DNA of 64,000 bases. It comes from Paracoccus seriniphilus. Its GTDB lineage: Bacteria > Pseudomonadota > Alphaproteobacteria > Rhodobacterales > Rhodobacteraceae. The position numbers and the translations under genes were made by a program. Location of the stretch: NCBI RefSeq assembly GCF_028553745.1, contig NZ_CP067129.1, forward strand, positions 292,501 to 356,500, given 5' to 3'. The stretch's first letter is position 1. Each line of letters begins with the position of its first letter. Shown here one piece after another: positions 1 to 64,000 of this stretch. The notes beneath the pieces are model-generated. The model saw only the letters and a program-made list of their open reading frames with translations, did no database searches and was not told the origin of the DNA.

Positions 1-1776
<1,776 letters not shown>

Positions 1777-1866
1777 ATCCGGAAGAAGACAGACTGTCTT
1801 CTCCAAAAAGCATCCTTGGACAACTTAATCCCCATGAAACGGGATCAACGCTGATCGTTTCTTTCC

Positions 1867-1988
1867 TGGTCTGGTGGCCCTAGCGCGAGCAAAACACCCG
1901 ATCCCATCCCGAACTCGGCCGTTAAGTGCCGCTGCGCCGATGGTACTGCGTCTCAAGACGTGGGAGAGTAGGTCACCGCCAGACCTGG
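1867..1988 (+). rRNA. rrf: 5S ribosomal RNA
   Basis: A 5S rRNA follows the 23S gene after about 90 bases of spacer. The ends pair as the terminal helix (CTGGTCTGG with CCAGACCTGG, one mismatch), and the loop region carries the conserved CCCGATCCCATCCCGAACTC. Ends are set by the helix and may be off by a few bases. Confidence 0.95.
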
Positions 1989-2057
1989 AAAGAAACGAGT
2001 ATCTCTCTAAACGATCAAAAAATACGCGCAAATCTGAACAAATACGCGCGGAAATGG

Positions 2058-2135
<78 letters not shown>

Positions 2136-2161
2136 AATTTCTGACAAGATGTCAAACACTT

Positions 2162-2183
2162 AAGCCGCCTCCGGGCGGCTTTT
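2162..2183 (+). terminator. Intrinsic terminator just inside attL
   Basis: An 8-bp stem AAGCCGCC/GGCGGCTT with a TCCG loop runs into TTTT. It faces the rRNA/tRNA-fMet operon and lies in element DNA 28 bases past the CCA end. It could therefore stop rRNA-operon readthrough into the element. The leftward capsid operon also ends near here, but the minus-strand side lacks a T-run. Confidence 0.7.
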
Positions 2184-2429
2184 GCGTGTCGCGCCGCGTC
2201 GCAAACCCGTCCCGATCACTCCCCAAAGATTCCAAAGGCTTACGACCGGCCCCGATTCCTCCGTGCGACACGGATGCGACCCGGGCAACGGCGATGTTCG
2301 CAAGGCGTTCACTGCCGACGGAGCTTGCTCTTTGGGGCCGGCTGGGCTCGGCTCCGCTTGCGGAGAAACGCGTTGCAGCCGACAACGCGTTTTGTCGCGG
2401 ATCATACGGCCACTGCCGCGATATCATGA
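2184..2429. other. Left-end non-coding region of the element
   Basis: About 245 bases between the terminator and the last capsid-operon gene have no credible gene. The region contains TCCGTGCGACACG at 2260-2272, which recurs near the other end (17867-17879), and an inverted GCGTGTCGC at 2184-2192. These may be arm-type recombinase sites. Confidence 0.5.
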
Positions 2430-2639
2430 TCAGAGCCCTTTCGAGGATTGGATGCGGACGACCGAGATGCGCTCGGTCGCTCCAGCAATCTGCCGGTTGA
2501 GGTCCGCGAGCGCCGAGGCCATCTCGCCGTCGCTCGCGTAGGTGATGCGCTTGCCTTCGTATTCGACGGTACGGACGCCCCGGTAGCGCGCCGCCATCAG
2601 GGCGTCCCGCCAGGCGCTGAGTTGGGCGAGGTCGGCCAT
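2430..2639 (-). CDS. gpW-like phage head-tail connector
   Basis: A 69-residue protein matching the lambda gpW size class. It has an N-terminal helix beginning MADLAQLSAWRDAL, a central beta hairpin (VRTVEYEGKRITY, about 23-35), and a second helix ending in a basic tail. gpW fills the portal channel after DNA packaging and provides the tail docking site. The gene starts two bases after the capsid stop codon and is the last gene of the leftward packaging operon. A connector without any tail gene fits an element that docks a helper phage's tails. The family call rests on size, pattern and position. Confidence 0.75.
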   Translation of the reverse strand: MADLAQLSAWRDALMAARYRGVRTVEYEGKRITYASDGEMASALADLNRQIAGATERISVVRIQSSKGL

Positions 2640-2641
2640 GC

Positions 2642-4453
2642 TTACGCGCCCGCATTCATGAACCAGCCGCGGTGGTCGATGAAGCCCGCGCCGAAATCGA
2701 GGATCACCCGGATCTCGACGCCATCCACGTCCCAGCCGGACCGGCTCTCGACCTGCGGGCCCTCGGCGCCCGAGAGATAGGCGAATTCAAGCCCGTCGAT
2801 CTCGCCGGGCTCGGCGGTGACATACCAGCGCGTAGGCGAGGTCAGACGCGGCTCGACCACCAGCGAGAGCGACCCGGAAAACGGGTTCACATCCGCAGCA
2901 GTCGCAGGCGCGATGGAGGCCAGCCACTTCTCGGCCGTGGTCTCCAGCGCGGGCGGGACCAGCAGGTGCTTCGGCGTCACCCGGATCGTGCGGTCCTCGA
3001 TGCCCTTCTGGGTGCGCAGCGCCAGCCGAGCGGCCGACAGCGTCGCGTCGGAAATCGCAGCCCCGGTGCCGGCCTTGTTGCCGTGATCGGCATGGAACAG
3101 GGTCTTGCCGTCCGACATCGTAGGTCCATTGCCGTTTCCCGCCTCCAGCAGGGTGACGAGGATCCGGGCTTCGGTCTCGGCGGCGGCCTGGCCCATCCGG
3201 CGGGCGAGGTCCGCGAAGGCGCCAAGGTCGTCGTTGACCAGCACCTGCCGGGTGATGCCGATTTTGCGTGCCCAGGTCTCGACCTTGTATGCCTCCCGCG
3301 CCTCGGCCATCGTCCCGGCCTTGATCTCGCCATGCTCGTCGAGCTTCTCCAGCAGCGGCGCCTCGCCCAGCATGATCTTGTTCACCGAGCGGAAATCCCG
3401 CGCCGTTGTCTGGCGACCGAGGCGGCGGATGCCCGAGGGGGCAGCCTGATAGGCGTCGCGCAGGACGCGGCCCACCGTGTCCCCGAGGATGATGGGGAAG
3501 TCCGAAGTGGTGTGCAGCGCACGGGTGACGAGACTCGCTGGCGACAGCGCCATGGTGGACTCGCCCCGCAGGGTCAGCAGCTCCTTCGCCATGTCCACGG
3601 GCGTCGCATAGGCGTAACGCCGGGCGGGTTCGCTCAGTTCGTGACGCGGATTGATGCGGGCATAGAGCGCCTCGCCCATCTGGCGGGCGCGGATTGCAGG
3701 GTCATCCTGGCTCTCGCCTATCTCGACGCGGACCTGTTCGGTGCGGATCGCCGGCGCGGATCGCTTGGCCAGAGCCTCGAAAGCCGCGCGGCGGGCGGTG
3801 TCGGGATCGGCCCCGGCGTCGATCTGGCCGTCGATCCAGGACTGGTCCAGCCCTGCGATGCGGGCGATGGATCGGATCTCGGCATTCGCCTCGGCGCGGG
3901 TCTCGGTGGTGGGCGCCTTGTCGGCACCCTCGCGGGTGGTCGTGTCGGTCATCTCTGTCTCCATGCGAATATGGGCACCGGGGTCGGCGGGCGTCGGCAC
4001 CAGGGAAATCTCGTGGGGCGTCCAGCGCACGGCGGTCAGCACGCGCGCGCCGTTCTCGGTGGTCTCGGACCATTCCTCGACCGTGTAGCCGACCGAGACA
4101 TGCCGCAGGATGCCTGCCAGCACGTCTTGCCAGACCGGCTCCACCTCGGGTCGGGCCGAGAACTGTATGAGCGCCGTGCCGCGTTTGCCATCGACGGTGG
4201 CGCTGCGGACCGTGCCAAGCACATCGCGCACCGCGGTCTGGCGGTGTGCGTCAAGGACGCTGGCCCCCTCAAGGCGCGACAGGTCCACGGCCTCAGGTGC
4301 GAGACTCAGCCGTTCGATGTATGGCCCCGCCATGTCGCGGCGGCGCACGGGCGCGCCGGTGGACCAGACGACTTCAACGTTGCGTTCTTCAACGTTGACC
4401 GTCTGTGGTCGGAGCGACGCCCGGCGGGTGTGCAGTTCCACGGTGTCAGCCAT
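2642..4453 (-). CDS. Prohead protease / major capsid protein fusion
   Basis: A 603-residue fusion. Residues about 1-165 form a U35-type prohead protease, with His70 in LDAHR, Ser120 in RHVSVGY and Glu148 in PHEIS as likely catalytic residues. A charged, Thr/Glu-rich linker with scaffold-like helices follows (about 166-290). Residues about 300-603 resemble the Mu gpT-type major head subunit, with an HK97-like shell fold expected. Such fusions are known in some Mu-like and alphaproteobacterial phages, where self-cleavage frees the capsid subunit. The ATG start has a strong GGAGG and overlaps the end of the portal gene by 8 bases, so the two are probably translationally coupled. Confidence 0.85.
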   Translation of the reverse strand: MADTVELHTRRASLRPQTVNVEERNVEVVWSTGAPVRRRDMAGPYIERLSLAPEAVDLSRLEGASVLDAHRQTAVRDVLGTVRSATVDGKRGTALIQFSARPEVEPVWQDVLAGILRHVSVGYTVEEWSETTENGARVLTAVRWTPHEISLVPTPADPGAHIRMETEMTDTTTREGADKAPTTETRAEANAEIRSIARIAGLDQSWIDGQIDAGADPDTARRAAFEALAKRSAPAIRTEQVRVEIGESQDDPAIRARQMGEALYARINPRHELSEPARRYAYATPVDMAKELLTLRGESTMALSPASLVTRALHTTSDFPIILGDTVGRVLRDAYQAAPSGIRRLGRQTTARDFRSVNKIMLGEAPLLEKLDEHGEIKAGTMAEAREAYKVETWARKIGITRQVLVNDDLGAFADLARRMGQAAAETEARILVTLLEAGNGNGPTMSDGKTLFHADHGNKAGTGAAISDATLSAARLALRTQKGIEDRTIRVTPKHLLVPPALETTAEKWLASIAPATAADVNPFSGSLSLVVEPRLTSPTRWYVTAEPGEIDGLEFAYLSGAEGPQVESRSGWDVDGVEIRVILDFGAGFIDHRGWFMNAGA

Positions 4454-5858
4454 TTCCGGCCTCCTTCCGTTGCGACGCCACGGACTGGTCGAAACTCAGC
4501 CCCAGCTCCTCCGCACGCTCGAGGTCGGCGGCGATCTCGGCATCGACCTGTTCGGCGTCGTAGCCGCGTTCGGAAATCGCCTGGGACCGGCTCTTGAGCC
4601 CGGCATTGATCGCCAGGATCTCGGCCTGCACGTCCTTCATCGGATCGACGTAATCGAACTTCGGCGGCAGCCATTCGCAGCCCAGATAGGCGTCCGGGTT
4701 GCGGTCGAAGTCCCGCGCGGGAAGTTCGCCGGTCAGCGCCGCGAGCCGCACGAACCGTTCCCAGACCGGGCGGCAGAAAAGGTGAACCACTACGTTGTGC
4801 TGGAGCTGCTCGACACGGCGGCGGAACTCGATCAGCCCCGCCCGGATCGAGGAATAGGTGACGCCCTCCAGGTCGCCCGAGACCAGTTCATAGGGCAAGC
4901 CCAGCCCCGTCGCGACGGCGCGCAGGTGGTTCTTCACGAAGGGCGCGTAGGCGTCGTGCTCGGTCGGGTTCGAGAAGCGGATGTCGGCGCCGGGCGGCAG
5001 CGGGATCAGGCTGCCAGGCTCCATGCCCACGGTCAGCGCGCCGCCGGTGTTGGTGCCCGAGAGCCCGCCCGCCGTGCCGTCGGGATCGGTGATGAAGCCG
5101 GTGAACAGAGCCGCGACCTTCGCCTTCACGAGGGCGGCGTCCTCGAACTGGTCAAGCTCGTGCAGCCGCAGCAGCACCGGCGCGAGCCAGGTGATGCCGC
5201 GCAGCTGGCCCGCGGCGAGCGGCTTGAACAGGTGCAGGCAATCGGCGGCGGGGACGCGGAGCGGGTCCATGCGGAGAGTTCCCAGCGGATCGCCCGGGCG
5301 GGAGGACAGCACCCTATAGGCGACCCTCCGGCCGGCGGCATCGAACTCGATGCCCGCGCGAATCCGCGCCCCGCCGCCGATCTCGCGGTGCAGGTCCATT
5401 GGAACCTGCTCGCGATCCAGAAGCTCGAGGTGGAGGGGGATGCTGGCGGTGTCGCTGGCCACGCGCAGCCGGGCGAAGCTCTCGCCGCTCTCGACCATCG
5501 CGCGCACGGCCATGGCCTGTAGCCCGTAGAAATCCGCCAGCCCATCCGGGGCGGCGTGATCCGTCCAGCGCAGCCAGAGCGCCTGCAGCCGCTCCCGCAC
5601 CGCGCGGTTGGGATGGGTGGATTGCGGTTTGATTCCGGCGCCGACGACATTGCCGACTAGACTGTCGATCGCCGCCGCGACCCATGGGTTGTTCCGCGCA
5701 TACCACCCGGCCCGCCGCGCCGCCGTGGTCGCGCCCGCCAAGATTGCGGCGTTTAGCCCATCGACCGTCTTGGCGCTCTCCCAACGCCGGCCGCCGCTCG
5801 CAGCGTCAAAGCTACGAGCCCGCGCGAGGCGGAGAAGGCGATGGAGGAACGTGCGCAT
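4446..5858 (-). CDS. Phage portal protein, lambda gpB-like family
   Basis: A 470-residue portal protein forming the dodecameric DNA channel at one capsid vertex. Family features include the N-terminal RRAGWYARNNPWVAAAIDSLVGN segment (shown here only as a landmark near residue 50), the GESFARL strand and the C-terminal GVTYSSIRAGLIEF helix. The ATG at 5858 is chosen; an in-frame TTG at 5864 is possible. No convincing ribosome-binding site precedes either, and the HNH cassette begins immediately upstream. The portal's original leader was therefore probably displaced when the cassette entered between terL and portal. Confidence 0.88.
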   Translation of the reverse strand: MRTFLHRLLRLARARSFDAASGGRRWESAKTVDGLNAAILAGATTAARRAGWYARNNPWVAAAIDSLVGNVVGAGIKPQSTHPNRAVRERLQALWLRWTDHAAPDGLADFYGLQAMAVRAMVESGESFARLRVASDTASIPLHLELLDREQVPMDLHREIGGGARIRAGIEFDAAGRRVAYRVLSSRPGDPLGTLRMDPLRVPAADCLHLFKPLAAGQLRGITWLAPVLLRLHELDQFEDAALVKAKVAALFTGFITDPDGTAGGLSGTNTGGALTVGMEPGSLIPLPPGADIRFSNPTEHDAYAPFVKNHLRAVATGLGLPYELVSGDLEGVTYSSIRAGLIEFRRRVEQLQHNVVVHLFCRPVWERFVRLAALTGELPARDFDRNPDAYLGCEWLPPKFDYVDPMKDVQAEILAINAGLKSRSQAISERGYDAEQVDAEIAADLERAEELGLSFDQSVASQRKEAGNG

Positions 5859-5982
5859 GGGCAAAAGAATCGCCCGAAACGGACCCTCAAGCTATTGGGA
5901 ATGTTTGGGAAACCCAAGAGGCAGCCTCCCGCCCCCACGTGTACTCCCTTCCGGATTGTGCTTGAAGATTGCCGCCAGTAGA

Positions 5983-6987
5983 ATGAGCGCTATGGCGAGA
6001 CGCACGGCATACACCAAAGTCAAAAAGTTCGACCAAGTGCGGGCAGCCCATGTCAAAGACATGGGGGACGTCGTTTTCAAGGTATTTCAATGTTTCAACC
6101 CGGAGTGCCAAGAGATCATAGCAGTCCGAGAAGACACGCTGGGTGAAGATTTTGAGATTAAGTGCCCTGCGTGCGGGTATGTGCACCGGACGGGCGACGC
6201 CCAAAAGTTCTATGATTACGAGCTGTTGCATACGACCACGAACAAAAAAATTGAAGATGGGTCGTTCGAAATCCTGATTGACGACTATGTTGCTGAGGCG
6301 ATGCAGTACAAATACTGCATCATCTGTAATGCGCTAAAGCCGTTAGAGGCATTCCATAAACATGCCTCACGGAGGTCAGGTAGGCAAGGCGAGTGCCGTC
6401 TCTGCAAAACAGTCTACAATGGGATCAAGAATCAAACACGGATAACCGATCAGCACCGAGAAGCTGCGCAAAAGAGGCGTCTATATCTTGACATCGCTGG
6501 ACCAGGAAAGATTGATAGTGGGCAGGTCCGCAAAAGGTTCGACAACAAGTGCTTTAAGTGTGGATGCGATCTGAGCGACCCGAAGGAGGGCCATTTGGAT
6601 CACACGCTTCCGGTTTCACTCCTGTGGCCGTTAACCACAGACAATGCTACGTTGCTATGTGGGCGCCACAACGGAGAAAAATCTGGTCGCTGGCCCAGCG
6701 AGTACTATTCCGACGCAGAGTTGAAGCGCTTGGCGATAAGTACGGGTGTACCTTATGAGACACTTCTGGGGCCTGCACATATCAATCCAGATGCTCTCAA
6801 TGCACTGGAAAACAAGGTGTTCGTCGATCAGTTGCTGGCAAAGTACGCCGCCTACATCGATGAGATCATCAAGGTAAGAAACCGAATCCTCAAAATGACA
6901 GGATTCGATTTTTTCTCTGTATCGACTTCAATTTCTCAGAGCATCGTTGAGCAAGCAGACAAGCAACTCGGCAGCGCTGCCAGCTAG
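5983..6987 (+). CDS. HNH endonuclease with three zinc-binding modules
   Basis: A 334-residue protein on the strand opposite the packaging genes. It has an N-terminal zinc ribbon (C37/C42 and C61/C64), a second CxxC pair module (C112/C115, C138/C141), and a C-terminal HNH nuclease with CFKC at 190-193, the LDH catalytic pair near 205-207, N221 and CGRHN at 226-230. A C-terminal helical tail follows. The G+C content is clearly below that of the flanking phage genes. It converges on the methyltransferase gene, and their TAG stops share one CTAG. It is probably the restriction partner of that enzyme. Start at ATG 5983 or 5992. The substrate cannot be read from sequence. Confidence 0.8.
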   Translation: MSAMARRTAYTKVKKFDQVRAAHVKDMGDVVFKVFQCFNPECQEIIAVREDTLGEDFEIKCPACGYVHRTGDAQKFYDYELLHTTTNKKIEDGSFEILIDDYVAEAMQYKYCIICNALKPLEAFHKHASRRSGRQGECRLCKTVYNGIKNQTRITDQHREAAQKRRLYLDIAGPGKIDSGQVRKRFDNKCFKCGCDLSDPKEGHLDHTLPVSLLWPLTTDNATLLCGRHNGEKSGRWPSEYYSDAELKRLAISTGVPYETLLGPAHINPDALNALENKVFVDQLLAKYAAYIDEIIKVRNRILKMTGFDFFSVSTSISQSIVEQADKQLGSAAS

Positions 6988-9635
6988 CTCTGAAGTACGA
7001 GATACTGGTGCGCTGTAACGGATCCCTTGTCTCGGAGGCCGTGCTTTTCACAATGCTCGACGCTTTCCGAAAATACGTCGAACGTTCTGAAGAACGGCTG
7101 TGCAATCTTCTCAATTTCTTCGGCCATGTCGCACTTTTTACTCTCTCCGAGATGAAACACCAAGAAGCCTCCAGGCTTCAGTCGTTCACGGGATTGTCGA
7201 ATGATCGGCTCATAGACATCAAACCCGGTCTTCTGGCGTTCATCGATGTACTTCTGTGGTTGGATTCTGAAATCTTCAGCCTCCCATCCAGAAAACCACA
7301 GGCGCATCCAGTTTCCGAGATAGAAGCGCGTGCTGTCAAAAAACGGTGGGGAAGTGATTACTGCATCGATGTTGTTGATTTCACCGGGCCAAGGATCCGT
7401 CGCATCCATCTGCCAAACGTGACCCTCGCGAAACCTATCTCCAATATCCACGTCAAGGCTGCGTTCGATCTTGGCCCGAAGCCGTTCCATCAGGCTCCGA
7501 TACTCGAACGGCCCTGTTGGAGCATATGGCGTCAATGGATGGGATCGCCGGCTAAGGGCATAAGGCCTGTTTCCGTGTAAGATATGCTGTAAAGCGGCAT
7601 GGACGAATGATACAGCAGGGGATGAGCAATCGTTTAATGCCATGAACTTCCTGGCGCCGAGAATTTCATTGAGAGTTCTTGGGTGGAAATATTCGTCAAG
7701 CGTTTTGTTGAATCTGATCTGCAGTGCGCGCTCCATTTCGAAATCGCTAGCCCGGTAGTCGCTCAAAAAGGCTTCGAGCTTCTCGAGGACATCCTCAATG
7801 TCAGATCGGCTCTGACGGGAAAGTTTGGCGTGGGAGATTCGAAAAGCTGACGGGCTGATCTCAAGCGCGAAAGAGGCTGCGCCGCGCAGAGAAGCCTCAA
7901 ACGCTATAGTGCCCACGCCAGAAAATGGATCCAGCATGGAACCGTCATCGCCGACGAAGATATCCACAAGGCTGGATGCAATCGCGGGCTTCAGCTTTCC
8001 TTGGTACGAGCAAAGTGAGTGGAGTTTGTTTCCCCAATTTCGAGCGGCCATTCCGGGTTTCCGATGTGGCAAGTTCGTTCTGAACGATTGCCACCTCGAG
8101 CGCGTGGATATGCGCTCCACACGACCTTTGGACGGCTTCTCAAGGACAATTAGGGATTGCCGAAGTTTTCGTCCATTTCGGGACATGCGTTCGCGAAGCG
8201 TCACATCGTCTTTCAACTTGAAGCCAAGGCGTTCGCCAATCTCAACGATCAGTTGATCAGTTGGCACATGGACGCCGCCATAGACGCTGTCTCCAATATC
8301 AATGCAGACACGGCCATGCTCCGTCAGCGCGGCGAAGGCGGGACGGAGCGCCTCATGCATGTCGTTAAAGTAGGTGCGCACCATTGCTGGTATGCGTTGA
8401 TCGTAAGCGCATTCAGCAATTTCTCTAACGATCTCGTCGAGCTTCCTAGACTCAAACCTGCCATCGCGCCGATTAGACTTGCCTTTTGTCACATCGTTGA
8501 TGCCTGCCGTAACCGCCTGCTCTCGAAATGCGCTCAGATCCGCTTTCGAATTGAGATACCCGAGAAACCACAGTTCGACTTTAGTGTTGCGGAAGTAGTT
8601 TGTTCCATTGAGATATGGTGGAGAGGTGATAATGGCATCTATGTTGTCGTCATATCGATTTTCGAGCGCGCTCATTCCCACCTGATGGATTGAGCCATCC
8701 GAGGGCGTCAATTCTTGGAGATCGTTTGCGATCAGTTCGAGAGAGGCGCTGAAAGCTTCAATGAAGTTCTCAGTTCCGCGTCGTTCCTCAGCCTCACGTT
8801 TGAAACGGAGGTCGCCTCTACGAATGAGGCGCGAAGCCGGAATAAGGCTGCGGATCGCCGCTACCTCAGCGAGTTGGCGAACACCGGAAATGCCAATTCG
8901 ATCTAAGATGCTGCGAACGCGAAGAATGGCTTCGTACTGCTCTGGCGAAAAAAACTCGCTCTTTCCGAAGGTCGCGCGATAGCTTACATCCAGCTTTTCA
9001 TGCCTCGGATGGTTCGCCGCTTTGTCCTTGGCAACCTTTACGAGCGTCAAAAGCTTCTCCGCGTATTCACTACGCTTCTCTTGACTGAGGGTTCGCGCTA
9101 GCGACTTTGCCTTGATCACATGGATACACAGTGGGTTCACATCCGAGAAAAGTCCTGTTTTCCCGAGGCCCATGATGGTCATTGGTGTCGTTCCAGATCC
9201 AGCAAATGGATCTAGGACACGCTCTGCGCCATCGCAGTATCGGCTATACACTTCCCATACGAAGTCTGGGGAGTAGCCTTCAAGATAAGGAAACCAGTTG
9301 TGCAGCGGATCGTGGCGGCCGCCTGCGAACGTTACCTGCAGTGGATCTTTGAATGCCCCTTCGTCGGTCAAGAGACCAGAAGCTACATGCTCGCTGAGTC
9401 GAATCTTGCAGAAATGGTTGATGTTTGTGCGCGCATCCCGTGCGGCGCGTTCGAGTTCACCGAAACTGTCGACACCGATGAGTTTTCGCAGCCTTGCACT
9501 GCTTAGATGCTCTACGCTCTTGAAAAGGTCGCCGTCGTCGGGTCCAAAGGCGACGGTAAGCCCGCGGCGGCCCCGGTGATTTCCCGCCAAGTCGGAAAAG
9601 TAGATCGTCTTGTGATGTTGCACTGCTTGCCCCAC
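6984..9635 (-). CDS. Tandem-domain DNA methyltransferase (two N6/N4 amino-methylase modules)
   Basis: About 883 residues with two complete sets of SAM and catalytic motifs: DPFAGSGTT at 142-150 with TSPPY at 337-341, and DPFSGVGTI at 569-577 with TSPPF at 761-765. Each set has the SAM-binding motif before the catalytic motif. TSPPY/F marks enzymes that methylate an exocyclic amino group (adenine N6 or cytosine N4). Double-domain methylases such as M.FokI modify the two strands of an asymmetric site, which is inferred here. There is no ATG near the start; GTG at 9635 or 9623 (preceded by GGGG) is proposed. The open frame runs on upstream into terL but is not coding there. G+C is lower than in its neighbours. 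Confidence 0.82.
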   Translation of the reverse strand: MGQAVQHHKTIYFSDLAGNHRGRRGLTVAFGPDDGDLFKSVEHLSSARLRKLIGVDSFGELERAARDARTNINHFCKIRLSEHVASGLLTDEGAFKDPLQVTFAGGRHDPLHNWFPYLEGYSPDFVWEVYSRYCDGAERVLDPFAGSGTTPMTIMGLGKTGLFSDVNPLCIHVIKAKSLARTLSQEKRSEYAEKLLTLVKVAKDKAANHPRHEKLDVSYRATFGKSEFFSPEQYEAILRVRSILDRIGISGVRQLAEVAAIRSLIPASRLIRRGDLRFKREAEERRGTENFIEAFSASLELIANDLQELTPSDGSIHQVGMSALENRYDDNIDAIITSPPYLNGTNYFRNTKVELWFLGYLNSKADLSAFREQAVTAGINDVTKGKSNRRDGRFESRKLDEIVREIAECAYDQRIPAMVRTYFNDMHEALRPAFAALTEHGRVCIDIGDSVYGGVHVPTDQLIVEIGERLGFKLKDDVTLRERMSRNGRKLRQSLIVLEKPSKGRVERISTRSRWQSFRTNLPHRKPGMAARNWGNKLHSLCSYQGKLKPAIASSLVDIFVGDDGSMLDPFSGVGTIAFEASLRGAASFALEISPSAFRISHAKLSRQSRSDIEDVLEKLEAFLSDYRASDFEMERALQIRFNKTLDEYFHPRTLNEILGARKFMALNDCSSPAVSFVHAALQHILHGNRPYALSRRSHPLTPYAPTGPFEYRSLMERLRAKIERSLDVDIGDRFREGHVWQMDATDPWPGEINNIDAVITSPPFFDSTRFYLGNWMRLWFSGWEAEDFRIQPQKYIDERQKTGFDVYEPIIRQSRERLKPGGFLVFHLGESKKCDMAEEIEKIAQPFFRTFDVFSESVEHCEKHGLRDKGSVTAHQYLVLQS

Positions 9636-9709
9636 GTTTCCGAGTTGTTCATTTTGATTGTAGGTACCATTGGGTGTGCGGAGCGTCCACTGAGAAATCG
9701 CTTTGCAGG

Positions 9710-11518
9710 CTATTCCATCCAAGGCGATCGGATCACCCCCGCTGCCACAGTGCCGGGCCGAACCGGCGCCGACGCTACCCCCTCCACCTCCTCGTTCAGC
9801 CTGAGCCCCATGCTGATGAGGCCGTGCAGAGCGGCGGTGGCATAAACGAATGTGTCCAACGCCTCGTTGCGCTCGCCGTCGCGCTTCGGCTGCCAGGAGC
9901 GGATCGGGCGGCCACGCTCGAAGCGGGTGACGACGCGTTCGGCGGTCAGCTGGCGGAAATACTCTGCATCGAGGCGGCGGGGAAAGTGGATCGCCCCAGG
10001 GCCGGGTTCGGTGAGGCGCAGGCGGGCATAGACGGCGTCCTTCACGGCATCGACGCCGACGATGAACAGCGGGATCTTGCCCTTGTTCGAGCGGGTGGGG
10101 CGACGCGGCCACACCGGAATGCCGGGCCCGCCGCGGCCCTTGATCGCCCAGATGCGGCGGGCGAGGCGGGTGCGGCAGAACTCGTAGGCCATCTTGGTGT
10201 GGTGGCCGCCGGTGTCGATTGCGGCGGCGCGCACGGGCAGCTCCGCCCCCGACGGATGCGGGAACGTCGCGTGCAGCACCATGTCGAGATCGGACCATAG
10301 ACGCGGCCCGGAGGGGTCGCCCCAGAGCACGCGGTAGTCGATGACCCATACCTCCTCGTCGCGGCCCCATCCGAGGATCTGCACCTCAATCCGGTCGCCC
10401 TGCACGTCGACGCCTGCGGTCAGCACGGCGACGCCAGCGGGCAGCGCCTCGCCCCAGTCCTCGCGGCGCGCCATGAGCGGGTCGGCCGGCACGGTGTCGC
10501 CCGCCTGGTCCTCCCAGGACTCGCCCAGCTTGGTATTGACCCAGACCTGGAGCCGGGCGGGATCCTTGCGGACGCGGCCGTGCTCGGCTGCGATCTCGGC
10601 CCATGTCTCCCACGGGGAGTAGAGCGCGGAGAGGTGGAAGCCCGCGGTGCGGCCGTCGCCCTCGGCCGTCGGGCGCCACTCGCCCGCGGCCAGCAGGCGG
10701 GGCTTGTCGTGCTCGTGGTGGATACCACCGCAGGCCTCGCAGACGAGATACGCCTCGTCGCGCCGCCCCTCGGGCCAGCGGATGCGCGCCCAGGTGATCG
10801 GGGCCATGTCGCCGCAATGCAGGCAGGGGACGTGGTAGTAGCGCCGGTCGCTCTGCTCGAAGGCCGCCTCGATGCGGGAATGACCCTTCAGAGTGGGCGT
10901 GGACACCATGTAGATCTTGCGCCGGCCCCGGAAGGTCGCGGTGCGCTGGATCGCCAGATCGACGGGATCGCCCTCGCCATCGGCATCGCCGGGATAGCCG
11001 TCCACCTCGTCGAGGAACAGGTAGCGCACCGGCGTGGAGCGAAGGCCCACCGCGCTGTTCGCGCCGGTCATCACCAACTGGCCGCCCGGAAAGGATTTGC
11101 GGAACAGGCTGTTGCCGGCGTCGCGGGATCGGGGCGCGGCGACCAGTTCGCGCAGGGCGGGCGTGGCCTCGATCAGCGGGTCGATACGGACGGTTGTGTT
11201 CCGGCGCACCATGTCCAGCGAAGGCATGACCAGCATGGCGATGCCGGGCGCGTTCTGGATGATGTAGCCCAGCCAGTTCAGCCCGGCTTCCGAGCCGCCG
11301 GTTTGCGCGCCCTTCATCAGCACGACACGCTCATAGGGGCTGGACGTGGACAGCGCATCCATCACTTCGCGTAGATAGGGCGTGCGGTCTGTGCGCCAGC
11401 GGCCGGGCTCGGCCGAGGTGGGCGGCAGGATGCGATGCCGGTCAGCCCATTCCGAGACCGGGATCGGCGGTTCGGGGCGGATGCCGCGCCGCCAGGCGAG
11501 ATCGATATCAGGAACCAT
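9710..11518 (-). CDS. Terminase large subunit, GpA family
   Basis: About 602 residues: the ATPase-nuclease motor that packages DNA into proheads. The N-terminal ATPase has a Walker-A-like KGAQTGGSE and Walker B FLDEVDGYP. A zinc knuckle (CLHCGD and CEACGG) lies between the domains. The C-terminal nuclease domain has acidic residues including VDVQGDRIE. The gene starts inside the end of the small-subunit gene, an overlap typical of terS-terL pairs. ATG 11518 is chosen; GTG 11521 also fits. It now stands 3.8 kb from portal because of the nuclease/methyltransferase cassette. Confidence 0.92.
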   Translation of the reverse strand: MVPDIDLAWRRGIRPEPPIPVSEWADRHRILPPTSAEPGRWRTDRTPYLREVMDALSTSSPYERVVLMKGAQTGGSEAGLNWLGYIIQNAPGIAMLVMPSLDMVRRNTTVRIDPLIEATPALRELVAAPRSRDAGNSLFRKSFPGGQLVMTGANSAVGLRSTPVRYLFLDEVDGYPGDADGEGDPVDLAIQRTATFRGRRKIYMVSTPTLKGHSRIEAAFEQSDRRYYHVPCLHCGDMAPITWARIRWPEGRRDEAYLVCEACGGIHHEHDKPRLLAAGEWRPTAEGDGRTAGFHLSALYSPWETWAEIAAEHGRVRKDPARLQVWVNTKLGESWEDQAGDTVPADPLMARREDWGEALPAGVAVLTAGVDVQGDRIEVQILGWGRDEEVWVIDYRVLWGDPSGPRLWSDLDMVLHATFPHPSGAELPVRAAAIDTGGHHTKMAYEFCRTRLARRIWAIKGRGGPGIPVWPRRPTRSNKGKIPLFIVGVDAVKDAVYARLRLTEPGPGAIHFPRRLDAEYFRQLTAERVVTRFERGRPIRSWQPKRDGERNEALDTFVYATAALHGLISMGLRLNEEVEGVASAPVRPGTVAAGVIRSPWME

Positions 11519-12017
11519 CACCGAAGCTCCCCAAGGGCATGTCGGCCAGATGTTCGAGATGCTCGCGCATCATCCGGTCGAGGGCGGTGAAGGTGGCGCG
11601 GGGGTCGGCGCCGAGCTCGGCGGCCAGAAGCGGCGCCGTGCGCTGGACCCAGGCGAGATGCGCGTCGCGTTCGGCACGGGCGCGCGCGAAGACCGTGCGC
11701 CGCGCCTCCTCGGCGTCGATCAGCTTGCCCTGCTCACGCTCATAGGCCAGCCGGGCGCGCTGGACCTTGACGATCTCGTGCAGCCGCTTCGCCTCGGCCA
11801 GCGTGGCGGTGCGGGTGGTCGCGGTGGGTGCGCCGCCCTTGTTGCGCCGGGCGGGGTCGAGATTGGTCTCGATCCAGGCCAGCCCCTCAGCGACGTCTAT
11901 GCGCCCGTCTGCGCGGACCGGCAGCCCCTTGGCCACCAGTTGCGAGATGCGCCCCTTGGTCAGCCCGACGCGGGCGGCGAAGGCGGTCTTGGTCTCGGCA
12001 TCGTTGAGTTTAGGCAT
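11508..12017 (-). CDS. Terminase small subunit, Nu1-like DNA-packaging protein
   Basis: A 169-residue protein with an N-terminal helix-turn-helix (AARVGLTKGRISQLVAKG, about 14-31) that would recognise the packaging site. A central long helix rich in Arg/Glu follows (about 70-125), then a C-terminal part likely to contact the large subunit. The layout matches lambda Nu1-type small terminases. Its end overlaps terL by about 11 bases. The presence of its own terS means the element could select its own DNA for packaging rather than relying on a helper. Confidence 0.82.
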   Translation of the reverse strand: MPKLNDAETKTAFAARVGLTKGRISQLVAKGLPVRADGRIDVAEGLAWIETNLDPARRNKGGAPTATTRTATLAEAKRLHEIVKVQRARLAYEREQGKLIDAEEARRTVFARARAERDAHLAWVQRTAPLLAAELGADPRATFTALDRMMREHLEHLADMPLGSFGDGS

Positions 12018-12119
12018 ATTCGGCCCTCACGCTGGCGGACCAATGCGCTGCGGGTCCCCACATACGAATGTGCGCAGGAGGAACCGCCCGGCGGTTCGCA
12101 ATCCAATGATCCCTGCCAT

Positions 12120-14729
12120 TCACGACGGTTCTGAAGTTTTCGCGAAGCGTGCCGGGCGTCGCCGTCCGTTGACGAGGCGCAGCCCGCCTACGATCCGGTT
12201 CTGGTGTGCCCCGATCCAGCGCCCAAGCCGCCTGCCGTTGATCGCGCCGCCTTCGCCCGCGACCCGCAGCAGGGCCTCGCGGAACTCGGGGTGCACGAAT
12301 TCGGCGCGGCCATAAAGCTGCGGTCGCTGTTCGGTCGCACGCTCGATCACGTCGCGAACACTGGCCGGTTGCAGGCCGATCACCTCGCGCCAGCCTTCCA
12401 GGACAGCGGTCAGCGCCTCGAGCTTCGGATCGGCGCCGCGAAGTTCCTCCATCGTGTCGCAGGGGTCGGCCTCACCCAGCCAGATCAGCGCGTCGCGGAT
12501 CCAGCGCGACCAATCGGTGAAGGAGCCGAGCGGCGCGCGCTGCTGCGGTCGGCCGGCGATGTGGAAGGCGCGCAGGATGGTCAGCCCGGCCGAGACGTAG
12601 TCACCGCGCCTCTCGCTCACCATGGCGAGGGGATTGCGGTCGAAGGCGCGGAGCTCTGGCCGCTCCACCCCGGCGTCGAGCGTGGCGCGGAGCGCGCGGC
12701 GGGTCATGTCGCCCTCGAAGGTGAGGTTGTTGCCGGTGGCGAAGATGGCCGCGTTGCTCGGCACCTCGGCGTTCACGGACTTGCCAAGGATTCGGACCTT
12801 GAGGCTCGTTTGCGTCATGGTCTGGCAGAGAAGCTCGCCTCCCAGGGGTTCCTCGCAGTTGTCGATGGCGATCAGCACATCGCCCGCGATCAGCGCCGCG
12901 CCCAGCCGCTTCTCCATTTCCTCCTCGGACTTGCCCTGCGCGATCACCGGCGCGGGACGGGCGGTGGCGATCAGGCTCGCGAGGTCCACGAGCATGGATT
13001 TGCCAGTGCCCGCGGTCGGCGCGTTGAAGCCGTGGAGAGGGGCCGTGGGCAGCGAGCGGCGCACCAGCGCGGTCAGGATGGCCGAGAGCGCCACGGCGCG
13101 ATCTCCTTCCGTCACGAAGGGGAAGGTCGAGATCAGATCCTTGAGATAGGCCAGAGCGCGCAACGCCATGGCGCGGTCGGGTTCGCGCGGCAGCGCCGGG
13201 AAATGGGCGTCCTGCGGATCGAACAGCAGCCCGGTCTGCGCGTCGTAGCCAGGCAGGTCGAGGATCGAGCCGTCGGCGCGCAGGGTCGGGCAGTTGATGA
13301 TCCCGGTCAGCACCGGCAATCGCCATTGGCCCTCGCGCGCCAGGAAGGTTTCCGCGATCCTGTGCGGGCAGTCGGTGCTGAACCACTCGCCCTCGCGCTT
13401 GTCGAACCTCTTCCAATTCGCCGCGCGGGTGAAGGTCTCGGCCATGTGGTGCGCCTTGACGCTCACCAAACGCGGCGCATCGACCGTGCGCCCGTCCGAG
13501 ACTGCCACCGGCACCATCGCCGGACGCACCACCATGCTGCCGCGCTGATAGTAACCGAGCCCCGCCTGCATCAGCGCGCCCTCGGCCATGTCCACGGCCC
13601 GATGCAGGAAGCCCGCAAAGATGCGGATTACCGGGCGGCCGTCTCCGTCGTCATCGTCGGCATCCTGGCCGTCTGAAATGCGAGCGCGCGAGGTTCGCAC
13701 CCGCTCCACCCGCGCGGCGCGCCATCCGTTCTGTCGTGCGAGCCAGAACAGCGTGCCGACGGTCACGCTGCGCACGGTCGAGAAGCTGTCCCATTTTTCG
13801 GCAGTGTATCCCGGATCGTTCTTGCCCGCCTGCGCCGACCAGCTCTCCCACAGGTCGCGCCCCTCAGGCCCGAGTGCGGCGTAGAGTGCGAGTCCGACCT
13901 TGATCCAGTCGTCGTAGGGCAGATCGTCGTTCGGAATGTGGGCGACGGCTTCCTCGACCAGTTCGCGCGACGGGGCCTGATTCCGCTTGAGCCCGGCGGC
14001 CTTGCGACCCTCGCGCTCGATCTCGCGGCGGTCAGCGGTGCTGCACCCGCCAACCTTGCGCAGATATTTTTCGGCCGCGGCGATGAACGCCGCGCACCGC
14101 TCCTTGGTGACTGTCGGCAACTCATGCAGAGGCACATCGAGCGGCGAGCATTCGGGCCAATAGTAGGGCGCCTTCGTGTCCGGGTGGATGCCGAAGGCCA
14201 CGAATTGCTGCCCGGTCGCCAGGATCTCGACGCGCGCCACCGTGCCGCCAAGCATGTGGAACTCGGGCGTCTGGATCTTGTCGAAGGGCGCGTCCGTCCG
14301 GAAGGCCAGCAGGATCTTCGGCGCGCGCCCGATCCGGCATGCGGGCGTCGGGCCAAGCATCTCGGTGGCGATGCCGCTCAGCTGTCGGGCATGCTGGGGA
14401 TCGAGCACGTCGATGTCGATGCCGACCAGTGTCCCGCAGAGCAGGCCGGTGTTGGTGCAATTGCGCTGCGCCTTCGTCCAGCGGGCGATCTCGGCTTCGT
14501 CGGCGTTGGCACAGACCGTCTCCCAGCCCTTCATCATCGGCCGCTTGCCCGCGGCCTTCATGGCGACATGTGCGCCCAGCACCGGCACCGGGCGATAGCC
14601 GTTGCGATGCAGTTGCAGGCGCAGTTCGGTCGGATCCTCGGGCGCCGCAGGGGCGAGCGCGTTGGCGGACGCATCCGCCGACGCATCGTTGTGGGTCGTG
14701 TCTTTTGTCGTGCGGATGGCGTCCTCCAT
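12120..14729 (-). CDS. Primase-helicase (AEP Prim-Pol plus SF3-like ATPase)
   Basis: An 869-residue replication protein. The N-terminal archaeo-eukaryotic primase domain has the metal-binding D105/D107 pair in GIDIDV and a FGIHPDT segment. A PriCT-type helical domain follows (near 230-300, DDLPYDDWIKVGLAL). The C-terminal ATPase has Walker A APTAGTGKS near residue 573 and Walker B IAIDNCE. Such fusions start replication of phage satellites and plasmids. It is in the leftward operon, three bases after the small unknown gene. A nearby origin is expected but was not identified. Confidence 0.87.
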   Translation of the reverse strand: MEDAIRTTKDTTHNDASADASANALAPAAPEDPTELRLQLHRNGYRPVPVLGAHVAMKAAGKRPMMKGWETVCANADEAEIARWTKAQRNCTNTGLLCGTLVGIDIDVLDPQHARQLSGIATEMLGPTPACRIGRAPKILLAFRTDAPFDKIQTPEFHMLGGTVARVEILATGQQFVAFGIHPDTKAPYYWPECSPLDVPLHELPTVTKERCAAFIAAAEKYLRKVGGCSTADRREIEREGRKAAGLKRNQAPSRELVEEAVAHIPNDDLPYDDWIKVGLALYAALGPEGRDLWESWSAQAGKNDPGYTAEKWDSFSTVRSVTVGTLFWLARQNGWRAARVERVRTSRARISDGQDADDDDGDGRPVIRIFAGFLHRAVDMAEGALMQAGLGYYQRGSMVVRPAMVPVAVSDGRTVDAPRLVSVKAHHMAETFTRAANWKRFDKREGEWFSTDCPHRIAETFLAREGQWRLPVLTGIINCPTLRADGSILDLPGYDAQTGLLFDPQDAHFPALPREPDRAMALRALAYLKDLISTFPFVTEGDRAVALSAILTALVRRSLPTAPLHGFNAPTAGTGKSMLVDLASLIATARPAPVIAQGKSEEEMEKRLGAALIAGDVLIAIDNCEEPLGGELLCQTMTQTSLKVRILGKSVNAEVPSNAAIFATGNNLTFEGDMTRRALRATLDAGVERPELRAFDRNPLAMVSERRGDYVSAGLTILRAFHIAGRPQQRAPLGSFTDWSRWIRDALIWLGEADPCDTMEELRGADPKLEALTAVLEGWREVIGLQPASVRDVIERATEQRPQLYGRAEFVHPEFREALLRVAGEGGAINGRRLGRWIGAHQNRIVGGLRLVNGRRRPARFAKTSEPS

Positions 14730-14732
14730 GGC

Positions 14733-15062
14733 TTACTCTCCGTCCAGAACCCAAGCGGCGAAGTCATCCTGTGCATGATCTTCGGCCGCTTCGGGGCTGC
14801 CGATGAACTTGACGAGGCCGTAGTAGACCTTGCTGGTCAGACCACGTGGGTCGCGCTCCCAGGAGGTGGTCCCGCGCAGGTCGTGATCAAGCTCGGCGCG
14901 CAGCCGGTCCAACGCTGCGAGGGTCCGATCCGCCTCGCGATAGGTCGGGGTGCCGGGCACTGCCGAGGCCATCACGTGGATCAGAGCATCGCGGGTGTTG
15001 CGAAGGCAGTTGTCCACGAACACATGTTCGTCAGTCGAAAACGGGTTGCGAAAATCGCTCAT
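14733..15062 (-). CDS. Small element protein, unknown function
   Basis: 109 residues, acidic and predicted largely helical, beginning MSDFRNPFSTDEHVF. No membrane segment, signal peptide or nucleic-acid motif is visible. The ATG overlaps the stop of the upstream excisionase-like gene (ATGA), and the primase-helicase gene follows after three bases. This points to coupled translation and a role in early replication or its control. I do not recognise the family. Confidence 0.7.
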   Translation of the reverse strand: MSDFRNPFSTDEHVFVDNCLRNTRDALIHVMASAVPGTPTYREADRTLAALDRLRAELDHDLRGTTSWERDPRGLTSKVYYGLVKFIGSPEAAEDHAQDDFAAWVLDGE

Positions 15063-15304
15063 CGCGCGGCTTCCTGCTGCTCTATCCATTCGAGAAGCCG
15101 CGATTTGCGCGCGCAGATCACGTTGCCCATGCGGAACGTGGGCATCCGCACCTTGGCCTCGCTGGCGTAGTAATAGACCTTCCGCCGCTCCTTCGCGTCG
15201 CCGAAGACGAAGAGCGCGATGGCGTCCGCGCCCCGCAGAAGATCCTCGGCCAGCGTCGGGCAAACCTCTCCCGTGGCGGGTCCAGCCCGCAAATGCTCCT
15301 GCAT
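15059..15304 (-). CDS. Excisionase/AlpA-like winged-helix DNA-binding protein
   Basis: 81 residues. The segment GADAIALFVFGDAKERRKVYY, then LPTF-like MPTFRMGNVICARKS and a final WIEQQE helix, look like the small winged-helix proteins that read element-end DNA in integrative elements. The role (excision directionality or early-gene control) is inferred from size and pattern and from its place second in the leftward operon, next to the MerR-like regulator and across from the integrase. Start ATG 15304. Confidence 0.6.
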   Translation of the reverse strand: MQEHLRAGPATGEVCPTLAEDLLRGADAIALFVFGDAKERRKVYYYASEAKVRMPTFRMGNVICARKSRLLEWIEQQEAAR

Positions 15305-15331
15305 GTTGTCCTCCGAAGTTTCTGATTGGCC

Positions 15332-15787
15332 TCAGGCGACGCCGAGGGACGCCTTCACGCGGTGTTCGAGTTGCTCGAGGTTCACCACCGCAAAGGCGCG
15401 AACCTTTGGATCGGCGACGATGCTGGCGATCTCGGCGGTCGGGACAATGCTACCCGAGGTGATGTCGATTTCGCCCTCGATGTCCGGGTCAGCCTCCGTG
15501 GTGCTGACCTGCCGGCAGATCGTGCTGATCACGAACAGCGCTCCACGCTCTTCGCGGAACTGCAGCTGCGCCGTGTGCATCGAGACGACCGCAGGCGAGA
15601 GCCCAAGGCGGCTGAACTCGGCAACCGCGCCGAGAACGATGGCATCCTCGTAGGTGAACTTCCTCGCCTTGCCCGGCTCAACAGGATTCTCGGGCTTGAA
15701 GTGTCCGCGCGAGATCCATGCCTCGACCTGATAGCGGGTTAATTGCGCCGCGTCCGCGATCTGCTGGATCGTGAATTCCTGGTCCAT
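15332..15787 (-). CDS. MerR-family-like transcriptional regulator
   Basis: 151 residues. The N-terminal helix-turn-helix FTIQQIADAAQLTRYQVEAW and the following wing KARKFTYEDAIVL match the MerR fold. The rest lacks the cysteine signature of metal sensors, so the ligand is unknown. The start MDQEF at 15787 is preceded by AAAGG; a longer reading frame upstream lacks such a site. It is the first gene of the leftward operon and divergent from the integrase, so it probably sets the lysogenic/excision switch. Confidence 0.75.
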   Translation of the reverse strand: MDQEFTIQQIADAAQLTRYQVEAWISRGHFKPENPVEPGKARKFTYEDAIVLGAVAEFSRLGLSPAVVSMHTAQLQFREERGALFVISTICRQVSTTEADPDIEGEIDITSGSIVPTAEIASIVADPKVRAFAVVNLEQLEHRVKASLGVA

Positions 15788-15798
15788 GACGATAACCT

Positions 15799-15847
15799 TT
15801 GACAGTGTGTTTGAGCTATGGGTAGATGACCTCCGACGAACTGTCAA
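15799..15847. promoter_or_regulatory. Divergent int/merR control region with inverted TTGACAG
   Basis: Perfect TTGACAG at 15799-15805 and its inverse CTGTCAA at 15841-15847 face each other. Each contains a consensus -35 hexamer, one reading toward the integrase and one toward the merR-like gene. The arms may be overlapping face-to-face promoters, the two half-sites of an operator, or both. The -10 matches are weak. Confidence 0.5.
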
Positions 15848-15924
15848 TGGTATTATCTAGACTGCAAAATTATGGACTTGCCTTCCCGGCGAAGCAGAGC
15901 GTGATTGAGCGTTGGAGGACGCAA

Positions 15925-17028
15925 ATGGCCACGATCCGGAAGCGAACATTGCCCTCGGGCCTGGTGCGCTGGCAGGTGGATTTCACTGACCAGGCCGGAA
16001 AACGCCGATCGAAGCTGTTCCCGCGCCGGAAGGATGCCGATGTCTACCTTGTGAAGGTCCGCTCGCTGGTCGCCAACAACACCTATCTGGCCGACAGCGA
16101 GAGCATCACCGTGGCCGATGCCGCGAAGGCGTGGCTCGACCATTGCGAGATGCGCTGCAAGACGGGGCGGCGGATGGAGCGCACCACGCTTCGCGGCTAC
16201 AGCGACTATGTCCGACTGCACATCACGGATGCGAAGGTCGGGATCGGGGACAAGTTGATCGTCCAGCTGACCCGCCGCCATGTGAACGAGTTCCGCGACC
16301 GGCTGCTGCTGAACGGCCGGTCCGAACATCTCACGCGCCGCGCGTTGTCGGTCCTCAAGCTCATCCTCGACCATGCCATCGACAACGGCCAGCTCTTCAC
16401 CAACGCCGCGCAAGGCGTGCGGGTGATCAAGTCGAGCCGAATCGACTACAAGGCGCCGGTGCCCTCGAAGGAGACGATCCGCGCGCTGATCGAGGCTGCC
16501 GACGAGGACTTCAAGCCGCATTTGATTGTCTCGGCCCTGACCGGCCTGCGCGCTTCGGAGTTGCGCGGGCTGCGCTGGCAGGACGTGGATTTCGAGAAGG
16601 GCTTCATCCACGTGCGCCAGCGCGCCGATGCCTACAACCAGATGGGCGAGCCGAAATCGCGCGCGGGTTATCGCGACATCCCCGCCGGGCCGATGGTACT
16701 GAACGCCCTGCGCCGCTGGAAGCTGCGCTGCCCGAAGAGCGACCTTGGGCTGGTGTTCCCGGCACCGCGGGGCGGCGTCCTCCAGCACACCAGGACGCAG
16801 GCCCGGTTCCGCAAGCTGCAGGCGAAGGTCGGTGTGAAGCTGCGCTGGCACGACCTGCGTCATTTCGCAGTGTCGCTCTGGATCGAGCAGGGCTTTTCCA
16901 TCAAGGAGGTGATGACCTTCGCCGGTCATTCCTCGATTCAGATGACCATGGAGCGTTACGGCCACCTGTTCCCGTCGCCCGACCACCAGAAATCGATGGT
17001 TCTTGTGGAGCAGCGCGTGCTTGGATAG
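15925..17028 (+). CDS. int: Tyrosine-recombinase integrase
   Basis: 367 residues. The N-terminal arm-binding region (MATIRKRTLPSGLVRW) and a core-binding SAM-like domain (about 60-165) precede the catalytic domain. Catalytic residues are visible as Arg in LTGLRASELRG, HxxR in HDLRHF, His in AGHSS and the nucleophile Tyr in MERYGHLF. It catalyses recombination between the tRNA-fMet 3' half and the element copy. The ATG at 15925 follows GGAGG at a good distance; an upstream in-frame start at 15826 lacks one. It faces attR. Confidence 0.95.
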   Translation: MATIRKRTLPSGLVRWQVDFTDQAGKRRSKLFPRRKDADVYLVKVRSLVANNTYLADSESITVADAAKAWLDHCEMRCKTGRRMERTTLRGYSDYVRLHITDAKVGIGDKLIVQLTRRHVNEFRDRLLLNGRSEHLTRRALSVLKLILDHAIDNGQLFTNAAQGVRVIKSSRIDYKAPVPSKETIRALIEAADEDFKPHLIVSALTGLRASELRGLRWQDVDFEKGFIHVRQRADAYNQMGEPKSRAGYRDIPAGPMVLNALRRWKLRCPKSDLGLVFPAPRGGVLQHTRTQARFRKLQAKVGVKLRWHDLRHFAVSLWIEQGFSIKEVMTFAGHSSIQMTMERYGHLFPSPDHQKSMVLVEQRVLG

Positions 17029-17055
17029 CTGTCAGAGAAAACGACAGGAATTCCA

Positions 17056-17835
17056 ATGAGCTGCCTTCCCTCGCACGGTCGCGTGAATTGCGTGCGTTGC
17101 TTCGCGCCCGCGACGGCCTCCGATTTCGACAAGACTAGACGCGAGTCGCCAGACCGCACATGGCGGATTACTTCGAACCCGCTCGCGTGGGGCAGCGTGG
17201 AGCCCGAAATTGTCGTGCTGGGGTTCTCAAAGGGGCCGACGCAAGCCGGCGCATTGGCGAGTTCACCTCACGACGAGATTGCCTACAAAGGATCGCGCAC
17301 GGCCGTGGGCAAGATCCTCTCGCACATCGGCGTCGTCCCGACGCCAACGAATGGTGACTACAGGGGAATGGTCGACCGCCTCATCTCCGACAGGAATGGC
17401 CGATTCCATTTCGGTTCGCTCGTTCGATGCACTGTCGAGCGCTACGACGAGAAGGCTCAAGCCTGGAAAGGCTCGGGTGGCGGCATGCTCGACAAGTTCA
17501 TGGCCACGCCATTCGGGAACGAGGTGGCGACGAACTGTGCTTCGCAGTTCCTCGGCGCGTTGCCGTCACGGACCCGGCTTGTCGTCATGTTCGGTTTGGG
17601 CACGAAGCTCAACTATGTCCGGGCCGCGCGAAAGCTGGTTGAGGCAGCGCGCCCGGGAAAGTGGAGGACAGTGAACGAGGTCGCCTATTCCGATGGAGAC
17701 ATCACCTTCGTGCATGTCGAGCATTTTGCGTCGCAAGGAGCCCTGATCCCCAACTGGCTCGGCGTGAACGATCATGACCGTGCTGCACTGGGGCGAAAGG
17801 CGCGAGAAGCGGTTCAGGCGGCTCTGGCTTCGTAG
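17056..17835 (+). CDS. Unknown cargo protein between integrase and attR
   Basis: 259 residues, possibly a uracil-DNA-glycosylase-fold relative. Cys-rich start (C3, C12, C15), a hydrophobic strand followed by glycine (EIVVLGFSKGPTQ, about 50-62), FGSLVRC, a VVMFGLG strand, and a C-terminal VHVEHFASQG. The order of an early LGFSKG-like loop and a late H-containing loop recalls uracil-DNA glycosylases, but the diagnostic motifs are not clear, so this is only a guess. The start follows CAGGAATTCC. Its place beside int at the element end is a common cargo/defence location. Confidence 0.6.
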   Translation: MSCLPSHGRVNCVRCFAPATASDFDKTRRESPDRTWRITSNPLAWGSVEPEIVVLGFSKGPTQAGALASSPHDEIAYKGSRTAVGKILSHIGVVPTPTNGDYRGMVDRLISDRNGRFHFGSLVRCTVERYDEKAQAWKGSGGGMLDKFMATPFGNEVATNCASQFLGALPSRTRLVVMFGLGTKLNYVRAARKLVEAARPGKWRTVNEVAYSDGDITFVHVEHFASQGALIPNWLGVNDHDRAALGRKAREAVQAALAS

Positions 17836-17952
17836 TTCCCATTCGTTCCCAACGTGTTGCGTCTATTCCGTGCGACACGTGGATGACGTTGCGAGTTCAA
17901 AATTGCTCTAATTTTTTGATTTTGCGAAACTATTCAGACTTCCCCGGGTTGC
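17836..17952. other. Right-end non-coding region of the element
   Basis: 117 bases with no gene. The region holds TCCGTGCGACACG at 17867-17879, shared with the left end, preceded by the near-inverse CGTGTTGCG at 17853-17861. An A+T-rich stretch near 17905-17940 adjoins attR. Integrase or excisionase arm sites are the likely content. Confidence 0.45.
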
Positions 17953-17997
<45 letters not shown>

Positions 17998-18082
17998 GAA
18001 TAAGTAATAAAAATATTCCGAAATCCCGCCAAATGGCAGGGACATGACGCGTTCAAACTCGTGTCAATGACGGGAGAATGGC

Positions 18083-18988
18083 TCAGAACCCGCGCAAAGC
18101 CGACAGGTATCTGGAGCCGAAATTGTCGCTGATCATCGACATCAATGCCCGAACACGCGCAAGTTGATGGCGGAGTGGTGGGCAAACCAGCGAAAGCTGG
18201 GTCTCCTCTGACCAGTCAGGCAGTACTTCAACCAACGCCCCAGTAGCAAGATCGGCCTGGCAATAGATGTCTGCCAGACGCGCGACGCCAAGCCCCGATC
18301 GGGCAGCGCGCAGCATCACGCGGCCGCTGGCAATGTTCAGCCCCCTGTTGACCTGCACCACGTGGCGCTGGTGGCCGCGCTTCAGCAGCCATTGCTCCAC
18401 GCTGCCATAAATCAATGGAACGGCCTCGAGGTCCGCCGGTCTCACTATGGGGCCATGTTTGGCGAGAAAGGCTGGGCTCGCGACATAGCGCGTGCGAATA
18501 CGGTGAAGTCCTCGCACCATCAGCGATGAATCAGGCAGATCCCCCATCCGGACGACAAGATCGTAATGCTGTTCGATCAGATCGACGCGAGGGCTGGAGA
18601 AATCCAGCCGAACCGACACCTCGGGATGTTCTTCCTGAAATTCCATGATGAGCGGCGCGACCAGATCTTCACCGATCAACCCGCCGACAGAGTTCATCCG
18701 GATATCCCCCTTCAGCGTGCGTGTCGATTGCCTCGCCCAATCCGACGCAGCATCAAGTTGCAGCATCGCCTGCTTGCACTGACGGAAATATCCTTCGCCG
18801 ACCTCGGTAAGTCGAAGCCGGCGTGTCGTGCGGACCAGAAGCTGAACGCCAAGAGACAGCTCAAGGTCACTGACCAGTTGTGAAAGATTGGCCTTGGAAT
18901 AGCGTGAAACTCCGGCGGCGGCGGTGAAACTGCCATGTTCGGCCACGAGGATGAAGGCGCGGATACCACGCCATGAAATATTGTTCAT
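18083..18988 (-). CDS. LysR-family transcriptional regulator
   Basis: 301 residues. N-terminal winged helix-turn-helix (ISWRGIRAFILVAEHGSFTA, then KANLSQLVSDLE), then a periplasmic-binding-like effector domain (about 90-295) with the usual GDIRMNS and GLGVARL landmarks. It is divergent from the short-chain dehydrogenase gene; LysR proteins commonly control the divergent neighbour. The 120-base gap between them is the likely operator region. The effector cannot be told from sequence. It is the first chromosomal gene after the element. Confidence 0.9.
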   Translation of the reverse strand: MNNISWRGIRAFILVAEHGSFTAAAGVSRYSKANLSQLVSDLELSLGVQLLVRTTRRLRLTEVGEGYFRQCKQAMLQLDAASDWARQSTRTLKGDIRMNSVGGLIGEDLVAPLIMEFQEEHPEVSVRLDFSSPRVDLIEQHYDLVVRMGDLPDSSLMVRGLHRIRTRYVASPAFLAKHGPIVRPADLEAVPLIYGSVEQWLLKRGHQRHVVQVNRGLNIASGRVMLRAARSGLGVARLADIYCQADLATGALVEVLPDWSEETQLSLVCPPLRHQLARVRALMSMISDNFGSRYLSALRGF

Positions 18989-19108
18989 GATAACCGAACG
19001 ATGATTTCAGATTAACGCCATAGATCAGCTTAATATCTGCGCATAGGTCATGTCCGGACACAAGAGGCCGCGGCAACCACGACCGCTGTCGATACTCAGG
19101 AGAGCGAC

Positions 19109-19831
19109 ATGACCAAACCACTTATCGTCATCACCGGTGCAAGTTCGGGCATCGGTGCGGCCATTGCAAAACGCTTCTCCGAGGCAGGCCATCCCTTGTT
19201 GCTGGTCGCGCGGCGGGTCGAACGGCTTGCAGCTCTGAATCTGCCCAATACGATGTGCCGGGCGGTTGATGTCACCGATACGGCCAGTTTTCGTGCCGCG
19301 CTGAAAGAGGCCGAGGCCGAATATGGTCCGGTCGACTGCCTGGTGAACAATGCCGGGGTGATGTTGCTGGGCCAGATCGAAACCCAGGATCCCGAAGAAT
19401 GGCAGCGGATGTTCAATGTGAATGTCCTGGCATTGCTGAACGGCATGCAGGCGGTCCTGGCGGACATGAAATTCCGTGGCCGTGGCACGATCCTGAACAT
19501 CAGCTCGATTGCCGGACGAAAGTCATTTCCCAATCACGCGGCCTATGTGGGTACGAAATTTGCAGTATCCGCCATGAGCGAGAATGTCCGCGAAGAGGTC
19601 TCGGACAGCGGAGTTAGGGTCATGACGATCTGTCCGGGGGCCGTGGACACGGAATTGCTGTCCCATACCACCAGTCAGGAGATCAAGGACGGTTACGAGG
19701 CCTGGAAGGACGCGATGGGCGGTGTTCTTGTGGCAGATGACATCGCGCGGGCGGCAGCCTTCATGTATGATCAACCGCAGAATGTGAACATTCGCGAGTT
19801 GGTCGTCGCAGCGACGCGGCAACCAGCCTGA
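19109..19831 (+). CDS. Short-chain dehydrogenase/reductase (SDR)
   Basis: 240 residues, classical SDR length. Cofactor loop GASSGIG at 10-16, NNAG at 80-83, and catalytic Ser133, Tyr146 and Lys150. Arg residues after the second strand (VARRVERL) favour NADP(H). Resembles YdfG/clavaldehyde-type cytosolic oxidoreductases; the substrate is unknown. Preceded by CAGGAGAG and transcribed away from the LysR gene, which probably regulates it. Ends before a hairpin terminator. Confidence 0.88.
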   Translation: MTKPLIVITGASSGIGAAIAKRFSEAGHPLLLVARRVERLAALNLPNTMCRAVDVTDTASFRAALKEAEAEYGPVDCLVNNAGVMLLGQIETQDPEEWQRMFNVNVLALLNGMQAVLADMKFRGRGTILNISSIAGRKSFPNHAAYVGTKFAVSAMSENVREEVSDSGVRVMTICPGAVDTELLSHTTSQEIKDGYEAWKDAMGGVLVADDIARAAAFMYDQPQNVNIRELVVAATRQPA

Positions 19832-19836
19832 GTTCG

Positions 19837-19880
19837 GGATGCCCGCAGTGGCAATGGCTGCGACGGGCATCCTGCGCTTT
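19837..19880 (+). terminator. Hairpin terminator after SDR gene
   Basis: A 9-bp stem GGATGCCCG/CGGGCATCC with an 18-base loop is followed by TGCGCTTTTG. It separates the SDR unit from carB. Confidence 0.55.
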
Positions 19881-20039
19881 TGCAGTTCCGCTCCGGGATC
19901 ACCGTCGCTTTTCGGCCTTTCCGGGGCGGGCGGGCTTGACATTCTGGGGCCATGACCGCCTCTGGCCCTTGCACAGCGGCGCGTCATGGTTATAAACCCG
20001 GTCGATTTGCGCCGCCCCCAGAAAGCCTCGGAGTTTCCC

Positions 20040-23000
20040 ATGCCCAAACGTACCGATATCAAATCTATCCTGATCATCGGGGCAGGGCCCATTGTGATCG
20101 GACAGGCCTGCGAGTTCGACTATTCGGGCGCCCAGGCCTGCAAGGCGCTGCGTGAAGAGGGATACCGGGTCATTCTGGTCAACTCGAACCCGGCGACGAT
20201 CATGACCGATCCCGAGATGGCCGATGCCACCTATATCGAGCCGATCACCCCGGAAGTCGTCGAAAAGATCATCGCCAAGGAACGCCCCGACGCGCTGTTG
20301 CCGACCATGGGTGGGCAGACCGGCCTGAACACCGCGCTGGCGCTGGCTGATTCCGGCGCGCTCAACCGCTATGGCGTCGAACTGATCGGCGCGCAGCGGA
20401 TGGCCATTGAAATGGCCGAAGACCGCAAGCTGTTCCGTGAGGCGATGGACCGCATCGGGCTGGAAAATCCGCGCGCCACGATCGTTGCCGCACCGAAGCT
20501 GGCCAACGGCAAATACGACATCTCGGCCGGTGTGGCACAGGCGATGGAAGCCCTGGAAGAAATCGGGCTGCCGGCGATTATCCGTCCGGCCTATACCCTT
20601 GGCGGAACCGGCGGCGGTGTTGCCTATAACCGGGACGATTACGAACGGATCGTTCGCTCGGGGCTGGATGCCTCGCCCATGGCACAGGTGCTGATCGACG
20701 AAAGCCTGCTGGGCTGGAAGGAATACGAAATGGAGGTCGTGCGTGATCGCGCCGACAATGCCATTATCGTCTGCTCGATCGAGAACGTGGACCCGATGGG
20801 GGTTCACACCGGCGACTCGATCACCGTGGCGCCGGCACTGACCCTGACGGACCGCGAATACCAGATCATGCGCAACGGCTCGATCGCAGTCCTGCGCGAA
20901 ATCGGTGTCGAGACCGGCGGATCGAACGTGCAATGGGCGATCAACCCCGCCGATGGCCGCATGGTCGTGATCGAGATGAACCCGCGGGTCAGCCGCTCTT
21001 CCGCGCTGGCCTCCAAGGCCACCGGCTTCCCGATTGCCAAGATCGCCGCCAAGCTGGCGGTTGGCTATACTCTGGACGAGCTGGACAATGACATCACCAA
21101 GGTGACTCCGGCAAGCTTCGAACCTTCGATCGATTATGTCGTCACCAAGATCCCGCGCTTTGCCTTTGAAAAATTCCCGGGCAGCAAGCCCGAACTGACC
21201 ACCGCGATGAAATCGGTGGGTGAGGTTATGGCCATCGGCCGCAGCTTCCATGAATCGCTGCAGAAGGCCCTCACCTCGATGGAGAACGGCCTGTCCGGTC
21301 TGGACGAGATCGCCATCGAAGGCATGGCCGAACAGGGCAAGCCCGCCGTCATCGCCGCGCTGTCCCAGCAGACGCCGGACCGTCTGCGCGTCATTGCCGA
21401 GGCCATGCGCTTTGGCATGAGCAATGACGAAATCCAGCGAGTCACCAGCTTTGACCCGTGGTTCCTTGCCCGCATTCGCGAGATCGTCGAAACGGAAAAC
21501 GGCGTTCGTGAAAACGGGTTGCCCGAGAATGCAGATGACCTGCGCGCGCTGAAGATGATGGGCTTCACCGATCTGCGGCTGGCACATCTGACCGGGCGCG
21601 AAGAGGCCGACATCCGCCGTGCCCGTCTGGCCGCCGACATCCGCCCGGTCTTCAAGCGTATCGATACCTGCGCCGCCGAGTTCGAGGCCCAGACCCCCTA
21701 CATGTATTCCACCTATGAAGCCCCGGCGATGGGCGATGTGGAATGTGAAGCGCGTCCGACGGATGCGAAGAAGGTCGTCATCCTTGGCGGCGGCCCCAAC
21801 CGGATCGGCCAGGGGATCGAGTTTGACTATTGCTGCTGCCATGCCTGTTTCGCGCTGACCAAGGCCGGCTATGAAACCATCATGGTCAACTGCAACCCGG
21901 AAACCGTATCGACCGATTATGACACTTCGGACCGGTTGTATTTCGAACCGCTGACCCTTGAGCATGTTCTGGAAATCCTTCGGACCGAGCGGGACAATGG
22001 CACGCTTCATGGCGTCATCGTTCAGTTCGGCGGGCAGACTCCGCTGAAGCTGGCCAATGATCTTGAGGCCGAGGGTATTCCGATCCTGGGCACCACGCCT
22101 GACGCCATCGATCTGGCCGAGGACCGTGAAAGGTTCCAGGATCTGCTGAACCGGCTGGAGCTGAAACAGCCGATCAACGGTATCGCACATAGCGCTGCCG
22201 AAGCTGTTGCGATTGCTGAACGGATCGGCTTTCCGCTGGTCATCCGCCCCTCCTATGTGCTGGGCGGGCGAGCCATGGAAATCGTGCGCGATATGGACCA
22301 TCTGAACCGCTATATCACCCAGGCGGTTGTCGTGTCGGGCAAGAACCCGGTGTTGCTGGACAGCTATCTGACCGGCGCCATCGAGGTGGATGTGGATGCA
22401 CTTTGCGATGGCGAGAATGTCCATGTCGCAGGGATCATGGAGCATATCGAGGAAGCCGGCGTCCATTCGGGCGACAGTGCCTGCTCTCTGCCGCCCCATA
22501 CGCTGGATTCCGACACGATTGCCGAACTCAAGCGTCAGACCGAACTGATGGCGCGCGGTCTGCGCGTCGTCGGCTTGATGAACGTGCAGTTCGCGCTGAA
22601 GGATGGCGAGATCTTCGTGCTCGAGGTGAACCCGCGGGCGTCGCGCACGGTGCCCTTTGTTGCCAAGGCCACCGACAGCGCCATTGCGTCGATTGCCGCG
22701 CGCCTGATGGCGGGAGAGCCGATGTCGAACTTCCCGGCGCGGGCGGCCTACCCCGAAGGCGTCGGCCCCGAGGACGATCTGCCCTTCGCCGATCCGATGA
22801 CTCTGGCCGATCCGATCACGCCCTGGTTCTCGGTCAAGGAGGCCGTGCTGCCCTTTGCGCGTTTCCCTGGCGTGGACACCCTGCTTGGGCCGGAAATGCG
22901 CTCGACCGGCGAAGTCATGGGCTGGGATCGCAACTTCCCGCGCGCCTTCCTGAAGGCACAGCTGGGGGCCGGAACGGTTCTGCCGCATGAAGGGCGGATC

Positions 23001-23378
23001 TTCCTGTCGGTCAAGGATGCCGACAAGACCGATGCGCTGGCCCAGGCGGCTCGTGATCTGACTCAGATGGGCTTTGAGCTGATCGCAACCTCGGGCACGG
23101 CGGATTTCCTTGCCGCGCAGGGCGTCGAGGCCAGCCGTGTGAACAAGGTCTACGAGGGGCGCCCGAATATCGTTGACCGGTTGAAGAATCAGGATATCGC
23201 CATGGTGCTGAACACGACCGAGGGCGCGCAGGCGATTGCCGATTCCCGTGAAATCCGTGCCGTCGCGCTCTATGGCAAGATCCCCTATTTCACCACGGCG
23301 GCGGGCAGCATTGCGGCGGTTGCCGCGATCAAGTCGCGCGAAGAAGGCGAAGTCGGGGTGCGCTCGCTTCAGGCCTGA
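20040..23378 (+). CDS. carB: Carbamoyl-phosphate synthase large subunit
   Basis: 1112 residues. Two homologous ATP-grasp halves, each opening with a phosphate-binding loop ([19 protein letters not shown] near residue 10 and [17 protein letters not shown] near 580), then an oligomerisation region and a C-terminal MGS-like allosteric domain. It makes carbamoyl phosphate from bicarbonate, ATP and ammonia supplied by CarA, feeding arginine and pyrimidine synthesis. The start MPKRTDIKS at 20040 fits the family; carA is not adjacent. A terminator lies just downstream. Confidence 0.98.
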
Positions 23379-23417
23379 GAGGCCGGGCGGGGCCGGACTT
23401 TCCTTCGGATATGAAAA

Positions 23418-23452
23418 GGGGCGCGGCCAGAAATGGCCGCGCCCCGGTTTTT
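23418..23452 (+). terminator. Strong intrinsic terminator after carB
   Basis: A GGGGCGCGGCCA/TGGCCGCGCCCC stem with a GAAA-type tetraloop followed by GGTTTTT. It serves carB and, since the stem is symmetrical, may also act on the convergent RTX gene. Confidence 0.85.
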
Positions 23453-23464
23453 CCGACTGCAGGA

Positions 23465-26029
23465 TCAGAGAATGAAATCTCCGGCCCAGTAGTCATTGGC
23501 GTCATCCGCGCCGTCCAGAATGCGGATCGTCATCTCGGGTGCGCTGTCGGCATCGGTGTTGACCCGCAGCCAGGTTTCTCCACCGACATTCTGCATCCAG
23601 ATCGTGCCAGCACCGCCATTGGAGGTTCCATTGAAGGTGAAGGCCTGATCACCTGCCAATCCCGTATTGGCATCGATCGAGGACAGGTCGATCTTGTCTT
23701 CGGTCGCCGAAACAGGATTGATCCCCGCACCTTGGAAATCGGTGATCCGGTCATAGTTGCCGGAGCTGCCAAAGGGCGATTCCGAGGTGCTGAAGAAGCG
23801 GAACGTGTCCTCGCCGCTACCGCCGGTCAGCGTATCCGCGCCCTGACCGCCTGCCAGCGTGTCATCGCCCCGGTTGCCTTCCAGATCGTCATCGCCAGTG
23901 CCGCCATGGACATAGTCATGCCCACGACCGCCGGACATCTCGTCGTCGCCCGAATTGCCATACATCCGGTCATGGCCCGACTGGCCGTAGAGGTTGTCAT
24001 CACCATTCTGGCCATAGAGATAATCGTTCCCGGCGCCGCCAAAGACGGTATCCTCACCGCCGCCACCATAGATCGCGTTGGCCGACGACGTGCCCGTCAG
24101 ACGGTCGTCACCATTGCCCGAGCGAAGGTATTCAAAGCCGGTAAAGCTTTCGCCGGTATAGTTCGTGGCCCCGGTCGCCAGATTGATATTGTAGTCTCCA
24201 TTGAACGACGTGGTGTTCAGCCAGTCGGTTCCCGAACCGCCGCGCAGGGTCTCGGCCGATCCCAGCCCGGCATAGACATAGTCATTGCCGCTGCCGCCGT
24301 CATAGATGCCGTTGCCACTGGAATGGATGGTGTCATTTCCGGATCCGCCATAGACGGTATCGCGTCCGCCGCCACCGGTCAGATTGTCATTTCCGGCGCC
24401 GCCGCTGATATAGTCGTTGCCGGCCAGGCCATCGATGCGGTCATTGCCATTGTTGCCATATATGCGGTTCGCGCCCGTTGTGCCGGTCAGCGTATCATTG
24501 CCCGACCCGGAATAGAGGTTCTCGAACTGGGTAAAGCTTTCGCCGGAGAAATTCGTGGCACCCGTCGTCATGTTGACATTGTAGTTTCCGGTGAAGCTGG
24601 CGGTGTTCAGCCAGTCGGTTCCCGAACCGCCGCGCAGGGTCTCGGCCGATCCCAGCCCGGCATAGACATAGTCATTGCCGCTGCCGCCGTCATAGATGCC
24701 GGTGCCACTGGAACGGATGGTGTCATTTCCGGATCCGCCATAGACGGTATCGCGTCCGCCGCCACCGGTCAGATTGTCATTTCCGGCGCCGCCGCTGATA
24801 TAGTCGTTGCCGGCCAGGCCATCGATGCGGTCATTGCCATTGTTGCCATATATGCGGTTCGCGCCCGTTGTGCCGGTCAGCGTATCATTGCCCGACCCGG
24901 AATAGAGGTTCTCGAACTGGGTAAAGCTTTCGCCGGAGAAATTCGTGGCACCCGTCGTCATGTTGACATTGTAGTTTCCGGTGAAGCTGGCGGTGTTCAG
25001 CCAGTCGGTTCCCGAACCGCCACGCAGGGTCTCGGCCGATCCCAGCCCGGCATAGACATAGTCATTGCCGCTGCCGCCGTCATAGATGCCGGTGCCACTG
25101 GAACGGATGGTGTCATTTCCGGATCCGCCATAGACGGTATCGCGTCCGCCGCCACCGGTCAGATTGTCATTTCCGGCGCCGCCGCTGATATAGTCGTTGC
25201 CGGCCAGGCCATCGATGCGGTCATTGCCATTGTTGCCATATATGCGGTTCGCGCCCGTTGTGCCGGTCAGCGTATCATTGCCCGACCCGGAATAGAGGTT
25301 CTCGAACTGGGTAAAGCTTTCGCCGGAGAAATTCGTGGCACCCGTCGTCATGTTGACATTGTAGTTTCCGGTGAAGCTGGCGGTGTTCAGCCAGTCGGTT
25401 CCCGAACCGCCACGCAGGGTCTCGGCCGATCCCAGCCCGGCATAGACATAGTCATTGCCGCTGCCGCCGTCATAGATGCCGGTGCCACTGGAACGGATGG
25501 TGTCATTTCCGGATCCGCCATAGACGGTATCGCGTCCGCCGCCACCGGTCAGATTGTCATTTCCGGCGCCGCCGCTGATATAGTCGTTGCCGGCCAGGCC
25601 ATCGATGCGGTCATTGCCATTGTTGCCATATATGCGGTTCGCGCCCGTTGTGCCGGTCAGCGTATCATTGCCCGACCCGGAATAGAGGTTCTCGAACTGG
25701 GTAAAGCTTTCGCCGGAGAAATTCGTGGCACCCGTCGTCATGTTGACATTGTAGTTTCCGGTGAAGCTGGCGGTGTTCAGCCAGTCGGTTCCCGAACCGC
25801 CACGCAGGGTCTCGGCCGATCCCAGCCCGGCATAGACATAGTCATTGCCGCTGCCGCCGTCATAGATACCCTGTCCGCTGGAACGGATGGTGTCATTGCC
25901 GGAACCGCCATAGATCGTGTCGCGCCCACCAGCGCCGCCAAGCCGGTCATTGCCGCCAAAGCCATAGATCAGGTCGGCACCCGAGGTGCCTGGAATGTTG
26001 TCATTTCCATTTGTACCGAAGATAGGCAT
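23465..26029 (-). CDS. RTX calcium-binding repeat protein, probably type I secreted
   Basis: 854 residues built mostly of GGxGxD nonapeptides, which form calcium-loaded beta rolls after export. About residues 67-586 are four nearly perfect 130-residue repeats. Each combines nonapeptides with a non-RTX insert (TASFTGNYNVNMTTGATNF). More varied RTX motifs follow, then a C-terminal region with a type-I-secretion look (GEDTFRFFST, then the aliphatic end DFIL). There is no N-terminal signal peptide and no enzymatic domain, suggesting an adhesin, surface-layer or matrix protein. The ATG has an AAAGGAG site. No secretion ABC/MFP genes are nearby. Confidence 0.9.
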   Translation of the reverse strand: MPIFGTNGNDNIPGTSGADLIYGFGGNDRLGGAGGRDTIYGGSGNDTIRSSGQGIYDGGSGNDYVYAGLGSAETLRGGSGTDWLNTASFTGNYNVNMTTGATNFSGESFTQFENLYSGSGNDTLTGTTGANRIYGNNGNDRIDGLAGNDYISGGAGNDNLTGGGGRDTVYGGSGNDTIRSSGTGIYDGGSGNDYVYAGLGSAETLRGGSGTDWLNTASFTGNYNVNMTTGATNFSGESFTQFENLYSGSGNDTLTGTTGANRIYGNNGNDRIDGLAGNDYISGGAGNDNLTGGGGRDTVYGGSGNDTIRSSGTGIYDGGSGNDYVYAGLGSAETLRGGSGTDWLNTASFTGNYNVNMTTGATNFSGESFTQFENLYSGSGNDTLTGTTGANRIYGNNGNDRIDGLAGNDYISGGAGNDNLTGGGGRDTVYGGSGNDTIRSSGTGIYDGGSGNDYVYAGLGSAETLRGGSGTDWLNTASFTGNYNVNMTTGATNFSGESFTQFENLYSGSGNDTLTGTTGANRIYGNNGNDRIDGLAGNDYISGGAGNDNLTGGGGRDTVYGGSGNDTIHSSGNGIYDGGSGNDYVYAGLGSAETLRGGSGTDWLNTTSFNGDYNINLATGATNYTGESFTGFEYLRSGNGDDRLTGTSSANAIYGGGGEDTVFGGAGNDYLYGQNGDDNLYGQSGHDRMYGNSGDDEMSGGRGHDYVHGGTGDDDLEGNRGDDTLAGGQGADTLTGGSGEDTFRFFSTSESPFGSSGNYDRITDFQGAGINPVSATEDKIDLSSIDANTGLAGDQAFTFNGTSNGGAGTIWMQNVGGETWLRVNTDADSAPEMTIRILDGADDANDYWAGDFIL
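24271..25830 (-). repeat. Four tandem 390-bp repeats inside the RTX gene
   Basis: The unit boundary, judged by CATAGACATA, falls at 24271, 24661, 25051, 25441 and 25831, an exact 390-bp period (130 codons). Units differ at only a few positions, for example CGCGCAGGG versus CACGCAGGG, and synonymous sites are also conserved. This indicates recent duplication or gene conversion. Partial, more diverged copies flank the array. Confidence 0.95.
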
Positions 26030-26464
26030 GTCGTGCTCCTTTCAGTCCATTTGCAGGACCCGCAAATCGGATAATTCCCGAAGTCGAGTTGACCGAAGCG
26101 CCGTGAAACTGCTGTGAAATGCTTTTTGGCTTTGATTTTATTGGATTATTTTTCCGTAGTGTCGAATCCGCGGCGCGGCGGGATCTGCAGCTGCTCGGGC
26201 TGGTGTCGCAATTGGCAGTGATAGTTTATTATTTTCAATGGCTTGGTGTAATTTCTGGCGATTCCCCGTGCGTGATTCCCGTGTGAAACCGCATTGACCG
26301 GAGCGGTGCGTTCACTGACAGCGGGTGCCGGTTGCCGCGATCAACGCTGGATGTCATGGCGCAGCATCTTTCCATTTGTTCGAAATATCATTCCGCCAAT
26401 AGGGGGCTAATCGCAAAGGCCGCCGCGGGCTATGTCATGGCAAGGCAGACAGGAGACGTTCACG
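26030..26464. other. A+T-rich divergent intergenic region
   Basis: 435 bases between the RTX gene and the DUF2218 gene without a credible gene. A+T-rich blocks near 26120-26160 and 26217-26250 stand out against the G+C-rich surroundings and probably hold the promoters of both divergent units. A short direct repeat of GATTCCCGTG-like sequence lies near 26261-26284. Confidence 0.5.
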
Positions 26465-26746
26465 ATGAAAAGCACCGCCCGACTTTTGACCGCGCGCGCA
26501 AGCACCTATTTGCAGCAGCTGTGCAAGCATTTCGGTCACAAGGTGCCCGTCGAGTTCACGGCCCATGAGGGCCACATCACCCTGCCTTTCGGAACATGCG
26601 CCCTGCGCGCGGATGAGGCAGGGCTGACCCTGATAAACATCTGCGAGCCCGAGAACATCGAGAAAATGGAGAAGGTCATCGGGGATCATCTTGCCCGTTT
26701 TGCCTTCCGTGAGGAATTTTCACTGACCTGGCAGCGCGACGGCTGA
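26465..26746 (+). CDS. DUF2218 family protein
   Basis: 93 residues. The opening (TARASTYLQQLCKHFGHKVPVEF) and the end HLARFAFREEFSLTWQ are the conserved parts of the DUF2218 family, small cytosolic proteins of unknown function often located near metal or redox genes. The start at 26465 follows AGGAGA at a good distance. It is followed after 41 bases by the quinone reductase-like gene, so the two probably form an operon. Confidence 0.82.
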   Translation: MKSTARLLTARASTYLQQLCKHFGHKVPVEFTAHEGHITLPFGTCALRADEAGLTLINICEPENIEKMEKVIGDHLARFAFREEFSLTWQRDG

Positions 26747-26787
26747 TGCCTCCGCATTCCCCCGCAAGTCATACAGGAGAACTGAGC

Positions 26788-27627
26788 ATGAAAATCGCAG
26801 TTACGGCCGTTTCGGGCCAGTTGGGGCATGCCATTGCCAGCAATCTGGTCGCATCCGTCGGGGGTGAGAATGTCGTGGGCCTGGCCCGCACCCCAGGTCA
26901 TGTGAAGGGGCTGGATATCGATCTGCGCCCGGGCGATTATGACTCCCCCGATCAGCTTCACGCCTCTTTGGCCGGTATCGACGCCGTGTTGCTGGTCTCG
27001 GGCATGGAGGCGCCCGACAAGCGTATCCGGCAGCATCGCAATGTGATCGAGGCGGCGCATGCAAATGGTGTTCGCAAGATCGTCTATACCAGCATTCAGG
27101 GCCCTGAAGAGGGCACGGCATTCTCACCCGTGGTGCAAAGCAACCGTCAGACCGAAGCAGATATCCGTGCCAGCGGGATGAACTGGGCGATCGGGCGCAA
27201 TGGCATCTATATCGAACCGGATGTGGAATATATCGACAGCTACAAGACCGTTGGAGAGGTCGCGAACTGCGCCGGAAATGCCAAATGCGGCTATACCACC
27301 CGCGCTGAACTGGCGCAGGCCTATGCCAGCCTGCTGACGCGACCGGAACTGGATGGCGGCACCTACAATCTTCATGGCACGGCGATCACCCAGTCGCAAT
27401 TGGTGGATTACCTGAACAAGAGCTTTGATGCCCGACTGACCTATCACGAGATTTCGGTCGCCGATTTCGCGGCGCAGCGCAGCGCCGAGTTGGGCGATTT
27501 CCTTGGGCAGATCATCGGCGGCATCTACGAAGGCATTCGTCTGGGCGCGTTTGACAACCCCAGTGATTATCAGGCGGTGACCGGACGGGCCCATCAAAGC
27601 TGGGACGATTATTTCGGCAGCCTGTAA
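26788..27627 (+). CDS. NmrA-like NAD(P)H:quinone oxidoreductase type 2 (QorB-like)
   Basis: 279 residues of the atypical SDR/NmrA class. The N-terminal Rossmann loop is VSGQLGHAIA (about 7-16), followed by NVVGLARTP for cofactor ribose/phosphate contact and KIVYTSIQG near residue 93. No catalytic YxxxK is seen, as expected for this class. E. coli QorB uses NADPH to reduce quinones. The start MKIAVTAV at 26788 follows AGGAGAA. The operon partner is DUF2218, with a terminator downstream. Confidence 0.82.
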   Translation: MKIAVTAVSGQLGHAIASNLVASVGGENVVGLARTPGHVKGLDIDLRPGDYDSPDQLHASLAGIDAVLLVSGMEAPDKRIRQHRNVIEAAHANGVRKIVYTSIQGPEEGTAFSPVVQSNRQTEADIRASGMNWAIGRNGIYIEPDVEYIDSYKTVGEVANCAGNAKCGYTTRAELAQAYASLLTRPELDGGTYNLHGTAITQSQLVDYLNKSFDARLTYHEISVADFAAQRSAELGDFLGQIIGGIYEGIRLGAFDNPSDYQAVTGRAHQSWDDYFGSL

Positions 27628-27946
27628 GGCAGCGGTGCGGCAGGCACCGCCCGCGATGACTTCCGCGCCGGGCGAACTGTCGTTCGGGAAACGAAACGGA
27701 TATGACCGCCCGGGATTTTCCGGGCGGCTTTTCCGGTCGCGCGGATCGTGTGTGATCAATGCGATCAGGCGCCATGCCGGCTGCGGACCTCGTGACCACA
27801 AGCTTTCGCAAACCCCGAGGGCGAATACCCTGCAACGGGTTTTCGGAACTGTTGTTCAGGATAGATGAAATCTGTCTTTCCAGCCGGCTTGCGCCGGACC
27901 GCCTTGGCGGCAATCACGGTCGAATAATCTTCGACGTGAAAGACAG
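27628..27946. other. Intergenic region, no gene seen
   Basis: About 320 bases between the quinone reductase gene and tRNA-Lys contain the hairpin terminator at 27706-27733 and no convincing reading frame. The part nearest the tRNA is downstream of it, on the minus strand. Confidence 0.5.
27706..27733 (+). terminator. Intrinsic terminator after QorB-like gene
   Basis: An 8-bp stem CCGCCCGG/CCGGGCGG with a six-base loop, followed by CTTTTCC. Confidence 0.75.
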
Positions 27947-28022
27947 TGGTGAGCCCGACAGGATTCGAACCTGTGACCCACTGATTAAAAGTCAGTTGCT
28001 CTACCAACTGAGCTACGGGCCC
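27947..28022 (-). tRNA. tRNA-Lys (anticodon TTT)
   Basis: A 76-nt cloverleaf on the minus strand, from GGGCCCGTAGCTCAG to the encoded CCA. The anticodon TTT lies at 27987-27989, the T-arm is ACAGGTTCGAATCCTGT, and the acceptor stem is fully paired with one G-U. Confidence 0.97.
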
Positions 28023-28105
28023 AACACGGCGCTTACTAGGGGGAGTGCTCGGGGGCGTCAAGCAGAAAAAACATCCCACTAGCGGAAAAGTTTCAGGCTC
28101 ACTAT

Positions 28106-28945
28106 ATGCACCCCATGATGAACAATAATTCCGACGGCCTGCGCTTCATGAAAATGCATGGCCTGGGCAACGATTTCGTGGTTCTGGACTTGCGGGACGG
28201 GGGCGCGCCTCCCTCGCCGCAGGTCGTCGCGCGCATTGCCGACCGCCATTGCGGCGTTGGCTTCGATCAACTGGCCACCGTCGCATGGGACGATCAGGCC
28301 GATGTCCGGCTGGTCTTCTGGAACGCTGACGGCTCGTTCAGTTCCGCCTGTGGCAATGCCACGCGCTGTATCGCCCGTTTCGTCATGGACGAAACCGGCC
28401 GGGACCGGCTGAGCCTGCGCACGGATCACGGCATGCTGTATGCCGAGGACGCAGGACACGGGCTGACCCGCGTCAACATGGGGCAGCCGGTGCTGGACTG
28501 GCAGTCGATTCCCCTGGCGCAAGAGGTGGATATAGACCACCTGCCAATCGCGGGCGATCCGGTGGCGACCGGAATGGGCAATCCGCATATGACCTTTTTC
28601 GTCGAGGATGCCGATGCGGTGGATCTGCACAGCTTCGGTCCCGAACATGAACATCACCCGCTGTACCCTGAGCGCACAAATGTCGAGGTGGTGCAGGTGC
28701 TGGCGCGCGATGAGATCCGCCTGCGCATCTGGGAGCGGGGCACTGGTCCGACATTGGCGTCTGGCTCATGTTCCTGTGCGGCGGCCGTTGCGGCGGCGCG
28801 GCGCGGGCTGACGGACCGGCGGGTCAAGGTCAATGTTCCCGGAGGCGTGCTGATGATCGACTGGCGCGAGGGTGGCGTCTGGATGGAAGGCCCGACCGCC
28901 TATGTCTTTGACGGCGTGCTGACGCCACAATGGTTGGCATCATGA
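28106..28945 (+). CDS. dapF: Diaminopimelate epimerase
   Basis: 279 residues. Converts LL- to meso-diaminopimelate for lysine and peptidoglycan. MHGLGNDF near residue 17 and ACGNATRC with catalytic Cys82 are standard. The second active-site motif, usually ACGTG/ACGSG with the other catalytic cysteine, reads ASGSCSCA here: the usual Cys position is Ser219, with cysteines at 222 and 224. This may be a lineage variant or reflect altered chemistry. The ATG at 28106 is the first of several possible starts. Its stop overlaps the start of mtaB (ATGA). Confidence 0.9.
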   Translation: MHPMMNNNSDGLRFMKMHGLGNDFVVLDLRDGGAPPSPQVVARIADRHCGVGFDQLATVAWDDQADVRLVFWNADGSFSSACGNATRCIARFVMDETGRDRLSLRTDHGMLYAEDAGHGLTRVNMGQPVLDWQSIPLAQEVDIDHLPIAGDPVATGMGNPHMTFFVEDADAVDLHSFGPEHEHHPLYPERTNVEVVQVLARDEIRLRIWERGTGPTLASGSCSCAAAVAAARRGLTDRRVKVNVPGGVLMIDWREGGVWMEGPTAYVFDGVLTPQWLAS

Positions 28946-30195
28946 GCACGCCCGTCTTTTCGACTCTGGGATGTCGTCTGAACGCCTATGAAACCGAGGC
29001 CATGCGCGAAATGGCCGAGGATGCAGGGCTTTCGGGCGCGGTTGTGGTCAATACCTGCGCCGTGACCGCCGAGGCCGTGCGCAAGGCGCGGCAGGAAATC
29101 CGTCGGCTGGCGCGTGAGAATCCCGGCGCGCCGGTGATCGTGACCGGCTGCGCCGCCCAGACCGAGCCGGAAACCTTTGCCGCCATGCCCGAGGTAACCA
29201 AGGTCATCGGCAATCATGAGAAGATGCAGCCTGAAACATGGCAAAGCCTGCATGCCCCCGATCTGATCGGAGAGACCGAGAAGGTTCGGGTCGATGACAT
29301 CATGTCGGTCAAGGAAACGGCGGGTCATCTGATTGACGGTTTCGGCCGTCATCGCGCCTATGTGCAGGTGCAGAACGGCTGTGACCATCGCTGCACCTTC
29401 TGCATCATCCCCTTTGGTCGTGGCAACTCGCGCAGCGTTCCCGCGGGCGTGGTGGTCGAACAGATCAAGCGGCTTGTCGGCCGCGGTTTCAACGAGGTGG
29501 TGCTGACCGGGGTCGATCTGACCTCATGGGGTGCCGATTTGCCGGGACAGCCGCGCCTGGGCGATCTGGTCATGCGGATTTTGCGCCTGATCCCCGATCT
29601 GCCGCGCCTGCGGATCAGCAGCATCGATTCCATCGAGGCCGATGAAAACCTGATGCTGGCGATCGGTTCGGAACCACGCCTGATGCCGCATCTGCATCTG
29701 TCGCTGCAGGCTGGCGATGACATGATTCTCAAGCGGATGAAGCGGCGGCATCTGCGCGATGATGCGATTCGCTTTTGCGAGGACGCCCGCAAGCTGCGCC
29801 CCGATCTGGTCTTCGGGGCTGATATCATTGCGGGATTCCCGACGGAAACCGAACAGATGTTCGAAAACAGCCTGAAGCTGGTCGAGGATTGCGGGCTGAC
29901 CTTCCTGCATGTGTTTCCCTATTCCGCCCGCAAGGGCACACCGGCCGCCCGGATGCCTGCGGTCAAGGGGCCGGTCATTCGCGAACGCGCGGGCCGGCTG
30001 CGTCAGGCCGGCGCTGCGGCGCTGCGCCGTCATCTCGAGGCTCAGAAGGGGCAGGTCCACCGCGTCCTGACAGAAGGGCCGCGGCTGGGGCGCACCGAGC
30101 AGTTCACCGAGGTGGAATTCTCCACCGATCAGCCCGAAGGCAGCCTGATGGATGTAACCATCGCCGGGCATGACGGTCTTCGCCTGACGGTCTGA
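28942..30195 (+). CDS. mtaB: tRNA t6A37 methylthiotransferase MtaB
   Basis: 417 residues. Converts t6A37 to ms2t6A37 in tRNAs reading ANN codons. The N-terminal UPF0004 domain uses Cys11, Cys39 and Cys70 for one iron-sulfur cluster. The radical-SAM domain has CDHRCTFC (C147, C151, C154) for the other. A C-terminal TRAM-like segment is short. The reading frame is open further upstream, but ATG 28942, in a four-base overlap with dapF, gives the family's normal start (MSTPVFSTLGCRLN). Confidence 0.92.
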   Translation: MSTPVFSTLGCRLNAYETEAMREMAEDAGLSGAVVVNTCAVTAEAVRKARQEIRRLARENPGAPVIVTGCAAQTEPETFAAMPEVTKVIGNHEKMQPETWQSLHAPDLIGETEKVRVDDIMSVKETAGHLIDGFGRHRAYVQVQNGCDHRCTFCIIPFGRGNSRSVPAGVVVEQIKRLVGRGFNEVVLTGVDLTSWGADLPGQPRLGDLVMRILRLIPDLPRLRISSIDSIEADENLMLAIGSEPRLMPHLHLSLQAGDDMILKRMKRRHLRDDAIRFCEDARKLRPDLVFGADIIAGFPTETEQMFENSLKLVEDCGLTFLHVFPYSARKGTPAARMPAVKGPVIRERAGRLRQAGAAALRRHLEAQKGQVHRVLTEGPRLGRTEQFTEVEFSTDQPEGSLMDVTIAGHDGLRLTV

Positions 30196-30360
30196 GATGG
30201 CATGTGATGCTGCTTGCGGCCTGCGGCACTGTGGGGCAATTTGCGGCCTGGCGACAGAATGCCCTGTCACGGTGGTATCCGGCCCGGAAGGTGGCTATGA
30301 TCTGCCAGCTTTGGGGCGGTCTTTCCGCACCCATGTCGATATCCTGATGGAGGCCCGAAA

Positions 30361-30597
30361 TTGAGCGAGATCGAAAAGCTGTCATTCGAGGAGGCCATGC
30401 GCGAATTGGAGGCGACCGTGGGCAAGCTGGAAACCGGCGAAGCGACGCTGGAGGAATCCATTTCCCTCTATGAACGCGGGGCCGCGCTGCGCGCCCATTG
30501 CGAAAAGCGCCTGCGCGAAGCAGAGGAGCGGGTCGAGAAGATCACCCTGTCGGCCAATGGGCAGCCCGAGGCCGTCAAGCCGGCCGAGGGATCGTGA
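30361..30597 (+). CDS. xseB: Exodeoxyribonuclease VII small subunit (TTG start)
   Basis: 78 residues, normal for XseB. The segment LSFEEAMRELEATVGKLETGEATLEESISLYERG (landmark only) is the conserved coiled-coil hairpin that binds XseA. TTG start with GGAGG seven bases upstream. The stop overlaps ispA by one base. The xseB-ispA-dxs order is common in proteobacteria. The 165 bases before it, after mtaB, hold no gene that I can support. Confidence 0.92.
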   Translation: MSEIEKLSFEEAMRELEATVGKLETGEATLEESISLYERGAALRAHCEKRLREAEERVEKITLSANGQPEAVKPAEGS

Positions 30598-31460
30598 TGC
30601 AGGCCCGGCTGGAGGAGGTCAAGACGCAGGTTCAGGCCACGCTGGATGGCGCCATTGCGACCCTGCCCGAGAGCGAACTGCGTGATGCGATGGCCTATGC
30701 CACTGTCGGTGGCAAGCGCGTGCGGGCCTTTCTGGTAATGGAATCCTGTCGTCTTCACGGCATTGATGCCCGGGCCGCCTTGCCCGTTGCCGCCGCCGTC
30801 GAGGCCTTGCATGCCTATAGTCTGGTGCATGACGATCTTCCAGCCATGGATGATGATGACCTGCGGCGTGGCATGCCGACCTGTCACGTTCAATGGTCCG
30901 AAGCGACGGCCATTCTGGCTGGCGATGCCCTGCAGACCCTGGCCTTCCAGTTGCTGACAAGCGAGGTGATCGGCGATGCCGAGGCGCGTCTTCGGTTGCT
31001 GCGGGCCTTTGCCGAAGCGGTGGGCGCAAATGGCATGGTCTGGGGACAGGCACAGGATATCGCGGCAGAAACCGCCGACCGGCCGCTGGATCTTGCCGAG
31101 GTCAAGCGGTTGCAGCGCGCCAAGACCGGGGCGCTGTTCGGCTTTTCGGCGATGTCGGGGGCGCTGATTGCCGGAGGGGATTCCGCGCCTCTTGGACGCT
31201 ATGCCAAGGCGCTGGGGCTGGCATTCCAGATTGCCGATGACATTCTTGACGTGACCGGTGACGAGGAATTGACCGGCAAGCGGGTCGGCAAGGATGATGC
31301 CGCAGGCAAGGCAACTTTCGTTTCCCTTCTGGGGCTTGAGGGCGCAAAGGCCGAGGCGAGACGCTATGTCGCCAAGGCAACGGATGCGCTGAACCCCTAT
31401 GGCGAGGATGCGGAAAACTTGCGTGATCTGGCGCGTTTCGTTATCGAACGCGATACCTGA
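30597..31460 (+). CDS. ispA: Farnesyl/geranyl(geranyl) diphosphate synthase
   Basis: 287 residues. Condenses isopentenyl diphosphate onto allylic diphosphates. The first aspartate-rich motif is [14 protein letters not shown] near residue 80, the second is [11 protein letters not shown] near 214, and GGKRVRAFL near 37 binds diphosphate. The residues ahead of the first motif, which set chain length, look FPP-synthase-like (HAYSLVHDD). ATG 30597 overlaps the xseB stop. It feeds the quinone, carotenoid and undecaprenol pathways, with dxs next. Confidence 0.93.
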
Positions 31461-31483
31461 TCGCCGCGCCGGAGGGCCAAGCC

Positions 31484-33400
31484 ATGACAGATCGTCCCCA
31501 GACACCGGTTCTTGACAGGGTCAATCTGCCCTCGGACCTCAAATCCCTGACCGATACCGAACTGCGGCAATTGGCGGATGAGTTGCGCTCGGAAACCATC
31601 AGCGCGGTCAGCGTGACCGGCGGCCATCTGGGCGCGGGGCTGGGCGTGGTCGAATTGACGGTTGCGCTGCATGCGGTGTTCGATACGCCGCGTGACAAGG
31701 TGATCTGGGATGTCGGGCATCAATGCTATCCGCACAAGATCCTGACCGGACGGCGCGACCGTATCCGCACGTTGCGCACCGGTGGCGGTCTGGCCGGTTT
31801 CACCAAACGCGCGGAAAGCCCCTATGATCCTTTTGGCGCGGGCCATTCCAGCACCTCGATCTCGGCCGCCCTGGGCTTTGCCGCAGCGCGGGATCTGGGC
31901 GGAGATCCGGGCGATGCCATCGCAGTAATTGGCGATGGTGCCATGAGCGCGGGCATGGCCTATGAGGCCCTGAACAATGCCGGTCATCTGGGCAAGCGCC
32001 TGTTCGTGGTGCTGAACGACAATGAAATGTCCATTGCGCCGCCGGTGGGCGCAATGTCCTCTTATCTGACGCGTCTTTACACGGGCGGGCCTTTCCAGGA
32101 ACTGAAGGCCGTGGCCAAGGGCGCGGTCGGGATGTTGCCCGATGCCGTTCAGGAGGGTGCAAGGCGCGCGAAAGAGATGCTCAAGGGCATCGCCGTCGGC
32201 GGCACGCTGTTCGAAGAACTGGGGTTTTCCTATATCGGGCCGGTCGATGGCCATGATCTGGAACAGCTCTTGCCGCTGCTGCGAACCGTCAAATCGCGCG
32301 CGAGCGGTCCGATTCTGATCCATGCCGTCACCCGTAAGGGCAAGGGCTATGCGCCGGCGGAAAACGCCGCCGATCGCGGTCATGCCACCGGCAAGTTCCA
32401 TGTGGGCACGGGGGTTCAGGCCAAGACCAAATCGAATGCACCCAGCTATACTTCGGTCTTTGCCAGGGAGCTGATCACCCAGGCAACCGGCGATGACCGG
32501 ATTGTCGGGATCACCGCCGCCATGCCGGATGGCACCGGATTGAAACAATTCGCCGATCGCTTTCCACGCCGCAGCTTTGACGTGGGCATTGCCGAACAGC
32601 ATGCCGTGACCTTTGCCGCCGGTCTGGCGGCGGGGGGGATGAAGCCCTTTTGCGCGATCTATTCGACCTTCCTTCAACGCGGCTATGATCAGGTCGTGCA
32701 TGATGTCGCCGTTCAGGGGTTGCCCGTGCGTTTTGCGATAGACCGCGCGGGGCTCGTCGGCCAGGACGGGCCGACCCATGCGGGCGCCTACGATATTGCA
32801 TTCCTTGCCAATCTTCCCGGTTTCGTGGTGATGGCTGCCTCGGATGAGGCCGAACTGGCGCATATGGTCGCGACGGCGGCGGCCCATGACGAAGGGCCGA
32901 TAGCCTTTCGTTTTCCCCGTGGCGAGGGAACCGGTGTCGATCTTCCCGAGCGCGGTGAGATCCTGCCCATCGGAAAGGGCCGGATCGTGCAGCCCGGCAG
33001 TGGCGTTGCGCTGTTGTGCCTCGGGACGCGCCTCGGCGCGGCCATCGAGGCGCGCGAGGCACTGGAGGCCCGTGGTATCCGGCCGACCATTGCGGATGCG
33101 CGCTTTGCCAAACCGCTTGATCGCGAGATGATCCTGGAACTGGCACGCGACCATGACGCGCTGATCACCATCGAGGAAGGCGCCATCGGCGGCTTTGGCA
33201 GTCATGTCGCGCAATTGCTGGCCGATGAAGGCGTCTTTGACCATGGGTTGAAGTTCCGCTCTATGGTGCTGCCCGACCGTTTTGTCGATCACGATGCCCC
33301 CTTTGCCATGTATGAGGATTCCGCGCTGAATGCGCGGCATATCGAGGCAAAGGTTCTGGATGTTCTGGGCGTCGATTCCATCGCGGATTGCCGCGCTTGA
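31484..33400 (+). CDS. dxs: 1-Deoxy-D-xylulose-5-phosphate synthase
   Basis: 638 residues. Thiamine-diphosphate enzyme making DXP from pyruvate and glyceraldehyde 3-phosphate, the entry step of the MEP pathway. [18 protein letters not shown] near residue 150 is the ThDP/Mg motif, [15 protein letters not shown] near 365 holds the catalytic Glu, and a transketolase C-terminal domain follows. Starts 23 bases after ispA. Full family length. It converges on fliP with only a 21-base gap. Confidence 0.97.
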
Positions 33401-33421
33401 ACCGACACGCCGGCCGGTTGC

Positions 33422-34135
33422 CTAGCTGTAGCTGCGGATCAGGGCGCCGGCGATCATGCTCCAACCATCGACAACGACGAAAAACGCCAGCTTGAAGGGC
33501 AGGGAGACCACCACCGGTGGCACCATCATCATGCCCATGGACATCAGGACTGCAGAGACCACCAGGTCAATGATCAGGAAGGGCAGCGCGATCAGAAAGC
33601 CGATTTCGAAGGCCCGCTGAATCTCTGACAGCATGAAGGCGGGTATCAGGACCGACAATCGGTCCGGCGGCCCTGACGCGGCGGGAGCCAGTTCCGCGAG
33701 TCCGGCCATGGTGTCCGGATCGGTACGCGCACTCATGAAATCGGCAAAGGGTTGAATGCCGAGACGAAGTGCTTCGGAGATCCCGATCGAGCCGTCACGC
33801 AGCGGCGCGCCGGCCACCTGCCATGCCTCGCGCAGGACCGGATCCATGATGAACCAGGTCAGAAACATGGCCAGGCTGACAATCAGCATATTGGGTGGCG
33901 ATTGCTGCAGGCCAATGGCCTGACGCAGGATCGACAGCACCGTCACGATGAAGGGAAAGCAGGTGATCATAATCGCAATGCCCGGTGCCAGAGACAGCGC
34001 CGTCAGGACCAGAACCAGCAAGACAGCATTCTGTCCCAGACCGGCGGCAGCCTGATCCAGCCCACCCGGCACCTGCGCATGGAGAGTCGCCGGTATCGTG
34101 ATGATGGGCAGCGCGATCAGGATGGTCCCTTTCAC
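33422..34135 (-). CDS. fliP: Flagellar export apparatus protein FliP
   Basis: 237 residues: four membrane segments with a cleavable N-terminal segment, part of the FliPQR export gate. LTALSLAPGIAIMITCFPFIVTVLSILRQAIG (landmark) and the C-terminal MGMMMVPPVVVSLPFKLAFF are diagnostic. A GTG start at 34135, with GGAGG five bases before it and overlapping the fliN stop (GTGA), is preferred to an ATG at 34168 that would lie well inside fliN. Last gene of the leftward fliF-fliH-fliN-fliP operon. fliQ is not next to it. Confidence 0.93.
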   Translation of the reverse strand: MKGTILIALPIITIPATLHAQVPGGLDQAAAGLGQNAVLLVLVLTALSLAPGIAIMITCFPFIVTVLSILRQAIGLQQSPPNMLIVSLAMFLTWFIMDPVLREAWQVAGAPLRDGSIGISEALRLGIQPFADFMSARTDPDTMAGLAELAPAASGPPDRLSVLIPAFMLSEIQRAFEIGFLIALPFLIIDLVVSAVLMSMGMMMVPPVVVSLPFKLAFFVVVDGWSMIAGALIRSYS

Positions 34136-34389
34136 GCGACCTCCGTCGGCCCGGAGATACGCACGCATAACCGTTCCTCTGCGCTGCCATCGCCGGTCAG
34201 CTCGCCCCGCGCGATCACCTTGTCGCCGACGCAGATTTCGACGCCGTCATCGATTGTCTGGTCCAGAATCAGGATGTCACCTTCATGCAGGGCGGCCAGC
34301 TGCGCCACGGTTCGGCGCGTCCGCCCAAGCCGTATGGTGACCTCGACCTGGATATTGTCGGTATCGATCAGATGTTTCAGTCCGTCCAT
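34132..34389 (-). CDS. fliN: Flagellar motor switch protein FliN
   Basis: 85 residues, a short FliN of SpoA type. VEVTIRLGRTRRTVAQLAALHEGDILILD (landmark) and the C-terminal GDKVIARGELT are the conserved fold. It forms the lower C-ring with FliM/FliG and docks FliH during export. Starts three bases after fliH. fliG and fliM are not in the window. Confidence 0.93.
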   Translation of the reverse strand: MDGLKHLIDTDNIQVEVTIRLGRTRRTVAQLAALHEGDILILDQTIDDGVEICVGDKVIARGELTGDGSAEERLCVRISGPTEVA

Positions 34390-34392
34390 GGG

Positions 34393-34953
34393 TTAACTGC
34401 CGTCATTGAGTTCATGAATGATCGCGCGAATTTCCTGGGCGATCTGTTCGGCCGAGATCTCGATGCGCCCCCCCTGCAGGGTCAGGTTGATCCGGTTGTC
34501 TTCGGTTTCGGTCACTTCGATATTCTCAATCTCCAGCTGTCCCAGACATTTGCGGACCATTGCTGTCTGGCGCGCACCGCATGAAATTCTGGCACGCAGC
34601 GGTTGGGACGTTTCCGACAGGCGGACCAGTTCCTCCAGCAGGGCCTCTTCAAGGCGGCGTGATTCTGAGGCCGGAGCCAGATTGTCGATGATTGCGTCCA
34701 GAATCGGCGCCAGCGCAGAGACCGCTTCCTTGCGCATCTCGGCACGACGAAGGCTGTCGTCCGTCAAAGCCTTGCCCAGACGCGCAAGCCCGGCTTCAAG
34801 ATTGCGCAGCTGGTCGTCGGTTGCCTTTGCGACACCTTCAGCCAGTCCGTCGGAAAATGCCTGGTCAAGATCCGCCTGAAGAAAGGTCGGAACCTGCTGC
34901 CGCCCCGGTTTTGCGGCTGAAAAGGATTCGAGTTGAAACGAAGCGAGGGTCAA
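34393..34953 (-). CDS. fliH: FliH-like flagellar export ATPase regulator (TTG start)
   Basis: 186 residues with a long helical middle (about 25-110) and a C-terminal globular part (CGARQTAMVRKCLGQL onward) typical of FliH/YscL, the peripheral stalk that delivers the FliI ATPase to the export gate. TTG start overlapping the fliF stop by four bases. Assigned mainly by position between fliF and fliN, as FliH sequences are poorly conserved. Confidence 0.75.
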   Translation of the reverse strand: MTLASFQLESFSAAKPGRQQVPTFLQADLDQAFSDGLAEGVAKATDDQLRNLEAGLARLGKALTDDSLRRAEMRKEAVSALAPILDAIIDNLAPASESRRLEEALLEELVRLSETSQPLRARISCGARQTAMVRKCLGQLEIENIEVTETEDNRINLTLQGGRIEISAEQIAQEIRAIIHELNDGS

Positions 34954-36524
34954 TGCGCGTTCTCCTTGTTGTCGATCCAGCCGCTGAGGATCTTGACGCT
35001 TTCGTCGTGCCGCTCGCGCATCATGCTGCGCAGGCGCGCCACCGGATCGCCCTGGGGCAGCGACAGTTGCGGGTGGGGCGTGACGGGCGGTGCCAGTAGC
35101 TGGCCGTCAGGTTCGGCGTCGGCAGCCACGGGTTCACTGGCGGCTGAAACTGTTTCGGTGCCAGCGGCGCTGTCATCCAGCAATGCGGTCGGCTGCAGCA
35201 CCGGGCGGTTTTTCAGGATCGGGCGCAGGATCAGCAGCGCCACGGCAAGCGCAAAGAAACCGACCATGGCCAGACGCGCGAGAGTGTTCAGCTCCAGGCG
35301 GTCAAGAAATCCGGAATCGGCCTGCGTCCCTGTCGTCTCCAGCTGTGCGAAAGGCAGCGATTTCACGGTGATCATGTCGCCGCGGCTTTCATCATAGCCT
35401 ACGGCGGAGGCCACCAGGTCACGCAGGACATCGAGCTCGGCGTCAGGGCGGGGCACCAGAACGGGCTCGTTCCGGTCATTGCGTGTCTCGATACCGTTCA
35501 CCAGTACAGCGACGGTCAGGCGGCGGATCGCGCCGGGTTGGCGGGACACTTCGCGTCGCAGGCTGCTGACCTCGTAATTGGCTTGCTGGCGGTTTTCGGA
35601 ACGCGAGGTCTGCTCGCTTTCTTCCTGTGCTCCATTGCCTTCGGGCAGGTTCGAGGCGGCGGTAACGGCCGCCGGACCAGAGGAATTGCTTTGGTTGCTG
35701 GTTTCCTCGGTGACCTGAGAGATCAGGGCGCGCTGGTCCGGGTCATAGCGCTGCTCGGTCACAAGCTCGGTTTCCGTGACCAGATCGAGGTTCAGTTCGA
35801 CAATGGCATTTCCGACCCCGACATGGGGTTCCAGAATGCGTTCGACATTGCGCTTCATCTGGGCCGCGCGATCCTTGCCGGCATGCTCTTCCGATGCCGA
35901 AACAATCCCGCGTTGGCTATCGATGACGGTGACATCCTCGGGGCGCATGCCCGGCACCCCTGATGAGATCAGATATCGCAAGGCCGAGGCCTGTTCACCG
36001 GTGATGCCCTGACCGTTTGTCGTCAGGGTCACGGATGCGCTGCCGGTGATGTTGCGGCGGTATCCCCGGCCGGTTTCGACGGCCAGATGGACCCTTGCGG
36101 ATTCGACATTGGGCAAGGCCAATGCGGTTCGCGCCAACTCGCCCTCTTTGGCGCGCCAATAGGCGGCATCAAACATCTGCGATGTGGTGCCGAACCCGGA
36201 CATGCCGTCCAGAAGCTCATATCCCGCCGTGCCCGTGGCCGGCAGCCCCTGCGCGGCCAGTTCCATGCGCAGATGATCACGCTGGCTTTCATCAACCCAG
36301 ATCGCATCGCCGCGGATCTCATAGGCGGTGCCGGATTTTTCTATTTCGGCAATCACCTCGCCCGACTGGGCCGCATCCAGGCCACCATACAGCAATGCCA
36401 TCTTCGGATGATTGGCCAGCCAGGCAAAACCGGTGATCGCAAGAAATGATACCAGAAAGGCCGCCGCGAGAATGGCTTTCTGACCTGAGCTTCGCTCGTT
36501 CCAATAGTCTCGCAGTTTTTGCAA
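34950..36524 (-). CDS. fliF: Flagellar MS-ring protein FliF (TTG start)
   Basis: 524 residues. Transmembrane segments at about 17-37 and 430-450 flank a periplasmic region with the ring-building motifs, including the YscJ-like lipoprotein-fold domain (GVGNAIVELNLD). The cytoplasmic C-terminal tail (about 490-524, VARLRSMMRERHDESVKIL) binds FliG. TTG start with AAGGGGA upstream; no in-frame ATG fits. First gene of the leftward operon, divergent from fliL. Confidence 0.93.
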   Translation of the reverse strand: MQKLRDYWNERSSGQKAILAAAFLVSFLAITGFAWLANHPKMALLYGGLDAAQSGEVIAEIEKSGTAYEIRGDAIWVDESQRDHLRMELAAQGLPATGTAGYELLDGMSGFGTTSQMFDAAYWRAKEGELARTALALPNVESARVHLAVETGRGYRRNITGSASVTLTTNGQGITGEQASALRYLISSGVPGMRPEDVTVIDSQRGIVSASEEHAGKDRAAQMKRNVERILEPHVGVGNAIVELNLDLVTETELVTEQRYDPDQRALISQVTEETSNQSNSSGPAAVTAASNLPEGNGAQEESEQTSRSENRQQANYEVSSLRREVSRQPGAIRRLTVAVLVNGIETRNDRNEPVLVPRPDAELDVLRDLVASAVGYDESRGDMITVKSLPFAQLETTGTQADSGFLDRLELNTLARLAMVGFFALAVALLILRPILKNRPVLQPTALLDDSAAGTETVSAASEPVAADAEPDGQLLAPPVTPHPQLSLPQGDPVARLRSMMRERHDESVKILSGWIDNKENAH

Positions 36525-36583
36525 AACCGTCCCCTTCGAATCAGCATCCGTCTGTCGTCAGGGTCTTGATGCCATGGTGTCGA

Positions 36584-36598
36584 TTAAGAATTGGTTAG
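36584..36598. promoter_or_regulatory. CtrA-like box between fliF and fliL
   Basis: TTAA at 36584-36587, seven bases, then TTAG at 36595-36598. This is one mismatch from the CtrA consensus TTAA-N7-TTAA, in an otherwise G+C-rich gap of about 116 bases between divergent flagellar operons. CtrA control of flagellar genes is established in alphaproteobacteria; binding here is inferred. Confidence 0.65.
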
Positions 36599-36640
36599 TC
36601 GCCGGCTGCTAAGTCCGTCTTGTCACGACGGAGAATCACC

Positions 36641-37117
36641 ATGACCCAGGCGACCGGGGCGTCACCCGAGACGGGTGCCGGCAAAAAGCGTTTACTGATG
36701 ATGACTGGCGCGGTTGTTCTGTTTGCAGCCTGCGGATTTGCCTCGACCTATTTGGGGTTTTGGTCCCCGGCCGCACTGCTGGAACAGGCAAGGCGGGACA
36801 AGTCGCAGGATGCGCTCGGAGATGTCGTGTTTCTGGGGCTTCCCCGGATCGAACACAGCCTGCCCGGAAGCGGGGGGCGCAATGTGGTTCTGTCGGTTTC
36901 CATCGAGACCGGGGCGGAGCATGCCGCCGGGATCGAACAGCTGACGCCCCGGCTCTTGGATGCGTTCAACGCCTTCGTCGCCGGGATCGATCCCGCCGCC
37001 TATGACAAACGTGGTGTGCTTGAGATCGTGCGGGCCGAACTGATGACGCGGGCGCGCCAGATTCTGGGAGAAGAGGCGGTGAAAGGCCTTTTGATCACGG
37101 AGTTCTTGATCAGATGA
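36641..37117 (+). CDS. fliL: Flagellar basal body-associated protein FliL
   Basis: 158 residues. One transmembrane segment (about 17-38) and a periplasmic stomatin-like FliL domain (VVFLGLPRIEHSL, then VLSVSIETG and LLITEFLIR at the end). FliL surrounds and supports the stators. ATG 36641 follows GGAGA. First gene of the rightward operon, sharing its control region with fliF. Its stop overlaps the next start by four bases. Confidence 0.88.
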   Translation: MTQATGASPETGAGKKRLLMMTGAVVLFAACGFASTYLGFWSPAALLEQARRDKSQDALGDVVFLGLPRIEHSLPGSGGRNVVLSVSIETGAEHAAGIEQLTPRLLDAFNAFVAGIDPAAYDKRGVLEIVRAELMTRARQILGEEAVKGLLITEFLIR

Positions 37118-37467
37118 CAGTGGAGATGATGTTGCAGGCTGCCCTGGTGGCGGCGTCACTTGGTCTGGCATGTTTCTGCCTGGTTCTGGCGCGCAGGCTT
37201 CGGCGCCTGAATGACCTTGAAACCGGGTTGGGAGGGGCCATCGCAGTGATGGCCGCCGAGGTTGATCGGCTGGAACAGGCCATCCAGACAGCGCGTGCCG
37301 AAGCCACCGAAGCGGGTGAAAGCCTGTCGCAGGAGATTGCCCGCGCGCGCAAGGAACGTGCCCTTTGGGAACTGCGCCAGCGAATCGATGAGGCAGCGGG
37401 CCCCGATCAGCCCACGGTGCAGTCGATGCGTCGGCTGCGCAAACGCGTTGGAGGACAGGATGCGTAA
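37114..37467 (+). CDS. Membrane-anchored coiled-coil flagellar-cluster protein (DUF6468-like)
   Basis: 117 residues: an N-terminal membrane segment (about 7-26), then a short basic loop and a coiled coil (about 35-90, many Glu/Arg/Ala). It is probably the DUF6468-type protein that alphaproteobacteria carry between fliL and motE. The name is from memory of the neighbourhood, not a search. The overlaps with fliL (four bases) and motE (eight bases) imply coupled expression. It may act with the stator. Confidence 0.65.
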   Translation: MTVEMMLQAALVAASLGLACFCLVLARRLRRLNDLETGLGGAIAVMAAEVDRLEQAIQTARAEATEAGESLSQEIARARKERALWELRQRIDEAAGPDQPTVQSMRRLRKRVGGQDA

Positions 37468-38002
37468 GGTTCTGATGCCCTTGCTGATCTTGACATTTCT
37501 TGCGCCTGCCGCGCTGGCCCTTTGGCAGGCGCAGGGCCTTTCGCGCCTGTTTGCCGCCTTTGCGGAGTCCGGGGAGCTGCTGCAGGGCTGCACAGATGTG
37601 CCCGAAGCAGTGGCCTTGGCAGAGGAGCTGAGAGACCGCGCACTGCGCATCGAGCGCTACATGCGAAGCATCGAGGACCGCAAGACCGAACTGGCGAAAG
37701 CCGAGGAGAGCCTGACGGCGCGACTGCGCGAACTCAAGGCGCAAAAGAGCCGTATTCGCGCGCGCCAAGACTCTGCCTCAAGCGATGTGCGGTCAGATAT
37801 CGACCGGCTTGTGGCCCTGTATGACCAGATGAAGCCGGACCAGGCGGCGGCGGTCCTCACCAATCTGCCAGCAGATTTTGCGGCCGAGATCCTGATCCGG
37901 GTCCGTCCCGAAGCGGGGGCCAGAATCATCGCAGCGGTCGAGCCGCGTCAGGCCGCCCTGCTGACGGCTCAGATGGGCGCGCGCAGCGTCCGGAAACAGT
38001 AG
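37460..38002 (+). CDS. motE: MotE-family flagellar protein
   Basis: 180 residues. N-terminal signal/anchor (about 1-20), a long coiled coil (about 50-105), then an MgtE-N/FliG-like end: LVALYDQMKPDQAAAVLTNLP (landmark) and FAAEILIRVRPEAGARI. MotE is known in Rhizobiales as a chaperone of the MotC periplasmic motor protein. Start ATG at 37460 with GGAGG. It sits just before motA. Confidence 0.82.
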   Translation: MRKVLMPLLILTFLAPAALALWQAQGLSRLFAAFAESGELLQGCTDVPEAVALAEELRDRALRIERYMRSIEDRKTELAKAEESLTARLRELKAQKSRIRARQDSASSDVRSDIDRLVALYDQMKPDQAAAVLTNLPADFAAEILIRVRPEAGARIIAAVEPRQAALLTAQMGARSVRKQ

Positions 38003-38011
38003 GAGGCTGAA

Positions 38012-38878
38012 ATGTTCGGTTTTCTTGGCATCATCGTGACATTCGCCATGGTTTTCGGCGGCTATCTGCTGGCTGGTGGCAAGATGGCCGTGATCACCCA
38101 TGCGCTGCCCTTCGAGATGATGATCATCATGGGGGCCGCGATCGGATCCTATCTTCTGTCAAATGACAGTCATGTGCTCAAGGCGACGCTGACAGGGTTC
38201 AAACGTGCATTCTCGGGACCGAAGTGGACGGCCCAGGACCATCAGGATGTCTTGTGCCTGATGTTCCAGCTGCTGAGGATCGCGCGCGAAAACCCGGTCG
38301 AACTGGAACAGCATATCGAAACGCCCGAAGAATCCGCGATCTTCATGGCCTATCCGAAGCTGGCCGCCGATCATCATGTGGTGTCGCTGATTTCGGATAC
38401 GCTGCGTTCCAACAGCCTGACCTATGACGATCCCTATCAGGTCGAAGAGATGCTGAGCCGGCGCATTGCCATCATGCGCGAAGAGGAAATGCATGTCCCC
38501 CACGCGCTGCAAACCATGGCAGACGCCTTGCCTGCGCTCGGGATCGTGGCCGCGGTTCTGGGGGTGATCAAGACCATGAGTGCCATCGACCAGCCTCCCG
38601 AGGTTCTGGGGAAGATGATTGGTGGGGCGCTGGTGGGCACATTCCTGGGGGTCTTTCTGGCCTATGGATTCGTGGCACCTCTGGCCAACCGCCTTGGTGG
38701 CGTCGTGAAGCAGGATCTGGGCTTTTACGACGTGGTGAAATCCGTCCTTGTGGCCGGGTTGCATCAGCATGCGACGAACCTTTGTGTTGAGGTCGGGCGG
38801 CAGGCGGTGCCAGAGCATGTCCGTCCGAATTTCGACACTTTGGAAGCCGCCTTGCGCGAACTGAAAAAGGCGGCGTGA
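38012..38878 (+). CDS. motA: Flagellar motor stator protein MotA
   Basis: 288 residues with four membrane segments: two near the N-terminus (about 5-21, 33-50) and two at about 170-192 and 205-225, where ALPALGIVAAVLGVIKTM carries the conserved proline. The cytoplasmic loop RREEE-like IAIMREEEMHVPHAL contacts FliG. Proton or sodium flow through MotA/MotB turns the rotor; motB is not in the window. It overlaps the next gene. Confidence 0.95.
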   Translation: MFGFLGIIVTFAMVFGGYLLAGGKMAVITHALPFEMMIIMGAAIGSYLLSNDSHVLKATLTGFKRAFSGPKWTAQDHQDVLCLMFQLLRIARENPVELEQHIETPEESAIFMAYPKLAADHHVVSLISDTLRSNSLTYDDPYQVEEMLSRRIAIMREEEMHVPHALQTMADALPALGIVAAVLGVIKTMSAIDQPPEVLGKMIGGALVGTFLGVFLAYGFVAPLANRLGGVVKQDLGFYDVVKSVLVAGLHQHATNLCVEVGRQAVPEHVRPNFDTLEAALRELKKAA

Positions 38879-39156
38879 TGCTGGTGGCGGCACTTTTTCT
38901 GGCAGGTGTCGGCGCGGCCGGACAGATGGTCGATGCCTCGCCGCGACCTGAAACCTTTGAGCAAGAGGCGACGCGTTGGCTGCTTGAAGGTCGGGACCTT
39001 CCCCCGGACTACAGGCCGCGCCTGCTGGAGATGACACCATCCCGGCGGTTGCAGGCCATCGTGTTCCTGCGCCGCTCCGGCCTGCTGACCGGCAAGAGCT
39101 GGCGCCTTGACGACATCCTCAAGCCGGCTGCCCAGGCTACCGAGGACGAAAAATGA
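38875..39156 (+). CDS. Small exported protein between motA and flhA, unknown
   Basis: 93 residues. N-terminal signal-like hydrophobic stretch (about 2-17), then a soluble region with SPSRRLQ-type MTPSRRLQAIVFLRRSGLL. GTG 38875 or ATG 38878 both overlap the motA stop. The stop overlaps the flhA start (ATGA). It is a fixed member of this operon by position, but I do not recognise the family; a periplasmic flagellar accessory role is a guess. Confidence 0.65.
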   Translation: MMLVAALFLAGVGAAGQMVDASPRPETFEQEATRWLLEGRDLPPDYRPRLLEMTPSRRLQAIVFLRRSGLLTGKSWRLDDILKPAAQATEDEK

Positions 39157-41249
39157 AAGCTGTTGGCGCGATCGAGTCGAAGTCCGGAAAGTTTGTGGAT
39201 GCACCCTTGCTGGTCACTGGCGCGCTGATCGTGATCGTGATCTCTCTGGTCATCCCCTTGCCGCCGGGCTTGCTGGATTTCGGAATTGCCTTGTCGATTG
39301 CAACGGCGACATTGGTTCTTGTCATGGCCTCGCTGGTGGACAAGCCGACCGATTTCCAGGCATTCCCGGTTCTGTTGCTGGTCAGCCTGATCATCCGGCT
39401 TTCGCTGAATGTTTCCTCGACGCGGCTCATTCTGACCCGGGGGCATATGGGAACGGATGCGGCGGGGCAGGTGATCAACGGCTTTGCCAGTTTCGTGGCC
39501 GGGGGATCGCTGTTGATCGGGCTGACGGTCTTTGCGGTGATCTCGGTGGTGAATTTCATGGTCATCACAAAGGGATCGGGCCGCATGGCCGAGGTTGCCG
39601 CGCGTTTCGCATTGGATTCGTTGCCGGGCAAGCAACTGGCGATCGACGGGGATCTGAATGCCGGCGCGATCGACCATCAAGAGGCCAAGCAGCGGCGCAG
39701 TCAGGAGCAACGCGAGATCAGCTTTTTCGGTTCGCTCGACGGGGCATCGAAATTCGTCAAGGGCGATGCTGTCGCCGGGATCGTCATTACCCTGATCAAT
39801 CTTCTGATCGGGTTGACGGTCGGCATGATCGGGCATGACATGAGTTTGGGCGATGCCGTCACGACCTATTCGCATCTGACCATCGGGGACGGGCTGGTCA
39901 GCCAGATTCCGGCGCTGATCACCTCGATGGCGGCCGCGCTGCTGTTGTCGCGCGGGGGCGCCACTGACAAGACGTCTGACCTGTTGTCGCGCGAATTTAC
40001 CAGAACATGGCAGCCCGCCGCGGTTGTTGCCGCGACCATGTTGCTGATGTCCTTCGTACCGGGAATGCCGCGGCTGCTGTTCATCACTCTGGCGGCGGCC
40101 ATGGCCGGGGCGGCATGGTATCTTTCCGACCGACCCGAGAACAGCGATGACGCCGATCCAGAGGTCGATGTGCCAGAGGTCGCCGCACCACAGGGCAAGA
40201 TCGGCGATCTTCTGGATACGGATGATATCAGCGTCGAGATCGGTGCGGGGCTGGTGACAATCGCGCTTGATCCGGCGCGGGGGCTGGGCGGCAGGATCGG
40301 CAATCTGCGCATTCATGTGGCGCGGCATTTCGGACTGATACTGCCGGAGGTCCGGATCACGGATAGCGATGACCTGCCGGCGGGCGATTATCTGATCCGG
40401 ATCCAGAACGTCGTGCGCGGACGCGGCAGCCTGTGCCCGGGCGAGGTTCTTGCCCTGGCACCCGATCAACTGCTGGATCAGCTGCAGGGCAGCGAGGTGC
40501 GCGAACCCGTCTATTCCAGCCCCGCCAAATGGATATCGCGAGAGGATCAGGATGAGGCTGCAACGCGAGGGGCAACCGTCGTGACGCCGATGGAGGTGGT
40601 CTCTACCCATCTCATGGAGGTGGTAAAGGCCAATCTCTCCTCGCTGATGACTTTGGGCGCGCTGCAGCGTCAGCTTGAGGAACTGAAGTCGTTGTCCGAT
40701 CCCGCTCGCAGCGAGCGCAACCGCCGCTATCTGGACAGCATGATCCCCGACAAGGTGTCGCCCGAGGTCTTGCTGGCCATCTTGAGGGCATTGCTCGACG
40801 AACAGATATCCATTCGCAACCTGCCACTGATCATTGATGCCCTGTCAGAGTTTCGTGCGGTTGAATCGGTTGAAGCGATCTATGAAATGGTTCGCAAACG
40901 CTTGCGCGGGCAGATCACGCAGCAGTTTTCGGACGCTCGTGGCAGGATCTGGGCAGTACAGCTGCATCCCGCATGGGAGGCCGAATTCGTGCGTGCGGAT
41001 GCGGAAACCGGCCGCAATGGTGGCGGGGCACTGCCGCCCGCATTGACCCGCAAGCTGGTCGAGGCGGTGAACAAAGCACTTGCAGGCGGCGAACCCGGAA
41101 TGACGACCGTGGTGGTCGTGCCTGATCACCGTCGGCGCATGATCAGAGCCGTTCTGGGATCCGCCGGGGTCTCTGCGCCGGTCCTGGGTCTGGAAGAGGT
41201 GGACCCGGCTGCCGATCTTCAGCTGGTTTCTGCCGTCGAGTTTGCCTGA
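39153..41249 (+). CDS. flhA: Flagellar export gate protein FlhA
   Basis: 698 residues. Eight N-terminal membrane segments (about 1-320), with the FHIPEP-like cytoplasmic loop region (GRMAEVAARFALDSLPGKQLAIDGDL, landmark), and a C-terminal cytosolic docking domain (about 345-698) that receives chaperone-substrate complexes and forms a nonameric ring. Normal length. The stop overlaps the fliR start by one base. Confidence 0.96.
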   Translation: MKAVGAIESKSGKFVDAPLLVTGALIVIVISLVIPLPPGLLDFGIALSIATATLVLVMASLVDKPTDFQAFPVLLLVSLIIRLSLNVSSTRLILTRGHMGTDAAGQVINGFASFVAGGSLLIGLTVFAVISVVNFMVITKGSGRMAEVAARFALDSLPGKQLAIDGDLNAGAIDHQEAKQRRSQEQREISFFGSLDGASKFVKGDAVAGIVITLINLLIGLTVGMIGHDMSLGDAVTTYSHLTIGDGLVSQIPALITSMAAALLLSRGGATDKTSDLLSREFTRTWQPAAVVAATMLLMSFVPGMPRLLFITLAAAMAGAAWYLSDRPENSDDADPEVDVPEVAAPQGKIGDLLDTDDISVEIGAGLVTIALDPARGLGGRIGNLRIHVARHFGLILPEVRITDSDDLPAGDYLIRIQNVVRGRGSLCPGEVLALAPDQLLDQLQGSEVREPVYSSPAKWISREDQDEAATRGATVVTPMEVVSTHLMEVVKANLSSLMTLGALQRQLEELKSLSDPARSERNRRYLDSMIPDKVSPEVLLAILRALLDEQISIRNLPLIIDALSEFRAVESVEAIYEMVRKRLRGQITQQFSDARGRIWAVQLHPAWEAEFVRADAETGRNGGGALPPALTRKLVEAVNKALAGGEPGMTTVVVVPDHRRRMIRAVLGSAGVSAPVLGLEEVDPAADLQLVSAVEFA

Positions 41250-42004
41250 TGTGGAGCCAGGTCGCCAGCATGATCCCGTTTCAGGGCTGGGCGCTGCTGA
41301 TCGTCTATCTGCGCGTGCAGGCCTGTGTGATCGCCTTGCCCGGGTTGGGGGAAAGCGTTCTGCCGCTGCGAGTTCGTGTGGCCGCGGCGATGGCCCTGAC
41401 TCCGCTGCTTGCCGAAGGTATCCCTCCAGGTGCTTCACCAGAAGATCTTGCGGGTGGTCTGGCCCTGGCTGCGAGCGAACTGGTGATCGGCCTTGCTGCA
41501 GGCATGTTGATCCGTTTGCTGGCGCTTGCCCTGGATATGGCGACGACGGCAATCGCGGCAACCGCCTCACTGTCGCAGCTGGTGGGCGTTCAGAATGAGG
41601 CCGCGCCTCATCCGATTGGCAATCTGTTGCATCTGGGGGGCATCGCGATCCTGATGGCACTGGGGTTGCCGGTGATGCTGGCAAACCTTCTGGCCGACAG
41701 TTTCCTGCTTTGGCCCCCCGGGTCTCTGCCCGATATCGACCGGCTTGCCCCCGCCGCTGTCCAGGTGCTGGCCGACAGTTTTCTGCTGGCGATGATGATT
41801 GCGGCCCCCTTCACGCTGGGTGGTCTGCTGTTCCAGGCACTTTCCGGCGTGATCAGCCGGGTCATGCCGAGCTTGCCCGTCGTCTTCATCGGCTCCCCGG
41901 GGGCCATTCTTCTGGCTCTTGTGGCGCTGGCCGTCCTGGCACCGATGCTGATCGGAATCTGGGCAGATGCCGTTCTGCAATTCACCCTGCCGAGGCCCGG
42001 ATGA
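41249..42004 (+). CDS. fliR: Flagellar export protein FliR
   Basis: 251 residues, six hydrophobic segments. LPLRVRVAAAMALTPLL and the second half GVISRVMPSLPVVFIGSPGAILL (landmark) match FliR, the third gate component with FliP and FliQ. Stop and flhB start overlap (ATGA). Upstream flhA and downstream flhB support the call. Confidence 0.92.
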   Translation: MWSQVASMIPFQGWALLIVYLRVQACVIALPGLGESVLPLRVRVAAAMALTPLLAEGIPPGASPEDLAGGLALAASELVIGLAAGMLIRLLALALDMATTAIAATASLSQLVGVQNEAAPHPIGNLLHLGGIAILMALGLPVMLANLLADSFLLWPPGSLPDIDRLAPAAVQVLADSFLLAMMIAAPFTLGGLLFQALSGVISRVMPSLPVVFIGSPGAILLALVALAVLAPMLIGIWADAVLQFTLPRPG

Positions 42005-43062
42005 GCGAGCACAAGGACGACAAGAGCTTCGAACCGACCGAGCAGAAGCTGCGCAAGGCAAGAGAGCAGGGTGATGTGCCGCGCTCGACCGAGTTCAATA
42101 CGGCAATGATGTATCTTGGCGCCTGGCTGGCCTTTGCCGTCGCTGCGGGTCTTGCGGTAAAGCAATGGCTGGCCCTGGCCGGTCGCGCGCTGGGGGCAGG
42201 GGGGTGGCCTGTCGGATCGGTGTTTGCGCTGGCGGGATCGTTGTGGCGTCATGCGGCGCTTGCCTTGGTCCTGTTGATCCTGGTCCCTTGTGTGATGATC
42301 GTGATCGGTCTGATCTTGCAGCGGGCCTTGATCCTTTCGCCCGGGAAACTTGCGCCTGACATCAATCGCCTCAACCCGATCAAGACTGCGGGGCAGAAAT
42401 TCGGTCCCTCGGGGCTGGTGACATTTGGCATCTCGGTTGCCAAGGCGGCTCTGGTCTGTGTCGGAGGGTGGTATCTCTTCGCAGGTCTGATTGATCGGCT
42501 GGGCGCAAGCGCCATGGCAGGAACGCGCTGGGTGACAGCTCTGGGCGAAATCCTGGGGCGGGTGCTGTTGCTGGCTGTGCTGGTCTCGGTCGGCTTCGCG
42601 GTGCTGGACATGGTGTGGAAACGGTTTGAACACCTGCGCAAGAACCGCATGAGCCGCAAGGAGATGGAGGATGAACACAAGGAGGCCGAGGGCGACCCGC
42701 ATCTGAAGGCGGCAAGGCGTCAGCGCGCCGTCGACATTGCGATGAAGCAAATGCTGGCCGATGTGGAAAAGGCCGATGTGGTGATCGTCAATCCCACCCA
42801 TTATGCCGTTGCGCTGCAGTGGCAACCGGGAAGCGGGCGCGCGCCGGTATGTGTGGCCAAGGGCACGGATGATGTCGCCGCGCGCATTCGTGAGCGGGCC
42901 AGAAAGGGTAATGTGCCGATCTGGTCCGATCCGCCCTGCGCGCGCGCCATCCATGCGACCGTCGACATCGGCAGCGAAATCCGGCGCGAACATTTCGCCG
43001 CGGTGGCCGCCGCGATACGTTTCGCCGAGAACATGCGTCAGAAGGTGCGTGCAGGATGGTAG
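42001..43062 (+). CDS. flhB: Flagellar export switch protein FlhB
   Basis: 353 residues. Basic N-terminal EPTEQKLRKAREQGDVPRS (landmark), four membrane segments (about 35-205), and a cytosolic domain with the self-cleaving NPTH at 264-267. Cleavage switches export from hook to filament substrates. The start MSEHKDD overlaps fliR; a longer open frame upstream is not used. It overlaps the next gene by seven bases. Confidence 0.95.
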   Translation: MSEHKDDKSFEPTEQKLRKAREQGDVPRSTEFNTAMMYLGAWLAFAVAAGLAVKQWLALAGRALGAGGWPVGSVFALAGSLWRHAALALVLLILVPCVMIVIGLILQRALILSPGKLAPDINRLNPIKTAGQKFGPSGLVTFGISVAKAALVCVGGWYLFAGLIDRLGASAMAGTRWVTALGEILGRVLLLAVLVSVGFAVLDMVWKRFEHLRKNRMSRKEMEDEHKEAEGDPHLKAARRQRAVDIAMKQMLADVEKADVVIVNPTHYAVALQWQPGSGRAPVCVAKGTDDVAARIRERARKGNVPIWSDPPCARAIHATVDIGSEIRREHFAAVAAAIRFAENMRQKVRAGW

Positions 43063-43424
43063 ATTCAGCATCTCGGCTTGGCCGGCTTCAGCGCATTGCC
43101 CGGATCAAGGCCGAGCAAGAGTTGAAGAAACTGGCCGCCCTTGCGCAGCATGTCGAGGCGGCAAGGCAGCGTGTGGATGCGGCACGCACGGCATTGGATC
43201 AAAGCTATCGCAGTGATGCCCCGCTTGCTTTGGGCGAGGCGCGCATGGCAAATGCGCAGGCCGCCCGTGCCGCGCGGGATATGACCCGTGCCGAGGACGA
43301 GTTGCAACGCATGCAGCCCGTCTATGAGGCCGCGCGTCAGGTCGCTGCCCGCGAATTCGGACGGGCCGAGGTGTTGGCCGAACTGGCCGCGCGCCAGGCC
43401 CGCAACCGGCAAGACGCAGGCTGA
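43056..43424 (+). CDS. FliJ-like coiled-coil flagellar protein
   Basis: 122 residues, almost wholly a charged alpha-helical coiled coil (rich in Ala, Arg, Glu) with no membrane segment. Size, composition and place at the end of a flagellar export operon resemble FliJ, the ATPase-stalk and chaperone-cycling protein. FliJ proteins are too variable to be sure by eye. Start ATG overlaps flhB. Confidence 0.6.
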
Positions 43425-43463
43425 CCGGCAGGCGAAAATCTTCCGGTGCTGCGCTGCGGCGTA

Positions 43464-43492
43464 TTGGACAGGGCGTATCGGGAATGATACGC
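43464..43492 (+). promoter_or_regulatory. Possible bioB promoter and operator palindrome
   Basis: GCGTATC (43473-43479) and GATACGC (43486-43492) form a perfect 7-bp inverted repeat with a six-base spacer. It begins 3 bases after a TTGGAC -35-like hexamer (43464-43469) and covers the expected -10 region. It does not resemble the published BioR (TTATMTATAA) site. A repressor site for the biotin operon is inferred. Confidence 0.5.
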
Positions 43493-43521
43493 AATGCGTC
43501 AGCCATTCGAGGAGGAACCCG

Positions 43522-44586
43522 ATGCTTGAAGCCAGCCCGCGCCCCGAAGTTGCGACATCTCGCAAGCTCTGGACGGCAGAGGAGGCAAGACGGCTTTTCG
43601 ATCTGCCTTTCATGGAGTTGCTGTTTCAGGCCCAGACCGTTCATCGTCAGAATTTCGACCCCAATCGCGTCCAGATGAGCCGCCTGTTGTCGATCAAGAC
43701 GGGCGGCTGCCCCGAAGATTGTTCCTATTGCAGCCAGTCCGCACGTTATGATTCCGGACTGTCCGCCTCGAAACTGATGGAGGTGCAGCGCGTCATCGCC
43801 GAGGCTCGCAAGGCGCGTGATGCCGGTGCGACGCGCTATTGCATGGGCGCGGCATGGCGCAGCCCGAAAGAGCGGGACATGGCCCAGATCGTCGCGATGA
43901 TCGAAGGCGTCAAATCCCTGGGCATGGAAACCTGCATGACGCTGGGGATGCTGGATGGGGATCAGGCCAAGCGGCTGAAAGCCGCAGGACTGGATTACTA
44001 CAACCACAATATCGATACCTCGGAAGCGCATTATTCCAACGTGATTTCGACGCGCAGCTTTGCCGATCGGCTGGAGACATTGCAGAATGTTCGCGACAGC
44101 GGAATCAAGGTCTGTTCGGGCGGTATTCTGGGGCTGGGTGAAGCCACGCAGGACCGCGTCGACATGCTGGTCACTCTGGCCAATCTGCCCGAACCCCCGG
44201 AAAGCGTGCCGGTGAACATGCTGATTCCGGTCGAGGGAACCCCGCTTGCGGATGCCGAGCCCGTCGACCCCATCGATTTCATTCGCGTGATCGCGACGGC
44301 GCGGATCATGATGCCGCAAAGCCATGTTCGTCTGTCCGCCGGGCGGACAGAGATGTCGGACGAGATGCAGGCCCTGTGCTTTTTCGCTGGTGCGAATTCG
44401 ATCTTTGTCGGGGATACCTTGCTGACCAAGGACAATCCCGGTGAAGATGACGACATGCGCCTGTTCGCCAAGCTGGGGATTCAGCCGATGAAGGTTCACG
44501 AACATATGCCCTCGGCTGAAGACGCCCCAGAGGCACGACGGGCCGCGGCTCGCGCGGCCGATCCCGCAATTCCGGTGCTGCGCTGA
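43522..44586 (+). CDS. bioB: Biotin synthase
   Basis: 354 residues. Radical-SAM enzyme inserting sulfur into dethiobiotin. CPEDCSYC gives Cys63, Cys67 and Cys70 for the 4Fe-4S cluster; conserved YNHNIDTS near 158 and SAGR near 285 (Arg of the auxiliary cluster) are present. The ATG at 43522 follows a strong GGAGGAA. First gene of bioB-F-D-A, five bases before bioF. Confidence 0.98.
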
Positions 44587-44591
44587 ACGGC

Positions 44592-45752
44592 GTGGCCCCC
44601 ATCGGGACCGGTCCGGAACACGACCGGCTGGATTTCTACCGCAAGGATATGGCGCAATTGTCGCAACGCGGACGGCTGCGCAGCCTGTCGCCGCGGGCCG
44701 GTGTGGATTTCTCATCCAATGATTACATCGGACTGGCGGCCAGTGACCGGCTGAAGGATGCCATCCGCGCTGCATTGGACGATGGCGTCGCGGTCGGTGC
44801 CGCCGGGTCGCGTCTGCTGCGCGGGCATACCGAATGGCAGGCGGACTTCGAATTCGAGGCTGCGCGGTTTTTCGGAGCCGAGGCTGCGCTGGGGTTCGGC
44901 GGCGGCTACATGGCCAATTTCGCGCTGCTTGCAACCTTGCCACAGCGCGAAGACCTGCTGTTGATGGATGAGCTGTCTCATGCCAGCACGCATGAGGGGG
45001 CGCGTGCGGGGCGGGCCAGCGTGCAACGCTTTCGACATGGCGATGTCGCGCATGCCGAGGACGTCATCACGAACTGGCGCCGTGCTGGCAATACCGGCGC
45101 GGTCTGGATCGCGGTGGAAAGCCTCTACAGCATGGATGGCGATGTCGCGCCGCTGCGGGAACTGGCCGCGCTGGCGGATCGCCACGGTTTCCTGATCGTT
45201 GATGAAGCTCATGCAACCGGAGTCTTCGGTCCCGATGGTCGCGGTCTGACGCATCATCTGGAAGGACGCGAGAATGTTCTGACCCTGCACACATTGGGCA
45301 AGGCGCTGGGAGGCTCGGGCGCGCTGATCTGTGGCGCGAAATGCCTGCTGGATTTCATGGTCAACCGCAGCCGGCCCTTCATTTTTGCCACCGCGCCGTC
45401 GCCCTTGATGGCGGTTGCCGGACGTGCCGCGCTGCAGATCCTGCGCGACGAGCCCTGGCGACGTGACCTGCTGCAGGACCATATCGCCTGTTTCAACGAC
45501 GAGATGGCCCGCCGCCTGCCGCGGATTCAGACCAGCGGCAGCCAGATCGTCCCCTTGATTGTCGGACCCGATGCAGAGACCATGGCACTTGCCGCGCAGA
45601 TTCAGGCACGCGGCTTTGATGTGCGGGGCATTCGTCCCCCGACCGTCCCCGAGGGCAGCGCGCGGCTGCGTATTTCGCTGAACCTGAATGTGACCCGGCA
45701 GGATATCCGGCGCCTGACGGACACACTGGAGGAGTTGTGGCCAGATTTGTGA
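44592..45752 (+). CDS. bioF: 8-Amino-7-oxononanoate synthase (GTG start)
   Basis: 386 residues. PLP enzyme joining pimeloyl thioester and alanine. GSRLLRGHTEWQADFE near 72, DEAHATGVFG near 204 and HTLGKALGGSGAL with the Schiff-base Lys near 237 are conserved. GTG start five bases after bioB. The end overlaps bioD by 16 bases. Confidence 0.95.
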   Translation: MAPIGTGPEHDRLDFYRKDMAQLSQRGRLRSLSPRAGVDFSSNDYIGLAASDRLKDAIRAALDDGVAVGAAGSRLLRGHTEWQADFEFEAARFFGAEAALGFGGGYMANFALLATLPQREDLLLMDELSHASTHEGARAGRASVQRFRHGDVAHAEDVITNWRRAGNTGAVWIAVESLYSMDGDVAPLRELAALADRHGFLIVDEAHATGVFGPDGRGLTHHLEGRENVLTLHTLGKALGGSGALICGAKCLLDFMVNRSRPFIFATAPSPLMAVAGRAALQILRDEPWRRDLLQDHIACFNDEMARRLPRIQTSGSQIVPLIVGPDAETMALAAQIQARGFDVRGIRPPTVPEGSARLRISLNLNVTRQDIRRLTDTLEELWPDL

Positions 45753-46429
45753 TCACCGGCACCGGAACCGATATCGGCAAGACCGTCCTTGCGGCGGGTC
45801 TGTGCGGGTTGATCGGGGCGGACTATTGGAAACCGGTCCAGACCGGACTGGCGCATGATCTGCCCAATCCGATGGCGGGCGGGCGTAGGCAGGGCTTGTC
45901 TCCCATGGATGGCAGCCGCGCCTATCTGCCTGTCGCGGGCACCGATTCCGCCGAGGTCGAGCATCTCTCCGGCCAGCCGGTGCATCCCGAAGCCTATCTG
46001 CTGCGCGAGCCGCTGTCGCCCCATCGCGCCGCCGAACTGAATGGCGTGGAGATCGACCCGGCCGATCTGACACCCCCGGATGCGGATCGGCTGGTCGTCG
46101 AAGGCGCAGGTGGTGTTCTGGTGCCCGTCACCCGCGACATTCTCTTCGCGGATCTCTTCGCGCAATGGCAGATTCCGGTCATTCTGGTGGCCACGACGGG
46201 ATTGGGCACGATCAGCCACAGCCTTTCGGCGCTGGAAAGTCTGCGTGCGCGTCAGGTGCCGGTCCATGGAATCGCCTTTGTCGGCGAGGACAATCCCGAC
46301 AATCTGCGAACCATCTGCGAACTGGGCAGGGTCAGGCTGCTGGGACGGCTGCCCTTTCTGGAGCAGTTGGACCGCTTCAGTCTGGCGGCGGCCATGCACG
46401 AACAATTCGATCCGGAGGACTTCCGTTGA
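45737..46429 (+). CDS. bioD: Dethiobiotin synthetase (GTG start)
   Basis: 230 residues. ATP-dependent ring closure of diaminopelargonate. P-loop GTGTDIGKT at 8-16 and KPVQTG at 32-37, with EGAGGVLVPVT near 123 for nucleotide and substrate. GTG start inside the bioF end; the stop overlaps the bioA start. Confidence 0.95.
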   Translation: MARFVITGTGTDIGKTVLAAGLCGLIGADYWKPVQTGLAHDLPNPMAGGRRQGLSPMDGSRAYLPVAGTDSAEVEHLSGQPVHPEAYLLREPLSPHRAAELNGVEIDPADLTPPDADRLVVEGAGGVLVPVTRDILFADLFAQWQIPVILVATTGLGTISHSLSALESLRARQVPVHGIAFVGEDNPDNLRTICELGRVRLLGRLPFLEQLDRFSLAAAMHEQFDPEDFR

Positions 46430-47664
46430 GCGCGGTCTGGCACCCCTTTACACAACATGCCACCGAACCCGACCCGCTGCGCATCGCCAGCAGTGAGGGT
46501 GCCTATCTGTTCACCGAGGACGGCAGGACCATATTGGACGGTATTTCCAGTTGGTGGGTGGTGACGCATGGCCATCGCCAACCGGAAATCGTCGAGGCGA
46601 TACAGCAGACGGCCTCGCGACTGGATCAGGTGATCTTCGCTGGCCTGACCCATGAGCCGGCGGAAGAACTGGCCGAGGCTCTGGTCGAGGTGGCCCCTGC
46701 CGGATTGTCGCGGGTCTTTTACAGCGACAGCGGATCGACCGCCGTCGAGGTCGCCCTGAAGATGGCTTTGGGATACTGGCGCCATGCGGGCGATGGGCGT
46801 CACCGGATCGCGGTTATCGAGGACAGCTATCACGGCGATACCATCGGCACCATGAGCGTGGGTGAACGCAGCGTGTTCAACGCCGCCTATGATCCGTTGA
46901 TGTTCGCCGTGGACAAGCTGCCATGCCCCGCGGATGACGGTCAGGCGACCTTGCAGGCCTTCGAGGCTCTGGCCGAAACCGGCGAGATGGCGGCGCTGAT
47001 CCTTGAACCGCTGGTGCTGGGGGCGGGTGGAATGCGGATGTATCCGCCCGAGGTTCTGGCCGGGCTGCGGGCGATTTGTGATCGCCATGACGTTCTGATG
47101 ATCGCGGATGAGGTGATGACGGGCTGGGGTCGCACGGGGCGGCTGTGGGCCTGTGACCATGCGGGAATCGCGCCCGATATCCTGTGCACATCAAAGGGGC
47201 TGACGGGTGGTGTCGTGCCGCTGGCCGTGACATTGGCCAGCGAGCGGATCTTTCAGGCGCATTATTCGACCGATCGCCGGCGCACCTTCTATCATTCCTC
47301 CAGCTATACGGCCAATCCCATCGCCTGTGCTGCGGCGCTGGCGCAGGTTCGCCTGTGGCGCGAACGGGACATGGCGGGCATTCTGGATAACCTGAGCCGC
47401 ATGCAGGGCGATCATCTGGCCGATTTGCAGCGCGACGATCGCTTCGAAAATGCCCGGCAATGCGGCACCATTGCGGCGCTGGACCTGAAAGTGTCAGACG
47501 GTGGGTATCTGGCCGAGACTGGGCCACGCATGCGGGCGCATTTCCTGCGTCAGGGCGTGTTGCTGCGGCCCTTGGGAAATACGGTCTATGTCCTGCCGCC
47601 CTATTGCGTGACCTCTGGCGATCTTGACCTGGCCTGGTCGGCCATTGCCTCTTTCGAGGGCTGA
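46426..47664 (+). CDS. bioA: Adenosylmethionine-8-amino-7-oxononanoate aminotransferase (TTG start)
   Basis: 412 residues, class III aminotransferase. SSWWVVTHGHRQPEI near 40, DEVMTGWGRTGRLWA near 230 and the PLP Lys in CTSKGLTGG near 262 identify BioA. TTG at 46426 with GGAGG eight bases before, overlapping bioD, gives the expected SAVWHPFTQH beginning; a longer upstream frame is not coding. The last 64 bases lie opposite the end of a convergent gene. Confidence 0.95.
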   Translation: MSAVWHPFTQHATEPDPLRIASSEGAYLFTEDGRTILDGISSWWVVTHGHRQPEIVEAIQQTASRLDQVIFAGLTHEPAEELAEALVEVAPAGLSRVFYSDSGSTAVEVALKMALGYWRHAGDGRHRIAVIEDSYHGDTIGTMSVGERSVFNAAYDPLMFAVDKLPCPADDGQATLQAFEALAETGEMAALILEPLVLGAGGMRMYPPEVLAGLRAICDRHDVLMIADEVMTGWGRTGRLWACDHAGIAPDILCTSKGLTGGVVPLAVTLASERIFQAHYSTDRRRTFYHSSSYTANPIACAAALAQVRLWRERDMAGILDNLSRMQGDHLADLQRDDRFENARQCGTIAALDLKVSDGGYLAETGPRMRAHFLRQGVLLRPLGNTVYVLPPYCVTSGDLDLAWSAIASFEG

Positions 47665-48689
47665 AGTTCAAGATCGACCCAGACGAGACGATGGTTCGAA
47701 GCGGTTTCGACCGCATCGGCAAGCGGATGATCCGGCGCGGGCCACAGGATTCCGCTGTCGATCACGGTCAGATCGCGCGAGGGCAGCACGTAATCGACCC
47801 GCAGATTTCCCGGCCCTTGCGCGTCATGGACGGCGGTATCCAGTGCCGGGTCGCCCCGGTGGCTGGCATTGGCCCCCGTTTGCGCCGGTTGCCACATGCC
47901 ACGGGGGGCTGGGTCCTGAACATGGGCCATCAGCCGGGGCAGGATATCGCGACGCCCTTCGCCATCATGCGGGTCCAGATTGATCTTGCCGATCAGAGCA
48001 AAGGGTGCCTGCGGCAGATGGGTCAGCCAGAAGGCGGCCTCATCGTGATTGCGCCTCCCGTTGCGATCCTCGGGGCCGTCGAAGGCCGGGGTCGTGGCAG
48101 ACCATGCCAGCAGATGCAGCGGACCTTGCCGGGAGGTCACGGTCACATCCCAATGAGCGGTCGAGGACAGGCGCTGGATCGCCGCGATGCCGGCATCTGT
48201 ATCGGGCATGATGTTGCCGGGCAGATCGCGCCACAGCAGATCGGAATGATCGGTCACGGCGACCAGCGGCAGGCGCGACAGGATCGCCATGCCGTTCTGG
48301 CCCGTGAAATGGCCCCAGCCCTGCGCGTCATCGGCTTCACCCAGCCTGCCGTCGCCGTCCAGATCAAGCCCCGTGGGCATGCCGCGATTGGGGCGGGCGG
48401 CAAAGCGGAAGGGCATGTCCTGTCCTTCATCCGTCAGAAGCTGTGCGAATTCCGCCAGCGCCTTGCCGCCGTAATCCCAGTCGAAACCGGTCAGCAGGAT
48501 CACATCCGGTTTGGCCGCCGCAATGACCTGGGCAGCGGCCATGACCCGGGATTCGCGCTGGCGGATGTCGCGCAGCAAAAGTCCGGGGCCGTCCCGTGTC
48601 AGGCCCGGATCATAGGTCGCCAGGCGCAGCGGTTCGGCCGCGACCGGCGCGGTCAGGCAGAGAAGGAAGGCAAGCGCCTTCAGACCCAA
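47601..48689 (-). CDS. Secreted endonuclease/exonuclease/phosphatase-family protein
   Basis: 362 residues. Signal peptide (about 1-18, [19 protein letters not shown]), then an EEP fold: [12 protein letters not shown] near 60, [11 protein letters not shown] near 132, DFN-like [11 protein letters not shown] near 236 and VDYVLPS plus [12 protein letters not shown] at the end. The family cleaves nucleic acids or phosphodiesters; the substrate here is unknown. The usual catalytic Glu in LTGF is not conserved, so activity is uncertain. Starts inside the leuD end. Confidence 0.75.
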
Positions 48690-49285
48690 GGGCGCGCCTG
48701 TGCCATTTGCTCTTCATAGCTGTCGATCGAGGGGGCCTTGGCCATCGTCAGCCCGATATCGTCCAGACCGTTCAGCAGACATTCCTTGCGGAAGGGATCG
48801 ATGTCGAAATGGAACTCGGTCCCGTCCGAGGTGCTGACCGTCTGGTTTTCCAGATCCACGGTCATGCGGGCATTGGCGCCTTTGCTCGCATCATCCATCA
48901 GCACATCGATGGCCTCTTGCGGCAGGGTGATCGGCAGGATGCCGTTCTTGAAGCAGTTGTTGAAGAAGATATCTGCAAAGCTGGTCGAGATGACGCAACG
49001 GATACCGAAATCCAGCAACGCCCAGGGGGCGTGTTCACGCGACGATCCGCAGCCGAAGTTGTCGCCCGCGATCAGGATTTCGGCATTGCGATAGGCGGGT
49101 TGGTTCAGCACGAAGTCGGGAATCTCGTTTCCTTCCCGATCATAGCGCATCTCGTCGAACAGATTCACGCCCAGTCCCGAACGCTTGATCGTTTTCAGGA
49201 ACTGTTTGGGAATGATCATGTCAGTGTCGATATTGACCAGCGGCATGGGGGCCGCGATACCGGTAAGCGTGGTGAACTTGTCCAT
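48680..49285 (-). CDS. leuD: 3-Isopropylmalate dehydratase small subunit
   Basis: 201 residues. Swivel-domain subunit of the leucine-pathway isomerase. Start [27 protein letters not shown] (landmark) and the active loop [15 protein letters not shown] near 76 are diagnostic. It pairs with LeuC, which is 0.7 kb upstream beyond an oppositely oriented gene. Its end overlaps the EEP-family gene, so those two are probably cotranscribed. Confidence 0.97.
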
Positions 49286-49361
49286 GTTATCCTCGGATTG
49301 CTGTATCCTGGCGCAGTGATGGTGAAGGTCTTGCCCTGAACGGCCAGGAAGATGTGATGGT

Positions 49362-49925
49362 GTGGATATGTCTGGTTTGGCGAATTGCGTGGCCGCCGCA
49401 TGGCAGCCCGGAATCGGGGATCCGAACGCAACGGGTTGGTTGACCGTATTGGCCTATCTGCTGTGCTTCGCCCTGTCGGCAAAGGTCTGGCTGAAGCTGC
49501 ATGGACGAGGCGGCCGGGCCTTTTGGGGGCTTGTCGCCTTGCTGATGCTGGCCCTTGCGGTGAACAAGCAGCTTGACCTGCAAAGCGCGCTGACGGCCTC
49601 GGGCCGCTGCCTTGCGCAGGCACAGGGCTGGTATGATCATCGCAGGATCGTGCAGATGGCCTTTGTCCTGGGCGTGCTGGGCCTGATGTTCCTTGCGCTG
49701 TTGATGGGCTTGCGGGCCCTGCGCGGACAACTGTGGCGCAACGGAATTGCCCTGAGCGGACTGATGGTTCTGTGCAGCTTCGTGGCGGTCCGGGCGATCG
49801 GCTTTCACCATATGGATGCGCTGATCGGCAGCCACGGCTTCGGGGTCAGCACCAACTATCTGTTCGAAAACGTCGGTCTGCTGCTGATTGCCCTGAATGC
49901 ACTGTGGATCCTGCGGCGCGGCTAG
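49362..49925 (+). CDS. Multi-pass membrane protein, unknown
   Basis: 187 residues with about five hydrophobic segments (about 25-43, 53-70, 93-113, 122-142, 160-180) and no motif that I recognise. It is inserted between leuD and leuC on the other strand. GTG 49362 or the ATG two codons later could start it; no strong ribosome site is seen. The role is not inferable. Confidence 0.6.
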
Positions 49926-49980
49926 AACCGCCCCGCAGTGCCATCCGATCCTGCTGTCGATCCGCCCCGGCATCCCGGAC

Positions 49981-51408
49981 CTAGACCGTCGCGGCCATCA
50001 GTTCCCGCACATCCGTCAGCCGTCCGGTCACGCCGGCGGCCGCAGCCATGGCGGGCGACATCAGATGGGTGCGGCCCTTGTAGCCCTGACGGCCCTCGAA
50101 ATTGCGGTTCGAGGTCGCCGCGCAGCGTTCGCCCGGTTTCAGCTGGTCAGGATTCATGCCCAGACACATCGAGCAACCGGCCAGACGCCATTCAAAGCCT
50201 GCCTCGATGAATATCTGGTCCAGACCTTCCTCTTCGGCCTGTGCCCGGACAAGGCCCGAACCCGGAACCACCATGCCGCGGACCCCATCGGCCAGCTTGC
50301 GACCGCGCAGCACCTCGGCGGCGGCGCGCAGATCCTCGATCCGGCCATTGGTGCAACTGCCGATGAAGACCGCGTCGATGGAAATGTCGGTCAGTTTCTT
50401 GCCGGGCGTCAGATCCATGTATTCAAGACTGCGCCGCGCCGCATCGACCTTGCCGCCGGTGAAATCTTCGGGGGCGGGGACGCGGGCCGAGATCGGCAGC
50501 GCATCCTCGGGGCTGGTGCCCCATGTGACGGTGGGCTCGATGTCTTCGCCACGGATCGTCACGACCTTGTCCCAATGGGCATCTGCATCGCTGAACAATG
50601 TCTTCCACCATGCCACGGCGGCCTCCCACTGGGCCCCCTTGGGTGCATGGGCGCGCCCCTTGACATAGTTGAAGGTGGTTTCATCGGGGGCGATCAGGCC
50701 AGCGCGGGCACCGCCTTCGATGGCCATGTTGCAGATCGTCATGCGGCCTTCCATCGACAGGTTGCGGATCACCTCGCCGCAATATTCGATGACATGGCCG
50801 GTGCCGCCGGCGGTGCCGGTCTCGGCGATGATGCGCAGCACGACATCCTTGGCGGTCACGCCCGGCGCCAACCGGCCAGTGACCTCGACCTTCATGTTCC
50901 TAGATTTCGCCTGGATCAGGGTCTGGGTGGCCAGGACGTGTTCGACCTCGGAGGTGCCGATGCCATGGGCCAATGCGCCAAAGGCGCCATGCGTGGCTGT
51001 GTGGCTGTCGCCGCAGACGACCGTCATGCCGGGCAGGGTCCAGCCCTGTTCGGGGCCGACGATATGCACGATGCCCTGACGGATGTCATTGACGGGATAA
51101 TAATTCACGCCGAATTCGCGGGCATTGCGGTCAAGCGCATCGACCTGGATCCGCGACTCCTCGTTGTCGATGCCCTTCTGGCGGTCCAGCGTCGTGGGCA
51201 CATTATGGTCGGGCACCGCGATGGTGCGTTCGGGCGCACGAACCTTGCGACCGGTCATCCGCAGGCCTTCGAATGCCTGCGGGCTGGTCACCTCATGGAC
51301 CAGATGGCGGTCGATATACAGCAGGCAGGTGCCGTCCTCGGCCTGGTCGACCACATGGGCGTCCCAGATCTTGTCGTAAAGAGTGCGTGGCTTGGCGGGA
51401 TTCGTCAT
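49981..51408 (-). CDS. leuC: 3-Isopropylmalate dehydratase large subunit
   Basis: 475 residues, aconitase family. The 4Fe-4S ligands are in GSCTNGR (near 347) and CSMCLGMN (near 407). It isomerises 2- to 3-isopropylmalate with LeuD. The start [13 protein letters not shown] at 51408 matches the family; the reading frame continues upstream without support. The 261-base leader to mscS has an 8-bp hairpin GGGCGGTT/AACCGCCC at 51460-51476. Confidence 0.97.
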
Positions 51409-51459
51409 GGCTGTGACTTTCGGCTGTGATGCGAATTCTAGATATGGGCAGGCGGCACA

Positions 51460-51476
51460 GGGCGGTTCAACCGCCC
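51460..51476. promoter_or_regulatory. Hairpin in the leuC leader
   Basis: An 8-bp perfect inverted repeat with a one-base spacer, upstream of leuC. No T-run follows on either strand. It may be an operator palindrome or an RNA hairpin; the role is unknown. Confidence 0.35.
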
Positions 51477-51669
51477 GCAATCAGCCTTTCGCCGTGACGC
51501 GAAGCGTCTCGCCGAAAAAACGCGAAGGCAATCGCGCCCGATCATGGATATCAAAATAGATAAAGCCTGACATGGTTCTTGTCTTAGGCCCGTTGCGGGG
51601 TTTTCGCAATATCAGCTTGGGGCTTGCCGTATCGCCCGCCACAGGCTTTCATCGTGGCAGGAGGAATTC

Positions 51670-53025
51670 ATGGAACAGCTGAATCCCGAGGTTCTGTCGG
51701 CGGCGCAGGGGCTGATGGATCGCATCTGGCTGTTTCTTGAAACCCTGCTGGTTCCTTCGCGCATGTATCAACTGCCCGCCATCGCGGGGCTGATGCTGTT
51801 GTCCTGGCTGATCGCCAGACTGTGTTCGCCGGCGCTGACCCATTGGCTGCGCAGCCGCGAGAACTGGCCGAAATGGCGGCTGCGGCTGGGCCTGCTGATC
51901 GACCGACGGCTGACATTGATCGTGTTCACCCTGATCAGCTGGGCCGTGGTGCTGGTCATGCGCGAGGTCACCTACAGTTTTCGCAGCCAGCTGATCGCGC
52001 TGGCGGCGACCATCGCGGCGGCATGGGTTGCCATCTATTTCATCGCACGGGTCATCGCGAACCGCTTTCTGCGGCGCATCGTCAGCTGGGCCGCCTGGAT
52101 CTGGGTAACGCTGGATCTGCTGGGGCTGACCGAGCCGTTTTCCGAGTTTCTGGAAAGCGTTGCGCTGACCTTCGGGGATTTCCGGCTGTCGCTGCTGACG
52201 GTTCTTGAGGCCCTGATCATAAGCGGGCTGATGATCGCGGTGGCCCGATCCTTGTCGCGGATCGTCGCCACGCGGCTGTCGCGCAACGAGGATATCTCGC
52301 CGACGATGCAGGTGCTGACGGCCAAGCTGTTGCAGGTCGCGCTGTTTTCGTTGGCGGTGATCGCGGGGCTGAAGGCGCTTGGCTTTGATCTGACCGGGCT
52401 GGCGGTGTTTTCAGGCGCCGTGGGTGTCGGGCTTGGCTTCGGTCTGCAGAAGGTCGTCTCCAACCTCGTGTCCGGTGTGATCATCCTGCTGGACAAATCC
52501 ATCAAGCCCGGTGACGTGATCAGCCTGGGCGAGACCTTTGGCTGGATCGAGGAACTGGGCGCGCGATATGTCAGCGTGGTGACGCGCGACGGCAAGGAAT
52601 ACCTTATTCCCAACGAGGATCTGGTGACCGGACAGGTCGTGAACTGGTCCCACAGCAACAATTTCGTGCGACTGGATCTGAAGTTCGGGGCCTCTTACGG
52701 CGATGACCCCCACAAGGTCAGCGATATCGCGATCAATGCCGCCATGGGCGTCAACCGGGTGCTGGCACATCGTCGCCCGGTCTGCTGGGTGACCGGTTTC
52801 GGCGACAGTTCGGTCGATTATGTGCTGCGCTTCTGGATCAGGGACGCCGAAAGCGGGCTGACCAATGTGCGCGGGCAGGTCTTTCTGGCGCTTTGGGACG
52901 CCTTTCAGGAGCATGAAATCAGCATTCCCTTCCCCCAGCGCGAAGTCAGGGTGTTGAACAAGGATATCGCGATGCGTAGTGAAGTTTTTTCGCCTGCCGA
53001 TCCCGATTCTGTGACGGATGATTGA
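51670..53025 (+). CDS. MscS-family mechanosensitive ion channel
   Basis: 451 residues: an N-terminal region with several membrane helices (from about 30 to 270), a pore-lining helix rich in Gly/Ala (GLAVFSGAVGVGLGFGLQKVVSN, landmark, near 250), and the conserved beta domain LDKSIKPGDVISLGETFGWIEELGARYV, ending in a C-terminal cage. Releases solutes on osmotic downshock. ATG with AGGAGGAA upstream. Longer than E. coli MscS because of extra N-terminal helices. Confidence 0.9.
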   Translation: MEQLNPEVLSAAQGLMDRIWLFLETLLVPSRMYQLPAIAGLMLLSWLIARLCSPALTHWLRSRENWPKWRLRLGLLIDRRLTLIVFTLISWAVVLVMREVTYSFRSQLIALAATIAAAWVAIYFIARVIANRFLRRIVSWAAWIWVTLDLLGLTEPFSEFLESVALTFGDFRLSLLTVLEALIISGLMIAVARSLSRIVATRLSRNEDISPTMQVLTAKLLQVALFSLAVIAGLKALGFDLTGLAVFSGAVGVGLGFGLQKVVSNLVSGVIILLDKSIKPGDVISLGETFGWIEELGARYVSVVTRDGKEYLIPNEDLVTGQVVNWSHSNNFVRLDLKFGASYGDDPHKVSDIAINAAMGVNRVLAHRRPVCWVTGFGDSSVDYVLRFWIRDAESGLTNVRGQVFLALWDAFQEHEISIPFPQREVRVLNKDIAMRSEVFSPADPDSVTDD

Positions 53026-53101
53026 GATGGGCCGAAAAAGTGCTATCTTTAGGATACCCCTGCGCCGGGGGCGATCGGCGCGCTGACCGGAGGATACAAC
53101 C

Positions 53102-53509
53102 CTGTCACAAGACGTCTCGTCGGCCGGTGGGCCGGCTGCGACCGCCGCGGGTGAGCAGCAACTTGCCCGCATTCTGTCTTCGCTTGATGATGACAAGGCC
53201 GAAGATGTTGTCACCATTGATTTGCGTGGCCGTTCGTCCATGGCCGATCACATGGTGATCGCCTCGGGCCGCAGTGCCCGGCAAGTAAGTGCGATTGCCG
53301 AGAAGCTGGCCGAGCGTGTGAAGGAGGCCACGGGCCGTTCACCGCGCATCGAGGGCAAGGAAACCGGCGATTGGGTGCTGATCGACACCGATGATGTGAT
53401 CGTGCATGTCTTTCGCCCCGAAGTTCGCGAATTCTACCAGCTGGAAAAGATGTGGATGCCGGCAGACACGCTGAATCGTGTCCGGGATCCCGCTCAACCC
53501 ACGCAGTAG
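53102..53509 (+). CDS. rsfS: Ribosome silencing factor RsfS, probable CTG start
   Basis: 135 residues. Binds L14 to block subunit joining in slow growth. The conserved AEDVVTIDLRGRSSMADHMVIASG (landmark) lies near 31-54, with DWVLIDTDDVIVHVF downstream. That core begins before any in-frame ATG, GTG or plausible TTG. The only well-placed start is CTG at 53102, eight bases after GGAGG, giving LSQDVSSAGG (Met if initiating). Followed by rlmH after three bases, a common pair. Confidence 0.8.
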   Translation: MSQDVSSAGGPAATAAGEQQLARILSSLDDDKAEDVVTIDLRGRSSMADHMVIASGRSARQVSAIAEKLAERVKEATGRSPRIEGKETGDWVLIDTDDVIVHVFRPEVREFYQLEKMWMPADTLNRVRDPAQPTQ

Positions 53510-53512
53510 ACG

Positions 53513-53980
53513 ATGCGAATAGAGATCGCCGCCGTGGGGCGGCTGAAGAAGGGTCCGGAATCGCAATTGGTTTCGGACTATCTGGAGCGCTTTGCCAAAA
53601 CCGGACGCGGGCTGGGACTCCCCGCAGTTCATGTGAGTGAGGTCGAGGGCCGGCGCGGAGGCGGAATGCTGGCCGAAGCCGACCTGCTGTCACGCGTCAT
53701 TCCCGAGGGTGCGGCGCTGGTGATGATGGACGAGCGCGGCGATCAGCCCACCTCGCCCGAATTCGCCCGCAAGCTGGCGCATTGGCGCGACAGCGCTCGT
53801 GATGTCTGTTTCGTGATCGGCGGCGCGGACGGGCTGGCCCCTGATCTGCGCGCCCGCGCGGATTGGCAGATCAGCCTTGGCCGCATGGTCTGGCCGCACA
53901 TGCTGGTGCGGGTCATGCTGGCCGAACAGCTGTATCGCGCCGCGACGATTCTGGCCGGTTCCCCCTATCACCGGGCCTGA
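53513..53980 (+). CDS. rlmH: 23S rRNA pseudouridine-1915 N3-methyltransferase
   Basis: 155 residues, SPOUT fold. FVIGGADGL near 101 and SLGRMVWPHMLVRVMLAEQLYRA (landmark) near 120 form the SAM-binding knot. Methylates pseudouridine in helix 69. Normal size and position after rsfS. Confidence 0.96.
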   Translation: MRIEIAAVGRLKKGPESQLVSDYLERFAKTGRGLGLPAVHVSEVEGRRGGGMLAEADLLSRVIPEGAALVMMDERGDQPTSPEFARKLAHWRDSARDVCFVIGGADGLAPDLRARADWQISLGRMVWPHMLVRVMLAEQLYRAATILAGSPYHRA

Positions 53981-54072
53981 ACGCGACTTTTGCCTTCCTT
54001 CACCTGCCCTTGAGGGCGGTTGTCGCAGCCCGCTGGCGGGAGTAACAAGACGCAAACCAAAGCGAGGCCGAC

Positions 54073-55590
54073 ATGACGAAACCCGTGATCCTGTGCATTC
54101 TTGACGGTTGGGGCCTTTCGGATCGTCCCGAACAGAGCGCTCCGGACCAGGCCGAGACCCCGAATTTCGACCGTCTGATGCGTGAATGTCCGAATGCGAC
54201 CTTGACGACATTTGGTCCCGATGTCGGGCTGCCATCGGGCCAGATGGGAAATTCCGAAGTCGGCCATACGAATATCGGCGCTGGTCGCGTTGTCGCGATG
54301 GATCTGGGCCAGATCGATCTGGCCATCGAGGACGGCAGCTTTTACGACAATGCGGCGATCCGTGATTTCGCGACCGGACTGAAACAGACCGGTGGCAGCG
54401 CACATCTGATGGGTGTGATCTCTGACGGTGGTGTGCATGGGCATCTGCGCCATGTTCTGGCCGCTGCAAAGGCCATCACCGATGCCGGTGTGCCCGTGAT
54501 CATTCATGCCATCACCGACGGGCGTGACGTGGCGCCGCAATCGGCCCTTGGCTTCATGACCGAATTGCAGGGGCAGATGCCTGAAGGCTGCCGGATCGGT
54601 ACGGTGATCGGCCGCTATTTCGCCATGGACCGCGACAACCGCTGGGATCGCGTCGAACGGGCCTATCGCGCGATTGTCGCCGGCAAGGGCGATCCTGCCG
54701 TCAGTGCCGACAAGGCGGTGGCCGAGGCTCATGCCCGCGGCGAGACCGATGAATTCATCCAACCCTTCGTGATCGACGGCTATAACGGCGCATTGGATGG
54801 CGACGGTTTCTTCTGTCTGAATTTCCGTGCCGACCGCGCCCGCGAGATCCTGACAGCGCTGGCTGATCCCGAGTTCGGCGAATTCGATGTCAGCGACCGA
54901 CCTGAATGGGCCGCCATGCTGGGCATGGTGGACTACAGCGTGCGTCACAACAACTTCATGACCACGGCCTATCCCAAGCAGCAGGTCTCCAATACGCTGG
55001 GGGCCTGGGTCGCCGCGCAGGGGCTGCGCCAGTTCCGTCTGGCCGAGACCGAGAAATACCCGCATGTGACGTTCTTCCTCAATGGCGGCAAGGAAGAGCC
55101 CGAAAAGGGCGAAGACCGGTTCATGCCGCAAAGCCCCAAGGTGGCGACCTATGACCTGGCACCGGAAATGGCATCCGAGGCCGTGGGCGATCGCCTGGTT
55201 CAGGCCATCGAGGAAGGCTACGATCTGATCGTCGTCAATTTCGCCAATCCCGATATGGTCGGGCATACCGGCAGCCTCGAGGCCGCCAAGCGCGCCTGTG
55301 CCGCCGTCGACCTGCAGGTCGGGCGAATGCTGGCCGCGCTGGACAAGGCGGGGGGTGCTGCGGTGATCTGTGCCGATCATGGCAATTGCGAAACCATGAT
55401 CGACCCTGAAACCGGTGGACCCCATACGGCCCATACCATCAATCCGGTGCCGGTGATCGTCTATAACGGTCCGGCCGGGATCGCGCTTCGCAAAGGACGT
55501 CTGGCCGATTTGGCACCGACGGTCCTGGCCCTGATGGGGCTTGAGCAACCGGCTGAAATGACTGGCGAAAGCCTGATCGTAACCGCATGA
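54073..55590 (+). CDS. gpmI: Phosphoglycerate mutase, cofactor-independent
   Basis: 505 residues. Manganese enzyme interconverting 3- and 2-phosphoglycerate. CILDGWG near 8 (metal Asp), GNSEVGHTNIGAGRVV with catalytic Ser near 60, HAITDGRDVAP near 152 and VICADHGNCETM near 433 are conserved. Overlaps the next start by four bases. Confidence 0.97.
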   Translation: MTKPVILCILDGWGLSDRPEQSAPDQAETPNFDRLMRECPNATLTTFGPDVGLPSGQMGNSEVGHTNIGAGRVVAMDLGQIDLAIEDGSFYDNAAIRDFATGLKQTGGSAHLMGVISDGGVHGHLRHVLAAAKAITDAGVPVIIHAITDGRDVAPQSALGFMTELQGQMPEGCRIGTVIGRYFAMDRDNRWDRVERAYRAIVAGKGDPAVSADKAVAEAHARGETDEFIQPFVIDGYNGALDGDGFFCLNFRADRAREILTALADPEFGEFDVSDRPEWAAMLGMVDYSVRHNNFMTTAYPKQQVSNTLGAWVAAQGLRQFRLAETEKYPHVTFFLNGGKEEPEKGEDRFMPQSPKVATYDLAPEMASEAVGDRLVQAIEEGYDLIVVNFANPDMVGHTGSLEAAKRACAAVDLQVGRMLAALDKAGGAAVICADHGNCETMIDPETGGPHTAHTINPVPVIVYNGPAGIALRKGRLADLAPTVLALMGLEQPAEMTGESLIVTA

Positions 55591-56762
55591 TCCGACGGCT
55601 TTTACTGGCTCTGCTGTGCAGCGGGATGGCGACCGGCGCGCCGGCACAATCCGCCACGCCAGCCAATCAGGCGGTGATCGAGGCCGAGGCCGCCGCCACG
55701 CAGCTGCGCAATTCGGTCAGCAAGCTGGCCGAAGCGGTTTCCGCAGATGATCAGGTGACGGCGCTGACGGATGTCATCCGTGGCTATGAACAGGGGCTGG
55801 CCGCCCTGCGCGAGGGGCTGCGTCAGGCCAGCGCGCGGGAGGCGGAACTGCACGGTCGCTTTGAAGCCGAACGGGCAAGGCTTGCCAGCGTGCTGGGCGC
55901 GATGACGGCCCTGCAGAAATCGCCTGAAACGACCCTGTTGCTGCATCCCGCCGGCGCTTTGGCCAACGCCAGATCCGGCATGATTCTGGCCGATGTGACA
56001 CCGGGGCTGCAGGCCGAGGCCGAGCGTCTGCAGGATGATCTTGAAGAAATCTCGACGGTGCGCGCCTTGCAATCGGCCGCGGCCGAGATGCTGGGATCGG
56101 GGCTGGCCTCGGTGCAGGAGGCGCGTCGCCTGCTGGCCAGCGCCGTGACCGACCGTTCGACCGTTCCGGTTCGCTTTGCCGAGGCCCCCCAGGAGTTGCA
56201 GCGGCTGAAGGAAGCGGCACAAAGTCTGGATGATTTTGCCCGGGGCATCGAGGACATGGAAAGCGATGTCGGCCCGCCAAGGGAAGATTTTGCCGGTGCG
56301 CAGGGCAGCTTGCCACTGCCGGTGGTGGGCAGCGTCTTGCGGCCCTATCGCCAACCCGATGCGGCGGGGGTCAAGCGACCGGGCTGGATCATTGCGACCG
56401 CGCCTGCCGCGCTGGTCACCACGCCCTGGCCTGCGACCATCCGCTATCGCGGAACCCTGCTGGATTACGGCAATGTGATGATTGTCGAGCCCGCACAGGG
56501 ATATCTTCTGATATTTGCTGGACTATCACAGGTGTTTGGTGAAGTGGGCGATGTGTTGAAAGCCGGTGATCCGATTGGCCTCATGGGTGGGTCAGAGGCA
56601 CCGGCACAGGAATTCGGAGCGCAGTTCGTCGCCGATGCTGCGCGCGGGCTGGATGCGGGGCGGACCGAAACCCTGTATCTGGAACTGCGAAAGGGCGACG
56701 AAACGCTGGACCCGGCAGACTGGTTCGTGCTGAATCCAATAGTCGAGCCGCAAGAGAACTGA
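55587..56762 (+). CDS. EnvC-like murein hydrolase activator
   Basis: 391 residues. Signal peptide (about 1-21), a long periplasmic coiled coil (about 28-235), and a C-terminal LytM/M23 fold that lacks the zinc ligands (no HxxxD or HxH), as in EnvC and NlpD, which activate amidases rather than cut peptidoglycan. Position between gpmI and ctpA is usual in Rhodobacterales. Start overlaps gpmI. Confidence 0.85.
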   Translation: MIRRLLLALLCSGMATGAPAQSATPANQAVIEAEAAATQLRNSVSKLAEAVSADDQVTALTDVIRGYEQGLAALREGLRQASAREAELHGRFEAERARLASVLGAMTALQKSPETTLLLHPAGALANARSGMILADVTPGLQAEAERLQDDLEEISTVRALQSAAAEMLGSGLASVQEARRLLASAVTDRSTVPVRFAEAPQELQRLKEAAQSLDDFARGIEDMESDVGPPREDFAGAQGSLPLPVVGSVLRPYRQPDAAGVKRPGWIIATAPAALVTTPWPATIRYRGTLLDYGNVMIVEPAQGYLLIFAGLSQVFGEVGDVLKAGDPIGLMGGSEAPAQEFGAQFVADAARGLDAGRTETLYLELRKGDETLDPADWFVLNPIVEPQEN

Positions 56763-56778
56763 GGCAGGAAAGGCCGCC

Positions 56779-58194
56779 ATGAAACATTATCTGATTGCAG
56801 GGCTTGGGGGCATTCTTGCCGGAGCCGTTGTCACGACCCAGCTTGCAGGGCCGCTGGTCGCGCAAGAGGCAGGCAAGAATACATCGGTCTATGAGCAGTT
56901 GGAACTGTTCGGAAATGTCTTCGAGCGGGTGCGTGCCGATTATGTCGAGGTGCCCGACGACAAGGAACTGATCGAAGCGGCCATCAATGGCATGCTGACT
57001 TCGCTTGATCCGCACAGTTCGTTCCTGTCTGCAGATGACTATGAAGAGATGCAGACCCAGACCCGCGGCAGCTTTGGCGGATTGGGGATCGAGGTCAGCC
57101 AGGAAGACGGGCTGGTCAAGGTCGTCTCGCCGATTGATGACACACCCGCGGCCGAAGCCGGGGTCAAGGCGGGTGACTATATCACCCATGTGAACGGCGA
57201 ATCGCTGCTGGGCCTGACGCTGGACGAGGCCGTCGACATGATGCGCGGTCCGGTGGGATCCGAAATCACGGTCACGCTGCTGCGTGAGGGCGAAAACGAG
57301 CCCTTCGATCTGACCATGACGCGCGACACGATCAAGCTGACCGTCGTGAAGACCCGGATCGAAGGTCATGCGGTCGTGCTGCGGGTTTCGACCTTCAATG
57401 ACGAAACCTATGATACCCTCAAGGTCGAACTGGAAAAGGCCGTCAATGAAATCGGCGGCATCGACAAGGTTACCGGCTTCGTGCTGGATCTGCGCAACAA
57501 TCCGGGCGGGCTGCTGAACCAGGCGATCAGCGTTTCGGATGCCTTCCTCGATGCCGGGGAAATCGTCAGCACTCGTGGCCGCATGCCCGAGGAAAGCGAA
57601 CGCTGGAACGCCGAGCCGGGCGATCTGGCACAGGGCAAGCCCATGGTCGTGCTGATCAATGGAGGTTCGGCCAGTGCCTCGGAGATCGTCACGGGGGCCC
57701 TGCAGGATCACCATCGCGCCATCGTCGTGGGCGAGAAATCCTTTGGCAAGGGCTCGGTCCAGACCGTCATGCCGGTCACATCCGACAGCGCGATCCGCCT
57801 GACCACGGCGCGCTATTACACGCCCTCGGGGCGCTCGATCCAGTCGCTTGGCATCCAGCCTGATATCCTGGTGGCCCAACCGCGACGCGCGGTGAACGAG
57901 GAAGAGGACGAACCGCGCAGCCAGTCGAATTTCGGCCGCAGCGAGGCAGATCTGCGCGGCGCGCTGAACAATGATTCCATCAGCGATGAAGAAAGAAAGC
58001 AGATGGAAGACGAGGCTGCCGAGGTCGAGGCGACCGCGAAGCTGCGCGAAGAGGATTACCAGCTGGCCTATGCCGTCGATATCCTCAAGGGGTTGGCGGC
58101 TGTCGATTACACGGCCGATGACGTTCCCGCCAAGGATGCGCCTGCCGTGACGGGGCAGGGCAAGGATTCGGATGCGGCCAATGACAAGGGCTGA
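56779..58194 (+). CDS. ctpA: S41 C-terminal processing peptidase
   Basis: 471 residues. Signal/anchor (about 1-30), PDZ domain (about 95-180, [16 protein letters not shown]), and a catalytic domain with Ser in [11 protein letters not shown] near 296 and Lys in [11 protein letters not shown] near 320. An acidic linker tail ends the protein. Degrades or trims periplasmic proteins with exposed C-termini. Starts 16 bases after the EnvC-like gene. Confidence 0.93.
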
Positions 58195-58198
58195 GGGC

Positions 58199-58690
58199 AT
58201 GGTTGCAGATCGGTCAGGGCCGGGCGGCTTGCCCTATCGGCCTTGCGCCGGCGTGATGCTGATGAACCGTCAGGGGCTGGTTTTTGCCGGGCAACGGCTG
58301 GACCGGCCCGGTGCCTGGCAGATGCCGCAGGGCGGGATCGATGCCGGAGAGACACCGCTTCAGGCGGCGTTGCGCGAATTGACCGAGGAAACCGGGATTC
58401 CGGAAGATAAGGTCGAGGTCGTCGCCGAGGCCCCGGGCTGGGTCTATTATGACCTGCCGCCGGAACTGCTGGGCAAGGTCTGGAAGGGCAGGTTCGGCGG
58501 ACAGCGCCAGAAATGGGTGCTGATGCGCTTTCTGGGTCAGGACAGTGATATCTGCATCGAGACAGAACATCCCGAATTCGACCGTTGGTGCTGGATGTCC
58601 GGCGATGACCTGCTGGACAGTATCGTGCCCTTCAAGCGCGCGGTTTACGAAGAGGTTCTTGCCGCCTTCCGCGCGCATCTGGCAGCTTAG
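58199..58690 (+). CDS. rppH: RNA pyrophosphohydrolase (Nudix)
   Basis: 163 residues. Removes 5' pyrophosphate from mRNA. Nudix box [20 protein letters not shown] begins near 44, with AWQMPQGG before it and [10 protein letters not shown] as in RppH. ATG 58199 is preferred; alternatives at 58172 and 58181 would lie within ctpA. Last gene of the rsfS-to-rppH run. Confidence 0.9.
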
Positions 58691-58733
58691 GCGTCGCGCC
58701 GCGTCCATATGGCCGCGGCGCCACCGTCTTTGA

Positions 58734-58973
58734 TCAGCCCTTCAGTTGGCGCTGACCTTCTGCGATGCAGATCTGATCGGCAGCCTTGACGCTCATGCCA
58801 TCGGGATGAGAGATCGAGCGATCCCAGTCACCGAGACCCCTGGTGTAAAGTTGGCAGACCACCGGGCCTTGTGGCGTATCGACCGTTACGGGATCCGATT
58901 CGAAATTCTTGGGCGAGCAACCCGCCACGATTGCGGTGGCGACGACGGCCAGGGCGATTTTGTTGAACATCAT
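58734..58973 (-). CDS. Small lipoprotein, unknown
   Basis: 79 residues. Lipobox IVAGC with Cys19, then a short globular region with two further cysteines (VVCQLYT and DQICIAEG) that could form a disulfide. Exported and lipid-anchored. Convergent with rppH, separated by a 43-base gap. I do not recognise the family. Confidence 0.72.
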   Translation of the reverse strand: MMFNKIALAVVATAIVAGCSPKNFESDPVTVDTPQGPVVCQLYTRGLGDWDRSISHPDGMSVKAADQICIAEGQRQLKG

Positions 58974-59067
58974 GAACTCCGATCACTGTGATGAATTGCG
59001 CTCTGACGAGCAATTGCACGTTTTGTCTAAAGTCAAATTAAACCATTTGGCAAGAAATCGAAACATA

Positions 59068-59092
59068 TCCGCCAGCATATATGGCTGGCGGA
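59068..59092 (-). terminator. Terminator after mltB-like gene
   Basis: A TCCGCCAG/CTGGCGGA stem with a nine-base loop. On the minus strand it is followed by a T-containing run, just downstream of the transglycosylase stop. Confidence 0.6.
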
Positions 59093-59117
59093 CATGAACG
59101 CGGCGACCCGGGTGGCT

Positions 59118-60380
59118 TTACTTGCGCAACTGCCCCAGCAGGATGGAGGTCGGATAGCCGTCAGGCGTCACGCCGATCGAACGCTGAAAGGCCGCCACGG
59201 CGGTCATCGTGCCCGAGCCGAACAGGCCGTCGATTTCGCCATCATAGAAGCCTTTGGCCCGCAATCTTTGCTGGATTTCCTTGCGTTCCGATGTCGAAAG
59301 AGGCCGGTCGTTGCGCGGCCAGGACCCCTGGATGCCCGAACGACCCGCGATCCGTTCCGCCAGAAAGGACACGCCAAGCGCATAGTTGTCCGAGTTGTTA
59401 TAGCGCAACAGTGCGCGGAAATTGTCCATGACCAGGAAGGCCGGGCCACGGGCGCCTGCGGGCATGATGATCGATCCGCTGCCCGACGGCAGCGATCCGC
59501 CACCAAAGCGCGTGACTCCCTGCGCGGCCCATGCCGAGTTGGACTTGCGCGTGCCCTTGCCGATCTGCCCCATGTTGAAGCTGTCCGGCAGACGCACTTC
59601 GGTCCCCCATGGCTGACCGCGTTTCCAGCCATTGCGCGCCAGATAGGCCGCCGTCGAGGCCAGGGCGTCGGTGGGATCGTCAGACCAGATGTCGCGACGA
59701 CCGTCGCCGGTGAAATCCACCGCATATTCCAGATAGGAGGTCGGCATGAACTGGGTATGGCCCATCGCGCCAGCCCAGCTGCCCAGCATGTGCTCGGCAT
59801 CCGTATCTCCGGCCTGCAGGATCTTCAGCGCCGCGATCAGCTGGTTCTGGAACATCTCGCCGCGGCGGCCATCATAGGCCAGCGTTGCCAGCGAGGGGAT
59901 GATCTGCATCTTGCCGCGGTTGGCGCCGAAATTGGACTCCATGCCCCATACGGCCAGGACGATTTCACGGGGAACGCCATAACGCGCCTCGATCGAGGCC
60001 AGCGTGCCGGACAGTTGCGCCCGTTTCTCGCGTCCGGTCGCAATGCGCGCATCCGAAACCGCGCTGTCCAGATACAACCAGACTGGCCGCGAGAACTCTG
60101 CCTGCTTCCGGTCAAGGCGAATGACATCGGGATTGTAGCGGGCGATCCGCATTGCACGGTCATAGGTGCTGGCAGAGACGCCCGAAGACAGCGCCCGCGC
60201 GCGGAAGGACTGGACGAAGCGCTGCAGACCTGCCTCGTCGCTTGCCGAAGCGGCGGGAATCGGTGATGGCGTCACCGGCGTGCTGCCGCTGTAACTGCCG
60301 GGGGTGCGGCTTGTGGGTCCGGCGCATGCGGCAAGGGCCCCGACAAGGGTCGTGGTCACTAGAAATCTGCTGAAACTCAT
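59118..60380 (-). CDS. Lytic murein transglycosylase, MltB family lipoprotein
   Basis: 420 residues. Lipobox LAAC (Cys19), then SLT-type catalytic domain (about 65-345) with Glu in WGMESNFGANRG near 144 and MGHTQFMPTSYL. C-terminal peptidoglycan-binding domain (about 352-420, RLRAKGFYDGEIDGLFG). Cleaves glycan strands to 1,6-anhydro-muropeptides. The ATG at 60380 gives the correct lipoprotein signal; the open frame extends upstream without one. Confidence 0.92.
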   Translation of the reverse strand: MSFSRFLVTTTLVGALAACAGPTSRTPGSYSGSTPVTPSPIPAASASDEAGLQRFVQSFRARALSSGVSASTYDRAMRIARYNPDVIRLDRKQAEFSRPVWLYLDSAVSDARIATGREKRAQLSGTLASIEARYGVPREIVLAVWGMESNFGANRGKMQIIPSLATLAYDGRRGEMFQNQLIAALKILQAGDTDAEHMLGSWAGAMGHTQFMPTSYLEYAVDFTGDGRRDIWSDDPTDALASTAAYLARNGWKRGQPWGTEVRLPDSFNMGQIGKGTRKSNSAWAAQGVTRFGGGSLPSGSGSIIMPAGARGPAFLVMDNFRALLRYNNSDNYALGVSFLAERIAGRSGIQGSWPRNDRPLSTSERKEIQQRLRAKGFYDGEIDGLFGSGTMTAVAAFQRSIGVTPDGYPTSILLGQLRK

Positions 60381-60501
60381 ATCAATCGCCCGTTCGTGAC
60401 TGCTGCTGTTATTATTGTGATTCAGTGTAGCAGTCAGGATTTGCCTTGGGTAGGGGCGGCCGCGGGCGTCACGGGCGCACTGGCCGGGCCGGGTCCGGCT
60501 T

Positions 60502-60834
60502 TCAGGCCTGTCCGTCGGCCGGTTTGTCCATGCCATCATAGAAAGGCTGGAACTGCGCGATGATCACCGAATTCTCGTCGGCGGCCCGCTGCATCAACGC
60601 CCGCTCTTCGTCGCTGATCTCATGCCCTTCGGCCAGCCGTTCTTCCAGGGTGCCATAGGCGGTCACATCCAGCGGTGCCATGTCAGCCTGTTTGAGGATG
60701 GCAACGGTTTCCCGCACGGCTTCGCCCTCATCCTTGCCGGAAGCAAAGCACATCAGCGCCGCGCCCGTGGCTTTCCTGGGCAGGCCGTCGCCGGCCTTGC
60801 GGCCGACTTCGACCAGCAGGGTATAGACATCCAT
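60502..60834 (-). CDS. Small hypothetical protein
   Basis: 110 residues, acidic, mixed helix/strand. Conserved-looking MDVYTLLVEVGRK start and a helical QRAADENSVIIAQ end. No membrane or signal segment. The ATG at 60834 has AAGGGGGC upstream; a longer frame is possible. Lies 121 bases upstream of the transglycosylase gene on the same strand and divergent from the YbaK-like gene. No function inferable. Confidence 0.65.
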   Translation of the reverse strand: MDVYTLLVEVGRKAGDGLPRKATGAALMCFASGKDEGEAVRETVAILKQADMAPLDVTAYGTLEERLAEGHEISDEERALMQRAADENSVIIAQFQPFYDGMDKPADGQA

Positions 60835-60996
60835 CGGGCTTGCCCCCTTGTTCATCTCTTTCGTTTGCGTAACCCTGCCGGCACAGGGCCGCAACCCCCG
60901 TGGTGCTGCTCCCTTGCCCGACCTGCCGCGGTGAAATCAACTTTTCGCGGTGGCTTTCCCCCGCTAGCTTCGCGGCGCCAGACAGGAGATGGGCTT

Positions 60997-61467
60997 ATGA
61001 GCAAGAGTTTGAAGCGCGTTCGCGCGGCACTGGAGGCTTCGGGCGAGGCGGTCGAAATCCTCGAGATGCCGGGCTCGACCCGCACCGCCGCCGAAGCCGC
61101 CGAGGCGGCGGGATGCCTGGTGGATCAGATCGCCAAGTCGATCATCTTTCGAGGCATTCAGAGTGACGAGATCTTCCTGTTCTTGACCGCCGGTGGCAAC
61201 CGTGTGGACCCGGAAAGGGCCGCAGGCGTCGCGGGACAGTCATTGGGCAAGGCGGATGCGGCGTTGATCCGTGCCGAAACCGGCTTTGCCATTGGCGGTG
61301 TAGCGCCAGTCGGCCATTTGAAACCGGTGCAATGCTATTTCGATCCGCGCCTGTCGGATTTCGATCAGATATGGGCGGCGGCAGGCACGCCGCGCCACAT
61401 CTTTGCCATTGCCCCGCAAGACCTGCTGAGGGTGACCGGGGCCGAGATCGCGGATTTTACCGGCTAG
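60997..61467 (+). CDS. YbaK/EbsC-family aminoacyl-tRNA deacylase
   Basis: 156 residues. The fold that hydrolyses mischarged tRNA: TRTAAEAAEAAGCLVDQIAKSIIF (landmark) with the conserved Lys near 46, AGGNRVDPE near 63 and GFAIGGVAPVGH near 93. Resembles the Cys-tRNA-Pro type, substrate not certain. ATG 60997 with CAGGAGA. The end overlaps the convergent hydrolase by four bases. Confidence 0.88.
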   Translation: MSKSLKRVRAALEASGEAVEILEMPGSTRTAAEAAEAAGCLVDQIAKSIIFRGIQSDEIFLFLTAGGNRVDPERAAGVAGQSLGKADAALIRAETGFAIGGVAPVGHLKPVQCYFDPRLSDFDQIWAAAGTPRHIFAIAPQDLLRVTGAEIADFTG

Positions 61468-62273
61468 GCCTGACGCCCCCTTGCAGGGCGCAGCAGGCGG
61501 CGCACCAACGGGCTGTTCCTGTCGCGCATGGCCTCGATGACATCGAAATGATGGCGACCCGGATCGATGACCAGTTCCGTTTCCGCGCCCAGACCGGCCC
61601 AGATATCCGCCAGGATGCGCGACTGGCGAATGAACTCGGGCCGCTCGGCGCCGCCAACCCATGGCGTCACCGGAATATCCATGCGCGGGCACAGAAGGGC
61701 GGGGCTTTCGCGCTGCGCCTCTTCGGCGTCGATATTCAGGGTATCGTTCATGCCGGTGCGCATCAACGGGCGCAGATCCGTCAGAGCCGAGATCGGAACA
61801 CAGGACGAGACGCGCGCGGCAATCTCATCTGGCAGGGTGCCGTCATTGCAGATCATGCGTGCTGCCAGGTGCCCGCCCGCCGAATGGCCGGTCAACGCGA
61901 TGGGACCGTCGACGATTTCCGCAGCCCTGACGATATCGGCGGCGATCTCGACCGTCATTTCGGTGATCCGCGCCCTGGGAGCCAGCGTATAGGCGGGAAA
62001 CAGCACGGCCCAGCCTGCGGCAAGGGGACCGGCCGCGAAATGTGACCAGAAGGAGGGGTCGAACTTCATCCAGTAGCCGCCATGAATGAAGACGGCGAGT
62101 CCGGCCACATCCCCGTCGGGCAGGAACAGGTCACTGCGGTCCATTTGACGCGGGGGATGCGCGGAACGAAATGCGGCGGCCTGTTCCTGCCAGCGCGGCG
62201 GATATTGGGCGGCATCGGGAATATGCGCGCCATTGGCATAGGCATCGTCCCAATCGGTGACTTTGTAGAACAT
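61464..62273 (-). CDS. Kynurenine formamidase-like alpha/beta hydrolase
   Basis: 269 residues. HGGYW at 64-68 is the oxyanion motif typical of eukaryotic-type arylformamidases. The nucleophile is Ser131 in GHSAGG, and a late His (GRHHFD) completes the triad. It lies divergent from kynureninase, the next step of tryptophan catabolism, supporting N-formylkynurenine hydrolysis. This is not the bacterial cyclase-fold KynB. Function is inferred from motif plus neighbour. Confidence 0.8.
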   Translation of the reverse strand: MFYKVTDWDDAYANGAHIPDAAQYPPRWQEQAAAFRSAHPPRQMDRSDLFLPDGDVAGLAVFIHGGYWMKFDPSFWSHFAAGPLAAGWAVLFPAYTLAPRARITEMTVEIAADIVRAAEIVDGPIALTGHSAGGHLAARMICNDGTLPDEIAARVSSCVPISALTDLRPLMRTGMNDTLNIDAEEAQRESPALLCPRMDIPVTPWVGGAERPEFIRQSRILADIWAGLGAETELVIDPGRHHFDVIEAMRDRNSPLVRRLLRPARGRQA

Positions 62274-62332
62274 GAACTTCTCCTCTTTCGCGCAGCAGAA
62301 CCCGCAGCTAGCTTTCGGTCAAGGGAGATGGA

Positions 62333-63523
62333 ATGATGACCGATTTCAGCAAGACACGGCAGGCTTTCGACCTGCCTGATGGGGTTACCTATCTGGACGG
62401 CAATTCGCTGGGACCGATGCCTGTCGGAGCGGCGCAGCGGGTGGCGCGCATGATGACCGAGGAATGGTCTCAGATGCTGATCACGGGCTGGAACAAGGCC
62501 GGTTGGTATACGCAGCCCCGGCGGGTCGCGGACCGGATTGCCCGGCTTGTCGGGGCCGGACCCGGGCAGGTGGTGATGGGCGACACCCTGTCGATCAAGG
62601 TGTTTCAGGCTGTCAGCGCCGCGCGCGCCCTGCGCCCCGACCGGCGGGTGATCCTGTCGGATCGCGGGAATTTCCCTTCGGATCTTTACGTGGCGCAGGG
62701 GCTTGCGCGGGCGGTCGATGCGGAATTGCGCGTGGTCGAACCCGAAGAGGTCGAGGCCGCGATCACCAAGGATATCGCCGTGCTGATGATCACCGAGGTG
62801 GATTACCGCACCGGCCGTCGCCACGACATGAAGGCCCTGACCCGAAAAGCCCATGAGATGGGCGCCCTGACGGTCTGGGATCTGGCGCATTCGGCGGGGG
62901 CAGTGGATGTCGCCTTGCTGGATGCGGATGCGGATTTCGCGGTGGGCTGCACTTATAAATATCTGAATGGCGGCCCCGGTTCACCGGCCTTTATCTGGAC
63001 CCATCCCCGCCATGCCGATGCGGCACAACCGATTCTTCAGGGCTGGATGGGGCATCGCGCGCCATTTGACTTCGATCTGGCATATCAGCCTGCCGCGGGC
63101 ATCGAGCGGATGCGCGTCGGCACACCGCCGGTCATCGCGCTGACGGCGCTGGATGCCGCGCTGGATGTCTGGGACGATGTGTCCCTGACGGATCTGCGCG
63201 CGCGCTCGATCGAACTGACACAGGCCTTCATTGCCGGGGTCGAGGCCAACTGTCCCGAGGTGGTTCTGCATTCACCGCGCGACCCGCAGCAGCGCGGGTC
63301 CCAGGTCGGGTTCCGTCATCCCCAAGCCTATGCGGTGATGCAGGCATTGATCGACCAGAAGATCATCGGTGACTTTCGCGCTCCGGATGTGCTGCGATTT
63401 GGCTTTGCGCCGCTTTACAATGGCTTGGACGATGTTGCGCGCGCCGTGGATGGCCTGACACGAATCTTGCGCGATCGCCTGTGGGATCGTGAAGATTATA
63501 TGCAACGCGCTGATGTGACGTAG
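62333..63523 (+). CDS. kynU: Kynureninase
   Basis: 396 residues. PLP enzyme splitting kynurenine to anthranilate and alanine. YLDGNSLGPMP near 20, NFPSDLY near 117, DLAHSAGAVDV near 184 and the Schiff-base Lys in TYKYLNGGPGSPAF near 212 are diagnostic. Starts 59 bases from the divergent formamidase gene with AGGGAGA; ATG 62333 or 62336. Confidence 0.96.
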   Translation: MMTDFSKTRQAFDLPDGVTYLDGNSLGPMPVGAAQRVARMMTEEWSQMLITGWNKAGWYTQPRRVADRIARLVGAGPGQVVMGDTLSIKVFQAVSAARALRPDRRVILSDRGNFPSDLYVAQGLARAVDAELRVVEPEEVEAAITKDIAVLMITEVDYRTGRRHDMKALTRKAHEMGALTVWDLAHSAGAVDVALLDADADFAVGCTYKYLNGGPGSPAFIWTHPRHADAAQPILQGWMGHRAPFDFDLAYQPAAGIERMRVGTPPVIALTALDAALDVWDDVSLTDLRARSIELTQAFIAGVEANCPEVVLHSPRDPQQRGSQVGFRHPQAYAVMQALIDQKIIGDFRAPDVLRFGFAPLYNGLDDVARAVDGLTRILRDRLWDREDYMQRADVT

Positions 63524-63586
63524 GGTCACAAGGCTTTCATATCGATACTTTCTGGCTCAGAAGTCTTTTACCGGGGAGTATTCGAC

Positions 63587-64000
63587 ATGATGGCATTTCG
63601 TATTGTTGCAACAGGTCTGGCTCTGCTCTGTGCTAGCCCGCTTCATGCAGACGACGAGGCGATCCGGGTAGAGATTGCCAAGGCGTCGCTGGAGCCGTTG
63701 CGCCTGCAGCTTGAACTCTCGGGCACCATCGAGGCGCTGGATACGATCGAGCTGAGCTTTCGTCAAAGCGGGCGCGTCACCGATGTGCTGGTCGAAGAAG
63801 GAGACCGGATCACCGCCGGACAGGTTCTGGCACGGCTTGATTCCGTGCAGCAGGATCAGGCGCTGAAAGTGGCCCAGGCCAGCCTGGAAGCCGCGCTGGC
63901 ATCTCAGGCGCAGACGCAGCAGGCCTATGACCGGGCAATTGCCATGCTGGCACGCGGCGTCGGGACGCGCGCCGCCCGTGACAGCGCCGAAGAGGCCTAT
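63587..64000 (+). CDS. RND efflux periplasmic adaptor (membrane fusion) protein, partial
   Basis: The first 138 residues are present; the gene runs off the window. Signal peptide about 1-21 (ends HADD), then a biotinyl-lipoyl-like half (ELSFRQSGRVTDVLVEEGDRI, landmark) and the start of the helical hairpin (about 90-138, Gln/Ala-rich). Adaptors of this type join an RND pump to TolC. Preceded by GGGGAG at 63573. The transporter gene should follow outside the window. Confidence 0.85.
   Translation, partial: MMAFRIVATGLALLCASPLHADDEAIRVEIAKASLEPLRLQLELSGTIEALDTIELSFRQSGRVTDVLVEEGDRITAGQVLARLDSVQQDQALKVAQASLEAALASQAQTQQAYDRAIAMLARGVGTRAARDSAEEAY

What the first reader, a model, noticed from the sequence alone, without database searches (positions are those of the whole stretch)
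5865..9709. HNH nuclease/methyltransferase cassette inserted inside the packaging operon
A lower-G+C, opposite-orientation nuclease gene and a methyltransferase gene separate terL from portal, which are normally adjacent. The cassette starts just before the portal start codon and ends just after the terL stop, leaving both intact. This looks like a defence-cargo hotspot between structural genes, a rarely described position.
Basis: partly seen in the sequence, partly recalled or inferred. Interest (0 to 1): 0.85.

Follow-up and report, generated by a model that had tools for sequence, protein, structure and literature searches.

The report
Restriction-modification slot in a capsid-forming satellite
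A small virus-like element that encodes its own heads has, between its DNA-pumping gene and its portal gene, a swappable slot that in most of the relatives examined holds what looks like a DNA-cutting-and-marking (restriction-modification) system, so it appears to be a mobile element specialised in one kind of antiviral cargo.

Summary
The window has a 15.9-kb satellite-like element in tRNA-Met with head and packaging genes and no tail gene recognised. Between terL and portal lie a two-domain DNA methyltransferase (6984-9623, -) and a convergent HNH nuclease (5992-6987, +), at 52% G+C against 71% in the flanks: most likely a type II restriction-modification (R-M) pair.

Of 105 non-redundant junctions (window included), 104 hold 2.1-7.6 kb and one is empty. 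Only 4 carry this MTase+HNH family; 88 of the 104 are R-M-like, of types I, II, IIG or III. The empty one (L214) has two methyltransferases in a second pocket after the head genes. From integrase to head-tail gene, everything outside the slot is nearly constant (10.8 +/- 0.35 kb, 41 elements). Slot length is inversely related to second-pocket length; 28 complete elements average 17.0 kb. Nearly identical cargo on diverged backbones shows cassette exchange.

Satellite defence hotspots (P4, P2) and capsid-forming PICIs are known. An R-M-dominated slot inside the packaging operon of this mainly alphaproteobacterial lineage looks like a new variant. Enzyme activity, phage protection and helper dependence are untested.

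The parts
2090..2138 (+). attL: 3' half of tRNA-Met (tRNA 2058-2134), 49-bp direct repeat
2430..2639 (-). head-tail joining protein (69 aa)
   Evidence: NF047331 and phrog_2545
2642..4453 (-). prohead protease / major capsid fusion (603 aa)
   Evidence: NF045541 756 bits; PF25209, PF04586
4446..5858 (-). portal, lambda family, ATG start
   Evidence: TIGR01539 368 bits, PF05136
5859..5911 (-). 53-nt portal leader: 26-nt motif at a fixed distance plus a potential hairpin before the ATG; right boundary of the slot
   Evidence: column identity about 0.95 falls to 0.38 within 20 nt, 35 loci; motif at 53 nt with <=4 mismatches in 57 of 105 non-redundant loci, 76 of 105 with <=8; hairpin z, but the window's own 101-nt stretch is not better than shuffles (z -0.68)
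5912..9709 (.). variable slot (cargo cassette), here 52% G+C
5992..6987 (+). HNH nuclease, proposed restriction endonuclease (331 aa); D-H, H-N and four CxxC
   Evidence: phrog_1035; alignment A1; AF2 model pLDDT 87.1 with local matches to Cas9 HNH domains; motifs. No Pfam, PADLOC or NCBIfam family
6984..9623 (-). two-domain DNA methyltransferase (879 aa; GTG start, alternative GTG 9635); FAGSG/SPPY and FSGVG/SPPF
   Evidence: PF01555, PADLOC MTase_II, motifs
9710..11521 (-). terminase large subunit (GpA family); left boundary of the slot at its stop
   Evidence: PF05876, PF20454
11508..12017 (-). terminase small subunit
   Evidence: phrog_57
12120..14729 (-). primase/replication protein (869 aa)
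   Evidence: PF08707, phrog_29234, phrog_1156
14733..15263 (-). conserved small ORF (176 aa), no Pfam or PHROGs family
   Evidence: homologs in relatives
15332..15847 (-). small putative regulator (MerR-like by its sequence, from memory)
   Evidence: weak PADLOC mad1 hit, no NCBIfam hit; homologs in relatives
15826..17028 (+). tyrosine integrase
   Evidence: PF00589, phrog_1
17056..17835 (+). 259-aa ORF between integrase and attR, unidentified
17953..18001 (+). attR, 49-bp direct repeat, 98% to attL

Best explanation
[quoted passage not shown] The two-domain methyltransferase would mark the host, the satellite and any resident prophage, probably both strands of a non-palindromic site; the HNH enzyme would cut incoming unmarked DNA. 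The slot can lie between terL and the portal because the portal-capsid operon keeps its own 53-nt leader, so cargo of either orientation can sit there without harming packaging genes. Cassettes are exchanged between satellites by recombination in the flanking terL and portal sequence. Shown by sequence: anatomy, hypervariability, R-M dominance, exchange, length trade-off. Inferred: enzyme activity, two-strand methylation, phage exclusion, what the leader does, helper-driven transfer, and that R-M is favoured because it spares an already methylated resident helper prophage.
For: Element with att repeats in tRNA-Met; head and packaging genes and no tail family among the window proteins scanned. 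Of 105 non-redundant junctions (152 with TerL >=75% identical, 47 redundant dropped; 27 further junctions with lower TerL identity not counted), 104 hold 2.1-7.6 kb and 1 is empty. R-M-like 88 of 104 (87 by phmmer 1e-5, one more by motif); 77 of 104 at 1e-10; 64 of 81 without the seed junctions; control host segments 1 of 100. PADLOC strong R-M hits in 23 of 30 cargo ORFs sent, one per junction. Pfam on 65 other cargo ORFs, picked because they were already R-M-like: N6_Mtase in 26, N6_N4_Mtase in 17, DNA_methylase in 6, ResIII in 7 (members may overlap). MTase and HNH homolog lists (best 120 of 2001 and of 842) share 9 longest-contig lengths v 0.81 expected; convergent MTase-HNH pair also in L025, L135, L154 and in a small Psychrobacter plasmid beside an HTH regulator. 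Swap: L078 v L123 cargo about 98% nt, terL about 91%, portal about 85%. Int-to-HTJ length outside the slot 10,836 +/- 350 bp in 41 elements.
Against: No enzyme, phage or mobilisation assay. The recognition site is unknown, and sequence search of solved structures found no close relative. The HNH fold match is local (TM of query 0.2) and HNH domains also occur in homing and packaging nucleases. 16 of 104 slots hold no recognised R-M gene, and some hold genes with no obvious defence role (flagellin-like L132, oxidoreductase L148, VWD L114). Seeds for the R-M call came from the same slot, partly answered by the non-seed count. At phmmer 1e-20 only 65 of 104 pass, and a first control of 6 segments flanking the elements had 2 flagged. 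In 385 genomes of the class the MTase was found only in the window's own genome at 1e-80. Loci sharing ancestry are not independent.
Confidence: 0.82

Rival explanations
1. The HNH gene is a packaging nuclease, like the HNH proteins that work with terminase in HK97-type phages (recalled) and in published capsid-forming PICIs; the methyltransferase is a hitchhiker.
For: HNH lies near terL; a published cf-PICI-type element lists an HNH endonuclease among packaging genes (PMC13230959 passages).
Against: Opposite strand; this HNH family is in 4 of 105 slots, so relatives seem to do without it; its homologs share contigs with the methyltransferase elsewhere and relatives of both sit on a plasmid.
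Confidence: 0.05
2. The methyltransferase is an orphan that protects the satellite DNA from host restriction when it enters new hosts, and the partner genes are not restriction enzymes.
For: Many slots hold a methyltransferase with a partner that none of our searches named.
Against: Other slots contain recognised restriction subunits or fused restriction-methylation enzymes (L002, L003, L011, L023, L033); in the window the partner has a conserved HNH site.
Confidence: 0.08
3. R-M genes are kept mainly as an addiction module that stops loss of the satellite, not as antiviral cargo.
For: Very common carriage, and methyltransferases present even in L214 where they sit elsewhere; small plasmid parallel.
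Against: Type I, III and IIG systems are common here and are recalled as weak addiction modules; a satellite-borne type II R-M was shown to protect against phages (PMC12595487 passages).
Confidence: 0.2
4. The slot is a general stuffer that brings the genome to packaging size, and R-M genes are common only because they are common mobile genes of the right length.
For: Slot length is inversely related to second-pocket length (r -0.59, permutation p 0.0007, 28 complete elements); totals 17.0 +/- 0.75 kb.
Against: 88 of 104 R-M-like is far from a random gene sample (1 of 100 host segments), though no comparison with other mobile cassettes was made; within the integrase-to-head-tail stretch slot and rest do not trade off (r -0.03, 41 elements).
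Confidence: 0.15

Closest known systems
P4-like satellite and P2-like phage anti-phage hotspots (Rousset et al. 2022, PMC9122126; passages read)
   Same: Small variable locus (about 1-5 kb there) between two conserved genes of a satellite or phage, either orientation, different system in different elements; the P2 one lies between replication gene gpA and portal gpQ.
   Different: There 79 groups of systems of many mechanisms, and cos-adjacent; here R-M-like in 88 of 104, inside the packaging operon between terL and portal of a head-encoding element.
Capsid-forming PICIs (Alqurainy et al. 2023; paper not held, known from citing passages in PMC11389934 and PMC13230959, and from memory)
   Same: Satellite with terminases, portal, protease, capsid and head-tail genes but no tails.
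   Different: Different head module: GpA terminase, lambda-type portal, protease-capsid fusion matching PF25209, not the PF05065 capsid used for the cf-PICI tree in PMC13230959.
Listeria immigration control region (PMC10059834; abstract and section list read)
   Same: One site dominated by R-M of types I-IV (86.1% of strains), with other genes occasionally.
   Different: Chromosomal, not on a mobile satellite; conserved within sequence types.
Satellite I55 of Pseudomonas with a protective type II R-M (PMC12595487; passages read)
   Same: A phage satellite whose type II R-M gives phage protection by experiment.
   Different: Moved by a jumbo phage; R-M is one of several predicted defences, no packaging-operon slot described in the passages read.

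Membership tests
Type II restriction-modification system | DNA methyltransferase with motifs I and IV | tested here: met
   FAGSG/SPPY and FSGVG/SPPF, PF01555, PADLOC MTase_II
Type II restriction-modification system | Linked nuclease with a conserved catalytic site | tested here: met
   D206, H207 and N230 invariant in 23 sequences (A1); local HNH-domain fold match
Type II restriction-modification system | The two genes travel together in other contexts | tested here: met
   9 shared contig lengths v 0.81; plasmid L281, by distant relatives; L025, L135, L154
Type II restriction-modification system | Cuts unmodified and spares modified DNA at one site | not testable with these tools
   needs expression and methylome
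Capsid-forming PICI | Head and packaging genes present, tail genes absent | tested here: met
   window proteins scanned (the 259-aa ORF was not scanned against PHROGs). In 10 relatives, one ORF each after the head-tail gene: one head decoration, two PHROGs of unknown function, seven without match, no tail family
Capsid-forming PICI | Capsid of the PF05065 family used for the published cf-PICI tree | tested here: not met
   Capsid matches PF25209, PF10124 and PF04586, not PF05065, at E 0.001
Capsid-forming PICI | Mobilised by helper phage tails | not tested
   needs induction experiment
P4/P2-type defence hotspot | Variable locus between two conserved genes with turnover | tested here: met
P4/P2-type defence hotspot | Adjacent to the cos site | tested here: inconclusive
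   conserved blocks before both portal and terS; cos not located
P4/P2-type defence hotspot | Wide range of defence mechanisms | tested here: inconclusive
   88 of 104 R-M-like, but several other defence-like kinds among the 16 others

The most novel reading that the evidence does not exclude
R-M carriage is a near-obligate part of this satellite's way of life: a fixed core of about 11 kb plus one R-M system, held under a packaging budget of about 17 kb, with the system sitting in a second pocket when the main slot is empty. R-M would be chosen over suicide defences because it spares the methylated resident prophage that supplies tails while excluding rival phages and rival satellites.
Probability: 0.35. 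Interest if true: 0.85.

Novelty: new variant of a known kind. Interest (0 to 1): 0.72.

Why it matters
It names one place, recognisable by two conserved genes, from which R-M systems of several types can be collected across (mainly) Alphaproteobacteria, and gives a natural experiment on why a satellite should prefer modification-based defence over abortive infection. The empty-slot element and the length trade-off make packaging constraint and near-obligate R-M carriage directly testable. The listings of the searches run here showed no paper describing it; the main cf-PICI and satellite-survey papers were not held, so it may be partly described there.

Tried and rejected
Ancestral core genes: rejected, the pair is in 4 of 105 junctions. 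Packaging HNH: rejected as above. Portal leader as a cos site: considered because P2 and P4 hotspots are cos-adjacent; not settled, but a conserved block with a dyad also lies upstream of terS, the lambda-like position (recalled), and contigs starting at or near the portal (L136, L191, L200) could come from gene-boundary trimming or assembly breaks (my inference). Close MTase relatives in viral contigs: none (only close ones are found that way, the distant ones in L135 and L154 came in through TerL); in phage records at 1e-40: none; in 385 class genomes at 1e-80 only the window's own. Sigma-70-type promoter scan of 5700-9900: 1 site against 2.5 in shuffles. The first control for R-M calls had only 6 segments, 2 of them flagged, and was replaced by 100 host segments. 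Abi_2 search in 12 records: 0. PDB sequence searches of five second-pocket proteins: weak ABC/SMC-type ATPase matches for L137, none for the other four.
Full report
What is there. The window starts in a 23S-5S-tRNA-Met operon. A 49-bp direct repeat, the 3' half of the tRNA at 2090-2138 and its copy at 17953-18001, bounds a 15.86-kb element. On the minus strand it encodes terS, terL (GpA family), a lambda-family portal, a protease-capsid fusion and a head-tail joining protein, plus a primase and a small putative regulator, and an integrase on the plus strand. No tail or lysis family turned up among the proteins scanned; the 259-aa ORF at 17056-17835 was only compared with solved structures, without a match. 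Its portal is below 60% identical in each of the 64 phage records matched.

The cassette. Between terL and portal lie a methyltransferase with two sets of catalytic motifs and, on the opposite strand with stops overlapping by 4 nt, an HNH nuclease. The nuclease keeps D206, H207 and N230 invariant in 23 aligned sequences; its AlphaFold model (pLDDT 87.1) matches Cas9 HNH domains locally; it matches no Pfam, PADLOC or NCBIfam family. The pair looks like a type II R-M system: the best 120 homologs of each gene share nine contig lengths where 0.81 is expected, and a 6.5-kb Psychrobacter plasmid has a methyltransferase relative (43% identity) as two genes, a convergent relative of the L025 nuclease (43% identity) and an HTH regulator. 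Rhodovulum steppense L056 has the methyltransferase at 89% directly after its terL, in a contig that then ends.

Relatives. Of 259 sequences compared, 179 gave a terL-portal junction, 152 of these with TerL at least 75% identical, 105 after removing redundancy, window included. One junction is empty (L214, 110 bp). The other 104 hold 2.1-7.6 kb. The 3' half of the tRNA-Met is found in 67 of the 105. TerL relatives of 59-64% are mostly tight: 228-540 bp in L051, L052, L054, L057-L060 and L068, with the head-tail gene in between in six of these eight; L055 has 839 bp and L061 1.8 kb.

Cargo. PADLOC gave strong R-M matches for 23 of 30 ORFs sent, of types I, II (m5C and N4/N6), IIG and III. With R-M-labelled ORFs as seeds plus methyltransferase motifs, 88 of 104 occupied junctions are R-M-like; at stricter limits 77 (1e-10) or 65 (1e-20) of 104; without seed junctions 64 of 81. 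The same procedure flags 1 of 100 segments of 3.5 kb from the host chromosome; a first control of 6 segments beside the elements had 2 flagged. Pfam on 65 of the already flagged ORFs agrees. The 16 others: NERD-UvrD (L094), IetA-like ATPase (L099), SIR2-STAND (L108), HNH_2 and AIPR (L063), PP2C with a weak PD-T4-6 match (L042); genes with no clear defence link (flagellin-like L132, oxidoreductase L148, histidine-kinase ATPase and DUF1924 L035, DUF4910 L112, VWD L114, glycosyltransferase L012, VWA L142 and its near-twin L032, SEC-C L014); and L104 and L122, without a clear family. This MTase+HNH family is in the window, L025, L135 and L154 only.

Exchange and boundaries. In 35 close loci conservation stops at the terL stop codon on one side (it is already lower in the last 90 nt of terL) and about 53 nt before the portal ATG on the other. 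The last terL codons vary with the cargo (for example L010 with L098, L095 with L101). L078 and L123 share cargo at about 98% nucleotide identity while terL is about 91% and portal about 85%. The window's 26-nt leader motif sits 53 nt before the portal with at most 4 mismatches in 57 of the 105 loci and with at most 8 in 76; more diverged members have another leader. The 33 nt around the start fold better than shuffles on average (mean z -1.53 against 0.11 upstream and -0.52 in the coding part, 105 loci), but a 101-nt stretch of the window itself does not (z -0.68).

Length budget. From integrase to head-tail gene, the part outside the slot measures 10,836 +/- 350 bp in 41 elements and does not trade off with the slot (r -0.03). 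In 28 elements with both att copies the total is 17,019 +/- 748 bp, and slot length is inversely related to the region between the head-tail gene and att (r -0.59, permutation p 0.0007; -0.55, p 0.002 without L007 and L041, which resemble other members; no relation with the att-to-terS side). That region is a second pocket, with a head-decoration gene in many and varied single genes. L214, with its empty main slot, has there a CcrM/DpnA-like and a DpnM-like methyltransferase and a convergent 674-aa protein; no other of 81 loci with sequence there has a methyltransferase hit (only 54 show more than 1 kb). Shared ancestry weakens the p-values.

Reading. What is new is how specialised it is. Shown by sequence: anatomy, turnover, exchange, R-M dominance, length trade-off. 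Inferred: R-M activity, protection, helper tails, and the reason for preferring R-M. Published parallels are the P4/P2 hotspots, capsid-forming PICIs, the Listeria immigration control region and satellite I55. The head module here (PF25209 capsid, GpA terminase) differs from the PF05065 capsids of the published cf-PICI tree, so the element is described as working like a cf-PICI, not filed as a member. The main cf-PICI paper could not be read.

Noticed in passing
L214: 110-bp junction at 8102-8211; genes at 12744-16519: The one relative with an empty terL-portal junction carries two adenine-type methyltransferases and a convergent 674-aa gene after the head-decoration gene instead.
   Followed up: yes
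window 5859-5911 and equivalents: Portal leader with two TTCCCAA repeats 10 bp apart and a potential hairpin that directly precedes, and in some relatives includes, the start codon; possible promoter or translational control.
   Followed up: partly
window upstream of terS (12018-12100), equivalents in 34 loci: Conserved block within 80 nt before terS with a CACAT..ATGTG dyad in the window and part of the relatives; candidate cos site.
   Followed up: no
L021, L022, L027 (one MAG contig, JAHRYM010000001.1): Three satellites of the family on one contig, with different methyltransferase cargo.
   Followed up: no
second pocket after the head-tail gene, e.g. L049:18134-19606, L063:19120-20736, L137:19706-21475: Varied single large genes, mostly unidentified; L137 resembles ABC/SMC-type ATPases.
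   Followed up: partly
L069, L070 (Pseudovibrio): Another lineage (TerL 55-56%) with the same portal-capsid-joining order and a 2.6-3.1 kb slot with small unknown genes, no R-M seed match.
   Followed up: partly
L136: Portal at the contig start and terL near its end: perhaps tandem satellites or a permuted record.
   Followed up: no
window 17056-17835 +: 259-aa ORF between integrase and attR with no match in solved structures.
   Followed up: partly
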